NCBI GenBank assembly: GCA_016930255.1
Contig: JAFGHB010000056.1
Location: 1 to 37,551 of the forward strand
Direction: 5' to 3'
DNA: 37,551 nt
Source of the DNA: Methanomicrobia archaeon
GTDB lineage: Archaea; Halobacteriota; Syntropharchaeia; Alkanophagales; Methanospirareceae
In this document: in pieces, positions 1-37,551 of the stretch
Layout: each line of letters opens with the position of its first letter
How positions within the stretch are numbered: the stretch's first letter is position 1
The notes under the pieces: model-generated
What the model saw: only the letters and a program-made list of their open reading frames with translations
Told to the model about the DNA's origin: nothing
The model's database searches: none
Program-made: the position numbers and the translations under genes

Positions 1-2
1 AT

Positions 3-878
3 GGTTCAACACTAAAAGGTATCATAGAGGGATCAAAGCCATACCAGCATCACTTTATACCGGGTAGTTTCAAAGTTTACTTAACAACTTTCAAAGTTTC
101 TGATGATGCCCGGGGATTTAAGTTAGGAGAACTCCTCCTCAAGATGTGTTTTGACTTTTGCTCAAAAAATGGTTTTTCCGTTGCATATGTAACAATATTC
201 GGAGACAAGATCCAATTAAGGAAGTTACTTGAAGACTTTGGTTTTGCGATAGCTGGGAAAAAATCGAGAACAGGAGAGATTATTTACGCTAAGGATTTTA
301 TTACACCTCAATTATTGAATGAGATGCACCCCTTCGTATATTGTAAAAGGTTTTTTCCAAGTTTCTATGATGGAGATATTGTTAGGAAGTTTGTTGTTCC
401 AATACGGCCAGAGTTCCATGATAGACTGTTCAGTGATGTTCAGGGACGTCAAACGTTCCTCGACGAGTTTTGGGATATGATTGTTGAGCAAAACACCATT
501 AAGAAGGCCTATGTTTGCAACTCGCGAATTACAACAATTCAGTCTGGAGATATTCTTTTATTCTATCGCTCTAGACGGAAACAAGGCATCACCGGAATTG
601 GAGTTGTAGAATCGGTTTTACGGTATCCTTCTTCATTTGACGAATTGGTTGCGTTTATCGGTCTAAGATCTGTCTATTCCACGAATGAGTTACGACAACT
701 TCATGAGAACGGTGCGTTAGCGATTCTTTTTAGATATGCGGGCCAATTACCTACTCTAATAAGCCGAGAAAGACTCTTGGAACTCGGAGCTTTAACCGGA
801 CCACCACAAAGCATATTAACTATGGATAACGTTTCATACAAACGAGTGAAGGAGAACGTCAAAAGATGGTTGATATGA
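3..878 (+). CDS. GNAT acetyltransferase fused to EVE/PUA-like domain (5' partial)
   Basis: The frame is open from base 3 with no stop, so the gene runs off the left edge; the internal ATG at 144 is not the real start. About residues 1-95 look like the C-terminal half of a GNAT N-acetyltransferase: a beta strand (KVYLTTFKV), then RGFKLGELLLK in the place of the acetyl-CoA-binding motif A, then an AYVTIF strand and a GFxxAGKKSRTGEIIYAK end. The remaining ~190 residues, with KKAYVCNSRITTIQSGDILLFYRS and GITGIGVVESVLR, resemble EVE/ASCH (PUA-superfamily) folds, which bind modified bases or RNA. The stop overlaps the next start by ATGA (875-878), so the two are co-translated. The sequence is AT-rich compared with the core genes nearby. 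Domain assignments come from motif recognition; the substrate is unknown. Confidence 0.7.
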   Translation, partial: GSTLKGIIEGSKPYQHHFIPGSFKVYLTTFKVSDDARGFKLGELLLKMCFDFCSKNGFSVAYVTIFGDKIQLRKLLEDFGFAIAGKKSRTGEIIYAKDFITPQLLNEMHPFVYCKRFFPSFYDGDIVRKFVVPIRPEFHDRLFSDVQGRQTFLDEFWDMIVEQNTIKKAYVCNSRITTIQSGDILLFYRSRRKQGITGIGVVESVLRYPSSFDELVAFIGLRSVYSTNELRQLHENGALAILFRYAGQLPTLISRERLLELGALTGPPQSILTMDNVSYKRVKENVKRWLI

Positions 879-1294
879 TCCTCTCTGTGAAGTCGGAGTA
901 TGCTGATAGGATCCTTGACGGGGTAAAGCGTTTTGAGTTCAGGACGCAAAGACCTCGACGTCAAGTTTCTCGCGTTTACATCTATGCAACTTCCCCAAGA
1001 AAAAGAATTGTTGGGTGTTTTCGATTAATCCGAGTCCTCAGTGGTTCGCCAGAAGAGATTTGGGAAACGTGTGGAAATCACGGTGGAATTGAAAAAGAAA
1101 AATTTTTCTCTTTCTTTGGGAATAGCGAGATGATATATGGGTTTGAGGTTGGTTACATTGAGCGTTTCAACCCGCCAATTGACCCGTTTAAGATGAATTG
1201 CGATTTTAGGGCACCTCAAAGCTTTGCTTATGTTTACGACATTGATGAAATCGGCCTGAACGGAGAATCTTTACCCCTTCAAATTTCGAAATAG
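875..1294 (+). CDS. ASCH domain protein
   Basis: A 139-aa protein starting at the ATG that overlaps the upstream stop (ATGA, 875-878); an in-frame ATG at 866 would add three residues but is less attractive. The N-terminus ILSVKSEYADRILDGVKRFEFR is the usual opening of ASCH-domain proteins (PUA-like fold, presumed RNA or modified-nucleotide binding), followed by the strand SRVYIYATSP and RIVGCFRL. Coupling to a GNAT-EVE-like protein places two PUA-like folds in one transcript, suggesting a shared nucleic-acid or nucleotide-related substrate (inference). There is no catalytic signature beyond the conserved N-terminal K and E/R residues. Confidence 0.72.
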   Translation: MILSVKSEYADRILDGVKRFEFRTQRPRRQVSRVYIYATSPRKRIVGCFRLIRVLSGSPEEIWETCGNHGGIEKEKFFSFFGNSEMIYGFEVGYIERFNPPIDPFKMNCDFRAPQSFAYVYDIDEIGLNGESLPLQISK

Positions 1295-1380
1295 ATAGGA
1301 ATACTGAAAGGGCGTAGCATACCTCTAAACTTTGCTTTGAACATTAAACACTTAAGGAATCGTCATCCCAAAACGCTATC

Positions 1381-2106
1381 TCAAGGAACGATCTTCCAAA
1401 TCGCAAATATCCCGGCGAAGAGCGTTGTAACGAGAATAACCCGTTTCAACTTCTCTGGGTCGATGAATTTCAAAACGCAGGTACCCGCACCAAAGGCGAG
1501 AAGGAGGAACGGTATGGAATACACGAGGAGTTTGAGGATCTTCACGGTGACATAGCCCGAAACGGAAAACGAGGCCAGCGTAATGAAATCGATCACTATG
1601 AGGTACGTAATCATGCACCGTCGTATGAAGTCAGCATCATATCCTTGATTCACCAACCCCAGCACAATGTGCGGCCCATTAATGCCCGTGAGCACGCCCA
1701 TCGCACCGCTCAGAAATCCGAGCGTCGTAAAAAACGGGTGCTCTCGCTTCGTTTTGAACGTGATATTCGCGAGAAAGAGGAGGGAAAACGTTAACACGCT
1801 TACGCCGATGATCAACCCCACGAGCATTTGCGATAACCACCCGAACAACAGTATCCCGGCGATTATACCCGCAATACCACCGATGAAAATCGGCTTCTCG
1901 TCGAAGTTCAATTTCTCTTTGAGGATGAAGATCACCCCGATGGCGCTCTCCAGGAGAATGACAAACACGACCACCTGCTTCGGCGCTAAAAAGAGCGCAA
2001 GTAAGGGCGCGATGAGCATCGTGGAGCCGAAGCCGGTGACGACGCGTACGGTAAACCCGGCGAAGACGAGTAACCCGATCAGGAGGTAAAACTGAAGGTC
2101 CCACAT
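1381..2106 (-). CDS. TauE/SafE family anion exporter
   Basis: A 241-aa, very hydrophobic protein with about seven or eight transmembrane segments. It has the duplicated TauE/SafE (DUF81) pattern: an N-terminal half with GFTVRVVTGFGSTMLIAPLLA and a second half with LGFLSGAMGVLTGINGP. These families move sulfite, sulfoacetate or other organic anions across the cytoplasmic membrane; the substrate cannot be read from the sequence. The length is normal for the family. It lies downstream of purD on the same strand, about 100 bases away, so it may be a separate transcript. Confidence 0.85.
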   Translation of the reverse strand: MWDLQFYLLIGLLVFAGFTVRVVTGFGSTMLIAPLLALFLAPKQVVVFVILLESAIGVIFILKEKLNFDEKPIFIGGIAGIIAGILLFGWLSQMLVGLIIGVSVLTFSLLFLANITFKTKREHPFFTTLGFLSGAMGVLTGINGPHIVLGLVNQGYDADFIRRCMITYLIVIDFITLASFSVSGYVTVKILKLLVYSIPFLLLAFGAGTCVLKFIDPEKLKRVILVTTLFAGIFAIWKIVP

Positions 2107-2209
2107 TTCTGCTCGCTCTGCATTCGTTACTTTAGTTTAGCAGTTCAGCTTGGAGATTGGACGTTCATTTCATACCAGCTCAGCATGAGGGTTCAGGCGC
2201 TTACTCACC

Positions 2210-3610
2210 TCAACCCCGCAACTGCTTCATCTTCTGTTTGCTTCGCTCGATGTAGTGCGGTGCTCCTATTTCCCAGCGGTTCCATAACGCGCCATCTATG
2301 CTTCTGATGCCGTCAAGCGATATCTCACGCGCCTCTTCTAGAGTGTCACCAATGCCCACGGTGCAGACCGTTCGCGATCCGAGCGCATACAACTCGCCAT
2401 TATCCCGTACCTCCATCGAGCCCGGATAGACACGCAAATTATCGCCGTATTTATCCGCCAACGCATATGCACCGCTCAAATCCACCTTCCGGGAGCCGCT
2501 GTGAGTCCTGCGGTAATCGCCATAGTCCAGCGGCACGGCATATGTCACCACCGACGCTTTCGGTAAGCATTCGACCCGTGATAGCGTGCCTTCGATCATA
2601 CGGAAGCAGATGTCCACGAAATCGCTCTTCAGCACGGGCAGGATGTTCATGATCTCCGGGTCGCCCGGCCGGCTATTGATCTCCAGAATCTTCGCGCCCG
2701 CGCGCGTGTGCATAAAGGCGACGTAAAACGGAATGCCCCGTAATCCATCATTCTCCGCCCCGCCGCTCAGTTCGTCAAACAGTCGCTGAACCAATTTCTC
2801 CTCCGCTTCTCGATCCTGCCGGGTAACAAACGGCAGCCAATCTTCCTTAGCCTTATAAGAGCCCATTCCGCCGGTGTTAGGCCCGATATCCGCATCAAAC
2901 GCGCGTTTGTAATCCCTCGTGTCCGGCAGAGCTGCGATTCGTTTACCGTCGCAGAACGCCTGGAAACTCGACTCTTCGCCCTCCACTTTCTCCTCTACGA
3001 GCACGTCACTACCGCTCTCGAAGATCGACCAGAAATGCTCGAAGAGCTGCTCCCGGGTATTGAAGTGATCGCCCCAGACACCGACGCCCTTGCCCGCGGT
3101 CGGCCTGTCCGGCTTGACCGCAACCTCATCCCCAATCTCATCCAAAAAGCTCCAGACCGCGGCCTTCACGTCGCTTACGTCGTTGTAATCGGTGCACTGG
3201 AACACTTTGAAGCGCGGATTCGCCTCGGGACAGCATTTCTCGATCAGATACCGCTGCCCGACTTTGCTCTCTTCGATCGCATATTGCTGCGTGGGACAGA
3301 TCATGGGCACGCCGGTCTTACGCTCCACGAGGTCGCGCACGCCCGCGATTATCGGCTTCTCGGGACCGCAGATGCCGAAATTAATCGCAGCCTTGTTCGC
3401 CTCCACGAAGTCGCAGATCTTTTCCACATCCAGGTCCGGAACGACCACGTGCTTCTCCGCATGCGCGACGTTAAACGGATTCTGCTGCTTGTCCGCGACG
3501 AATAACCGCACGTCGTACTCGTCGCTTCGACACAGCGCATCGATCATCGCAGCCGCTCTCGAACCGTACGAAATGACTAAAATCCCTACTTTCTCGCCTT
3601 CGCCACTCAT
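2210..3610 (-). CDS. purD: Phosphoribosylamine-glycine ligase
   Basis: A 466-aa GAR synthetase, second step of de novo purine synthesis (phosphoribosylamine + glycine + ATP to GAR). The N-terminal domain has GILVISYGSRAAAMIDAL, where the usual GGREHA motif is diverged to YGSRAAA. The ATP-grasp domain shows VAVKPDRPTAGKGVGVW, the family signature DIGPNTGGMGSY, and the metal/ATP-binding ILEINSRPGDPE. The length is slightly above bacterial PurD (~430) and normal for archaeal forms. No nearer start exists before GILVIS, so the ATG at 3610 is used. It is divergent from the prefoldin gene; the A/T-rich stretch 3612-3626 between them (tttatttatatg) could be a TATA element for either direction. Confidence 0.95.
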   Translation of the reverse strand: MSGEGEKVGILVISYGSRAAAMIDALCRSDEYDVRLFVADKQQNPFNVAHAEKHVVVPDLDVEKICDFVEANKAAINFGICGPEKPIIAGVRDLVERKTGVPMICPTQQYAIEESKVGQRYLIEKCCPEANPRFKVFQCTDYNDVSDVKAAVWSFLDEIGDEVAVKPDRPTAGKGVGVWGDHFNTREQLFEHFWSIFESGSDVLVEEKVEGEESSFQAFCDGKRIAALPDTRDYKRAFDADIGPNTGGMGSYKAKEDWLPFVTRQDREAEEKLVQRLFDELSGGAENDGLRGIPFYVAFMHTRAGAKILEINSRPGDPEIMNILPVLKSDFVDICFRMIEGTLSRVECLPKASVVTYAVPLDYGDYRRTHSGSRKVDLSGAYALADKYGDNLRVYPGSMEVRDNGELYALGSRTVCTVGIGDTLEEAREISLDGIRSIDGALWNRWEIGAPHYIERSKQKMKQLRG

Positions 3611-3694
3611 GGTTTATTTATATGTGGCAAGGGTCAAAGAATAAGTAACTGAAACTCGAAAGAGGAGTGAATAGGAAATAAAGAGGATATTAAA

Positions 3695-4072
3695 ATGAGT
3701 GGAAGTATGGAAATACCACCTCAAGTGCAAAACATGCTTGCGCAGCTCCAGCAGCTAAGGACTCAGATGGATGCGTTGGGACGGCAGAAGCTACAGGTAG
3801 AAGCCATGCTACGCGATGCGGAAAATGCACTGGAGGAATTGGAGAAGGTTGATGCCGATGCGCTGGTTTACAAGAACGTTGGCGAATTAATGATAAAAGC
3901 AAGCAAGGACGAGGTAAAAGAGGAGTTGGCAGAGAAGAAGGAGACCTACGGCCTGAGACAGAAGACCCTTGAACGCCAGGAGGAGCGAGGCCAGAAGCGA
4001 TACCAGCAGTTACAGCAGCAGTTGCAAGAGGCATTGGGCGGCGTTACGCAGCAGCCGACGAGCTCGGCATAA
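3695..4072 (+). CDS. pfdB: Prefoldin subunit beta
   Basis: A 125-aa protein with N- and C-terminal coiled coils joined by a short beta-hairpin region, the prefoldin beta architecture. Visible signs are the PPQVQNMLAQLQQLRTQMDAL heptads, the ELEKVDADALVYKNVGELMIKA hairpin segment, and a long Gln/Glu/Arg-rich C-terminal helix. Beta subunits form the hexameric cytosolic holdase with alpha subunits and pass unfolded proteins to the thermosome. A weak purine-rich RBS (aagaggat) precedes the ATG. In many archaea pfdB lies next to the rpl37ae-rpoP-pcc1 cluster; here that cluster is 10 kb away. Confidence 0.93.
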   Translation: MSGSMEIPPQVQNMLAQLQQLRTQMDALGRQKLQVEAMLRDAENALEELEKVDADALVYKNVGELMIKASKDEVKEELAEKKETYGLRQKTLERQEERGQKRYQQLQQQLQEALGGVTQQPTSSA

Positions 4073-4174
4073 TCCAATCACCGACGAGGCTTACATTTTT
4101 CCGCTCTCACTTCAGTTCCATTTATGGTATGGAGCTTATGCATATACTTTTAAGGCAAAAGAGGTAGCTTAAAA

Positions 4175-5683
4175 ATGGATATCCCGCTTGAAAAAATTCG
4201 AGAGGATGTATGGGAAGTCCCCCAGACATTTAGAGATTATATGCGCGCGCCAGCGCGGATATACGCTGCAGAAGCGCTTTTAGAGAAGATGCGACGTGAT
4301 CTCACGCTGCAACAGACGATCACAGTCGCTTCGCTGCCCGGCATTGAGAAATATTCGCTGGTTATGCCCGACGGCCACCAAGGCTATGGCTTTCCAATCG
4401 GCGGCGTAGCGGCTACCGACTTCGAGGAAGGCGTTATATCGCCCGGTGGTGTCGGCTACGACATCAACTGCGGCGTGCGACTCATTCGAACGAATCTGCG
4501 CGAGAGCGATGTCAGACCGCATCTGTCTGAGATAGTCGATGGGCTGTTTGAGTATATCCCCTCAGGACTTGGGCTATCGGGAAAGGTGCGCTTGTCATTC
4601 AGCCAGTTGGAGGAGGTGCTTCGTGGCGGTACGGAGTGGTGCATTGAGAACGGCTACGGTTGGGAGGAAGATGTCGAGCGAACAGAGGAAGGCGGACGAT
4701 TAAAAGCAGCCAACCCCGATAAGATCGATGAGAAATCAAAGCAGCGAGGTGCGCCACAGCTCGGCACACTCGGCTCGGGCAATCATTTCCTGGAAGTGCA
4801 GGTCGTGGACGAAATCTTTGACGAACGGCTCGCAAAGGCCTTTGGGATCGAGGAGAAGGGGCAAGTAACGGTTTTGGTGCATACCGGCGGTCGAGGCTTT
4901 TCACACGGCGTGTGCACTTACTATCTGCGAAAATTCGAACGCGAGATGCGGAACGATCCCGTATTGGCACGGATACTCGATTTAGAGCGGGAATTGGCGT
5001 GCGCGTATTTAAAGAGTCGCACGGGCATGGATTATTTTGAATCGATGTGCTCCTGCGCGAACTACGCGTTTGCGAACCGTCAGCTCGCAATGCACTGGGT
5101 ACGAGAGGTGTTTGAAGACACGCTGGGCAGGAAAGCGGAGGAGATGGAGATGCGGATGGTCTACGATATCGCACACAACATCGCGAAAGAGGAGGAGCAC
5201 GTAATCGAGGGCAAACGGAAGAAGTTATGTGTGCATCGTAAAGGCGCGACGAGAGCGTTCCCGGCCGGTGACGAGCGATTGCCGCCCATTTACCGCAGCG
5301 TTGGTCAGCCCGTGCTGATTCCCGGCTCGATGGGCACCCGCAGCTTTTTGGCCGTGGGCACCGAGACAGCCAAGGACGAAACGTTCGGAAGCTGCGCTCA
5401 TGGTTCCGGCAGAGAGATGAGCAGGACCGCGGCAATGCGGCAATATCGGGGCAGTGACGTGAAAGCAGCATTAGCGCAGAAGAACATACTCGTGAAAGCG
5501 CGCGAGCGCACCAAGGGAGACGTGCGGAAGAAGCGCGGCGTTCCGTTTGACAAGTACGGTGAGCTGGCCGAGGAAGTATCCGCAGCGTACAAAGATCCTG
5601 AGGTAGTCGTTCAGAGTTGCGAGACGTCGGGGATAGCGAAGAAAGTGGCAGCGTTCAGAGCGATAGCGGTAATAAAAGGCTGA
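4175..5683 (+). CDS. rtcB: tRNA-splicing ligase RtcB
   Basis: A 502-aa GTP-dependent RNA ligase that joins 2',3'-cyclic phosphate and 5'-OH ends, chiefly in tRNA exon ligation. Metal ligands expected for the family are present: Cys99 (GYDINCGVR), Asn203-His204 (GSGNHFLE), His236 (LVHTGGR) and His334 (DIAHNIAKEEEH). The guanylylated histidine corresponds to His409 in CAHGSGREMSR. VHRKGATRAFP and PGSMGTRSF are also conserved. No intein interrupts it. The usual HSGSRG is HTGGRG and the usual HGAGR is HGSGR, both mild changes. An RBS (gaggtag, ~4160) precedes the start. Its stop shares one base with the next ATG. Confidence 0.97.
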   Translation: MDIPLEKIREDVWEVPQTFRDYMRAPARIYAAEALLEKMRRDLTLQQTITVASLPGIEKYSLVMPDGHQGYGFPIGGVAATDFEEGVISPGGVGYDINCGVRLIRTNLRESDVRPHLSEIVDGLFEYIPSGLGLSGKVRLSFSQLEEVLRGGTEWCIENGYGWEEDVERTEEGGRLKAANPDKIDEKSKQRGAPQLGTLGSGNHFLEVQVVDEIFDERLAKAFGIEEKGQVTVLVHTGGRGFSHGVCTYYLRKFEREMRNDPVLARILDLERELACAYLKSRTGMDYFESMCSCANYAFANRQLAMHWVREVFEDTLGRKAEEMEMRMVYDIAHNIAKEEEHVIEGKRKKLCVHRKGATRAFPAGDERLPPIYRSVGQPVLIPGSMGTRSFLAVGTETAKDETFGSCAHGSGREMSRTAAMRQYRGSDVKAALAQKNILVKARERTKGDVRKKRGVPFDKYGELAEEVSAAYKDPEVVVQSCETSGIAKKVAAFRAIAVIKG

Positions 5684-6207
5684 TGCGGATAACAATAAGC
5701 GGTCTTCCGGGCAGTGGCACCACCACGGTCGCGAAATTATTGGCAAAGGAGCTCTCGATGGAGCTCATTTCCGCTGGCGAGCTGTTCCGTGCAATGGCGA
5801 AGGAGAAGAGCTTGCAGTTGGGGCAGTTCAGTGAGCTGGCGGAGGCGAACGACGATTACGACCGCTGGATCGACGGGCAGCAGGGCGCAGAGGCGCTGAA
5901 GCGCGAGAATGTCATCGCTGAAGGCCGGCTCTCCGGGTTCTTCGTGCCGACCGCCGAGTTGAAGATATGGCTGAAGGCGCCGCTGGAAATACGGGCAAAG
6001 CGCGTTGTAGGTCGCGAACGAATAGCGTACGACGATGCGCTGATGGCGATGAAAGAGCGCGAGCAGTCGGAGCATACACGCTACGAGCAGTATTACGGGA
6101 TAGATCTGGACGACCTGTCCATTTACGATCTGATAATCGATTCTTCACGGTGGCGTGAGCACGATATCGTGAAACTGATCCTGGTGGCGAAAGAGGGTGT
6201 GAAGTGA
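5683..6207 (+). CDS. cmk: Cytidylate kinase (archaeal type)
   Basis: A 174-aa P-loop NMP kinase that phosphorylates CMP/dCMP. The start is the ATG in TGATG overlapping the rtcB stop; a longer open frame from 5617 would read into rtcB and gives no family similarity. The motif GLPGSGTTTVAK is the P-loop, with Thr where most NMP kinases have Lys, which is typical of archaeal Cmk. ELISAGELFRAMA is the NMP-binding segment, and VIAEGRLSGFF and LEIRAKRVVGRE are LID-region motifs. Length fits archaeal Cmk (170-190 aa). It is probably translated by reinitiation after rtcB. Confidence 0.93.
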   Translation: MRITISGLPGSGTTTVAKLLAKELSMELISAGELFRAMAKEKSLQLGQFSELAEANDDYDRWIDGQQGAEALKRENVIAEGRLSGFFVPTAELKIWLKAPLEIRAKRVVGRERIAYDDALMAMKEREQSEHTRYEQYYGIDLDDLSIYDLIIDSSRWREHDIVKLILVAKEGVK

Positions 6208-6308
6208 GCTTATTGACTCAAGATCAACTCCGAGTCTAAGAGTAGGGTTACGAGTAAGAGCTTCGAGACTGTCGAGATTGCGGTAAGCGCAAAAGGGGTG
6301 AGGAGCGG

Positions 6309-8024
6309 TTAGAATAAACCGTAAACCCTAACCATTGCTTTGCCCTCAGGCATATCTACTGAAATATCTCGTGAAGGTTTTAAAGGATTATCTTTATATT
6401 TCCATTCTTGTGTACTTTTGTCCCCCTGATTCCAGTAAACCCCTGATGGCCAACGTTCAGGGATTTCGCGATTGAAAAAGACTGCTGTGCCAAAAACAAG
6501 ACATTTCCACTGCTTCGATGCACCAGCAAAACCGTGTCTCGCGAAATATGATTCACCGCAAGGCCCTTCACCTTTGGGATAGAAACAATGAACAAGATTT
6601 AAAACAACATCCACATCTGAATTGCGAAGATTTTTGTGCCTTAGCCCATAAGTGTCATAGCAGACACACATGAAATATTTGGTACCATTCAGCTCGAAAA
6701 TACGAGATTTGCCCTCCTCGTGGGATGAATAATTCTCGGCACGTTTAACAAGGTCTTTCTCTTGTGGCGCCGGATAAAACTTTCGTCCTATAGCTTCAAT
6801 GCCGCTTTTACTAACTGCAATACCTATTTGATCGTGAGCATACCCTTCTATGTCAACGCCCCCATCTATGCCTACGCAAACAATGATGTGCTCCTTAATC
6901 TTTCCAAGAATATCTTTTATCCGCTTTTCCACCCGAGCATATATCGCGCTTGGCTTATCTCTATCGGTGCAAAACCACCCACCAGGAAATAAAATAACTC
7001 CATCTCCAGACGTTTCTTCTGTAATACGATCTACAATTTGAAATAGCGCTTCCATCCGCCCATCATTTGAATAGTCCTTATCACTACCGGATTGGAGGAC
7101 AACAGTTGCCACCCAGCCATTCAACTCTTTTCTTCGGCATTCGATAATATTCTTGAATCTTGCAACGTCATCAGAATTATCTGGATCTAAGCTGCACCAT
7201 TGCATCTCCTTCGAGTAAAGTCTTACTGTTGGTTCTATATTCCCGGTTAACTCCGGTAGAAAATCTCTTAGCGCGTCATACCACGCACGCTGTTCATCCC
7301 GGTAAATAGGTTCGGGATCGTGTGCTGTGGTTTCATCACAAGTAGAAATCCATTGTGCCAACGAAAAGCCCGATTTAGATCTGTATGGGTAGCTAAGCAG
7401 AGCTATTTTTCGTGGAATTGTGAAATGTTGGGATTCATCAAATTCCACAACAAATCCCGGATTCGGAATGAAATAATCGCAGTTTGGAAGCATGTCCTTA
7501 TAAACAAAGTCTTTATTTCCCCTATAATTCTGAAGATTTACGAATATTCTTTTGAGATCTTCATAATATAGGTTATCTCTAAAATCTTCTGGTTTTGTGT
7601 CTGCATTAAATTTTGGATTTTTTTTTACATCTCCATAAAGCTTTTTGAGCATTGTTTCAACCGTATTTTTACACTCAGGGCATCTTTCGTTGTGTTCTTT
7701 TTCTATTGTCTTGATGACTTTATTTGGAGAAGATTTTGACTTACCCTCTGTTCTTGTTGTTTCTGTCAAGGTGTTTCGCTTGATATCAAACCCTAATCCC
7801 TTTAGAAAATTATTTGTTTCCTGACCGCCGTTAAACTCAGAAGGACTAAGCTCTTCCCCATTAACGAACTTATTGGCTAAAGATATTACATATTTCGGTG
7901 GATAGCGTCTCCCGTTAAACACGAGAACAAACTTCTTGGAAGATCTTCCGGGCGGAATCGTTCCTGCGTTAATTTCATTCAAAGCTTTCATCACATGTTC
8001 GTGAGCGATGTTCGACGGAATCAT
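6309..8024 (-). CDS. Putative defence protein: McrA-like N-domain + DUF559-like nuclease + nitrilase-like domain
   Basis: A 571-aa multidomain protein. Residues ~1-83 (IPPGRSSKKFVLVFNGRRYPPKY, GGQETNNFLKGLGF) resemble the N-terminal head domain found on ScoMcrA-type restriction proteins. Residues ~112-285 contain a lone CPEC and then D183 with E194, D196 and H200 (CDYFIPNPGFVVEFDESQH), the pattern of DUF559/Vsr-like PD-(D/E)XK nucleases. Residues ~303-571 look like a carbon-nitrogen hydrolase: Lys415 in GRKFYP and Cys455 in MCVCYDTYG match the catalytic Lys and Cys, but the Glu position is Gly348 (ILFPGGWF), so amidase activity is doubtful. It has its own promoter and RBS, stands alone, and is AT-rich between GC-rich housekeeping genes, suggesting transfer. 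The defence role is inferred from domain content. Confidence 0.7.
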   Translation of the reverse strand: MIPSNIAHEHVMKALNEINAGTIPPGRSSKKFVLVFNGRRYPPKYVISLANKFVNGEELSPSEFNGGQETNNFLKGLGFDIKRNTLTETTRTEGKSKSSPNKVIKTIEKEHNERCPECKNTVETMLKKLYGDVKKNPKFNADTKPEDFRDNLYYEDLKRIFVNLQNYRGNKDFVYKDMLPNCDYFIPNPGFVVEFDESQHFTIPRKIALLSYPYRSKSGFSLAQWISTCDETTAHDPEPIYRDEQRAWYDALRDFLPELTGNIEPTVRLYSKEMQWCSLDPDNSDDVARFKNIIECRRKELNGWVATVVLQSGSDKDYSNDGRMEALFQIVDRITEETSGDGVILFPGGWFCTDRDKPSAIYARVEKRIKDILGKIKEHIIVCVGIDGGVDIEGYAHDQIGIAVSKSGIEAIGRKFYPAPQEKDLVKRAENYSSHEEGKSRIFELNGTKYFMCVCYDTYGLRHKNLRNSDVDVVLNLVHCFYPKGEGPCGESYFARHGFAGASKQWKCLVFGTAVFFNREIPERWPSGVYWNQGDKSTQEWKYKDNPLKPSRDISVDMPEGKAMVRVYGLF

Positions 8025-8033
8025 CTAACTATA

Positions 8034-8077
8034 GCTCTCCCTTAGTTTCAATTTGTAAACAGGTAATATATTTTTTA
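8034..8077 (-). promoter_or_regulatory. Promoter and RBS of the nuclease-nitrilase gene
   Basis: Read on the minus strand, a TATA-like taaaaaatatatta (8077-8064) is followed ~25-30 bases later by a purine-rich RBS gggagagc (8041-8034), nine bases before the ATG at 8024. The element sits just after the rqcH stop, so the downstream gene need not depend on rqcH transcription. Confidence 0.5.
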
Positions 8078-8081
8078 CGCT

Positions 8082-10013
8082 TTATGGATAACTACCCTGT
8101 ATCCTCGACTTTCCCGGCGGCAGATACCTCAGCACTTTCTCGTACTGTGCTATCCGCTCGATCTCTTCTTTCCGGTCCTCTTTCGCGTTATCCACGAAGA
8201 ATTTTACAATCTCCTTCGCCAGCTCGTTCTTCTCCAGCTCGCCCTCCGGCGCCAGCTCCACGTACATCTCCATTTGCTCTTTCTGCGCCTCCGTTGCCGG
8301 CACGACAACCATTTTATCCTTCTTGATCCCGATACAGAGCCCCAACGCCGCTTTGAAGTACTGCCGTTTGCCACGCACCATGAACGCGCCTTTCTTGAGG
8401 TACTCGCCCGATGGCGGTGTCTTACTCACCTGTTCACCGCTCACGCAGTAGCATTCGCCCTCGTAGAACCCGTACTTCCAGAGCGCGGAATACGATGCGG
8501 CGAATTGCGCGATCTCCCGCAATCCCTCTTCGGAGATCTCTTTACCACCCGTCTTCGCAATCACGACGGGTGCGCCCTCCGCCTGTGTATGGCAAAAAAC
8601 GTCATTTGATGCCATGTACTTCTTCACCACGAGCTCATTGGTCGTGGCGTCCTTGCCGCCGATGACGAGAAAGCCATCTGAGGTCTCGAACCATCTGAAC
8701 TTCTCGTACCATTCCTCTTTTACGCGTACGACCTCTTCCTTCTTCTCCGGTAGGCGTTCTTCCGCTATTTCGACTTCTTTCGCCTTTTCTGCCTCGATTC
8801 GCGCCTTCGTCTCCTCGATCGCACGCTCGACGCCTTCCCGTTTCTTTCTGAACGTCTTCGCACGCTCGTAATATGCGCTCGCGTTCTTGTGCAACGAGAC
8901 TGAAGTATCGAGCTCAAGCTGGAGATCGGTGTCCGGGAGCGTCACGGTTTCCACTTTACGTTTCTTCGGCATCTCCTGTAGCATCGTTTCTAATTCGACA
9001 TACCGCGTATAGATCAACTCACCCTTCTGTATGCATTCCGCCTCCTTACGTTCAAATTTCTCGAGTGCGGCGAGCTGCTCTTCCAATACGTGCTCGTGTT
9101 TGCTGATGCCTTTCTCGTGCTCACTCTTCGCCTCCTCCTCCACCGCTTCTGCGAGCTGCGAGGTGAAGAACTCGTCAGCAGCTTCGTTAAACGAGTTGAA
9201 AAATTGTTTCTCCTTCTCATCATACGCATGCAACGCAAACGGAAGCACGTCCAGCTTCTCGTCGTGCGCTTCGAGCACGATCTGCGGTTTGAAGTGCGTT
9301 TTCTCCTGAGCAATAATCGGCGCTAAAACGGCTTTTAGTGCCGCAAAAAGAGCGCTTACTTCAGCTTCGGTGAGGTCGTGCGCGTTCTTGTTCTTCTCGA
9401 CACCTGCGTGTTCACAGATCTCCTCTGCGTATAACCCGCCCAGGCTCAATTCAGCCGCAAGAAGGCGCACCACGTCTTTATCCTGAGCTGCGGATCTACA
9501 GAGATCGATCAGATCGAGTTCACGCAGCGTCAACGTATTTGCGCGTGATGGCGGTCGCTCGTATCTCTTTCGCACTTTTAACTCCCGCGTTGCGAAGCTC
9601 TTCCGTCTTAACGGCAGCATGATATCGCCGTTTTCGTCAACGAGCACGAGATTGCCTCGCGGCAGTAATTCTGCAATTAATTTTGTCCGCGTATCCCACC
9701 GTTCGATCGTGAGTTCCACGATACGGTCAAAATCGAGCTGTTGTATCTGTGCGATCCGGCCGCCACTGAGATGTTTCCTGATGTACATGGCGAAGTTCGA
9801 TGGCATTCGCGGCGATGGCCGCTTATATTTGGTAAGATGAATTCGTTTACCCGCTTCAATGATCAAATCGAGTGAGCCTTTATCTTTTTGGTGGAGCTTG
9901 AGCCGTATCTCGTCCTTGCCGTGCTGATACGCTTTTACGAATCGCGCGCCCACGAGCTCCTGTAACTCGGTAACAATGGCTGCGACGTCCACACTGCTCA
10001 TTGAGTCCTTCAT
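8082..10013 (-). CDS. rqcH: RqcH / NFACT-family ribosome quality control protein
   Basis: A 643-aa homologue of bacterial RqcH and eukaryotic Rqc2/NEMF, which binds stalled 50S subunits and recruits tRNA for C-terminal tailing. The NFACT-N domain spans ~1-230 and includes the Asp96-Arg97 pair (QLDFDRIVEL) known to be needed for tail synthesis. A long charged coiled coil follows (~280-430), then the NFACT-R domain with WYEKFRWFETSDGFLVIGG and NDVFCHTQAEGAP. The C-terminus is basic and charged. All key segments are intact. It is followed on the same strand by the independently promoted nuclease-nitrilase gene. Confidence 0.93.
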   Translation of the reverse strand: MKDSMSSVDVAAIVTELQELVGARFVKAYQHGKDEIRLKLHQKDKGSLDLIIEAGKRIHLTKYKRPSPRMPSNFAMYIRKHLSGGRIAQIQQLDFDRIVELTIERWDTRTKLIAELLPRGNLVLVDENGDIMLPLRRKSFATRELKVRKRYERPPSRANTLTLRELDLIDLCRSAAQDKDVVRLLAAELSLGGLYAEEICEHAGVEKNKNAHDLTEAEVSALFAALKAVLAPIIAQEKTHFKPQIVLEAHDEKLDVLPFALHAYDEKEKQFFNSFNEAADEFFTSQLAEAVEEEAKSEHEKGISKHEHVLEEQLAALEKFERKEAECIQKGELIYTRYVELETMLQEMPKKRKVETVTLPDTDLQLELDTSVSLHKNASAYYERAKTFRKKREGVERAIEETKARIEAEKAKEVEIAEERLPEKKEEVVRVKEEWYEKFRWFETSDGFLVIGGKDATTNELVVKKYMASNDVFCHTQAEGAPVVIAKTGGKEISEEGLREIAQFAASYSALWKYGFYEGECYCVSGEQVSKTPPSGEYLKKGAFMVRGKRQYFKAALGLCIGIKKDKMVVVPATEAQKEQMEMYVELAPEGELEKNELAKEIVKFFVDNAKEDRKEEIERIAQYEKVLRYLPPGKSRIQGSYP

Positions 10014-10065
10014 ATTAAACGTAAGTAACTAGGGATTAATCGAAGAAAAAGAGCACCCGAAAAGC

Positions 10066-11187
10066 TCACTCATACCGCAGGGCTTCGATCGGTTTCAGCC
10101 TCGACGCACGCCATGCGGGATACAACCCACTGATCACGCTCGTGCCGATCCCGAACCCCACGCCAAGAAAGAGATACGCAACACTCGATGCGGTGAACAG
10201 ATACGATGCCTCGTTCAAGATCAAGACGTCCACCAGGAACCCCACGCCGAACCCTAATAACGCGCCGATTACGCCACCAATCGCGCCCAGGATCAGGGAT
10301 TCGAAGAGAAACATTTGAACAATCCCCTTCTTTGACGTGCCGATCGCACGCATCACGCCGATCTCCTTCGTCCGCTCCACCGTTGACATCATCATCACGT
10401 TCAGAATGCTGACACCCGCAACGACAAGCGAAATCGAGCCGATGCCCAGCAAAAAGAGCGAAATCGTGTTGAACAAACTTTTTATCCCTTCCACAATCAT
10501 CTTCATCTCCATCACGACGACCACCTCCTCTTTCTTGTTCAATCGGTCTTCAATCTCCTTCCCCATCGCCTCAACGTCCTCCACATCCTCTACCCTCACA
10601 ATCACCAAGTTGTAGCCCGAGGAATTGTACAATGCCGAAAACAGCTTATCGGAGATGACAATAGCGTTATCGGGGTTTATGTCGAATCCAATTCCGCGTT
10701 CCTTTAAGATTCCTACAATTCGCGGCTTCTGCGTTTTGAGTGTGGCCCGCTCTCCCACCCGCAGCTCGTAATCGTCCGCAATTCGTGCGCCGATCAGGCA
10801 GTTAGAAGAGCCGTGCTTAAGATACTGCCCATCCGCTTTCTCCAGCAGGGTCGGAATGTCCTCGCTTCGTAAGCCGTATATCGACACCAGCGCAGTCTCT
10901 TCCCCAAAAGTCACCTTATCCACACCCGATTTTAACGGAATTGCATTCGCTGCCACTTTCTCGATCTGCTCGAAATTATCCTCTGATATGGCCGCGTCAC
11001 CGTAGGGAAAGACGACGAGTTCATTTCCAAACAAATACAACTGCTCTGAAGCCGAGAGCCGCACGCTGTTGCCGAGAATGCCGAGTGCGGTTATTGCCAG
11101 CACGCCGATGACAATCCCCACGACGGCGAGCACCGATCTGAACTTATGCCGCGCAAGGTTCCGTTTCGCAAACTCGAAAAAAATCAT
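10066..11187 (-). CDS. MacB/FtsX-type ABC transporter permease
   Basis: A 373-aa permease with the MacB layout: one N-terminal membrane helix (KFRSVLAVVGIVIGVLAITALGI), a ~200-residue extracytoplasmic MacB_PCD domain, and three C-terminal helices of the FtsX family with ERTKEIGVMRAIGTSKKGI and YPAWRASRLKPIEALRYE. MacB-type systems act as mechanotransmitters for exporting or extracting substrates rather than as classical pumps. It is the last gene of a four-gene unit; its ATG overlaps the ATPase stop by ATGA (11184-11187). No substrate is apparent; the upstream anchored exoprotein is a possible partner. Confidence 0.9.
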   Translation of the reverse strand: MIFFEFAKRNLARHKFRSVLAVVGIVIGVLAITALGILGNSVRLSASEQLYLFGNELVVFPYGDAAISEDNFEQIEKVAANAIPLKSGVDKVTFGEETALVSIYGLRSEDIPTLLEKADGQYLKHGSSNCLIGARIADDYELRVGERATLKTQKPRIVGILKERGIGFDINPDNAIVISDKLFSALYNSSGYNLVIVRVEDVEDVEAMGKEIEDRLNKKEEVVVVMEMKMIVEGIKSLFNTISLFLLGIGSISLVVAGVSILNVMMMSTVERTKEIGVMRAIGTSKKGIVQMFLFESLILGAIGGVIGALLGFGVGFLVDVLILNEASYLFTASSVAYLFLGVGFGIGTSVISGLYPAWRASRLKPIEALRYE

Positions 11188-11855
11188 GGCGTGCTATCTA
11201 TCCTCCCGTCCACCAGCCGGAACGTGCGCTTCGTATACGACGCTACCTGGGGGTCATGTGTCACCATAACGATCGTCGTTCCCCGCTCGTTCGTCGCCCG
11301 CAAGAGTTCCATGAGTTCCTTACTCGTCTTCGAGTCCAGATTACCGGTGGGCTCATCGGCAAGAATCGTATCAGGATCGTTTGCCAGCGAGCGTGCAACC
11401 GCAACGCGCTGCTGTTCGCCGCCCGAAAGCTCATTCGGCCTGTTCTCCCCCAACTCCTCGTCCAGACCTACAGCCCTCATGAGTTCCTTACTCCGTTCTT
11501 CATGCCCGTTCATGCCCTTGAGTCTCATCGGATACGCAATGTTCTCCAGGGCGGTTAACGTCTGAATGAGATTGAACTGCTGAAACACGAACCCGATCTT
11601 ATCGCGCCGTATCTTCGTCAACTCCTCATCGTCCAATCCACTGACATCCGCGCCTCCAATCATGATCCGCCCACTCGTCGGCGTGTCCAGACAGCCAATA
11701 ATATTGAGCATCGTGGTCTTCCCCGAACCCGACGGCCCCATGATAGAGACGAAATCACCCGCCTCGATGCTCACACTCACGTTATCCAATACTTTTACGC
11801 TCCCGCGCGGAAGTTCGTACACTTTAGTTACTTCGATGAGTTCCACGACGGTCAT
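11184..11855 (-). CDS. MacB/LolD-type ABC transporter ATPase
   Basis: A 223-aa ABC ATPase. Walker A GPSGSGKTT, Q-loop FVFQQFNLI, signature LSGGEQQRVAVARS, Walker B TILADEPTGNLD and H-loop VTHDP are all present, with the TGNLD ending typical of the MacB/LolD/FtsE class. The preferred start is the ATG at 11855, which overlaps the previous stop as ATGA (11852-11855). An ATG four codons upstream at 11867 is also open but fits the coupling less well. It pairs with the following permease. Confidence 0.93.
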   Translation of the reverse strand: MTVVELIEVTKVYELPRGSVKVLDNVSVSIEAGDFVSIMGPSGSGKTTMLNIIGCLDTPTSGRIMIGGADVSGLDDEELTKIRRDKIGFVFQQFNLIQTLTALENIAYPMRLKGMNGHEERSKELMRAVGLDEELGENRPNELSGGEQQRVAVARSLANDPDTILADEPTGNLDSKTSKELMELLRATNERGTTIVMVTHDPQVASYTKRTFRLVDGRIDSTP

Positions 11856-12991
11856 CGCTTCTTCCACGAGTATGCGATCACACCAACGATAAGTATCGCA
11901 ACCACAACGAGCACGGCAATCATCGAAACAGGCAGCTCTCCTGAACTTGTCATTGGAGGGTGTTCAATCGAGATGTATTCGGTCATTGAGAATAAGTTCC
12001 CATCCACATCTTTGTATTCGATGAGCAGTGGCACGGTCGTCACGTTTTCAGCCACTTTTACATCGAGCTCAAAACTGCTGAAGTCGTCAGGGCTGAGCAA
12101 ACCGACGAAATAGGCTTTATACGGATTCATTGCCTCGACGCCCTCTGCAGCGCCCACCTTCATAACGACGCTCCGTGCTTCTTCTAAGCCTGCATTGTTG
12201 ATATCTCCAGTGATTTTATACGCGCCTAGACCCGACGCGGACTCCACTTCGATCCCCGTAAGAATGAGCTCCGCACTCTTTTTGCTTTCCGTTACACTCA
12301 CCGGGATGTTTAAAACGTTAGAATGGAGATTATCGCCGTTTTTAAATTCTAACTTAAAATTGAGGACATGATCGCCCGTTGATTGTGGTGTGAAGTTGAA
12401 TGACGCGTCTTTTGATTCATCTGCGGCGAGTGCTCCTACGAAAACTTCGGATGGTATCACGTTTTCCGCACCCGTAACGATCTTCACGCCAGTAACACTG
12501 TTAGGCCGCGGATTGCCGACAACAAGCTCGATTTCGGCTCGTTCGTCTTTAAAAAGCTCCTCAGGCATGCCCGTAACGCCGATGGTCAAGGGTGTGCTGT
12601 CCACTTTCACGGGAATCTGGTAGCGTATCCGCTCGGCATTCTCCGCTTCCAGTGTCAGTTTGGGATAGAATATGCCATCGGTGAAACCTGCTTTTATGGT
12701 GAACGAGAGGTCTATACTCTCTCCGGGTCCTAACCTCCCGATGTTGACGTACGGTTTGCTTAATACTTTAATCTCCTCTTCACGCAGATTCGCTTCTTTT
12801 ATCTTCACACTGCTCAGAACTTCCATGTTCTTTATCGTCACGGTAACCGTTCCGATGTCGTTCGGCATGAGCACGTCGGGACTCACGTGATAGTCGGTAA
12901 TCATAATCGAGGACTTCTGCTCTTCTTCTACTTGCGCGCCGACCAGTCCCACGAGGAGCACGAGCAAAACAAACAGGGGGAGCGGTTTCAT
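11852..12991 (-). CDS. Membrane-anchored extracellular protein with Ig-like (COG1361/CARDB-type) repeats
   Basis: A 379-aa secreted protein. The start at 12991 gives a clear signal peptide (MKPLPLFVLLVLLVGLVGAQ) and an ATGA overlap with the Yip1 gene; the open frame extends 65 codons further upstream but lies inside that gene. The body holds about three beta-sandwich repeats with phrases typical of S-layer-like and CARDB domains: NDIGTVTVTIKNM, LGPGESIDLSFTIKAG, and GALAADESKDASFNFTP. The C-terminus is one membrane helix (SMIAVLVVVAILIVGVIAYSW) and a KKR stop-transfer. It probably sits outside the membrane next to the ABC permease. The role is inferred from its place in the operon. Confidence 0.85.
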   Translation of the reverse strand: MKPLPLFVLLVLLVGLVGAQVEEEQKSSIMITDYHVSPDVLMPNDIGTVTVTIKNMEVLSSVKIKEANLREEEIKVLSKPYVNIGRLGPGESIDLSFTIKAGFTDGIFYPKLTLEAENAERIRYQIPVKVDSTPLTIGVTGMPEELFKDERAEIELVVGNPRPNSVTGVKIVTGAENVIPSEVFVGALAADESKDASFNFTPQSTGDHVLNFKLEFKNGDNLHSNVLNIPVSVTESKKSAELILTGIEVESASGLGAYKITGDINNAGLEEARSVVMKVGAAEGVEAMNPYKAYFVGLLSPDDFSSFELDVKVAENVTTVPLLIEYKDVDGNLFSMTEYISIEHPPMTSSGELPVSMIAVLVVVAILIVGVIAYSWKKR

Positions 12992-13641
12992 ACGCCAAGT
13001 ACTCCTAATTGCCATATCGAATACACAAGGTAAACCGCTACGGGAATAGCGACCGTAATCACTGCATTCTTCGTCGTGAGATTCCGCGCATGTTTCACGC
13101 CAAATATCCAGATGTTCGCACTCCAGAGCATGAAAAGCATACCTATAATCGACGAAAGCTGAACCATAGGGTTTTGCGTCACCCACTGCCTGATCACTTC
13201 TGCCACCTCTGAGGGATCAGCAAGTACTGGAATCTGAGCCGTTGAGACGAACTGATACATGAGTATCGTGCTGATTATCCCGCTCAGTATCATTGGTATA
13301 TAGCCGTAGCCGACGAACTCGAGTGTGCGTTTGAACGAGCCTTCGCCTTTGAATACGCCCGATATGCCAAAGAATATGGCTGCAAAGACTACCCAGATGA
13401 TTAAAGAGGCCACCAACGCGCCGATGAATGCACTTATGCTTCCGATTGTTGTGGCAAGACCGAGAGCCTCCGGAGGAAGCGTTTCACTCAGCAGCTCAAG
13501 TGTTATACCAGTCATCAAATACGCGGCTATGCCACTGATCAACCCACTTATCAGGACGATGAGCACGGGTATCTTCAAATTCTCGGCTTCCTTCTTCTTC
13601 GCTTCAAAAAATCCGTTCGGATTTGTCAAGACGTCTAACAT
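12988..13641 (-). CDS. Yip1-domain membrane protein
   Basis: A 217-aa integral membrane protein with about five helices, matching the Yip1 family (PF04893): a soluble N-terminus LTNPNGFFEAKKKE, a first helix IPVLIVLISGLISGIAAYLMT, a GEGSFKRTLEFVGYGYIPMILSGI loop-helix, and a final YLVYSIWQL helix. Family function is unclear in prokaryotes. It is first in the four-gene unit. A strong Shine-Dalgarno (GGAGGA, six bases before the ATG, minus strand of ~13648-13653) and a TATA-like gatatatgag near 13678-13688 precede it. Confidence 0.85.
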   Translation of the reverse strand: MLDVLTNPNGFFEAKKKEAENLKIPVLIVLISGLISGIAAYLMTGITLELLSETLPPEALGLATTIGSISAFIGALVASLIIWVVFAAIFFGISGVFKGEGSFKRTLEFVGYGYIPMILSGIISTILMYQFVSTAQIPVLADPSEVAEVIRQWVTQNPMVQLSSIIGMLFMLWSANIWIFGVKHARNLTTKNAVITVAIPVAVYLVYSIWQLGVLGV

Positions 13642-13763
13642 TTTTTCCTCCTTTTATATACCTACCGGCGGCTTCTCATATATCCTTTCTTCACCTTCCG
13701 GTGCCACCTTTTGTCTGCTCTAAATAAAAATCAATTGCGAAGCAGGAGCGTTCGACACCGTTA

Positions 13764-13949
13764 CTAGAACGGGTGAAAAACCCGCCAGAGAATATACAGT
13801 AAAATCAGAACCAGAATCAAAATGCCCAGAGAGATGATGAGATACGGCAATATTTTGATTATTAGCCATATGATGGCTAAAAAGATGAGGATACTAACCA
13901 ATACAGCTATCAACGCCGGTAGCCCGCTCAGAAACCAGAAGTGTCGCAT
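13764..13949 (-). CDS. Small hydrophobic membrane protein
   Basis: A 61-residue, almost wholly hydrophobic protein predicted to form one long or two short membrane helices (LPALIAVLVSILIFLAIIWLI and PYLIISLGILILVLILLYILW) with a short WRVFHPF tail. Its ATG lies inside the last codons of pcc1 (22-base overlap), so it is likely co-expressed with the rpl37ae-rpoP-pcc1 cluster. No family is recognised. The overlap with a verified gene and the lack of charged residues leave some doubt that it is translated. Confidence 0.55.
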   Translation of the reverse strand: MRHFWFLSGLPALIAVLVSILIFLAIIWLIIKILPYLIISLGILILVLILLYILWRVFHPF

Positions 13950-14194
13950 TCTTTCACCACCTGTACCATTTCAGCCGCGACTTTTAATAACCGGAGCCAC
14001 GTATTCGCCACCGCGCGCAGCTTCGTTGCATCCTCGCCATGCATGGAGACGCGTAAGGTATTCCCGTTAAGCACGAGGTCAACAAAGGAGGGTCTCGTAT
14101 TCGTGCCGCGCTCTTGCTCCTCTTTTATTGACTCATAGATTGCTCTTACCGTTTCTTCATCAGCTTCAAACTCGAAATCCGCTTCGAACTTCAT
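13928..14194 (-). CDS. pcc1: KEOPS complex subunit Pcc1
   Basis: An 88-aa protein of the Pcc1/CTAG family, the dimerisation subunit of KEOPS, which makes N6-threonylcarbamoyl-adenosine in tRNA. The start at 14194 gives the usual opening MKFEADFEFEADEETVRAIY; the frame can be extended to a TTG at 14254 but the extra 20 residues look unlike the family. The second half NTLRVSMHGEDATKLRAVANTWLRLL is characteristic (the Leu/Arg-rich C-terminal helix). It follows rpoP by 67 bases in the conserved archaeal order. Confidence 0.88.
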   Translation of the reverse strand: MKFEADFEFEADEETVRAIYESIKEEQERGTNTRPSFVDLVLNGNTLRVSMHGEDATKLRAVANTWLRLLKVAAEMVQVVKECDTSGF

Positions 14195-14261
14195 TTCAAA
14201 CGGTTTGTTAGAAGATTTAAAGTAATCATCGAACTGAAAAACAGTTCGCACCAAAAAACCG

Positions 14262-14405
14262 TCATACGGCCTTCAGTTTCTTCACCACGACGGTGGGGCG
14301 CTCCTTCCTTAGCGCTCTATACCCGCAGTAAGGACAACGGACGCCCTGATAGCCCTCTTCGTGTATCTCGACAGGCCTTTTGCACCGCAAACAATAATAC
14401 CCCAT
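14262..14405 (-). CDS. rpoP: DNA-directed RNA polymerase subunit P
   Basis: A 47-aa zinc-ribbon protein, homologue of eukaryotic Rpb12. Translation of the minus strand from the ATG at 14405 gives [14 protein letters not shown], then [17 protein letters not shown] and a basic end VVKKLKAV. The four zinc cysteines are in two CxxC pairs (CLRC and CPYC). It lies between rpl37ae (six bases upstream) and pcc1, the expected archaeal order, which supports the call despite its small size. Confidence 0.95.
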
Positions 14406-14411
14406 ACGCGC

Positions 14412-14768
14412 TTATTCACCTCCCGCACTTACTACACTTTCGGCTTCCGCATTTTGCTCGCTGCCTTCCAGGCTGATCTCAGCACCACGCTCTCCCAGCC
14501 GTTTAATGGTCCGCTGCGCGGTGATTCCGAGGGGCGTATGCGGAACGTAGGTCCCACCGGTGAACGTATAGCCACATTTGGCACATTTCCATATACCCGT
14601 GCCAATTCGCTTCACTGCTGGCCGCTCGCATCGTGGGCAGGTATGCGCAGCTCGTGTCCGGTCTTCTATCGCTGTTATTGCTTTCCGTATCTTTCGCCCG
14701 TAGCGCACGCCGAACCTACCTGCGGATTTCGTCTTTTTGCCCTTCTTTCTCTTCTGCTTCCTTACCAT
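14412..14768 (-). CDS. rpl37ae: 50S ribosomal protein L37Ae
   Basis: A 118-aa ribosomal protein. The N-terminus is strongly basic ([26 protein letters not shown]) and is followed by a zinc ribbon with [32 protein letters not shown]. The family is usually ~75-95 aa; here an acidic, low-complexity C-terminal extension (from ~95, [17 protein letters not shown]) is added. It heads the rpl37ae-rpoP-pcc1 cluster and is divergent from the helicase gene across a short AT-rich spacer. Confidence 0.95.
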
Positions 14769-14877
14769 TTTTCGTTTCCACGAGAACCCTTATCTCTTTG
14801 AAAAAGAAAAGATTAGTGTAATATATAGTTTATCTCTGTCTCGGAATTCTCAGGCTGTGTTGGGGCAAGGCAAGGAA

Positions 14878-16938
14878 ATGAAACTCGCAGATTTGAACTT
14901 AGAAGGAGGAATGGCAGCTCTCATAGGTAATAGCGCGGTAAAAGAGTTGGAGTTGTACCCACCGCAGGAGGAGGCGATACGAGCCGGCCTGCTCGACACA
15001 ACCAAGAATTTCGTCATCGCCACGCCCACGGCAAGCGGAAAAACGCTGTTAGCCGAGTTAGCGATGCTGCAATCAATCTTGACCGAATCCGGGAAATGTC
15101 TGTACGTCGTGCCTCTGAACGCGCTGGCATACGAGAAATATCAAAATTTTAAGGAGAAATACGGCTCCGTTGCACGGGTAGGGATTTCAACCGGCGATTA
15201 TGAAAGCTCCTCGCGATACCTTGAGCGTTACGACATCATCATCCTCACGCTGGAGAAGCTGGATTCACTCACGCGGGTAAAACCCGGCTGGTTACGAACT
15301 ATTTCAGTAGTGGTGGTGGACGAGGTGCACGTGGTCGGCGAGGACAAGCGAGGGCCACGGTTAGAAGGTGCAATGGCGCGTTTCATGAGTTTCAATCCTT
15401 CCGCACGGTTTATCGCGTTATCTGCAACCATAGCGAACGTCGAAGAGTTTGGAAACTGGCTGCATGCGACTATTATTAAATCAGAATGGCGACCGGTGCC
15501 TTTAAAGGAAGAGATCTTCCTGGCGAAGGACGATCGCGAAATAATCGAGCGAGTGCTCGCGGATATAAAACAGGGGTCGCAGGTGCTCGTGTTTGTGAAT
15601 ACGAAACGAGGTGCGGCATCCTTTGCGCGCAAGGTAGCAGCGCAGTTGAAACTGGCGGCGAGCGCAGAGCTGGATAAGCTCGCGGAGAAGGTTGATATTG
15701 GCGTGGACGACCTTGCGGAGATCGTGCGATGCGGCGTGGCGTACCACAACTCGTGGTTGCATCCCGAGCAGCGCAGAGCGATAGAAGACAGCTTCCGCAA
15801 CAGGATGTTGAAAGTCATCTGCTGCACACCTACATTGGCAATGGGCGTCTCGTTACCGGCGAAAACGGTATTAATCAGGAATTATAAGTTCTTCACACTT
15901 GGCCGAGGGGTTGAGCCGATGCCGTTATTCTGGATAAAGCAGGTGTTCGGTCGCGCAGGCCGGCCGGAGCACGATGACTACGGCACGGGAATAATCGTAG
16001 CGCGAAACGAGGACGCGTTCGAAGAGATCCAGAGCGTGTATATGCAGGGCGATTTGGAACGGATCGAATCACGGTTTTCCGCGGAAACGATGACCGAGCA
16101 GATACTTGCAACGATCGTCGCCGGTGCAAAGCGAGTAGAGCAGATCCTCGATTTTCTTAACAGCACCTTTTATGCATGCCAGAATAGCGGCGACATAGCT
16201 TTTTTGGAACTGGAGCTGGAGGACATCCTGGAGGACCTGGAGAGAAAAGGCTTTATCGAGCTGGACGGTGAGGATACAATACGAGCTACGCCGTTCGGGA
16301 CGCTCGCCTCACGGCTCTACCTGTCTACGAACTCGGCTCTGGAGCTGCGTGACGGCATACGAGCTTTAAGCGAGATGGAACGAGACGGGCGCGTAACCGT
16401 ATCGGATTTCGACCTCCTACTCCTCTTATGTAAATGCGAGGAGATCGTTCCGGTGAATGTGAAGAATGCGTTCGAAATAGCAACGGTTCTGAGTAACAAT
16501 ATCGAGTGGGTTTACAGCGGTGCTCATGCGCTGGGCAGCGCGATCGTCACACAAGCGTGGATAGATGAGCTTACGTACTTCGAGATGAAGGACAAGTTTG
16601 GCACGTATCCCGGCGAGATCCACAATAATATCTACAATCAGGGCTGGATGGCCTATGCCGGCTCGAGGATCGCGGAGTATCTTCAGGACGAGCACATGTA
16701 CGCGCGGTTGCGTGCGTTACACGATCGGATAAAGCACGGTGTGAGACCCGAATTGCTCGGGTTGGTGACCATAAAGGGCGTCGGTCGAGTGATCGCACGC
16801 GGGTTGTACGCAGCAGGGTTCAGGAACCCGCGCGAAGTGGCAGAAGCCAATCTGGCACGGTTGGAAAAGGTTCCGGGCGTTGGCGCGAAACGAGCGGTGA
16901 AGATAAAGGAGGAGGCGGTGCGGCAATTAAAATTGTAG
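14878..16938 (+). CDS. hel308: Hel308-type (Ski2-like) superfamily 2 DNA helicase
   Basis: A 686-aa helicase thought to act at stalled replication forks. Motifs in order: Q-motif YPPQEEAI, Walker A ATPTASGKT (Lys55), DEVH box (148-151), motif III LSATIAN (181), motif VI QVFGRAGRP. The C-terminus has a winged-helix/ratchet region and two helix-hairpin-helix turns (VTIKGVGRVIARGLYAAGF and KVPGVGAKRAVKI). The start at 14878 (MKLADLNLE) gives the normal length; the frame is open to 14737 but the extra part overlaps L37Ae and looks unstructured. A TATA-like taatatatag lies near 14819-14828. Confidence 0.9.
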   Translation: MKLADLNLEGGMAALIGNSAVKELELYPPQEEAIRAGLLDTTKNFVIATPTASGKTLLAELAMLQSILTESGKCLYVVPLNALAYEKYQNFKEKYGSVARVGISTGDYESSSRYLERYDIIILTLEKLDSLTRVKPGWLRTISVVVVDEVHVVGEDKRGPRLEGAMARFMSFNPSARFIALSATIANVEEFGNWLHATIIKSEWRPVPLKEEIFLAKDDREIIERVLADIKQGSQVLVFVNTKRGAASFARKVAAQLKLAASAELDKLAEKVDIGVDDLAEIVRCGVAYHNSWLHPEQRRAIEDSFRNRMLKVICCTPTLAMGVSLPAKTVLIRNYKFFTLGRGVEPMPLFWIKQVFGRAGRPEHDDYGTGIIVARNEDAFEEIQSVYMQGDLERIESRFSAETMTEQILATIVAGAKRVEQILDFLNSTFYACQNSGDIAFLELELEDILEDLERKGFIELDGEDTIRATPFGTLASRLYLSTNSALELRDGIRALSEMERDGRVTVSDFDLLLLLCKCEEIVPVNVKNAFEIATVLSNNIEWVYSGAHALGSAIVTQAWIDELTYFEMKDKFGTYPGEIHNNIYNQGWMAYAGSRIAEYLQDEHMYARLRALHDRIKHGVRPELLGLVTIKGVGRVIARGLYAAGFRNPREVAEANLARLEKVPGVGAKRAVKIKEEAVRQLKL

Positions 16939-16985
16939 GATTCGATTGCTTCATAATCTCTCTGCCTGCCCTATCTTTTCACGTT

Positions 16986-17229
16986 TTACCCATTCCGTTT
17001 TTTCAAATTCTTGGCTTGTTTACTAATTGCTTTCCAACGCGCTTTTTCAAGTGCGGGCTTCAAAGCGAAACGTGCCTGATAGTTTGCAGATAAACTCGCC
17101 GTGCTCGCCACAGGCTATATAATTCCTCCGGTTCTCGCGGATTACCCGCATCGCGGAAAGACCCTGCTCCCGATACGATTCGAAATGCTGCTCGAAAAAC
17201 GAATCCCAGCCTAGATCGATTAAGTGCAT
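16986..17229 (-). pseudogene. rsgA: rsgA remnant with internal deletion
   Basis: The first ~58 codons encode the start of a ribosome-assembly GTPase RsgA/YloQ: IDLGWDSFFEQHFESYREQG, RVIRENRRNYIACGEHGEF and KLSGTFRFEA, i.e. the leading OB-fold segment. The frame stops at 17047. One base out of frame, the minus strand continues with PALEKARWKAISKQAKN and LKKRNG before a TAA at 16986, which reads like the basic C-terminus of RsgA. The whole GTPase and zinc domains (~200 residues) are missing between. The joint lies at about 17050-17056. The matches are from memory of the family. Confidence 0.7.
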
Positions 17230-17382
17230 GATTTCCTCTCAATTGAAGCATTAGAAGTACTCGTTACATAAATGTATCCTCTTCTTCGTTTCTTTGCTTT
17301 GCGAACGGTTGCATATACCGTTTTGCTGATAAAAGAAGTTGCCGAAGGCAATTTGAGCGGAGATGCGAAGCACTGTAGTCTT

Positions 17383-18531
17383 TTATTCGCTGTTATCTGA
17401 AGTGGTGCTCTGTATTTTGAGTTGTTCGATAGTTTCATCTATAAGAGTGATAATGCCATTTCCAAGAGTATTAAAAGTATTAACGGATTCCCCTCCATCC
17501 ATGTAAAAACTTGCTCTTCCTAATTCGGACAATTTAACGGCGATTTCGACTAAGTGATTCACTAGTTCTGATGGAAAGTCGAAAGGAGCACTGGAAGCAA
17601 TAATCAAAAGTTGCGAGCCAATGATAGCAGATTTGTTTTTTAAATCTGTAAGAAAGGGATTTACAAGTTTTTCGTCTTCTCCACCGTAAACTGACGTCCA
17701 TAGTGTCTTAAATTCAATTAGTTTTGTCAATGCGCCAGACTTCCATAGCTCTGGTTCTAACTGTAAACTAGTTATCAATAAGTCCGGGTTCTTAAGCCAA
17801 ACTCCATCAGCTAAGTTATCTGCCACTTTTTCCAACTTCTGCCTTATATTGTTATTGTGTTCAACTAATTTTTCAACTTCTTTTACAAGTTCATGTATCC
17901 CTTTCTCATCTAGAAAAGATAGACCTTTGAATGCAGATAAATCCATTATTTGTTCGATGTTTCTGGTATCTGATCGTAATCCTCCAGAATAAGATATTTT
18001 CACATTATAAGTTAAAGGTAATTCACTCATTTCGAAATAGGAAAATACGCCATCAAAAAAGGTTCGTATTTCATATCCTGGAGGTATTGAGCCAATTCCG
18101 TCCTTTAAGAGAGAGATATTGTTTATCTTTCCCCCTTTGCTATTCTCAAGTGGCGGTTGAAATGCCAGCTTGACATTCTTTGCAACACTTTTGCCTATAT
18201 TCTTTATAACGAAATATATCACATGCTTACCATAAGGAATGTCAAAGTAGGCAACTACATATGGTGCAACCTCGAGGTCTCGAGATTCTTTCATTTCCTT
18301 AAGAATCTCTTCCGATACCTCTGTTGATTTCTTTGAGGCAGAAGCAATCTGCCACGTTTTTATTACATATATGATCAAAGCGATTAGCGTTCCTATCTGA
18401 ACTATTGCAAGGATAATATCTATGGAGGATTTCGAAAAACCTTCAAAAACGTCTAAAAACCACCCAAAAATATAGAGAGGATAAAATAAAAAGGGAAGTA
18501 AAGCAAAAACCTCTATGATCTCTTTTTCCAT
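17383..18531 (-). CDS. Two-helix membrane protein of unknown function
   Basis: A 382-aa, AT-rich gene. Two N-terminal membrane helices (IIEVFALLPFLFYPLYIFGWFL and IDIILAIVQIGTLIALIIYVI) are followed by a short coiled coil (SKKSTEVSEEILKEMKESRD). A beta-rich segment comes next (VAPYVVAYFDIPYGKHVIYFVIKNIGKSVAKNVK), a pattern common in uncharacterised prokaryotic membrane-tethered proteins. The C-terminal half is helical, with a coiled coil around ELVKEVEKLVEHNNNIRQKLEKV. No enzyme motif is visible. It starts three bases after a 43-codon gene with a good RBS, so the two probably form an operon. Confidence 0.65.
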   Translation of the reverse strand: MEKEIIEVFALLPFLFYPLYIFGWFLDVFEGFSKSSIDIILAIVQIGTLIALIIYVIKTWQIASASKKSTEVSEEILKEMKESRDLEVAPYVVAYFDIPYGKHVIYFVIKNIGKSVAKNVKLAFQPPLENSKGGKINNISLLKDGIGSIPPGYEIRTFFDGVFSYFEMSELPLTYNVKISYSGGLRSDTRNIEQIMDLSAFKGLSFLDEKGIHELVKEVEKLVEHNNNIRQKLEKVADNLADGVWLKNPDLLITSLQLEPELWKSGALTKLIEFKTLWTSVYGGEDEKLVNPFLTDLKNKSAIIGSQLLIIASSAPFDFPSELVNHLVEIAVKLSELGRASFYMDGGESVNTFNTLGNGIITLIDETIEQLKIQSTTSDNSE

Positions 18532-18534
18532 TTT

Positions 18535-18666
18535 CTACCTCTCCAAATATTTCAATAATCTAAGCTGCTTTCTAAGCGCCATTTCGTATAACTCATATAT
18601 ATCCAAACCAGTTCGTATATTTAAGTTCGTAGATACCTCCCTCTGGACGATATCTCCATTCTCCAT
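18535..18666 (-). CDS. Small 43-aa protein upstream of the two-helix membrane protein
   Basis: A short gene too small for routine calling. From the ATG at 18666 the minus strand reads MENGDIVQREVSTNLNIR, then TGLDIYELYEMALRKQLRLL and KYLER before TAG. A clear RBS (GGTAGGAGAAAG) lies a few bases before the ATG. The stop is only three bases before the start of the 382-aa gene. The C-terminal two thirds look like a single amphipathic helix. No family is recognised. Support rests on RBS, spacing and sensible composition. Confidence 0.5.
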   Translation of the reverse strand: MENGDIVQREVSTNLNIRTGLDIYELYEMALRKQLRLLKYLER

Positions 18667-18864
18667 CTTTCTCCTACCCCTCTTTCCTTTCCACCCTTCA
18701 TCCCTTGCGCATTTGTGCCCTCGAACAACCTGTCCAAAGGAGTGGTAAGGTAATCCTGCATAGATCTTTATTACTTCCAGATGTATATATCTCTATCTGT
18801 TGTCGTCGAACTCTTATGCCTTCCTTTACAAAACTAACTGCACTTGTGGCCCTTTCTTCGCTTT

Positions 18865-19080
18865 ACTTTGTCGCCCAACGGTTAGTTAACTATTAGAGTA
18901 CTAACCTCTTTTTTATTGTATACATCGTGAAAAATGCTCGTAACCAACCAAAAGAGCGTTAGAGTGACGAAGCTGGAGAACTACGGCTCTGCTCTCTGAC
19001 CGCTTTACACAATAGAGATAAATCTGGGGCTACGAGTCGAAGAAAGCCCTGATGCAATACATAAAATGCTGACCGAAATG
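18865..19080 (+). repeat. Direct repeat copy A (degenerate) of 20657-20869
   Basis: About 215 bases that align with the promoter and 5' end of the gene at 20722. Shared stretches include aactattagagta, gaagctggagaactacggctc and agccctgatgca, with scattered substitutions and small indels. It lies 1.8 kb upstream of the intact copy, with two genes in between. Confidence 0.85.
18934..19080 (+). pseudogene. Truncated duplicate of the unknown gene at 20722
   Basis: The ATG at 18934 opens MLVTNQKSVRVTKLENYG, nearly identical to the intact gene's MLITNQKSVRITKLENYG, but the frame stops at codon 22. DNA similarity continues to about 19080 through frameshifts and then fades. Only the first quarter of the gene is left. 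It overlaps no real coding sequence and should not be annotated as functional. Confidence 0.8.
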
Positions 19081-19139
19081 CGTTCCATACCGTTTCCGAG
19101 TCGTTTGAAGAGACGACGATTCCTGTTTTCATGTTTGTT

Positions 19140-19775
19140 TTATATCCCCTTCTGTGCGACAATGACAACAAAACCTCCTTCTCCATAACCCGCTTTAACA
19201 GATTCAATAGCAGTCATTTCTTGTGGTAGTTTGAAGATTGTCTGACCGGTTTTGACGTCTTCAAGCTCCAATCTTTTCAACCAATCTAAAACTTGTTTGA
19301 GAGAATAAAAGGTGGCGTGCCTGTAGAATTTACTCTCTTTCTTCTTTGATTCATACAGTTTGCCAAGAAAACTCTCCTTGTCAATCAAACCTAGAATGAT
19401 ATATCCCCCAGGCTTAAGAACTCGTTTTGCTTCCCTGAGAGCTCGTAGAGGGTCTTGCACAAAGCATAAGGTTACAACAATCAAAACAAAATCAAAAGAA
19501 GAATCAGCAAACGGAAGTCTTTCCGCCTTTGCTTCATAGACCTCTATCCCTCGTTCCCGTGCTCTATCTGCCATTGCTTTTGCAGGCTCTACTCCAACGT
19601 TGATGCCGAGCGGAACTGCAAATCTACCCGTACCTACGCCAACCTCTAAACCGTTACTATCTTGTGGAATGAAAATCTTTAAAGCTCGAACCTCCGACTC
19701 ATAAGCGAATCTATTTGCATCAAACCATTCATCGTATTCTTGAGCATACTTTTCAAAGATTTCAACGCTCTTCAT
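19140..19775 (-). CDS. Class I SAM-dependent methyltransferase
   Basis: A 211-aa methyltransferase of the UbiE/Methyltransf_11 type. Motif I is GLEVGVGTGRFAVPLG, acidic motif II region is GVEPAKAMADRA, motif post-II is ERLPFADSSFDFVLIVVTLCFV, and motif III region is RVLKPGGYIILGLID. The ATG at 19775 (MKSVEIFEKYAQEYDEWFD) matches the usual N-terminus; an upstream start at 19805 is possible. It is AT-rich and lies, with the MBL-fold gene, between two copies of a direct repeat. Substrate unknown. Confidence 0.82.
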   Translation of the reverse strand: MKSVEIFEKYAQEYDEWFDANRFAYESEVRALKIFIPQDSNGLEVGVGTGRFAVPLGINVGVEPAKAMADRARERGIEVYEAKAERLPFADSSFDFVLIVVTLCFVQDPLRALREAKRVLKPGGYIILGLIDKESFLGKLYESKKKESKFYRHATFYSLKQVLDWLKRLELEDVKTGQTIFKLPQEMTAIESVKAGYGEGGFVVIVAQKGI

Positions 19776-19914
19776 ACTTTTTTCGCCCTTATTGAGCACC
19801 GCCAAATTGCGTAAAACGTTCGAGCTGATCTGATCGGAAGCCCTGCGAAGCAGAATTTGCGCGGAGTCCCCAAGACTCGCAGCCGGATACGCTCGGTTAT
19901 ACGAAGTTGTAGAT

Positions 19915-20562
19915 TCATAGTTCTATCATTTTACCTGCTCCACCTCTAACATATTTCTCTGGATAGCGTGACTTTATCTCTGACTTAAATTGAGTACAGT
20001 GAGTCGGACAGATAAGTTTTAAATTCTGAAGCAAACCAAAATCTCTGAATCCATGCAAACCCCCAATAATCGCATAAGGGTTTCCAAATTGTGACGCCGC
20101 ATCCAGAATACTCCCAACTCCCGGATGAGAACATCCTACGATCACGACAATTCCTTTTTCCATTTTGACCACAAGAGACTGCTCTGCTAAGGCACGTGGG
20201 GTCCTAAGTTCACCTGTAGAGAAAACATTTTCGTAGATTTTAATCGGCTCTTTTACCGCAATCACTTCTCTTGCACCACGCGGTTTGGGAGATGAGCCCG
20301 GAATATAAACTCTGACCGGATTTATTTTAAGAAAATCTGAAAGCCCACCAGTATGATCCAAATGAGCGTGAGAGATGATAATCACCTCAATCGTAGTGGG
20401 GTCTATATTGAGCTTTTCCATATTATGGAAAAGTATAGAACCATCTGCGCCTGTATCAAAAAGTATTTTCTTACCATATACCTCAACGAGACAAGAAAAA
20501 CCCCAGTCGGCTTTAAACCCTTCTTTTGCTACTTCGTTATCATAAACAATGGTAATCTTCAT
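19915..20562 (-). CDS. Metallo-beta-lactamase-fold hydrolase (dihydropterin-phosphate synthase-like)
   Basis: A 215-aa MBL-fold protein. Metal-binding motifs are ISHAHLDHTGG, VIVGCSHPGVG, GGLHGF and CPTHCTQ. The overall pattern (IVYDNEV at the start, FDTGADGSILFHNMEKL, GCSHPG, CTQ) is that of the MJ0301-like family that includes 7,8-dihydropterin-6-methyl-4-(beta-D-ribofuranosyl)-aminobenzene-5'-phosphate synthase. It is shorter than the ~260 aa usual there, so the exact reaction is uncertain. It precedes the methyltransferase on the same strand by ~110-140 bases. Confidence 0.78.
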   Translation of the reverse strand: MKITIVYDNEVAKEGFKADWGFSCLVEVYGKKILFDTGADGSILFHNMEKLNIDPTTIEVIIISHAHLDHTGGLSDFLKINPVRVYIPGSSPKPRGAREVIAVKEPIKIYENVFSTGELRTPRALAEQSLVVKMEKGIVVIVGCSHPGVGSILDAASQFGNPYAIIGGLHGFRDFGLLQNLKLICPTHCTQFKSEIKSRYPEKYVRGGAGKMIEL

Positions 20563-20656
20563 CTTATCACCTCTTTTTACAATCTTTCATCAGTGCTTCC
20601 ATCTGGAAGATCCAATCTGAGTGTGGGACCCCTCTCTCTTCCATTTGATAACGAAT

Positions 20657-20869
20657 ACTTTGTCTCTCAACGATTAACTATTAGAGTAATAACCTCCCTC
20701 TTTATTTTATAAATCGTGAAAATGCTCATAACCAACCAGAAGAGCGTACGGATAACGAAGCTGGAGAACTACGGCTCGGATCTCCATCCACTGTACACAA
20801 TCGGGGTGGAGATCGAGCTGCACGTCGAAGAGAGCCCTGATGCAGTACATAAACTGCTAACCGAAACGG
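20657..20869 (+). repeat. Direct repeat copy B (intact parent) of 18865-19080
   Basis: Promoter and first ~145 coding bases of the gene at 20722, matched by the degenerate copy A. The promoter part contains taactattagagtaataacc, also present in copy A, so the duplication included regulatory sequence. Confidence 0.85.
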
Positions 20870-21369
20870 GACTTATAGGACGCGAAACGATACCCTTCGA
20901 CATCGTCTCGAACTTCAGAGGCTCGGCAGACGATAAACCGTACTATACCGCGGTTATTCTGGATGACTGCGTTACGAAACGGTATGAAGTGACGGCGCAT
21001 GATACCGGCGGTATGCTCAAGACCGGGATAACGTACGAGCCCGTCGTGCATCCGGAAGAGCTGCGGTTGACCCATCCGGCGGATTTTCCGCGCTTGCATA
21101 TCACCGTGCAGGAATGGGAGCTGCATAATTACAAGCATTATTTCATGCGGTTTATCGCATCCAAACGGTACGAGAGCTTTGACCTGTGGGTGACGAAGGA
21201 ACGAACTGGCGAGGACGAGGGTTCCGGATTCACAGCAATAACCGTACAGCTTACGGAATCGGAGCTACGAGAGAAGAAAGTGCCCTGCTCGTGGTATGTG
21301 AAGCGGCTTTCGATATTCAAAGGCGTTGACCTGGAGGCGGAGGTGCGGAAGAAATTTGGTACACCATGA
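20722..21369 (+). CDS. Conserved-looking protein of unknown function
   Basis: A 215-aa soluble protein with no recognised family. It reads as alternating beta strands and acidic loops (TIGVEIELHVEESPDAVHKL, YYTAVILDDCVTKRYEV, DFPRLHITVQEWELHNYKHYF) and has no signal peptide or membrane helix. Cysteines are few. The ATG at 20722 is preferred; an in-frame GTG at 20716 would add two residues. Base composition is like the core genes, unlike the two AT-rich genes upstream. A 5' fragment of it is duplicated at 18.9 kb. Confidence 0.7.
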   Translation: MLITNQKSVRITKLENYGSDLHPLYTIGVEIELHVEESPDAVHKLLTETGLIGRETIPFDIVSNFRGSADDKPYYTAVILDDCVTKRYEVTAHDTGGMLKTGITYEPVVHPEELRLTHPADFPRLHITVQEWELHNYKHYFMRFIASKRYESFDLWVTKERTGEDEGSGFTAITVQLTESELREKKVPCSWYVKRLSIFKGVDLEAEVRKKFGTP

Positions 21370-21455
21370 ATGTTAGCTTATACTAATCATTCTTATTTAT
21401 TGAGCTAGAGGTAGATAGGTAAATAAACGAAGGGGTTTTGGTTGGAGTTCCGAAA

Positions 21456-22349
21456 ATGGGAGAAGAAGAAGAGGAGATAGAACTCGTATTAGATAAGTAT
21501 AGAGCGGCTGGCAGGATCCTGGCAGAGGTGCGAAAAGGAGCCGTAGCGAAAGTAAAAGAAGGGGCGTTGCTGTTGGAGGTTGCAGAATTTGTGGAGCAGA
21601 GCACGAGGGATAAGGGCGGAGAACCGGCGTTTCCCTGTAATATTTCACGGAACGATGAAGCAGCACACGCCACGCCGTCGATAGACGACGAGACGGTCTT
21701 TGCGAAGGACCTCGTGAAGCTAGACATCGGCGTTCAGGTTGACGGGTATATCGCTGATAGCGCAGTGACCGTGGATTTAAGTGGCGAGCACAAGGAACTG
21801 GTGGAGGCCGCGGAAGCGGGGTTAAACGCAGCGATAAAGGCTATTCGTGCGGGCATAAGCACTGGTGAGGTAGGCGACGCCATCGAGCATGCGATACGGG
21901 AGCGCGGCTACAAACCGGTCGTCAATCTCTCCGGGCATGGGCTCGCGCAGTACAATGCGCATACGTCGCCCACGATACCTAATGTGGGGTTTGAGCACGG
22001 CGTGATCTTAAACGAGAACGACGTGGTTGCGATAGAGCCGTTTGCCACTGATGGTGCGGGTAAAGTAGTAGAGCATGGAACCGCTGAGATTTACAGCCTG
22101 ATCAAAGCAAAACCGGTTCGCGTGAGCGAGGCGAAGAAGCTGCTGAAGGAGATCGAGAAGTATCACGGGTTGCCGTTCGCCAAACGCTGGCTGCCACGCG
22201 AGCGGCTCGATCTGGCGCTCAGAACGGTACATAACACGGGCGCGTTGCGGGAGTACCCGGTGCTACGGGAAGAAGGCGGCGGGTTGGTTTCGCAAGCCGA
22301 ACACACGGTGATCGTGACGAAGGACGGGTGCGAGGTGACGACGAAATAA
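21456..22349 (+). CDS. map: Methionine aminopeptidase, type II
   Basis: A 297-aa archaeal-type MetAP that removes N-terminal methionine. Metal-binding aspartates are in KLDIGVQVDGYIADSAVTVDLS, a metal histidine is in the SGHGLAQYNAHTSPTIPN segment, and a metal glutamate is in VVAIEPFATDG; the final metal-binding region is near GLVSQAEHTVIV. The C-terminal helical insertion typical of type II is present (LPFAKRWLPRERLDLALR). The ATG at 21456 is preferred to a TTG at 21438. Confidence 0.95.
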   Translation: MGEEEEEIELVLDKYRAAGRILAEVRKGAVAKVKEGALLLEVAEFVEQSTRDKGGEPAFPCNISRNDEAAHATPSIDDETVFAKDLVKLDIGVQVDGYIADSAVTVDLSGEHKELVEAAEAGLNAAIKAIRAGISTGEVGDAIEHAIRERGYKPVVNLSGHGLAQYNAHTSPTIPNVGFEHGVILNENDVVAIEPFATDGAGKVVEHGTAEIYSLIKAKPVRVSEAKKLLKEIEKYHGLPFAKRWLPRERLDLALRTVHNTGALREYPVLREEGGGLVSQAEHTVIVTKDGCEVTTK

Positions 22350-22368
22350 GATACAATACTAAGGGGCC

Positions 22369-22554
22369 ATGAAAAAAAGTAAAATGCATCAAGAGAAGAA
22401 AAAGACGGCTGTGGAGATAATGGATGCATCTCGTGCAAAGACGCGCGGTGTGAAATTCGATTCCACTGAAGTGATCAGACGCATGAGGGATGCACGATAT
22501 TCTTGGACCCGCTATTCGAATAACTCCCCCTTAGCGAACTCCAAGTTGAGATAG
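22369..22554 (+). CDS. Antitoxin-like small protein, probably frameshifted
   Basis: A 61-codon frame with a lysine-rich start and a middle segment AVEIMDASRAKTRGVKFDSTEVIRRMRDARY that resembles short VapB/RelB-like antitoxins in size and charge. The remaining tail (SWTRYSNNSPLANSKLR) looks out of frame. Reading one frame over from 22500 gives LDPLFE then a stop at 22523, which would be a more natural antitoxin end. No toxin follows; rtcA begins 34 bases later. Probably an orphan, decaying antitoxin. Family assignment is weak. Confidence 0.4.
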   Translation: MKKSKMHQEKKKTAVEIMDASRAKTRGVKFDSTEVIRRMRDARYSWTRYSNNSPLANSKLR

Positions 22555-22587
22555 GACTGAAGAGTAAAAATCGCATTGTCTTTTGTC

Positions 22588-23616
22588 ATGCTCCCTATAG
22601 ACGGCTCCGTTGGTGAAGGCGGCGGTCAGATCATACGCACCGCAATCGCGCTCGCAGCGATCACCGGCAAAGAGGTAGAACTAACCAACATCCGGGCGAA
22701 CCGGCCGAAGCCCGGGCTCTCGGCGCAGCACCTGCACGCCGTGGAAGCCGTAGAACGAATCTCAGGTGGGCACACCGAAGGGCTAGCGCTGCGGTCTACT
22801 CACTTAATATTCACGCCGGGAACGCTCAAGGGCTTTAAAGGCGAGATAGATATCGGCACTGCAGGCAGTATTACATTATTACTACAATGCCTCATCCCGG
22901 TTGCGCTCTTTGCCGACCGTGAAACGTCGGTAAAAATAACAGGCGGCACGGACGTGAACTGGTCTCCGCCAATCGATTTTTACCTGAACGTATTCCTCAA
23001 AGCGCTTCGAGAGATGGGCTGTGCGGTGTATTTAGATCTCAAACGAAGAGGCTATTATCCCAAGGGCGGCGGCGTAGTGGACGTCACAGTAACACCTGTG
23101 ACGCAGCTGAAGGGGTTTGTGCTACAGGAACCGGAAACCGCAAACGTCATAAAGGGCGTCTCGCATTCCTCTGGTCTTCCCGCGCACGTAGCCGAACGAC
23201 AAGCGAACGCTGCTAAACAGACCCTAAAAGGAGTGGGCTACAATGCCAAAATAAAAATGGAAATAGAAGAGGACGGTAAAAGGACTACGGGCAGCGGCAT
23301 TACACTCTGGCGCGGTTACAAAAGTGGGACCGCTTTGGGCGAACGCGGCAAACGTGCAGAAATCGTCGGTGAAGAGGCTGCGAGAAACATCATAACAGAA
23401 TTAGAAACCGCTGCGACAGTCGATGTGCACTTAGCAGATCAGCTCGTCCCCTATATCGCTCTTGCAGACGATAAATCTGAACTAAGGGTACGGGAGATGA
23501 CGAAGCATCTCGAAACCAACATCTTCATCACGCAGCAGTTTCTGGATGTGGAATTCGAAATCGAGCAAGAGCGAACAAAGGAAGGAAAAGAGGTTTTTGT
23601 GGTTAAGAGGGGGTAG
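22588..23616 (+). CDS. rtcA: RNA 3'-terminal phosphate cyclase
   Basis: A 342-aa enzyme that converts RNA 3'-phosphate ends to 2',3'-cyclic phosphates via a covalent His-AMP intermediate. The N-terminal signature IDGSVGEGGGQIIRTAIALA, the RANRPKPGLSAQHL segment, the GTAGSITLLLQ loop and the nucleotidylated-histidine region VDVHLADQLVPY are all intact, as is RRGYYPKGGG. The ATG at 22588 is chosen over the TTG at 22576. It could make substrates that RtcB, encoded 17 kb away, can ligate. Confidence 0.95.
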   Translation: MLPIDGSVGEGGGQIIRTAIALAAITGKEVELTNIRANRPKPGLSAQHLHAVEAVERISGGHTEGLALRSTHLIFTPGTLKGFKGEIDIGTAGSITLLLQCLIPVALFADRETSVKITGGTDVNWSPPIDFYLNVFLKALREMGCAVYLDLKRRGYYPKGGGVVDVTVTPVTQLKGFVLQEPETANVIKGVSHSSGLPAHVAERQANAAKQTLKGVGYNAKIKMEIEEDGKRTTGSGITLWRGYKSGTALGERGKRAEIVGEEAARNIITELETAATVDVHLADQLVPYIALADDKSELRVREMTKHLETNIFITQQFLDVEFEIEQERTKEGKEVFVVKRG

Positions 23617-23639
23617 TTCTCAACGTAGCGGGCTGCTGA

Positions 23640-23970
23640 AGGAAATTCTCGATCTTCATAAAATCACTTGAAATCGGTAGAGTCGCTGCATGCTGCTTAA
23701 ATCGATCTATCGTCGTCCATAATCGCAGCCATCCACAATCGGAACGGGCTCAAATCCCCTCTCCGTAAGATACTTCATCACGCTATCCCGCTCTTCAACC
23801 GTTTTGAACTCGAATCGGAATCGTTCGTGATTGTAATAGCGAGATAGATCCTTGAAGATTCCGCGATCCTCGAAGAAATACTTGAAGTACCACAGACTTC
23901 CTAGTTTGAAGATATAAATTCGTTCCCGTTCTGTGTTCGCATCAGCTTGAACGTTAGAAAGGAGTGGCAT
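23640..23970 (-). pseudogene. Frameshifted paralog of the unknown gene at 24755
   Basis: The open frame (87 codons, 23970-23707) matches the first two thirds of the 24755-25147 protein: RIYIFKLGSLWYFKYFFEDRG against RINIFKIGKLWCFKHFFDDRE, and RGFEPVPIVD against KGFEPVPIED. It then stops at DYGRR. One base out of frame the sequence continues as TTIDRFKQHAATL, aligning with the paralog's TVKIDKFKKYAPIL, so a one-base deletion near 23715 truncated it. The remnant runs to about 23640. It follows the methyltransferase stop by 15 bases. Confidence 0.75.
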
Positions 23971-23985
23971 CGTGTTTGTGTTCCT

Positions 23986-24657
23986 TTACCTCCTTTGCAT
24001 CACAAAAAACACCGACCCGCAAGGATCTCTTTTGAACATGTCGACTTCCTGTTGTTCCTTGTCAAGCACTTTTAGAGACTCTCGGTCGCCTCTGTACTTC
24101 ACGTTCACGCGAAGTTCCTGTATCCGCTTCTCCAACGGCCCGATATAGTCATGCCACCACGAGTCCTCAGACACGGTGAACTGCCCAATGAGCGCGTAGC
24201 CGCAGCGTGAAATCAGCTCCAGTTTCTTCGGTAAATTGCCTGGGTCGTCATGAACGACGAGGAATCCCCGAGGTTTGAGTAACCGCCGCCACGCTTTAAG
24301 GCCCTGTTCAAACCCGATGACAAATAGAGAGCCCTCGGCCCACACGATATCAAAGCGCTCATCAGGGAAGTCCATCTCAAACAGTGAGCATTGTACAGCC
24401 TTAACCCTGTCTGAGAGGTCCGCGGCTTCTATCTTTCGGTGCAGTTCGTCCAAGTCAGGCTGGCTGATGTCCAATCCGATTATCTGCCCGTTGCTCAATC
24501 GCGCAAGTTCCAGCGTCGGAACGCCCGTGCCGCAGCCGATATCCAAAATATCAGGAGCTTCCAATTCGGGCAGCATCTGAAACGCCTGCCTCGTGTATTT
24601 AATGAAACGTTCCCTGAGACGGTCTTTCTGGAGCGCTCCTAGTACGTCTACGGTCAT
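23986..24657 (-). CDS. Class I SAM-dependent methyltransferase
   Basis: A 223-aa methyltransferase. Motif I is ILDIGCGTGVPTLELA, motif II GQIIGLDISQPDLDEL, motif post-II FDIVWAEGSLFVIGF, and motif III LLKPRGFLVVHDD. The helical N-terminus (RLRERFIKYTRQAFQML) is typical of small-molecule methyltransferases. It sits between two paralogous unknown genes on the same strand, the downstream one only 15 bases away, so the trio may have been one functional unit. Substrate unknown. Confidence 0.82.
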   Translation of the reverse strand: MTVDVLGALQKDRLRERFIKYTRQAFQMLPELEAPDILDIGCGTGVPTLELARLSNGQIIGLDISQPDLDELHRKIEAADLSDRVKAVQCSLFEMDFPDERFDIVWAEGSLFVIGFEQGLKAWRRLLKPRGFLVVHDDPGNLPKKLELISRCGYALIGQFTVSEDSWWHDYIGPLEKRIQELRVNVKYRGDRESLKVLDKEQQEVDMFKRDPCGSVFFVMQRR

Positions 24658-24754
24658 TGGTCGCGGCCACGGTTAACGGTTACACTAAAAATAAGTAAGA
24701 GGAAGTCACAAGAAGGAGCATAACGCCCTTTGCTAGACTTCGATTAGGTGTTAT

Positions 24755-25147
24755 TTATCCCTCTTTAACTTTCTCCGCGCCCCGCGTTAGCGCCTCCTCC
24801 ACCGCTGCCAGATCCTTCATCACAAATACCCTATCCTTTCCGCTCTCCGTGGAATCGATCGAATCCCTCAGAATCGGCGCATACTTCTTGAATTTATCTA
24901 TCTTCACCGTGTACTCCGCGGTGTCCTCGATTGGAACGGGCTCGAACCCCTTCTCCTCGAGGTACGCTATCACCTTATTCCGCTCGGCAACGTTCTCCAG
25001 CTCGAAGCGGTAAGTCTCGCGATGATAATAGTCAGCCAGATCACTGAAGATCTCTCGATCGTCGAAAAAGTGCTTGAAGCACCACAGTTTCCCTATTTTG
25101 AAGATATTTATTCGTTCCTTTTTTACCTTCGCTGCTTGCCCACTCAT
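24755..25147 (-). CDS. Unknown protein, intact member of a paralog pair
   Basis: A 130-aa soluble protein with no recognised family. The N-terminal half is rich in aromatic residues and alternates strands and helices (INIFKIGKLWCFKHFFDDRE, YYHRETYRFELENVAERN); the C-terminal half is charged and helical (VFVMKDLAAVEEALTRG). A good purine-rich RBS (ggaaggagag) precedes the ATG. A second, frameshifted copy lies 1.2 kb downstream beyond the methyltransferase, suggesting local duplication around that gene. Confidence 0.65.
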   Translation of the reverse strand: MSGQAAKVKKERINIFKIGKLWCFKHFFDDREIFSDLADYYHRETYRFELENVAERNKVIAYLEEKGFEPVPIEDTAEYTVKIDKFKKYAPILRDSIDSTESGKDRVFVMKDLAAVEEALTRGAEKVKEG

Positions 25148-25494
25148 TTCGTTCTTCTCTCCTTCCTTTCCTATTTTATCTTATAACTCAGCCCGAATTA
25201 GCAAAAAATATTACGATATAAATAGGTGACTACGGCAAGCTATATAAGCTTTTTTATCCTCTTATTCAAAAGCGGGTTTCAATTTCTCATATACAACTTT
25301 TATGGTCGTAGAGGATTGCGTTAGCAAAACCCCCTAAAACTACTCCGGTGATCTTTAAATTAAGGTTCCTACTCGCATTTAACGAGAGAAGCAAAAGTAG
25401 CCACGGCTACTCTAAAAATGGATACGCTTTTTTTTCGATTTAGTGCCTTCCATGGATTTCGCACTTCCGTTAGGAAATACAAGCGAACGCAAAA
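25148..25494. other. Gene-free AT-rich stretch
   Basis: About 350 bases with no convincing ORF or tRNA. It contains a 16-base element (tataagcttttttatc, 25243-25258) that recurs at 27724-27739, and a small palindrome agtagccacggctact (25396-25411), followed ~15 bases on by a run of eight T. Confidence 0.5.
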
Positions 25495-25536
25495 GCGAAA
25501 GCCTTAAATACCCCCACGGAAGAATCGTGAGGTGGA
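25495..25536 (+). promoter_or_regulatory. Promoter and RBS of the surface beta-helix gene
   Basis: A BRE-like gcgaaagc (25495-25502) abuts a TATA box cttaaata (25503-25510). A start site ~25 bases on would give a short leader carrying the RBS gaggtgga (25529-25536), ten bases before the ATG at 25547. Confidence 0.6.
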
Positions 25537-25546
25537 GTAGAGGGAT

Positions 25547-27580
25547 ATGGTTACGATAAATGAAGAGCGAGGGATGTTTGTTGTAGCGATCGTCGTGATT
25601 TTCGTCTTGACTGCTTTTATGCCATCTGTCAGTGCAGCGGAGGTTCATCCAGGAGATTCGATCCAAGCAGCGATCAACGCGGCGGGATTCGGGGATACAA
25701 TTACCGTGCATAATGGTGTTTACAAGGAAAATCTCATTGTGAATAAGTCGAATATCGCCATACGGTCGGCCAACGGCTCCGCGGTTACCATCATCAGCTC
25801 GAACCAAACGGACATGCATGTGGTCAACATCACCAATCAGACGAATGTCACCCTAGAAAGATTCACGATTCGGGATGCACACGGCACGACGCAGAATGTG
25901 GCAGGTATCTATATGGAGAACGTAACCGAGTGCACCATTTCGAATAACACCGTGACGAACATCACTGCAACCGATCCGATGGCCTTAGGCATCGAGCTGT
26001 TGGATTCACACAATAACCGCTTCGGTTCCAGCACCTCCATATCTCACATTCATGCAAATCAAACAGTCGACGGTATCTTGATGAGGATGTCAAACAATAA
26101 CAGCTTCAATTCTGACCTCACCATTTCGTACGTGTATACGCCAGGCTATTACGCCTGCGGCCTTGAGGTGTGGGGTTCACACAACAACAGCTTCAATTCG
26201 AACACCACCATTTCGCACGTGAATGCAACTGAGGAAGTCTTTGGGATCTTGATCATCGAATCAGATAACAACACATTTTATTCGACGGTCAACGTTTCTC
26301 AGATCAGCGGCCCCGGCTATCTCCTTACCTGTGGTATTGGGCTCGGGATGGACGCAACCAATAACGCCTTCGAAGCTCCCATCACCGTTTCTTACATCAA
26401 CGGAACCAACGTCGTCAATGGCCTTGGGCTTCATACCACCACCTGCAACCGCTTCAGCTCAAGCGTTGCCATCTCGCACCTGACAGGAACAAATACCACG
26501 GGCGGTCTTGGACTGTATAAAGCGCACAATAACTCCTTCGCCGGAAGCATCACCATCTCTGACATTGTTGATTCCGTTAACTTATCCGGTGGCATCGGAC
26601 TCGGACTGGCAGATGACAACACCTTCAGCGCAGACATCATCATCTCAGACGTCAACGGGAACAAAACCGCGGGTGGCATCGGGCTGAACTATTCAAACAA
26701 CAACACATTTAACGGGAGTATCGCCATCTCCCGCATTACCGCAGGGAACATCGCAGGCGGCATCGGGCTGATTAATGATTCAAAGTACAACTCATTTGGT
26801 TCCAGTATCAATATCTCGCACATTAACGCGAGTTACATAGCATGCGGCATCGGGCTGGTGGGTTCCGATGACAACGAATTCCGGGATTGCACGATCTCTG
26901 ATTTGGCGGCTCTTATACCCACGAAGTCCATCGGCATTGGTATGATTGATTCGAGCGATGGAAACCGGGTATTCAGGAGTACAATATTCAGTGGCATCAA
27001 CCTCCTCACCCGATTTGGCGTTTACGTAAGAAGCAGCTATAATGACCTCATCGCGGATAGCAACATCTCTCACTGTGGGCAGGGCATTCTTCTGAACCAC
27101 AGTTGGTTGATCAACGTGTCACACAATGAGATACAGGACAACAAGCACGGAGTGCAGCTCAATTACAGTCACAATAATACGATTGCGCGGAACATGATTG
27201 TGAACAACACGGCCAGGACAACGGGAGTGCACATAAACAATGGCTCCAACGACAATGAGATACACGAGAATTGTTTCTATTATAACGATCCCCAAGCACT
27301 CGATAACGGGACAGGAAACAACTGGAGTGGCAACTTCTGGTCAGATTATAGCCTGCCATACAATATAGAAGGTATCGCGGGCAGTACGGACGGAAATCCA
27401 TTAGATGAATGCCCCTTTGGGGAAGAGCCACCGGAGCCAACACCAGGACCATCTCCAGAGCCCTCTCCAGGGCCATCGCCAAAACCGGTAAAATTACCGG
27501 CACTGACGCAGATCGGACTTATCGCACTCGTCAGCTTGCTTTCGGCACTCGCTGCACTAACCATGCGAAAGAGGCGGTAA
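25547..27580 (+). CDS. Secreted right-handed beta-helix (NosD-like) surface protein with C-terminal sorting-type tail
   Basis: A 677-aa exoprotein. A signal peptide (FVVAIVVIFVLTAFMPSVSA) is followed by PGDSIQAAINAAGFGDTITV, the standard start of a pectate-lyase-like beta helix. Some ten imperfect repeats of ~35-40 residues follow, each with a pattern like NNNSFNSxxTISxV..GIGL, and parallel coils of NosD/periplasmic-copper-binding type (GILLNHSWLINVSHNEIQDN). Dozens of N-x-S/T sites suggest heavy N-glycosylation. The end is a Pro-rich linker, LPALTQIGL, a hydrophobic helix and MRKRR, the three-part layout of archaeosortase substrates. Archaeosortase A is encoded at 31.0 kb. PGF itself is absent, so processing is inferred. 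Confidence 0.88.
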   Translation: MVTINEERGMFVVAIVVIFVLTAFMPSVSAAEVHPGDSIQAAINAAGFGDTITVHNGVYKENLIVNKSNIAIRSANGSAVTIISSNQTDMHVVNITNQTNVTLERFTIRDAHGTTQNVAGIYMENVTECTISNNTVTNITATDPMALGIELLDSHNNRFGSSTSISHIHANQTVDGILMRMSNNNSFNSDLTISYVYTPGYYACGLEVWGSHNNSFNSNTTISHVNATEEVFGILIIESDNNTFYSTVNVSQISGPGYLLTCGIGLGMDATNNAFEAPITVSYINGTNVVNGLGLHTTTCNRFSSSVAISHLTGTNTTGGLGLYKAHNNSFAGSITISDIVDSVNLSGGIGLGLADDNTFSADIIISDVNGNKTAGGIGLNYSNNNTFNGSIAISRITAGNIAGGIGLINDSKYNSFGSSINISHINASYIACGIGLVGSDDNEFRDCTISDLAALIPTKSIGIGMIDSSDGNRVFRSTIFSGINLLTRFGVYVRSSYNDLIADSNISHCGQGILLNHSWLINVSHNEIQDNKHGVQLNYSHNNTIARNMIVNNTARTTGVHINNGSNDNEIHENCFYYNDPQALDNGTGNNWSGNFWSDYSLPYNIEGIAGSTDGNPLDECPFGEEPPEPTPGPSPEPSPGPSPKPVKLPALTQIGLIALVSLLSALAALTMRKRR

Positions 27581-27597
27581 GACCTCTTCCTTTTTCT
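27569..27597 (+). terminator. Possible hairpin-T terminator
   Basis: A six-base stem aagagg/cctctt (27569-27574 with 27583-27588) spans the stop codon of the beta-helix gene and is followed by a T-rich run (27589-27597). Archaeal termination relies mainly on T-tracts, so the hairpin may be incidental. Confidence 0.35.
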
Positions 27598-27723
27598 CCC
27601 ATTGTAAATTTAAGCGTTCTTCGGGAGCTCGCATAATGACTTGACGTAATAGCGATACAACATTACGGTAAACGTGGTGAATGCGATCAGATTTTCAAAA
27701 GCACAGGTTAAAGTCAGCTTTTT

Positions 27724-27762
27724 TATAAGCTTTTTTATCTTTTCATCCGATAGGGATGAAAA
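27724..27762. promoter_or_regulatory. Recurrent AT motif and perfect 9-bp inverted repeat
   Basis: The 16-base tataagcttttttatc (27724-27739, also at 25243) is followed directly by ttttcatcc (27740-27748), a five-base loop gatag, and ggatgaaaa (27754-27762). It lies ~85 bases before the exoprotein pseudogene and may be its operator or an RNA hairpin. Only one copy of the inverted repeat is present, so it is not a CRISPR array. Confidence 0.45.
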
Positions 27763-27845
27763 CAGTTTTGATATGTATCTCGAATTGAGGAAATGCCGTG
27801 GCTGCCAAAATCTTTATTTTGGATAAGAGTTAATGCTATTCTTAT

Positions 27846-28667
27846 ATGAAAACGGCATCCTCCACCATCAAAGCATTCTTTATTTTCAGTATGCTCTGTC
27901 TCTCCATTTTATCAGTACACGTGAGTGCATCTGAAGATTTTGAAACAAAAACTGAAAATCTCGACCCGCGGGCAGATGCATTCGTTGCTTCGTATTCGCC
28001 TGATGAGAACTACGGAGATTTTTCTTTTTATGTGCGGAAGACTCGAGATTAACTTTCCTTAAGTTTGATTTATCATGCATCCCCGTAGACGCAACAATAA
28101 ACTCTGCACAACTCAAGCTCTATGGTGGACCCTTTTTACCAGAAGAAGGAGGAGACGTTAGCGCCTTTTACGTTCTCGACGATTCGTGGAGAGAACACGG
28201 GTTGACCTACAATAACAGACCTAATAGTTCTAAAACCCTCACATACACCGTGGAAAATATTTCATCCCGTTCGTGGTACACGTGGGATATTACCGAAGAT
28301 GTCAGAGACACTTTTCTTACTGACAAGGTTTTGACGGAGGCATTAGTATGTGAAAATACAGTGAGAGAAACCTGGATAAGGTTTTATTCAAGAGATTTAG
28401 TAGTAATATATCCTGAGTCTGATAACAGGCCGAAGCTGGAGGTTACTTATACTATCCCTATTACCCCCACTCCAACCCCTGCTCGCTCCTACTTCAACCC
28501 CACTTATAACATCTGAGCCATCTCTGCCACCAACCACAATATCTTTTAAGGAAAAAGTATCGGCGGTGCTGAAAAATCCGGTATTCATTGGGGGTTGTAC
28601 GGGAATCCTAGTAATATTTGGAGCTGTGCAGTTGTATTTGCATTTTAAAAGAAAAACTAAAGTTTAA
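27846..28667 (+). pseudogene. DNRLRE-like secreted protein with two frameshifts
   Basis: Three consecutive frames make one protein. Segment 1 (27846-~28049) has a signal peptide (FFIFSMLCLSILSVHVSA) and ADAFVASYSPDENYGDFSFYVRK, the usual DNRLRE-domain opening. Segment 2 (~28050-28485) continues one frame over as FLKFDLSCIPVDATINSAQLKLYG, SWREHGLTYNNRPN, TWDITEDVRD and FYSRD, the rest of that domain. Segment 3 (~28486-28667), back in the first frame, gives a Thr/Pro linker and a membrane anchor (FIGGCTGILVIFGAVQLYLHF) with KRKTKV. A one-base loss near 28049 and a one-base gain near 28485 explain it. DNRLRE domains occur in surface and carbohydrate-binding proteins. Confidence 0.8.
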
Positions 28668-28693
28668 GAGGGAGCCCATCCAAACGAGTATTG

Positions 28694-29977
28694 ATGACAG
28701 AGTTTGACGAAGGCGACCGCATACGGATAAGAAAAGAGACCGATAGCGGCGTTGCCGTTTACGAAGGCATTTTCATGCCAACCGCATCGCGAAATATCGT
28801 TATTAAGCTCGATAGCGGCTATAATGTCGGAATACAACCCGAAAACGTAGAAATAGAAGTTGTAAGCAAGGCAGGCGCGTTAAAAGAGCCGAGCATGAGA
28901 GAGGGAGCAAAAGAGGGCAAAAAAGAAGAGCGTTTGCCTTCGTTGGCTATTCTCTCCACGGGCGGTACAATCGCCTCTAAAGTGGATTACCGAACCGGTG
29001 CGGTCTCTCCGCAGTTCTCCACCGAGGATTTACTTGATGCGATCCCGGAATTAGGATCGATCGCGAACATCAAAGGGAAAGTGGTGTACAGCATATTGAG
29101 CGAGAACATGCGTGCGGAATACTGGCAGAAGCTTGCCGCAGAGGTTCATAACGAGATAAAAAACGGTGCAGACGGTGTTATCGTTACGCACGGCACGGAC
29201 ACAATGGGCTATACCGCGGCTGCGCTCGCGTTCATGGTGCAAACGCCCGTGCCGATCGTTCTGGTTGGCTCGCAGCGCAGTTCCGACCGCCCGTCCAGCG
29301 ATGCGACCATGAACGCAATCTGTGCTGCGAAAGTCGCCTGCAGCGACCTTGCCGAGGTTGTGGTGGTGATGCACGGGAGCACTTCCGACGATTTCTGCGC
29401 TATTCACCGCGGCACAAAGGTGCGAAAGATGCATACCTCCGCACGTGACGCCTTTCAGTCGATTAACGACATCCCAATCGGAACGGTGCAGTACGTCGCG
29501 AACGATATCGAGAGCACACGGGTAGATTTCGCCGCAGCCCATAGTACGCGTGGCGAGCGCAAATTAGAGCTCCGTGACAAGCTTGAGACGAAATGCACAC
29601 TCATAAAGTCCTATCCCGGCGCCGACCCTGCAATAATCGAGTTCTTCGTCGAGCAGGGCTATAAGGGCCTTGTATTGGAGGGCACAGGCTTGGGGCACGT
29701 GTCCGCCGAATGGATTCCAGCCGTTACGAACACGGTAAAACGTGGTATACCCGTGGTGATGACTTCGCAATGTTTATATGGCGCTATCTGTGATAGGGTT
29801 TATGATACCGGTCGTGATCTGCTTCACGCCGGCATAATCGAGGGTGAGGACATGCTGCCGGAAACTGCTTTGGTAAAATTGATGTGGGTCTTAGGTCAGA
29901 CGAGGGATATGGGGGAAGTGAGACGCATGATGCATGAGAACATTGCAGGAGAGATAAAAGGGAGGCGCACGCTATGA
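28694..29977 (+). CDS. gatD: Glutamyl-tRNA(Gln) amidotransferase subunit D
   Basis: A 427-aa archaeal glutaminase subunit that, with GatE, converts Glu-tRNA(Gln) to Gln-tRNA(Gln). The N-terminal ~75 residues form the GatD-specific SH3-like domain ([22 protein letters not shown]). The asparaginase-like domain has the catalytic threonines in [10 protein letters not shown] and [15 protein letters not shown] and continues with [13 protein letters not shown]. The ATG at 28694 is preferred to the TTG at 28691. gatE is not in the window. The stop overlaps the next ATG (ATGA, 29974-29977). Confidence 0.96.
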
Positions 29978-30993
29978 ACATACTTGCTATTGATATCGGT
30001 GCGGGAACGCAAGATATAATGGTGTACGACAGCGTGAAGGGCTTTGATGACGCTTACAAGCTCGTTCTGCCTTCTCCTACGCGCATCTTCGCCGATGAAG
30101 TACGACGAACCCGGGAGGATATTGTCATCTTTGGAGACACGATGGGTGGGGGCCCCTTCACGCATGCCATTCTCGACCATCTCAAGAACTACAAGGTTTA
30201 CATGACCGAAAGTGCCGCACGAACGATCAGGGATGATTTAGAGAGTGTTAAAAAAATAGGTGTTGAGATTATAACCGAGGAGGAGTTTGAGGAGCTGAGT
30301 GAAACCGCGGCACCGATAAAAATTGCGGACTTCAATCTCCAGCTTTTACCGACTCTTGCGTCCTTCGGTGTTGATACTGCTTTTGACGCCATTGCGATCG
30401 CGGTTCAGGACCACGGTGTGGCGCCACAGGGCGTTACCGATCGCGAAAATAGATTCCAGCTAATCGAGGAGAAGTTGGGCAGCGGTGTAGAATCCTTCGC
30501 GTATCTCGACGGCGTGCCGGAGAATCTGAGCAGGATGCGCGCGATATATCGGTCAGTGAAACGATGGTTTGATGGCAATCTACTCTTAATGGATACGGGC
30601 CCGGCTGCGATCTTAGGCTCGCTTGAAGACGACCAGGTGAGAGAGAAGAAGAAGGCTGTGTGCATAAACGTCGGAAACGCGCACACCATTGCGATGTCCT
30701 TGGAAGACGGTCAAATAGCCGGCGTCTTCGAGCATCACACACATCTCCTTGACCAACCAAAGCTCGAGACCTACATCAAAAAGCTCTCTGATGGAACGAT
30801 AACCTTTAAAGAGGTATTTGATGATGGCGGCCACGGTGCAGTAGTACAAGGAGCAAACCAGCCTGAGATCGTATCGCTAACCGGACCACGACGAGGTGAA
30901 ATGAGAGGTCTCGGTATGTTCGCCGCGCCCGCAGGTGATATGATGATGACTGGCCCGGTGGGGTTGATAAAAGCAGTGCTAAATCGTCTGTGA
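29974..30993 (+). CDS. DUF1786 actin-like-fold protein
   Basis: A 339-aa archaeal protein of the DUF1786 family, often misannotated as pyruvate formate-lyase activating enzyme. The N-terminus [17 protein letters not shown] is a phosphate-1-like loop of the ASKHA (sugar kinase/actin) fold, and [19 protein letters not shown] resembles the second phosphate-binding loop. No CxxxCxxC radical-SAM motif is present, which argues against the activating-enzyme name. It is translationally coupled to gatD; its function is unknown. Confidence 0.85.
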
Positions 30994-31009
30994 GTCTGAG
31001 AATCCACAA

Positions 31010-31819
31010 ATGATCCTTAAATCCATCATTCCGTTTGTTTCAATCGTGCTCTTCCTACTGGCGCTCGTATTCCGTAAAAGAGCAGTAGGCGCTCTGGGCT
31101 GGGCAGTTTTTGCCCTTTACTGCGCTGATGAAGTCTCGTTCTATCTCAACAAGGGCGAATACTTTGACGCGTCTATAGCAGTTATTTTTCTCGTGTTTAC
31201 GCTGCTTTTTGCTGCTCTTATGGTGAAATCACCGCCAGTGCTAAGCGAAAAGGACGGCGAAGATCTGTTTCTCACCATCACCCGAATTGCCGTGATCACC
31301 GCCGTCTTTTACTTCCCGTTCGCTGAAATACCCGCGCTTGAGACGTTCATTATTTACGCCACCACGAAGATCACGACCACCGTGCTCTCTCTTTTCAACG
31401 TAGGCGTATATATGGTCTATCCCTCCAGCATTTACTCCACCAGCAGCTCGTTCCACGCGGTTTACAAGCCGATAGAGATTGTCTTAGCGTGCACGGCGAT
31501 CCAGAGTATGGTCCTCTTTGCAGGTTTGGCATTCGGCGTCAACGCACCGCGTGAACGCAAATTAAAGGCTTTTTTGGTCTCCGTTCCCACTATTTACGTG
31601 CTGAACATCGTCCGAAACGTCTTTGTCGCCGCGGCGTATTTCGAGCTGTGGTTTGGCCCACCGCTCCAGAGCTTTTACATCGCACACGGCATAATCGCGC
31701 GGATATTCGTGATGATCTCGTTAATCGCGGTTGCTTACGCTGTGTTCATAATACTTCCCGAGGCGTTGGACATAATCGAGGATTTCTTCCGCGTTCTACT
31801 CAGGAAACAGCGCGTTTAA
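31010..31819 (+). CDS. artA: Archaeosortase A
   Basis: A 269-aa membrane protein with about eight helices, of the exosortase/archaeosortase superfamily that cleaves C-terminal sorting tails and links surface proteins to lipid. The catalytic triad is visible: Cys161 in LACTAIQSM, Arg202 in LNIVRNVF, and the C-terminal basic residue in YIAHGIIARI (His226/Arg231). Length and the CTAIQS motif fit type A. It starts 16 bases after the DUF1786 stop and so is probably in the gatD operon. The beta-helix protein at 25.5 kb is a candidate substrate. Confidence 0.9.
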   Translation: MILKSIIPFVSIVLFLLALVFRKRAVGALGWAVFALYCADEVSFYLNKGEYFDASIAVIFLVFTLLFAALMVKSPPVLSEKDGEDLFLTITRIAVITAVFYFPFAEIPALETFIIYATTKITTTVLSLFNVGVYMVYPSSIYSTSSSFHAVYKPIEIVLACTAIQSMVLFAGLAFGVNAPRERKLKAFLVSVPTIYVLNIVRNVFVAAAYFELWFGPPLQSFYIAHGIIARIFVMISLIAVAYAVFIILPEALDIIEDFFRVLLRKQRV

Positions 31820-32110
31820 CCTTTTCTAAGGGGATAGTAGGCTTAAATATCGTATGATTACCGTTAACCTTAGTGGAAGCGGCTTGGATCGACGAACTTT
31901 TCACCAGTACTAAACGATCGCATTTTATTCGTGGTTTGCTGGAGTGGCGTGGCACTTAATTAAGTATTTTAAAGTAAAAAATGTTTTAATGGTAGAAAGT
32001 GCTATTAAGCACCGCACATCACGCTATGAATATGAGAATGAAGCCGTAAGAAACGGTACACACCGGTCAAACTCAGGAATCGGACAGTTATAGTGGAGAT
32101 TTGATGGCAA
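31820..32110. other. Intergenic spacer before the histidine kinase
   Basis: About 290 bases with no ORF or tRNA seen. A TATA-like ttttaaagta (~31967-31976) could serve the kinase; the leader would then be ~110 bases. Confidence 0.4.
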
Positions 32111-34714
32111 ATGTCGGGAGAGCAAAAGGGTATAAGGATCCTGCATGTGGACGACGAGTCGAGTTTCCTCACGTTGACAAAGAGTTTTTTGGAGCGTGGA
32201 GATGCGGGTTTTCATGTGGATAGCGCAACCTCCGCAGAAGAGGGCATCATGCTCTTGAAGAGCGGGAACTACGATTTAGTCATCTCGGACTATCGGATGC
32301 CGGGAATGGATGGCCTGAAATTCCTCGAACGCCTTCGACAGGATGGTGAGACGGTTCCCTTTATTATGTTCACCGGGAAAGGGCGAGAAGAAGTTGCGAT
32401 AGAAGCCTTGAACAAAGGTGCTAACCACTACATGCAGAAAGGCGGAGATTTGAAGAGCCTCTATGGAACCTTGGCACATGCGATTAAAGAAGTGGTAGCG
32501 AAAAAGAGAGCAGAAGAAGCGCTCCAAAAATCGGAGGAGATGTATCGAACTCTCTTCGAAAATACCGGAACCGCGATGATGATCGTCGAGGAGGACATGG
32601 TCATATCACATATTAATGATGAAATGGTGAATATGTCAGGGTACTCCAAAGACGAGATTGAAGGCCGGGTGAAATGGCCAGAATTGGTCATGCAAGATGA
32701 TCGGGAGAGGATGCTGAAATATCACCGCTTGCGGCGGAGTGATCAAGAGGTTGCACCAAAGAGTTACGAATTCCGATTTATCCATAAACAGGGAGATGCC
32801 CGAGATGCTTCCCTGACCGTCACAATACTTCCAGGAACGAAAAAAAGCGTGATCTCTATCAAGGACATCACCGAGAAAAAAAGGATGGAAGACGAACTCC
32901 GGCGATCGGGAACCCTGTATAGAACCTTCTTCGAAGTTACCAATGCTCCTACGGTGGTGCTCAACGAGGACGGGACATTTTATCGCGTAAATAAGGAAGG
33001 TGCGAAAATCTCAGGGTTCACCAAAGAGGAGCTGGAGGGCAAGAAGAGCTGGACCGAATTCATCGCGAATGCCGAGGATCTTGAAAGGATGAAAAACATC
33101 CATCGATTGCGACGAGACAATCCTGATAACGCTCCAATGCACTATGAATTCCTATTCCGAGACCGGTATGGAAATCTTCGGAACATCTATGTGGCTGCTG
33201 CATTGATCCCCGAAACAAAAAAGAGTGTGGTATCATTCATGGATATCACCGAACGCAAACAGATGGAGCAAGAAATTCAATCAATTCTTGAATCGGTGCC
33301 AACCGGTATGTTCTTTATCGATTTTAAGGACCCTGACGGCAGGTTTGTGCGTGTAAACAAGGCGCTCGCAGAACGATATGGAATGAAACCTGAGGAGTTT
33401 AAAGGCAAAACAACCAGGCAACTCTTTCCAAATGACGCTGACAACTATATCAAAAGCGATAGAAGAGTCCAGAAGAGTGGCAAACCACGGATAGAAAAAA
33501 TTAGAAAGATCACCACACTGGAAGGTGTGAGATGGGTGCGATTAGACAAAGTCCCCGTCAAAGATGCTGACGGCAAGGTTATCGGTATAATAGGATCGGA
33601 AGTGGACATCACAGAGCGCAAACAGATGGAAGACCAGCTGAAAGAATCCGAACTGAAATTTAGAACTATTTTTGACCGCGCCGTTGATGGGATCCTTGTG
33701 GTAGATACCGATACAAAAAGATTCATCATGGCAAATGAAGCGATAAGTCGGATGTTGGGTTATACGTTGGAAGAGCTCCTGAACATGGGCCCGATGGATG
33801 TCATTCCCAAAGAGCAACAGCCGCAACGCAGGGAGGAACTCGAAAAAGCGTTTACGGGGGAAATTAAAGGTATGCCAAATATTCCTTTTGAAAGAAAAGA
33901 CGGCCGTGTCATTTATGTCAACATCAACGCGGGTCTGATGAAGTTCCATGCAAAGACCTATCTCGCGGGTATTATTAGAAACATCACCGAGCAGAAACGA
34001 GCGGATGAAGAACGAGAACGCCTTCTTAGCGAGCTGGAAGCAAAAAATACCGAGCTTGAGCGGTTTACCTATACGGTCTCGCATGACCTCAGCTCGCCAC
34101 TCTTTGCTATCCGGGGCTTTACGTCGCTCATGAGAGAAGATTTGGAGCAGAGCGAAACGGAGAACCTGAATAGCCATTTAGAACGAATAGAAACCGCAGC
34201 CGTAAAGATGGAACACTTTTTGCGTGATACTCTGCAGCTCTCTCGTATCGGTCGAGTAACGAATCCACCGGAAGATGTGCCGTTTGGAGAAATTGTTGAA
34301 GACGCCTTGGAGCAGACCTCAGGCGAACTCAAAGCGAATAACGTCGCCGTTTCCATAGCTGAGGACTTCCCGACGGTTCACGTAGATCTGGTACGGATAG
34401 CAGAAGTGCTGGTGAATTTTATTACGAACAGCATAAAATACCGGGGCGATCAGCCACAACCGAAGATAGAGATCGGGTATCGCGTAGATGATAAGGGGAC
34501 CGTGTTCTTCGTGAAGGATAACGGGATAGGAATCGACAAGAGTGCGCACGAAAAAGTGTTCGAGCTGTTCTATCGGGTGGACACGGGCGGAGAAGGAACA
34601 GGCGCCGGGCTTGCGATCGTGAAACGGATAGTCGAGGTGCACGGCGGTCGTATCTGGATCGAATCGGAGACGGGTAAAGGATGCACGGTTTGTTTTACGC
34701 TGCCCGTGCGATAA
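32111..34714 (+). CDS. Soluble hybrid sensor histidine kinase (REC-PAS4-HisKA-HATPase)
   Basis: An 867-aa protein with no membrane helices. Order: receiver domain (~8-125; phosphoacceptor Asp60 in VISDYRMPGMDG), four PAS domains (~135-255, 262-380, 385-508, 512-630; each opening like LYRTFFEVTNAPTVVLNEDG), a HisKA dimerisation domain with His658 in YTVSHDLSSP, and HATPase_c with N-box LVNFITNSIKYRG, G1 DNGIGI and G2 GTGAGLAIVKRI. The N-terminal receiver suggests it takes a phosphate from, or is gated by, another kinase. No response-regulator gene is adjacent. PAS domains of this type often sense redox state or small ligands; the ligand is not evident. Confidence 0.92.
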   Translation: MSGEQKGIRILHVDDESSFLTLTKSFLERGDAGFHVDSATSAEEGIMLLKSGNYDLVISDYRMPGMDGLKFLERLRQDGETVPFIMFTGKGREEVAIEALNKGANHYMQKGGDLKSLYGTLAHAIKEVVAKKRAEEALQKSEEMYRTLFENTGTAMMIVEEDMVISHINDEMVNMSGYSKDEIEGRVKWPELVMQDDRERMLKYHRLRRSDQEVAPKSYEFRFIHKQGDARDASLTVTILPGTKKSVISIKDITEKKRMEDELRRSGTLYRTFFEVTNAPTVVLNEDGTFYRVNKEGAKISGFTKEELEGKKSWTEFIANAEDLERMKNIHRLRRDNPDNAPMHYEFLFRDRYGNLRNIYVAAALIPETKKSVVSFMDITERKQMEQEIQSILESVPTGMFFIDFKDPDGRFVRVNKALAERYGMKPEEFKGKTTRQLFPNDADNYIKSDRRVQKSGKPRIEKIRKITTLEGVRWVRLDKVPVKDADGKVIGIIGSEVDITERKQMEDQLKESELKFRTIFDRAVDGILVVDTDTKRFIMANEAISRMLGYTLEELLNMGPMDVIPKEQQPQRREELEKAFTGEIKGMPNIPFERKDGRVIYVNINAGLMKFHAKTYLAGIIRNITEQKRADEERERLLSELEAKNTELERFTYTVSHDLSSPLFAIRGFTSLMREDLEQSETENLNSHLERIETAAVKMEHFLRDTLQLSRIGRVTNPPEDVPFGEIVEDALEQTSGELKANNVAVSIAEDFPTVHVDLVRIAEVLVNFITNSIKYRGDQPQPKIEIGYRVDDKGTVFFVKDNGIGIDKSAHEKVFELFYRVDTGGEGTGAGLAIVKRIVEVHGGRIWIESETGKGCTVCFTLPVR

Positions 34715-34874
34715 AAGCGCAATTTGTAGCGGGCTTGCATCGAAATAGAATAGAACAGAGTCCACGTTGTATTTCGAGCTGGCGTTTGCAGTAGCACGAG
34801 TTCAGAAGTACAAAGCACTTAATACCACCGGAAGCGTTAGGTAAGTGAGAGTGAGTGCGTGCGTGCGAGAGAAA

Positions 34875-36524
34875 ATGACCGCGGAGAAGCAGAAGCGAGT
34901 GTTTGTTATCGGGCACACGAATCCTGATTCCGATTCCATCTGCTCTGCTATTGGCTATGCGTACCTCAAGAACGCTCTGGATAAGAAATGCCTTTATGCC
35001 CCTGCACGAGCGGGCGACGTGAACAGCGAGACGAAATTTGTGCTCGATCGATTCAACTTCGAGCTGCCGCTGGAGATCGAGAGTCTCGCAGCGACTGTTG
35101 GTGATATGGACTTGAAGAAGCCCATTGTCGCGGCGCCCAACGATTCTATACGGGATGTCGCATCGTTGATGAGGGAGAAAACCATCCGCACGGTGCCGAT
35201 CGTTGACCGGGATACGAAGCTCCTGGGCATTGTCGGGCTCCGGGACATCGCGGAATATTACATCGCCAATCTAGGCCGCAAGGACCTATCCGCCACGCCA
35301 ATCGACCTGAATATCCTGATCAGAACGCTGAATGGGAAAGTAATTCTCAATCCGGAGACCCGGGAGAAATTAACCGGCAGAGTATTCATTGCGGGAATGC
35401 AGAAAGCAACGATTTTAAACAAAATCCACGCCGGTGACGTCGTTATTTTAGGCGATAGGTCTGATGTCCAAGTAGATTTGATCAATACTGGCTGCTCAGC
35501 TCTTATCGTTACGGGCGATTCGCTGATTAGCCCCGAAGTTGAGAGCGCAGCCGCGGAGAAGGGCACGGTGCTCATCTCGTCACCGCACGATACCTTCACG
35601 ACCGCCCGGCTACTCGATCTGTCCACGCCGCTCTATTCTATAATGTCGCAGAAAGTACCAATCGCAGAGCTTTATACGCGAATTACTGAATTGCGGCAGA
35701 AAGTTTTGGAATCCGAGTATCGCAGTGCGCTAATTGTCGATCACGACCGCCGGCTGCTCGGTATCGTTACCCGAACCGATTTACTGCGGCCCATACGAAA
35801 GAACGTCATTTTGGTCGATCATAACGAGAGCTCCCAAGCGGTTGACAGCGTGCAGGAGGCGCATATATTAGAGATTATCGACCATCACCGGGTCGGCGAC
35901 ATCTCAACACTCATGCCCATTCACGTCCGCAATGAGCCGATCGGAAGCACCTGCACAATTGTCGCGGAACAAATGCTGCTTCACCGGATCGAGATCCCGC
36001 ACGATATAGCTGGCCTGTTGCTTTCCGGCATATTATCCGATACGCTCATACTGACGTTATCGACCACTACGGATCGCGATAAAGAAGTCGCACGTGAATT
36101 AGCTCGTATCGCACGAATCGAGATAGCGGAGTACGGCAAGGAACTCTTAGCGGCGAGTATAAGCATCAAAGGTAAATCCGGCAAAGAGATCCTGCTTCAC
36201 GATTTTAAGGAATACGAACTCGGCGATAAGAGAATCGGCGTGGGGCAAGTAATGGTGATCGACAAGGGCGAGATATACACGAAAGAACGCGATATAAAAA
36301 CAGAAATGGAGAGTTTACGTGCGGAACGACGCTACGATCTGGTCGTGCTCCTCATTACGAATCCGTTGGAATCAGGCGAGGAACTCATCGTAAAAGGCGA
36401 GAAACGGCTGATCGAGAAGGCGTTCGGAATCGAGATACAGAACGACAAAGGCTTCATCCCGCAGACCTTATCGCGGAAGAAAGAGTTCATTCCGAAGGTC
36501 GGTTACGTCTGCACTACTTCGTGA
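34875..36524 (+). CDS. Family II inorganic pyrophosphatase with CBS and DRTGG domains
   Basis: A 549-aa DHH-family manganese pyrophosphatase. The first half of the catalytic domain has IGHTNPDSDSICSA; two CBS motifs (KKPIVAAPNDSIRDVASLM and LRQKVLESEYRSALIVDHDRRLLGIVTRTDLL) flank a DRTGG-like segment (KIHAGDVVILGDRSDVQ). The catalytic domain resumes with VDHNESSQ and IDHHRVGD, and the DHHA2 domain ends with LSRKKEFIPKV. CBS-PPases are adenine-nucleotide regulated; the DRTGG insert marks the diadenosine-polyphosphate-responsive class. The start at 34875 is chosen over a GTG at 34845. Its 3' end overlaps mptD by 11 bases, tail to tail. Confidence 0.93.
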   Translation: MTAEKQKRVFVIGHTNPDSDSICSAIGYAYLKNALDKKCLYAPARAGDVNSETKFVLDRFNFELPLEIESLAATVGDMDLKKPIVAAPNDSIRDVASLMREKTIRTVPIVDRDTKLLGIVGLRDIAEYYIANLGRKDLSATPIDLNILIRTLNGKVILNPETREKLTGRVFIAGMQKATILNKIHAGDVVILGDRSDVQVDLINTGCSALIVTGDSLISPEVESAAAEKGTVLISSPHDTFTTARLLDLSTPLYSIMSQKVPIAELYTRITELRQKVLESEYRSALIVDHDRRLLGIVTRTDLLRPIRKNVILVDHNESSQAVDSVQEAHILEIIDHHRVGDISTLMPIHVRNEPIGSTCTIVAEQMLLHRIEIPHDIAGLLLSGILSDTLILTLSTTTDRDKEVARELARIARIEIAEYGKELLAASISIKGKSGKEILLHDFKEYELGDKRIGVGQVMVIDKGEIYTKERDIKTEMESLRAERRYDLVVLLITNPLESGEELIVKGEKRLIEKAFGIEIQNDKGFIPQTLSRKKEFIPKVGYVCTTS

Positions 36525-36876
36525 GTACTTCTTCGATACGCATCAAGGGATAATTCAGCGCCTCGTCGTATTTCACGCGTACACGCGCTTCCACCGTCTC
36601 GTATCGTACCACAACCGTGACGTCCAGCATGTCGCCGCGTAGCTCGCAGTAATTGAACTCGTTCGCACGCTCCCGAACCTTATCGCGGTCTATTTCCGCG
36701 GTCACCGAACTCACAAACGGCTGCAGCGATACGCACTCCTTTATCGCGGTCTCTAACGATTTCGCGGTTTCCGGGCTCACAGGCGTGCCAATGAACTGAT
36801 GGTAGAGCGCGCCCAATTTGATGCCCGCTTCGAAGAGCGCGTTATCGCGGTCCGTTAGTTCTTCGTTTTCTGACAT
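36514..36876 (-). CDS. mptD: Dihydroneopterin aldolase, archaeal type
   Basis: A 120-aa protein of the MptD family (formerly DUF372), which cleaves 7,8-dihydroneopterin to 6-hydroxymethyl-dihydropterin and glycolaldehyde in tetrahydromethanopterin and folate synthesis. Family traits are ALFEAGIKLGALYHQFIGTPVS, ETAIKECVSLQPFV and the final LNYPLMRIEEV. Its presence supports an H4MPT-using archaeon. Its 5' side faces the antitoxin gene across ~65 bases with a shared AT-rich promoter region. Confidence 0.92.
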   Translation of the reverse strand: MSENEELTDRDNALFEAGIKLGALYHQFIGTPVSPETAKSLETAIKECVSLQPFVSSVTAEIDRDKVRERANEFNYCELRGDMLDVTVVVRYETVEARVRVKYDEALNYPLMRIEEVLTK

Positions 36877-36940
36877 ACCTACCGTTACGCTAAAAGTAAC
36901 ATCTTCTTTAAATACTAATACCTATATCACCAATACTTTA

Positions 36941-37141
36941 ATGATACAGATGACCGAAGCGGTAAAACACGGACGGCATCAAACCGAATGGATTACGATC
37001 TCCGTAGATGAATACGAGTCGATGCAACGGACAATCGAGGTTCTGTCCGATCGTGATCTCATGAATCAAATCGAAGAAGGCAAGCGAGAAAAGGTGAAGC
37101 GTCGCGATTTTGAAGAGCTTGCAAAAGAGCTTGGGATTTAA
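36941..37141 (+). CDS. RelB/Phd-like antitoxin
   Basis: A 66-aa acidic-tailed protein. ITISVDEYESMQRTIEVLSDRDLMNQIEEGKRE is the C-terminal toxin-binding pattern of YefM/Phd/RelB antitoxins (SxDEYESL..TLEIL.D..LM..I..G). The N-terminal DNA-binding part is very short, so autoregulation may be limited. The ATG at 36941 is preferred; one at 36950 is also possible. The frame is open to 36818 but upstream codons overlap mptD. A TATA-like tttaaatact lies at ~36908-36917. Its stop is one base from the end of the facing toxin gene. Confidence 0.7.
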   Translation: MIQMTEAVKHGRHQTEWITISVDEYESMQRTIEVLSDRDLMNQIEEGKREKVKRRDFEELAKELGI

Positions 37142-37142
37142 A

Positions 37143-37408
37143 TTAAAGTTCATCTTTGTGTTTAATTGCTTCGATCTTACAATCTGCGCTTTATAATCAA
37201 TTGTGTAGATGATCCGGTATCTCCGTTCAAAATATAACTCCCAATAACCGCGAAGCACGCCCCTCAAAGGTTTACCGTGTATCGCTGGATTTTCTTTCAA
37301 CTTTCTGATTTTAGTGGCAAAACGTTTCTGAATCTCTTTGTCATACTTTTTGAGCCGGTTTTCTGCGGGTTCCTTGATGTTAATAGCGAACTTCACTTCT
37401 TCATACAT
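37143..37408 (-). CDS. RelE/ParE-family toxin, frameshifted at its C-terminus
   Basis: A RelE-type mRNA interferase or related toxin. From the ATG at 37408: KFAINIKEPAENRLKKYD, KIRKLKENPAIHGKPLRGVL and RGYWELYFERRYRIIYTID, the classic RelE core with its conserved Arg residues. After QIV (~37180) the frame continues to 36938 (156 aa in all) through the antitoxin's antisense strand, giving a senseless tail. One base out of frame, the sequence reads KIEAIKHKDEL and stops at 37143, matching the usual RelE end (IVxIxAIGHRDEV). A one-base deletion near 37174-37182 is inferred. Restored length would be 88 aa. The toxin is on the opposite strand to the antitoxin. Confidence 0.7.
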
Positions 37409-37445
37409 TTTCTCTTTCAGTCTCTATTGGGAGTTATTGAACACC

Positions 37446-37455
37446 TTTATATAAA
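37446..37455. promoter_or_regulatory. Symmetric TATA element
   Basis: The palindromic tttatataaa lies 38 bases before the RelE-like ATG at 37408, suitable as its TATA box. It could also drive a rightward gene: an RBS-like aaaggagg occurs at 37542-37549, just inside the right edge, so a start codon is expected just past the window. Confidence 0.45.
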
Positions 37456-37551
37456 CCTTTGCGTAGTGTTAAGTAAACCAAAAAAGGTTACACATCGATG
37501 TATTCGTTTTTATGAGTCCTCTTTTCTTTCTTTTTCTGTAAAGGAGGATTA

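Follow-up and report, generated by a model that had tools for sequence, protein, structure and literature searches.

A ScoMcrA-type head, a DUF559-like nuclease and an altered nitrilase-fold domain in a single archaeal gene

The window (the whole stretch of DNA that was analysed, 37,551 nucleotides) comes from an ANME-1/Syntropharchaeia-type archaeon. A complete head-nuclease-nitrilase fusion gene lies at 6309..8024 on the minus strand, as do all features of this gene given below. It consists of one intact open reading frame (6312-8024, stop codon 6309-6311) and encodes a protein of 571 aa. Neighbouring genes were named by eye as a convergent cytidylate-kinase-like gene on one side, with an RtcB-like gene beyond it, and a NEMF/Rqc2-type gene (8082..10013, minus strand) 57 bp upstream, the downstream side of which was found to be variable by comparison of relatives. 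GC content of the fusion gene is 40.5%, against 48.7% for the whole window. The 57-bp upstream gap holds a TATA-box-like AAAAAATATATTA (8064..8076), a putative promoter that was identified only by direct reading of the sequence. An AlphaFold2 model of the protein (mean pLDDT 87.5) contained three ordered domains and a flexible linker at residues 86-110 (7695..7769), which has pLDDT <50 and the highest dN of the four segments. NG86 dN/dS between the window gene and the copy in G227 was 0.17-0.21 in each of the three domains, showing purifying selection.

Residues 1-85 (7770..8024) form a ScoMcrA-type head. The head profile (A4) matched PDB 5zmm_A (ScoMcrA), residues 4-96, with E=6e-7. Matches from a tblastn search of the window protein against plasmids were confined to the head and fell on the heads of HNH endonucleases; the same search against phages gave zero matches. 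No Pfam family was matched by the head members. The function of this head is not established even in ScoMcrA (PMC6224610).

Residues 111-297 (7134..7694) were assigned to a DUF7255/DUF559-like nuclease domain using profile matches and motif conservation, with a predicted active site of D183, E194, D196 and H200 (7425..7478). Across 17 rows, E194, D196, E197, Q199, H200 and the motif R242-DE-R-A-YD-RD show no or almost no variation; within the A1 set D183 is conserved too. Alignment to DUF559 in hhalign paired D183, E194, D196 and H200 with the D / ExD / H motif (P=0.0023, controls at least 0.066). The window protein scored 16.1 bits against Pfam DUF7255 (E=0.009), below the gathering score of 27 bits. 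DUF7255 was detected in 8/8 A1 members, and its cut-off was exceeded by two relatives, L037 (42.6 bits) and L040 (28.7 bits), of which L040 also narrowly missed DUF559 (20.2 vs 20.6 bits). Pfam gave no HNH nuclease match in the window protein. A PDB fold search with the nuclease model yielded no match at E<=0.001 (best E=1.0), and its list of weak matches was rich in PD-(D/E)XK nucleases (Vsr, Cas4, Can2, PA-type).

Residues 303-571 (6312..7118) have the nitrilase fold. The top PDB matches of the C-terminal model in Foldseek all belonged to the nitrilase superfamily (Nit2 and others; E=3e-10, prob 1.00). The fold is visible by structure only, as the nitrilase profile gave no confident match to PDB sequences and the window protein has no match to Pfam CN_hydrolase. 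One CN hydrolase, from cyanophage P-SSM2, was matched in a fold search of a viral library. In the subfamily alignment, which includes a few near-identical row pairs, the canonical catalytic Glu position (G348, codon 6981..6983) holds Gly or Ala in each of the 24 relatives that span it, the catalytic Lys (K415, 6780..6782) is Lys in 25/25 and the catalytic Cys (C455, 6660..6662) is Cys in 25/25; Q399 and H479 are likewise fixed where covered. E422 (6759..6761) is Glu in 23/25 and, from its +7 spacing after the Lys as in nitrilases, is what we take to be the likely second active-site Glu. The Gly/Ala at the Glu site, the fixed Lys and Cys and a dN/dS of ~0.2 together mark a conserved but altered nitrilase subfamily, not a decayed one.

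A sequence-only reading of this gene had described the same three blocks, and each was confirmed, by the head profile match, the nuclease motif and the nitrilase-fold search, respectively. Its ScoMcrA-type N-terminal motif, its D183/E194/D196/H200 nuclease-like pattern (by conservation in relatives and the DUF559 alignment) and its replacement of the catalytic Glu by Gly348 with Lys415 and Cys455 kept (by the aligned Glu/Lys/Cys columns) were all borne out. Structure prediction with fold search, which it had proposed for all three parts, recovered the nitrilase fold and returned no significant fold match for the nuclease. Its term 'degenerate nitrilase' was misleading, Gly/Ala being the rule in the subfamily and selection being equal to that on the nuclease.

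Full-length relatives, 56-69% identical, were found in Methanophagales (G227/L011), Syntrophoarchaeum (G042/L012), Methanosarcinales MAGs (L014, L015) and a Woesearchaeota MAG (L013); most relatives are MAGs. Architectures were called by our own profile scan. The head-nuclease-nitrilase order recurs among relatives, alongside nuclease-nitrilase proteins with extra C-terminal domains (G247, G352, G198, G509, G533), head-nitrilase proteins without the nuclease (G068 and phage contig L055), nitrilases alone (G339, G331, G488, G474 and, twice, G458) and head-nuclease proteins with unrelated C-termini (G024, G008, G258, and a short version in G040). About a dozen loci join the nitrilase subfamily to the nuclease, and two join it to the head only. 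Architectures are spread over several clades of the nitrilase tree, which implies repeated swapping or loss of modules. In L040, which comes from an IMG/VR contig that also carries recombinases, head and nuclease precede a canonical CN_hydrolase (32.5 bits, cut-off 23.2) that keeps its Glu (FPE intact by reading). L040 is a distant relative of the window gene. Since the nitrilase profile (A5) fails to detect L040, the same three-part order was apparently assembled separately with two different nitrilase subfamilies.

Two in-frame repeats were noted in these proteins. One of ~85 aa (WDNVPGND... / WEKIPGND..., 43% identical) sits in two unrelated host proteins: in L014/L015 it lies inside the nitrilase domain, and in G024/G008 it is found in the C-terminal part of the head-nuclease protein (L014 9189-9446, L015 1880-2137, L028 2827-3081; also L005, L096 and L006). 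It is missing from the G258 relative and has the look of a mobile coding repeat of these archaea. The second, of ~65 aa, lies near the start of the nitrilase domain (L004 429-623 and L021 2212-2403; 53% identical, G026 vs G222) and is absent from the other relatives.

The family is carried by 11/58 genomes of the class, with several copies broken by stops. The fusion gene is downstream of NEMF both in the window and in G227, which belongs to another genus. In G005 and G001 an FAD oxidoreductase is directly downstream of NEMF, and in G002 this place is taken by a gene of no assigned family and a 1025-aa protein, the methylase part of which matches a PglX-like enzyme and TaqI and which is a predicted Type IIG/PglX-like enzyme. 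The site downstream of NEMF is therefore variable and can hold restriction genes. An empty site was demonstrated for the G227 copy only, from the adjacency of NEMF and FAD oxidoreductase in G005 and G001, because the window's genus shows no conserved gene order round NEMF and CMK. Across these ANME-type genomes the spot either was empty or held the fusion gene, a 124-aa gene common to G227 and G003 (53% identical), or the Type IIG-like enzyme; coordinates are L132 667-4907, L127, L128, L041 5762-9685 and L131 332-703. The FAD oxidoreductase beside it (L127 1779-3257, L041 5762-7240) is 93% identical between two genera with NEMF proteins only 65-76% identical to that of the window, and the comparison of these sequences suggests a recent transfer of its own.

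Horizontal transfer had been proposed for the window gene from its AT-rich composition, its own promoter and its place between housekeeping genes. Support was found for mobility of the family but not for a recent arrival of the window copy. Fusion proteins of the window and G227 are 69% identical and the NEMF proteins of the same genomes 65%, so the window copy, downstream of NEMF in both, need not be a recent arrival. Mobility of the family is supported by its patchy presence, the Woesearchaeota copy and viral or proviral copies. Phage genes were named by eye at both of the latter. On phage contig L055 (IMGVR_UViG_2189573022_000112, 3240-4310) the head-nitrilase gene is directly upstream of a small-terminase-like gene, and in G005, a genome of the same genus (contig C76, L126 484-768), a decayed nitrilase remnant lies between portal-like and large-terminase-like genes in a provirus remnant. 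Most head-nuclease-nitrilase copies stand alone amid housekeeping genes, and their neighbours vary between relatives and form no pathway.

The strongest new evidence is the linkage of the nitrilase genes to two other gene families. A GIY-YIG gene directly adjoins the nitrilase gene in G474, G467 and G068, is one gene off in G458 and is about 8 kb away in G488; the Pfam GIY-YIG cut-off was passed in L045, L090 and L093. An OGG-like DNA glycosylase adjoins a nitrilase or nuclease-nitrilase gene at 6/7 of its places, namely in G458 (two loci), G427 (both sides), G352 and G247, with the G427 copy at 27.3 bits against a PF21790 cut-off of 27. The rough binomial chance of such adjacency, ignoring shared ancestry, was 1e-14 for the OGG-like glycosylase and 1e-8 for GIY-YIG. 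OGG-like links were spread over three clades of the nitrilase tree and GIY-YIG links over two. No OGG-like homologue was found in the window's genome (G000), G227 or G042. Enrichment near defence genes had been suggested as a test of the gene's role. In general form it was not seen with PADLOC, which gave 96 families at 1e-8 in the flanks (135 genes, 23 loci) and 110 in control regions (136 genes) taken from seven of these genomes; the specific GIY-YIG and OGG-like links are very strong.

The nitrilase of G427 carries an additional fused domain, a homologue of which (59% identical) is encoded on its own nearby at G334, and a similar-looking gene stands by the G530 copy. The nitrilase-family genes and the OGG-like genes that flank them lie at L093 6321-9490, L094 7379-9193 and L095 5796-9687, and the order in G458 is glycosylase, nitrilase, small gene, GIY-YIG. 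Together the OGG-like glycosylase and nitrilase-family genes are a candidate multi-gene system in their own right. At the G488 locus (L089 7148-12641) a QueC-like gene and the nitrilase gene overlap, and TGT-family and QueD-like genes are nearby. This cluster recalls those for 7-deazaguanine DNA modification (PMC6884629) and is a possible island of this kind in a methanogen-related archaeon; a PLD-helicase-DUF3427 gene lies upstream at the same locus, which also includes a P-loop-type gene. The OGG-like and Dpd-like links are suggestive, though no proof, of a nitrilase fold that handles a modified base. The Dpd-like setting was seen in G488 only, and no TGT match of G000 is on the window's contig (C56). 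On contig C52 of G000 (3329-4477) there is an extra 403-aa TGT (400.8 bits), beyond the expected archaeal-type matches in open frames of 506 and 613 aa, which is possibly a bacterial-type enzyme.

We found no paper describing the head-nuclease-nitrilase combination in the open literature (subscription papers and most preprints lay outside the search), which within that scope upholds the earlier statement that no described system has this order; the order is, however, not peculiar to the window gene, as it recurs in relatives. ScoMcrA (Sco4631), a type IV modification-dependent restriction endonuclease, has a homologous, flexibly attached N-terminal head (PMC6224610). The window protein differs from it in having no recognised SBD, SRA or HNH domain, another type of nuclease and an added nitrilase domain; no SBD or SRA modification-binding domain was matched by Pfam, and residues 111-571 are occupied by nuclease and nitrilase. 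DRT1 (RT-UG5-nitrilase), from a defence setting, is likewise a single chain that ends in a nitrilase-fold domain, but the window protein has neither its reverse transcriptase nor the catalytic Glu, and has a nuclease and a head instead. With the Vsr-like DUF559 and DUF7255 nuclease-like families it shares the D / ExD / H motif, from which it departs by a large insert that separates the motif from the C-terminal strand and by scores below gathering. In Brig1 and Brig3-BapA a DNA glycosylase gene is the counterpart of the glycosylase paired with the nitrilase-gene relatives, brig3 being paired with a hydrolase gene (PMC11078745, PMC13160076), and Brig3-BapA is a precedent for a glycosylase paired with a base-unmasking hydrolase (PMC13160076); the glycosylase here is OGG-like and is missing from the window's genome. 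Likeness to Dpd 7-deazaguanine systems is limited to the one locus in G488 and is not near the window gene. The fusion thus falls outside the ScoMcrA-type enzymes (it lacks SBD, SRA and HNH), DRT1 (it lacks the RT and an intact tetrad) and the canonical nitrilases (it lacks the Glu). What is new is the combination of known defence parts with an unusual nitrilase subfamily and the shuffling of modules among relatives.

We lean towards reading the fusion as a single-gene, type IV-like DNA restriction or defence protein in which the nitrilase-fold module licenses the nuclease. In the mechanism that we infer, the flexible ScoMcrA-type head would help to find or discriminate DNA, and the DUF559-like domain would cut it. 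The C-terminal domain would oligomerise as nitrilases do and would bind a small molecule or a modified base, possibly still reacting via Cys455/Lys415, and this binding would license cutting. A restriction role is favoured by the restriction-enzyme head, the nuclease motif, the GIY-YIG and OGG-like links, the apparently separate L040 fusion, the patchy, decaying and viral copies, the variable NEMF site and the low dN/dS. Against it count the PADLOC result, the solitary housekeeping settings, the lack of a significant nuclease fold match and the state of knowledge of the head in ScoMcrA itself. Some copies are nitrilase-alone or head-nitrilase proteins, so a fused nuclease need not be the only means by which the nitrilase acts.

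This last point also bears on the main rival, in which the nitrilase is the effector: invader DNA bound by head or nuclease would trigger oligomerisation, and attack on an essential metabolite would lead to abortive infection. The nitrilase of DRT1 is such an effector (PMC13275509), Lys and Cys are fixed here, and a weak match to the PADLOC RT_UG5-nitrilase profile was obtained (E=0.01, only profile positions 742-803 of 907). DRT1, however, has an intact catalytic tetrad and requires nitrilase activity, the Glu is absent from all relatives that cover its position here, and nuclease partners are retained by unfused nitrilase copies; we consider an effector of this kind unlikely. Loss of the general-base Glu throughout would also suit a catalytically dead domain, a scaffold or ligand sensor whose sole part would be to oligomerise and gate the nuclease. 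A pure scaffold needs neither the invariant Lys and Cys nor the nearly invariant E422, and selection is not relaxed relative to the nuclease, which leaves a dead domain rather unlikely. A covalent or altered-chemistry sensor role is possible and overlaps the licensing explanation that we prefer.

The gene might instead be mainly element-borne, serving competition between viruses or proviruses and other viruses or a homing-like function, and be stranded in chromosomes. Most copies are chromosomal, amid housekeeping genes and under purifying selection, and competition between elements would still be a defence role; this origin is improbable despite the L055 copy next to its small-terminase-like gene, the G005 remnant between portal- and terminase-like genes and the recombinases on the IMG/VR contig of L040. 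An ordinary carbon-nitrogen hydrolase in an accidental fusion would fit the housekeeping neighbours in the window. The differing neighbours of relatives, which make up no pathway, the repeated nuclease links and the subfamily-wide absence of the Glu make it very improbable.

The repeated pairing of the altered nitrilase with nucleases and DNA glycosylases among relatives points to an undescribed kind of anti-virus DNA restriction. A wider and more speculative proposal, which we put forward tentatively, is a whole undescribed family of DNA-modification-directed defence. Its Glu-less nitrilase fold would read or process an amide- or nitrile-bearing base (e.g. 7-deazaguanine, carbamoylmethyl-type) with interchangeable partners, namely the fused DUF559-like nuclease, the GIY-YIG nuclease, the OGG-like glycosylase and, for specificity, the ScoMcrA head. 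Hardly any nitrilases are known from immunity; the characterised case is DRT1, whose authors stress the missing precedent (PMC13275509). If the restriction reading is true, the fold would have entered defence by a second route, through a conserved Glu-less nitrilase subfamily linked with nucleases and a DNA glycosylase, and two questions would become testable, the role of the ScoMcrA head and the chemistry or ligand of a Glu-less nitrilase that keeps Cys and Lys.

Two other places in the window were noted. A second AT-rich stretch between housekeeping genes (17001-20000, 36-43% GC) contains genes for a membrane-like, a methyltransferase-like and a metallo-beta-lactamase-like protein. A small gene at 866-1294, which reads as a putative ASCH/PUA-type protein, adjoins an acetyltransferase-like gene.
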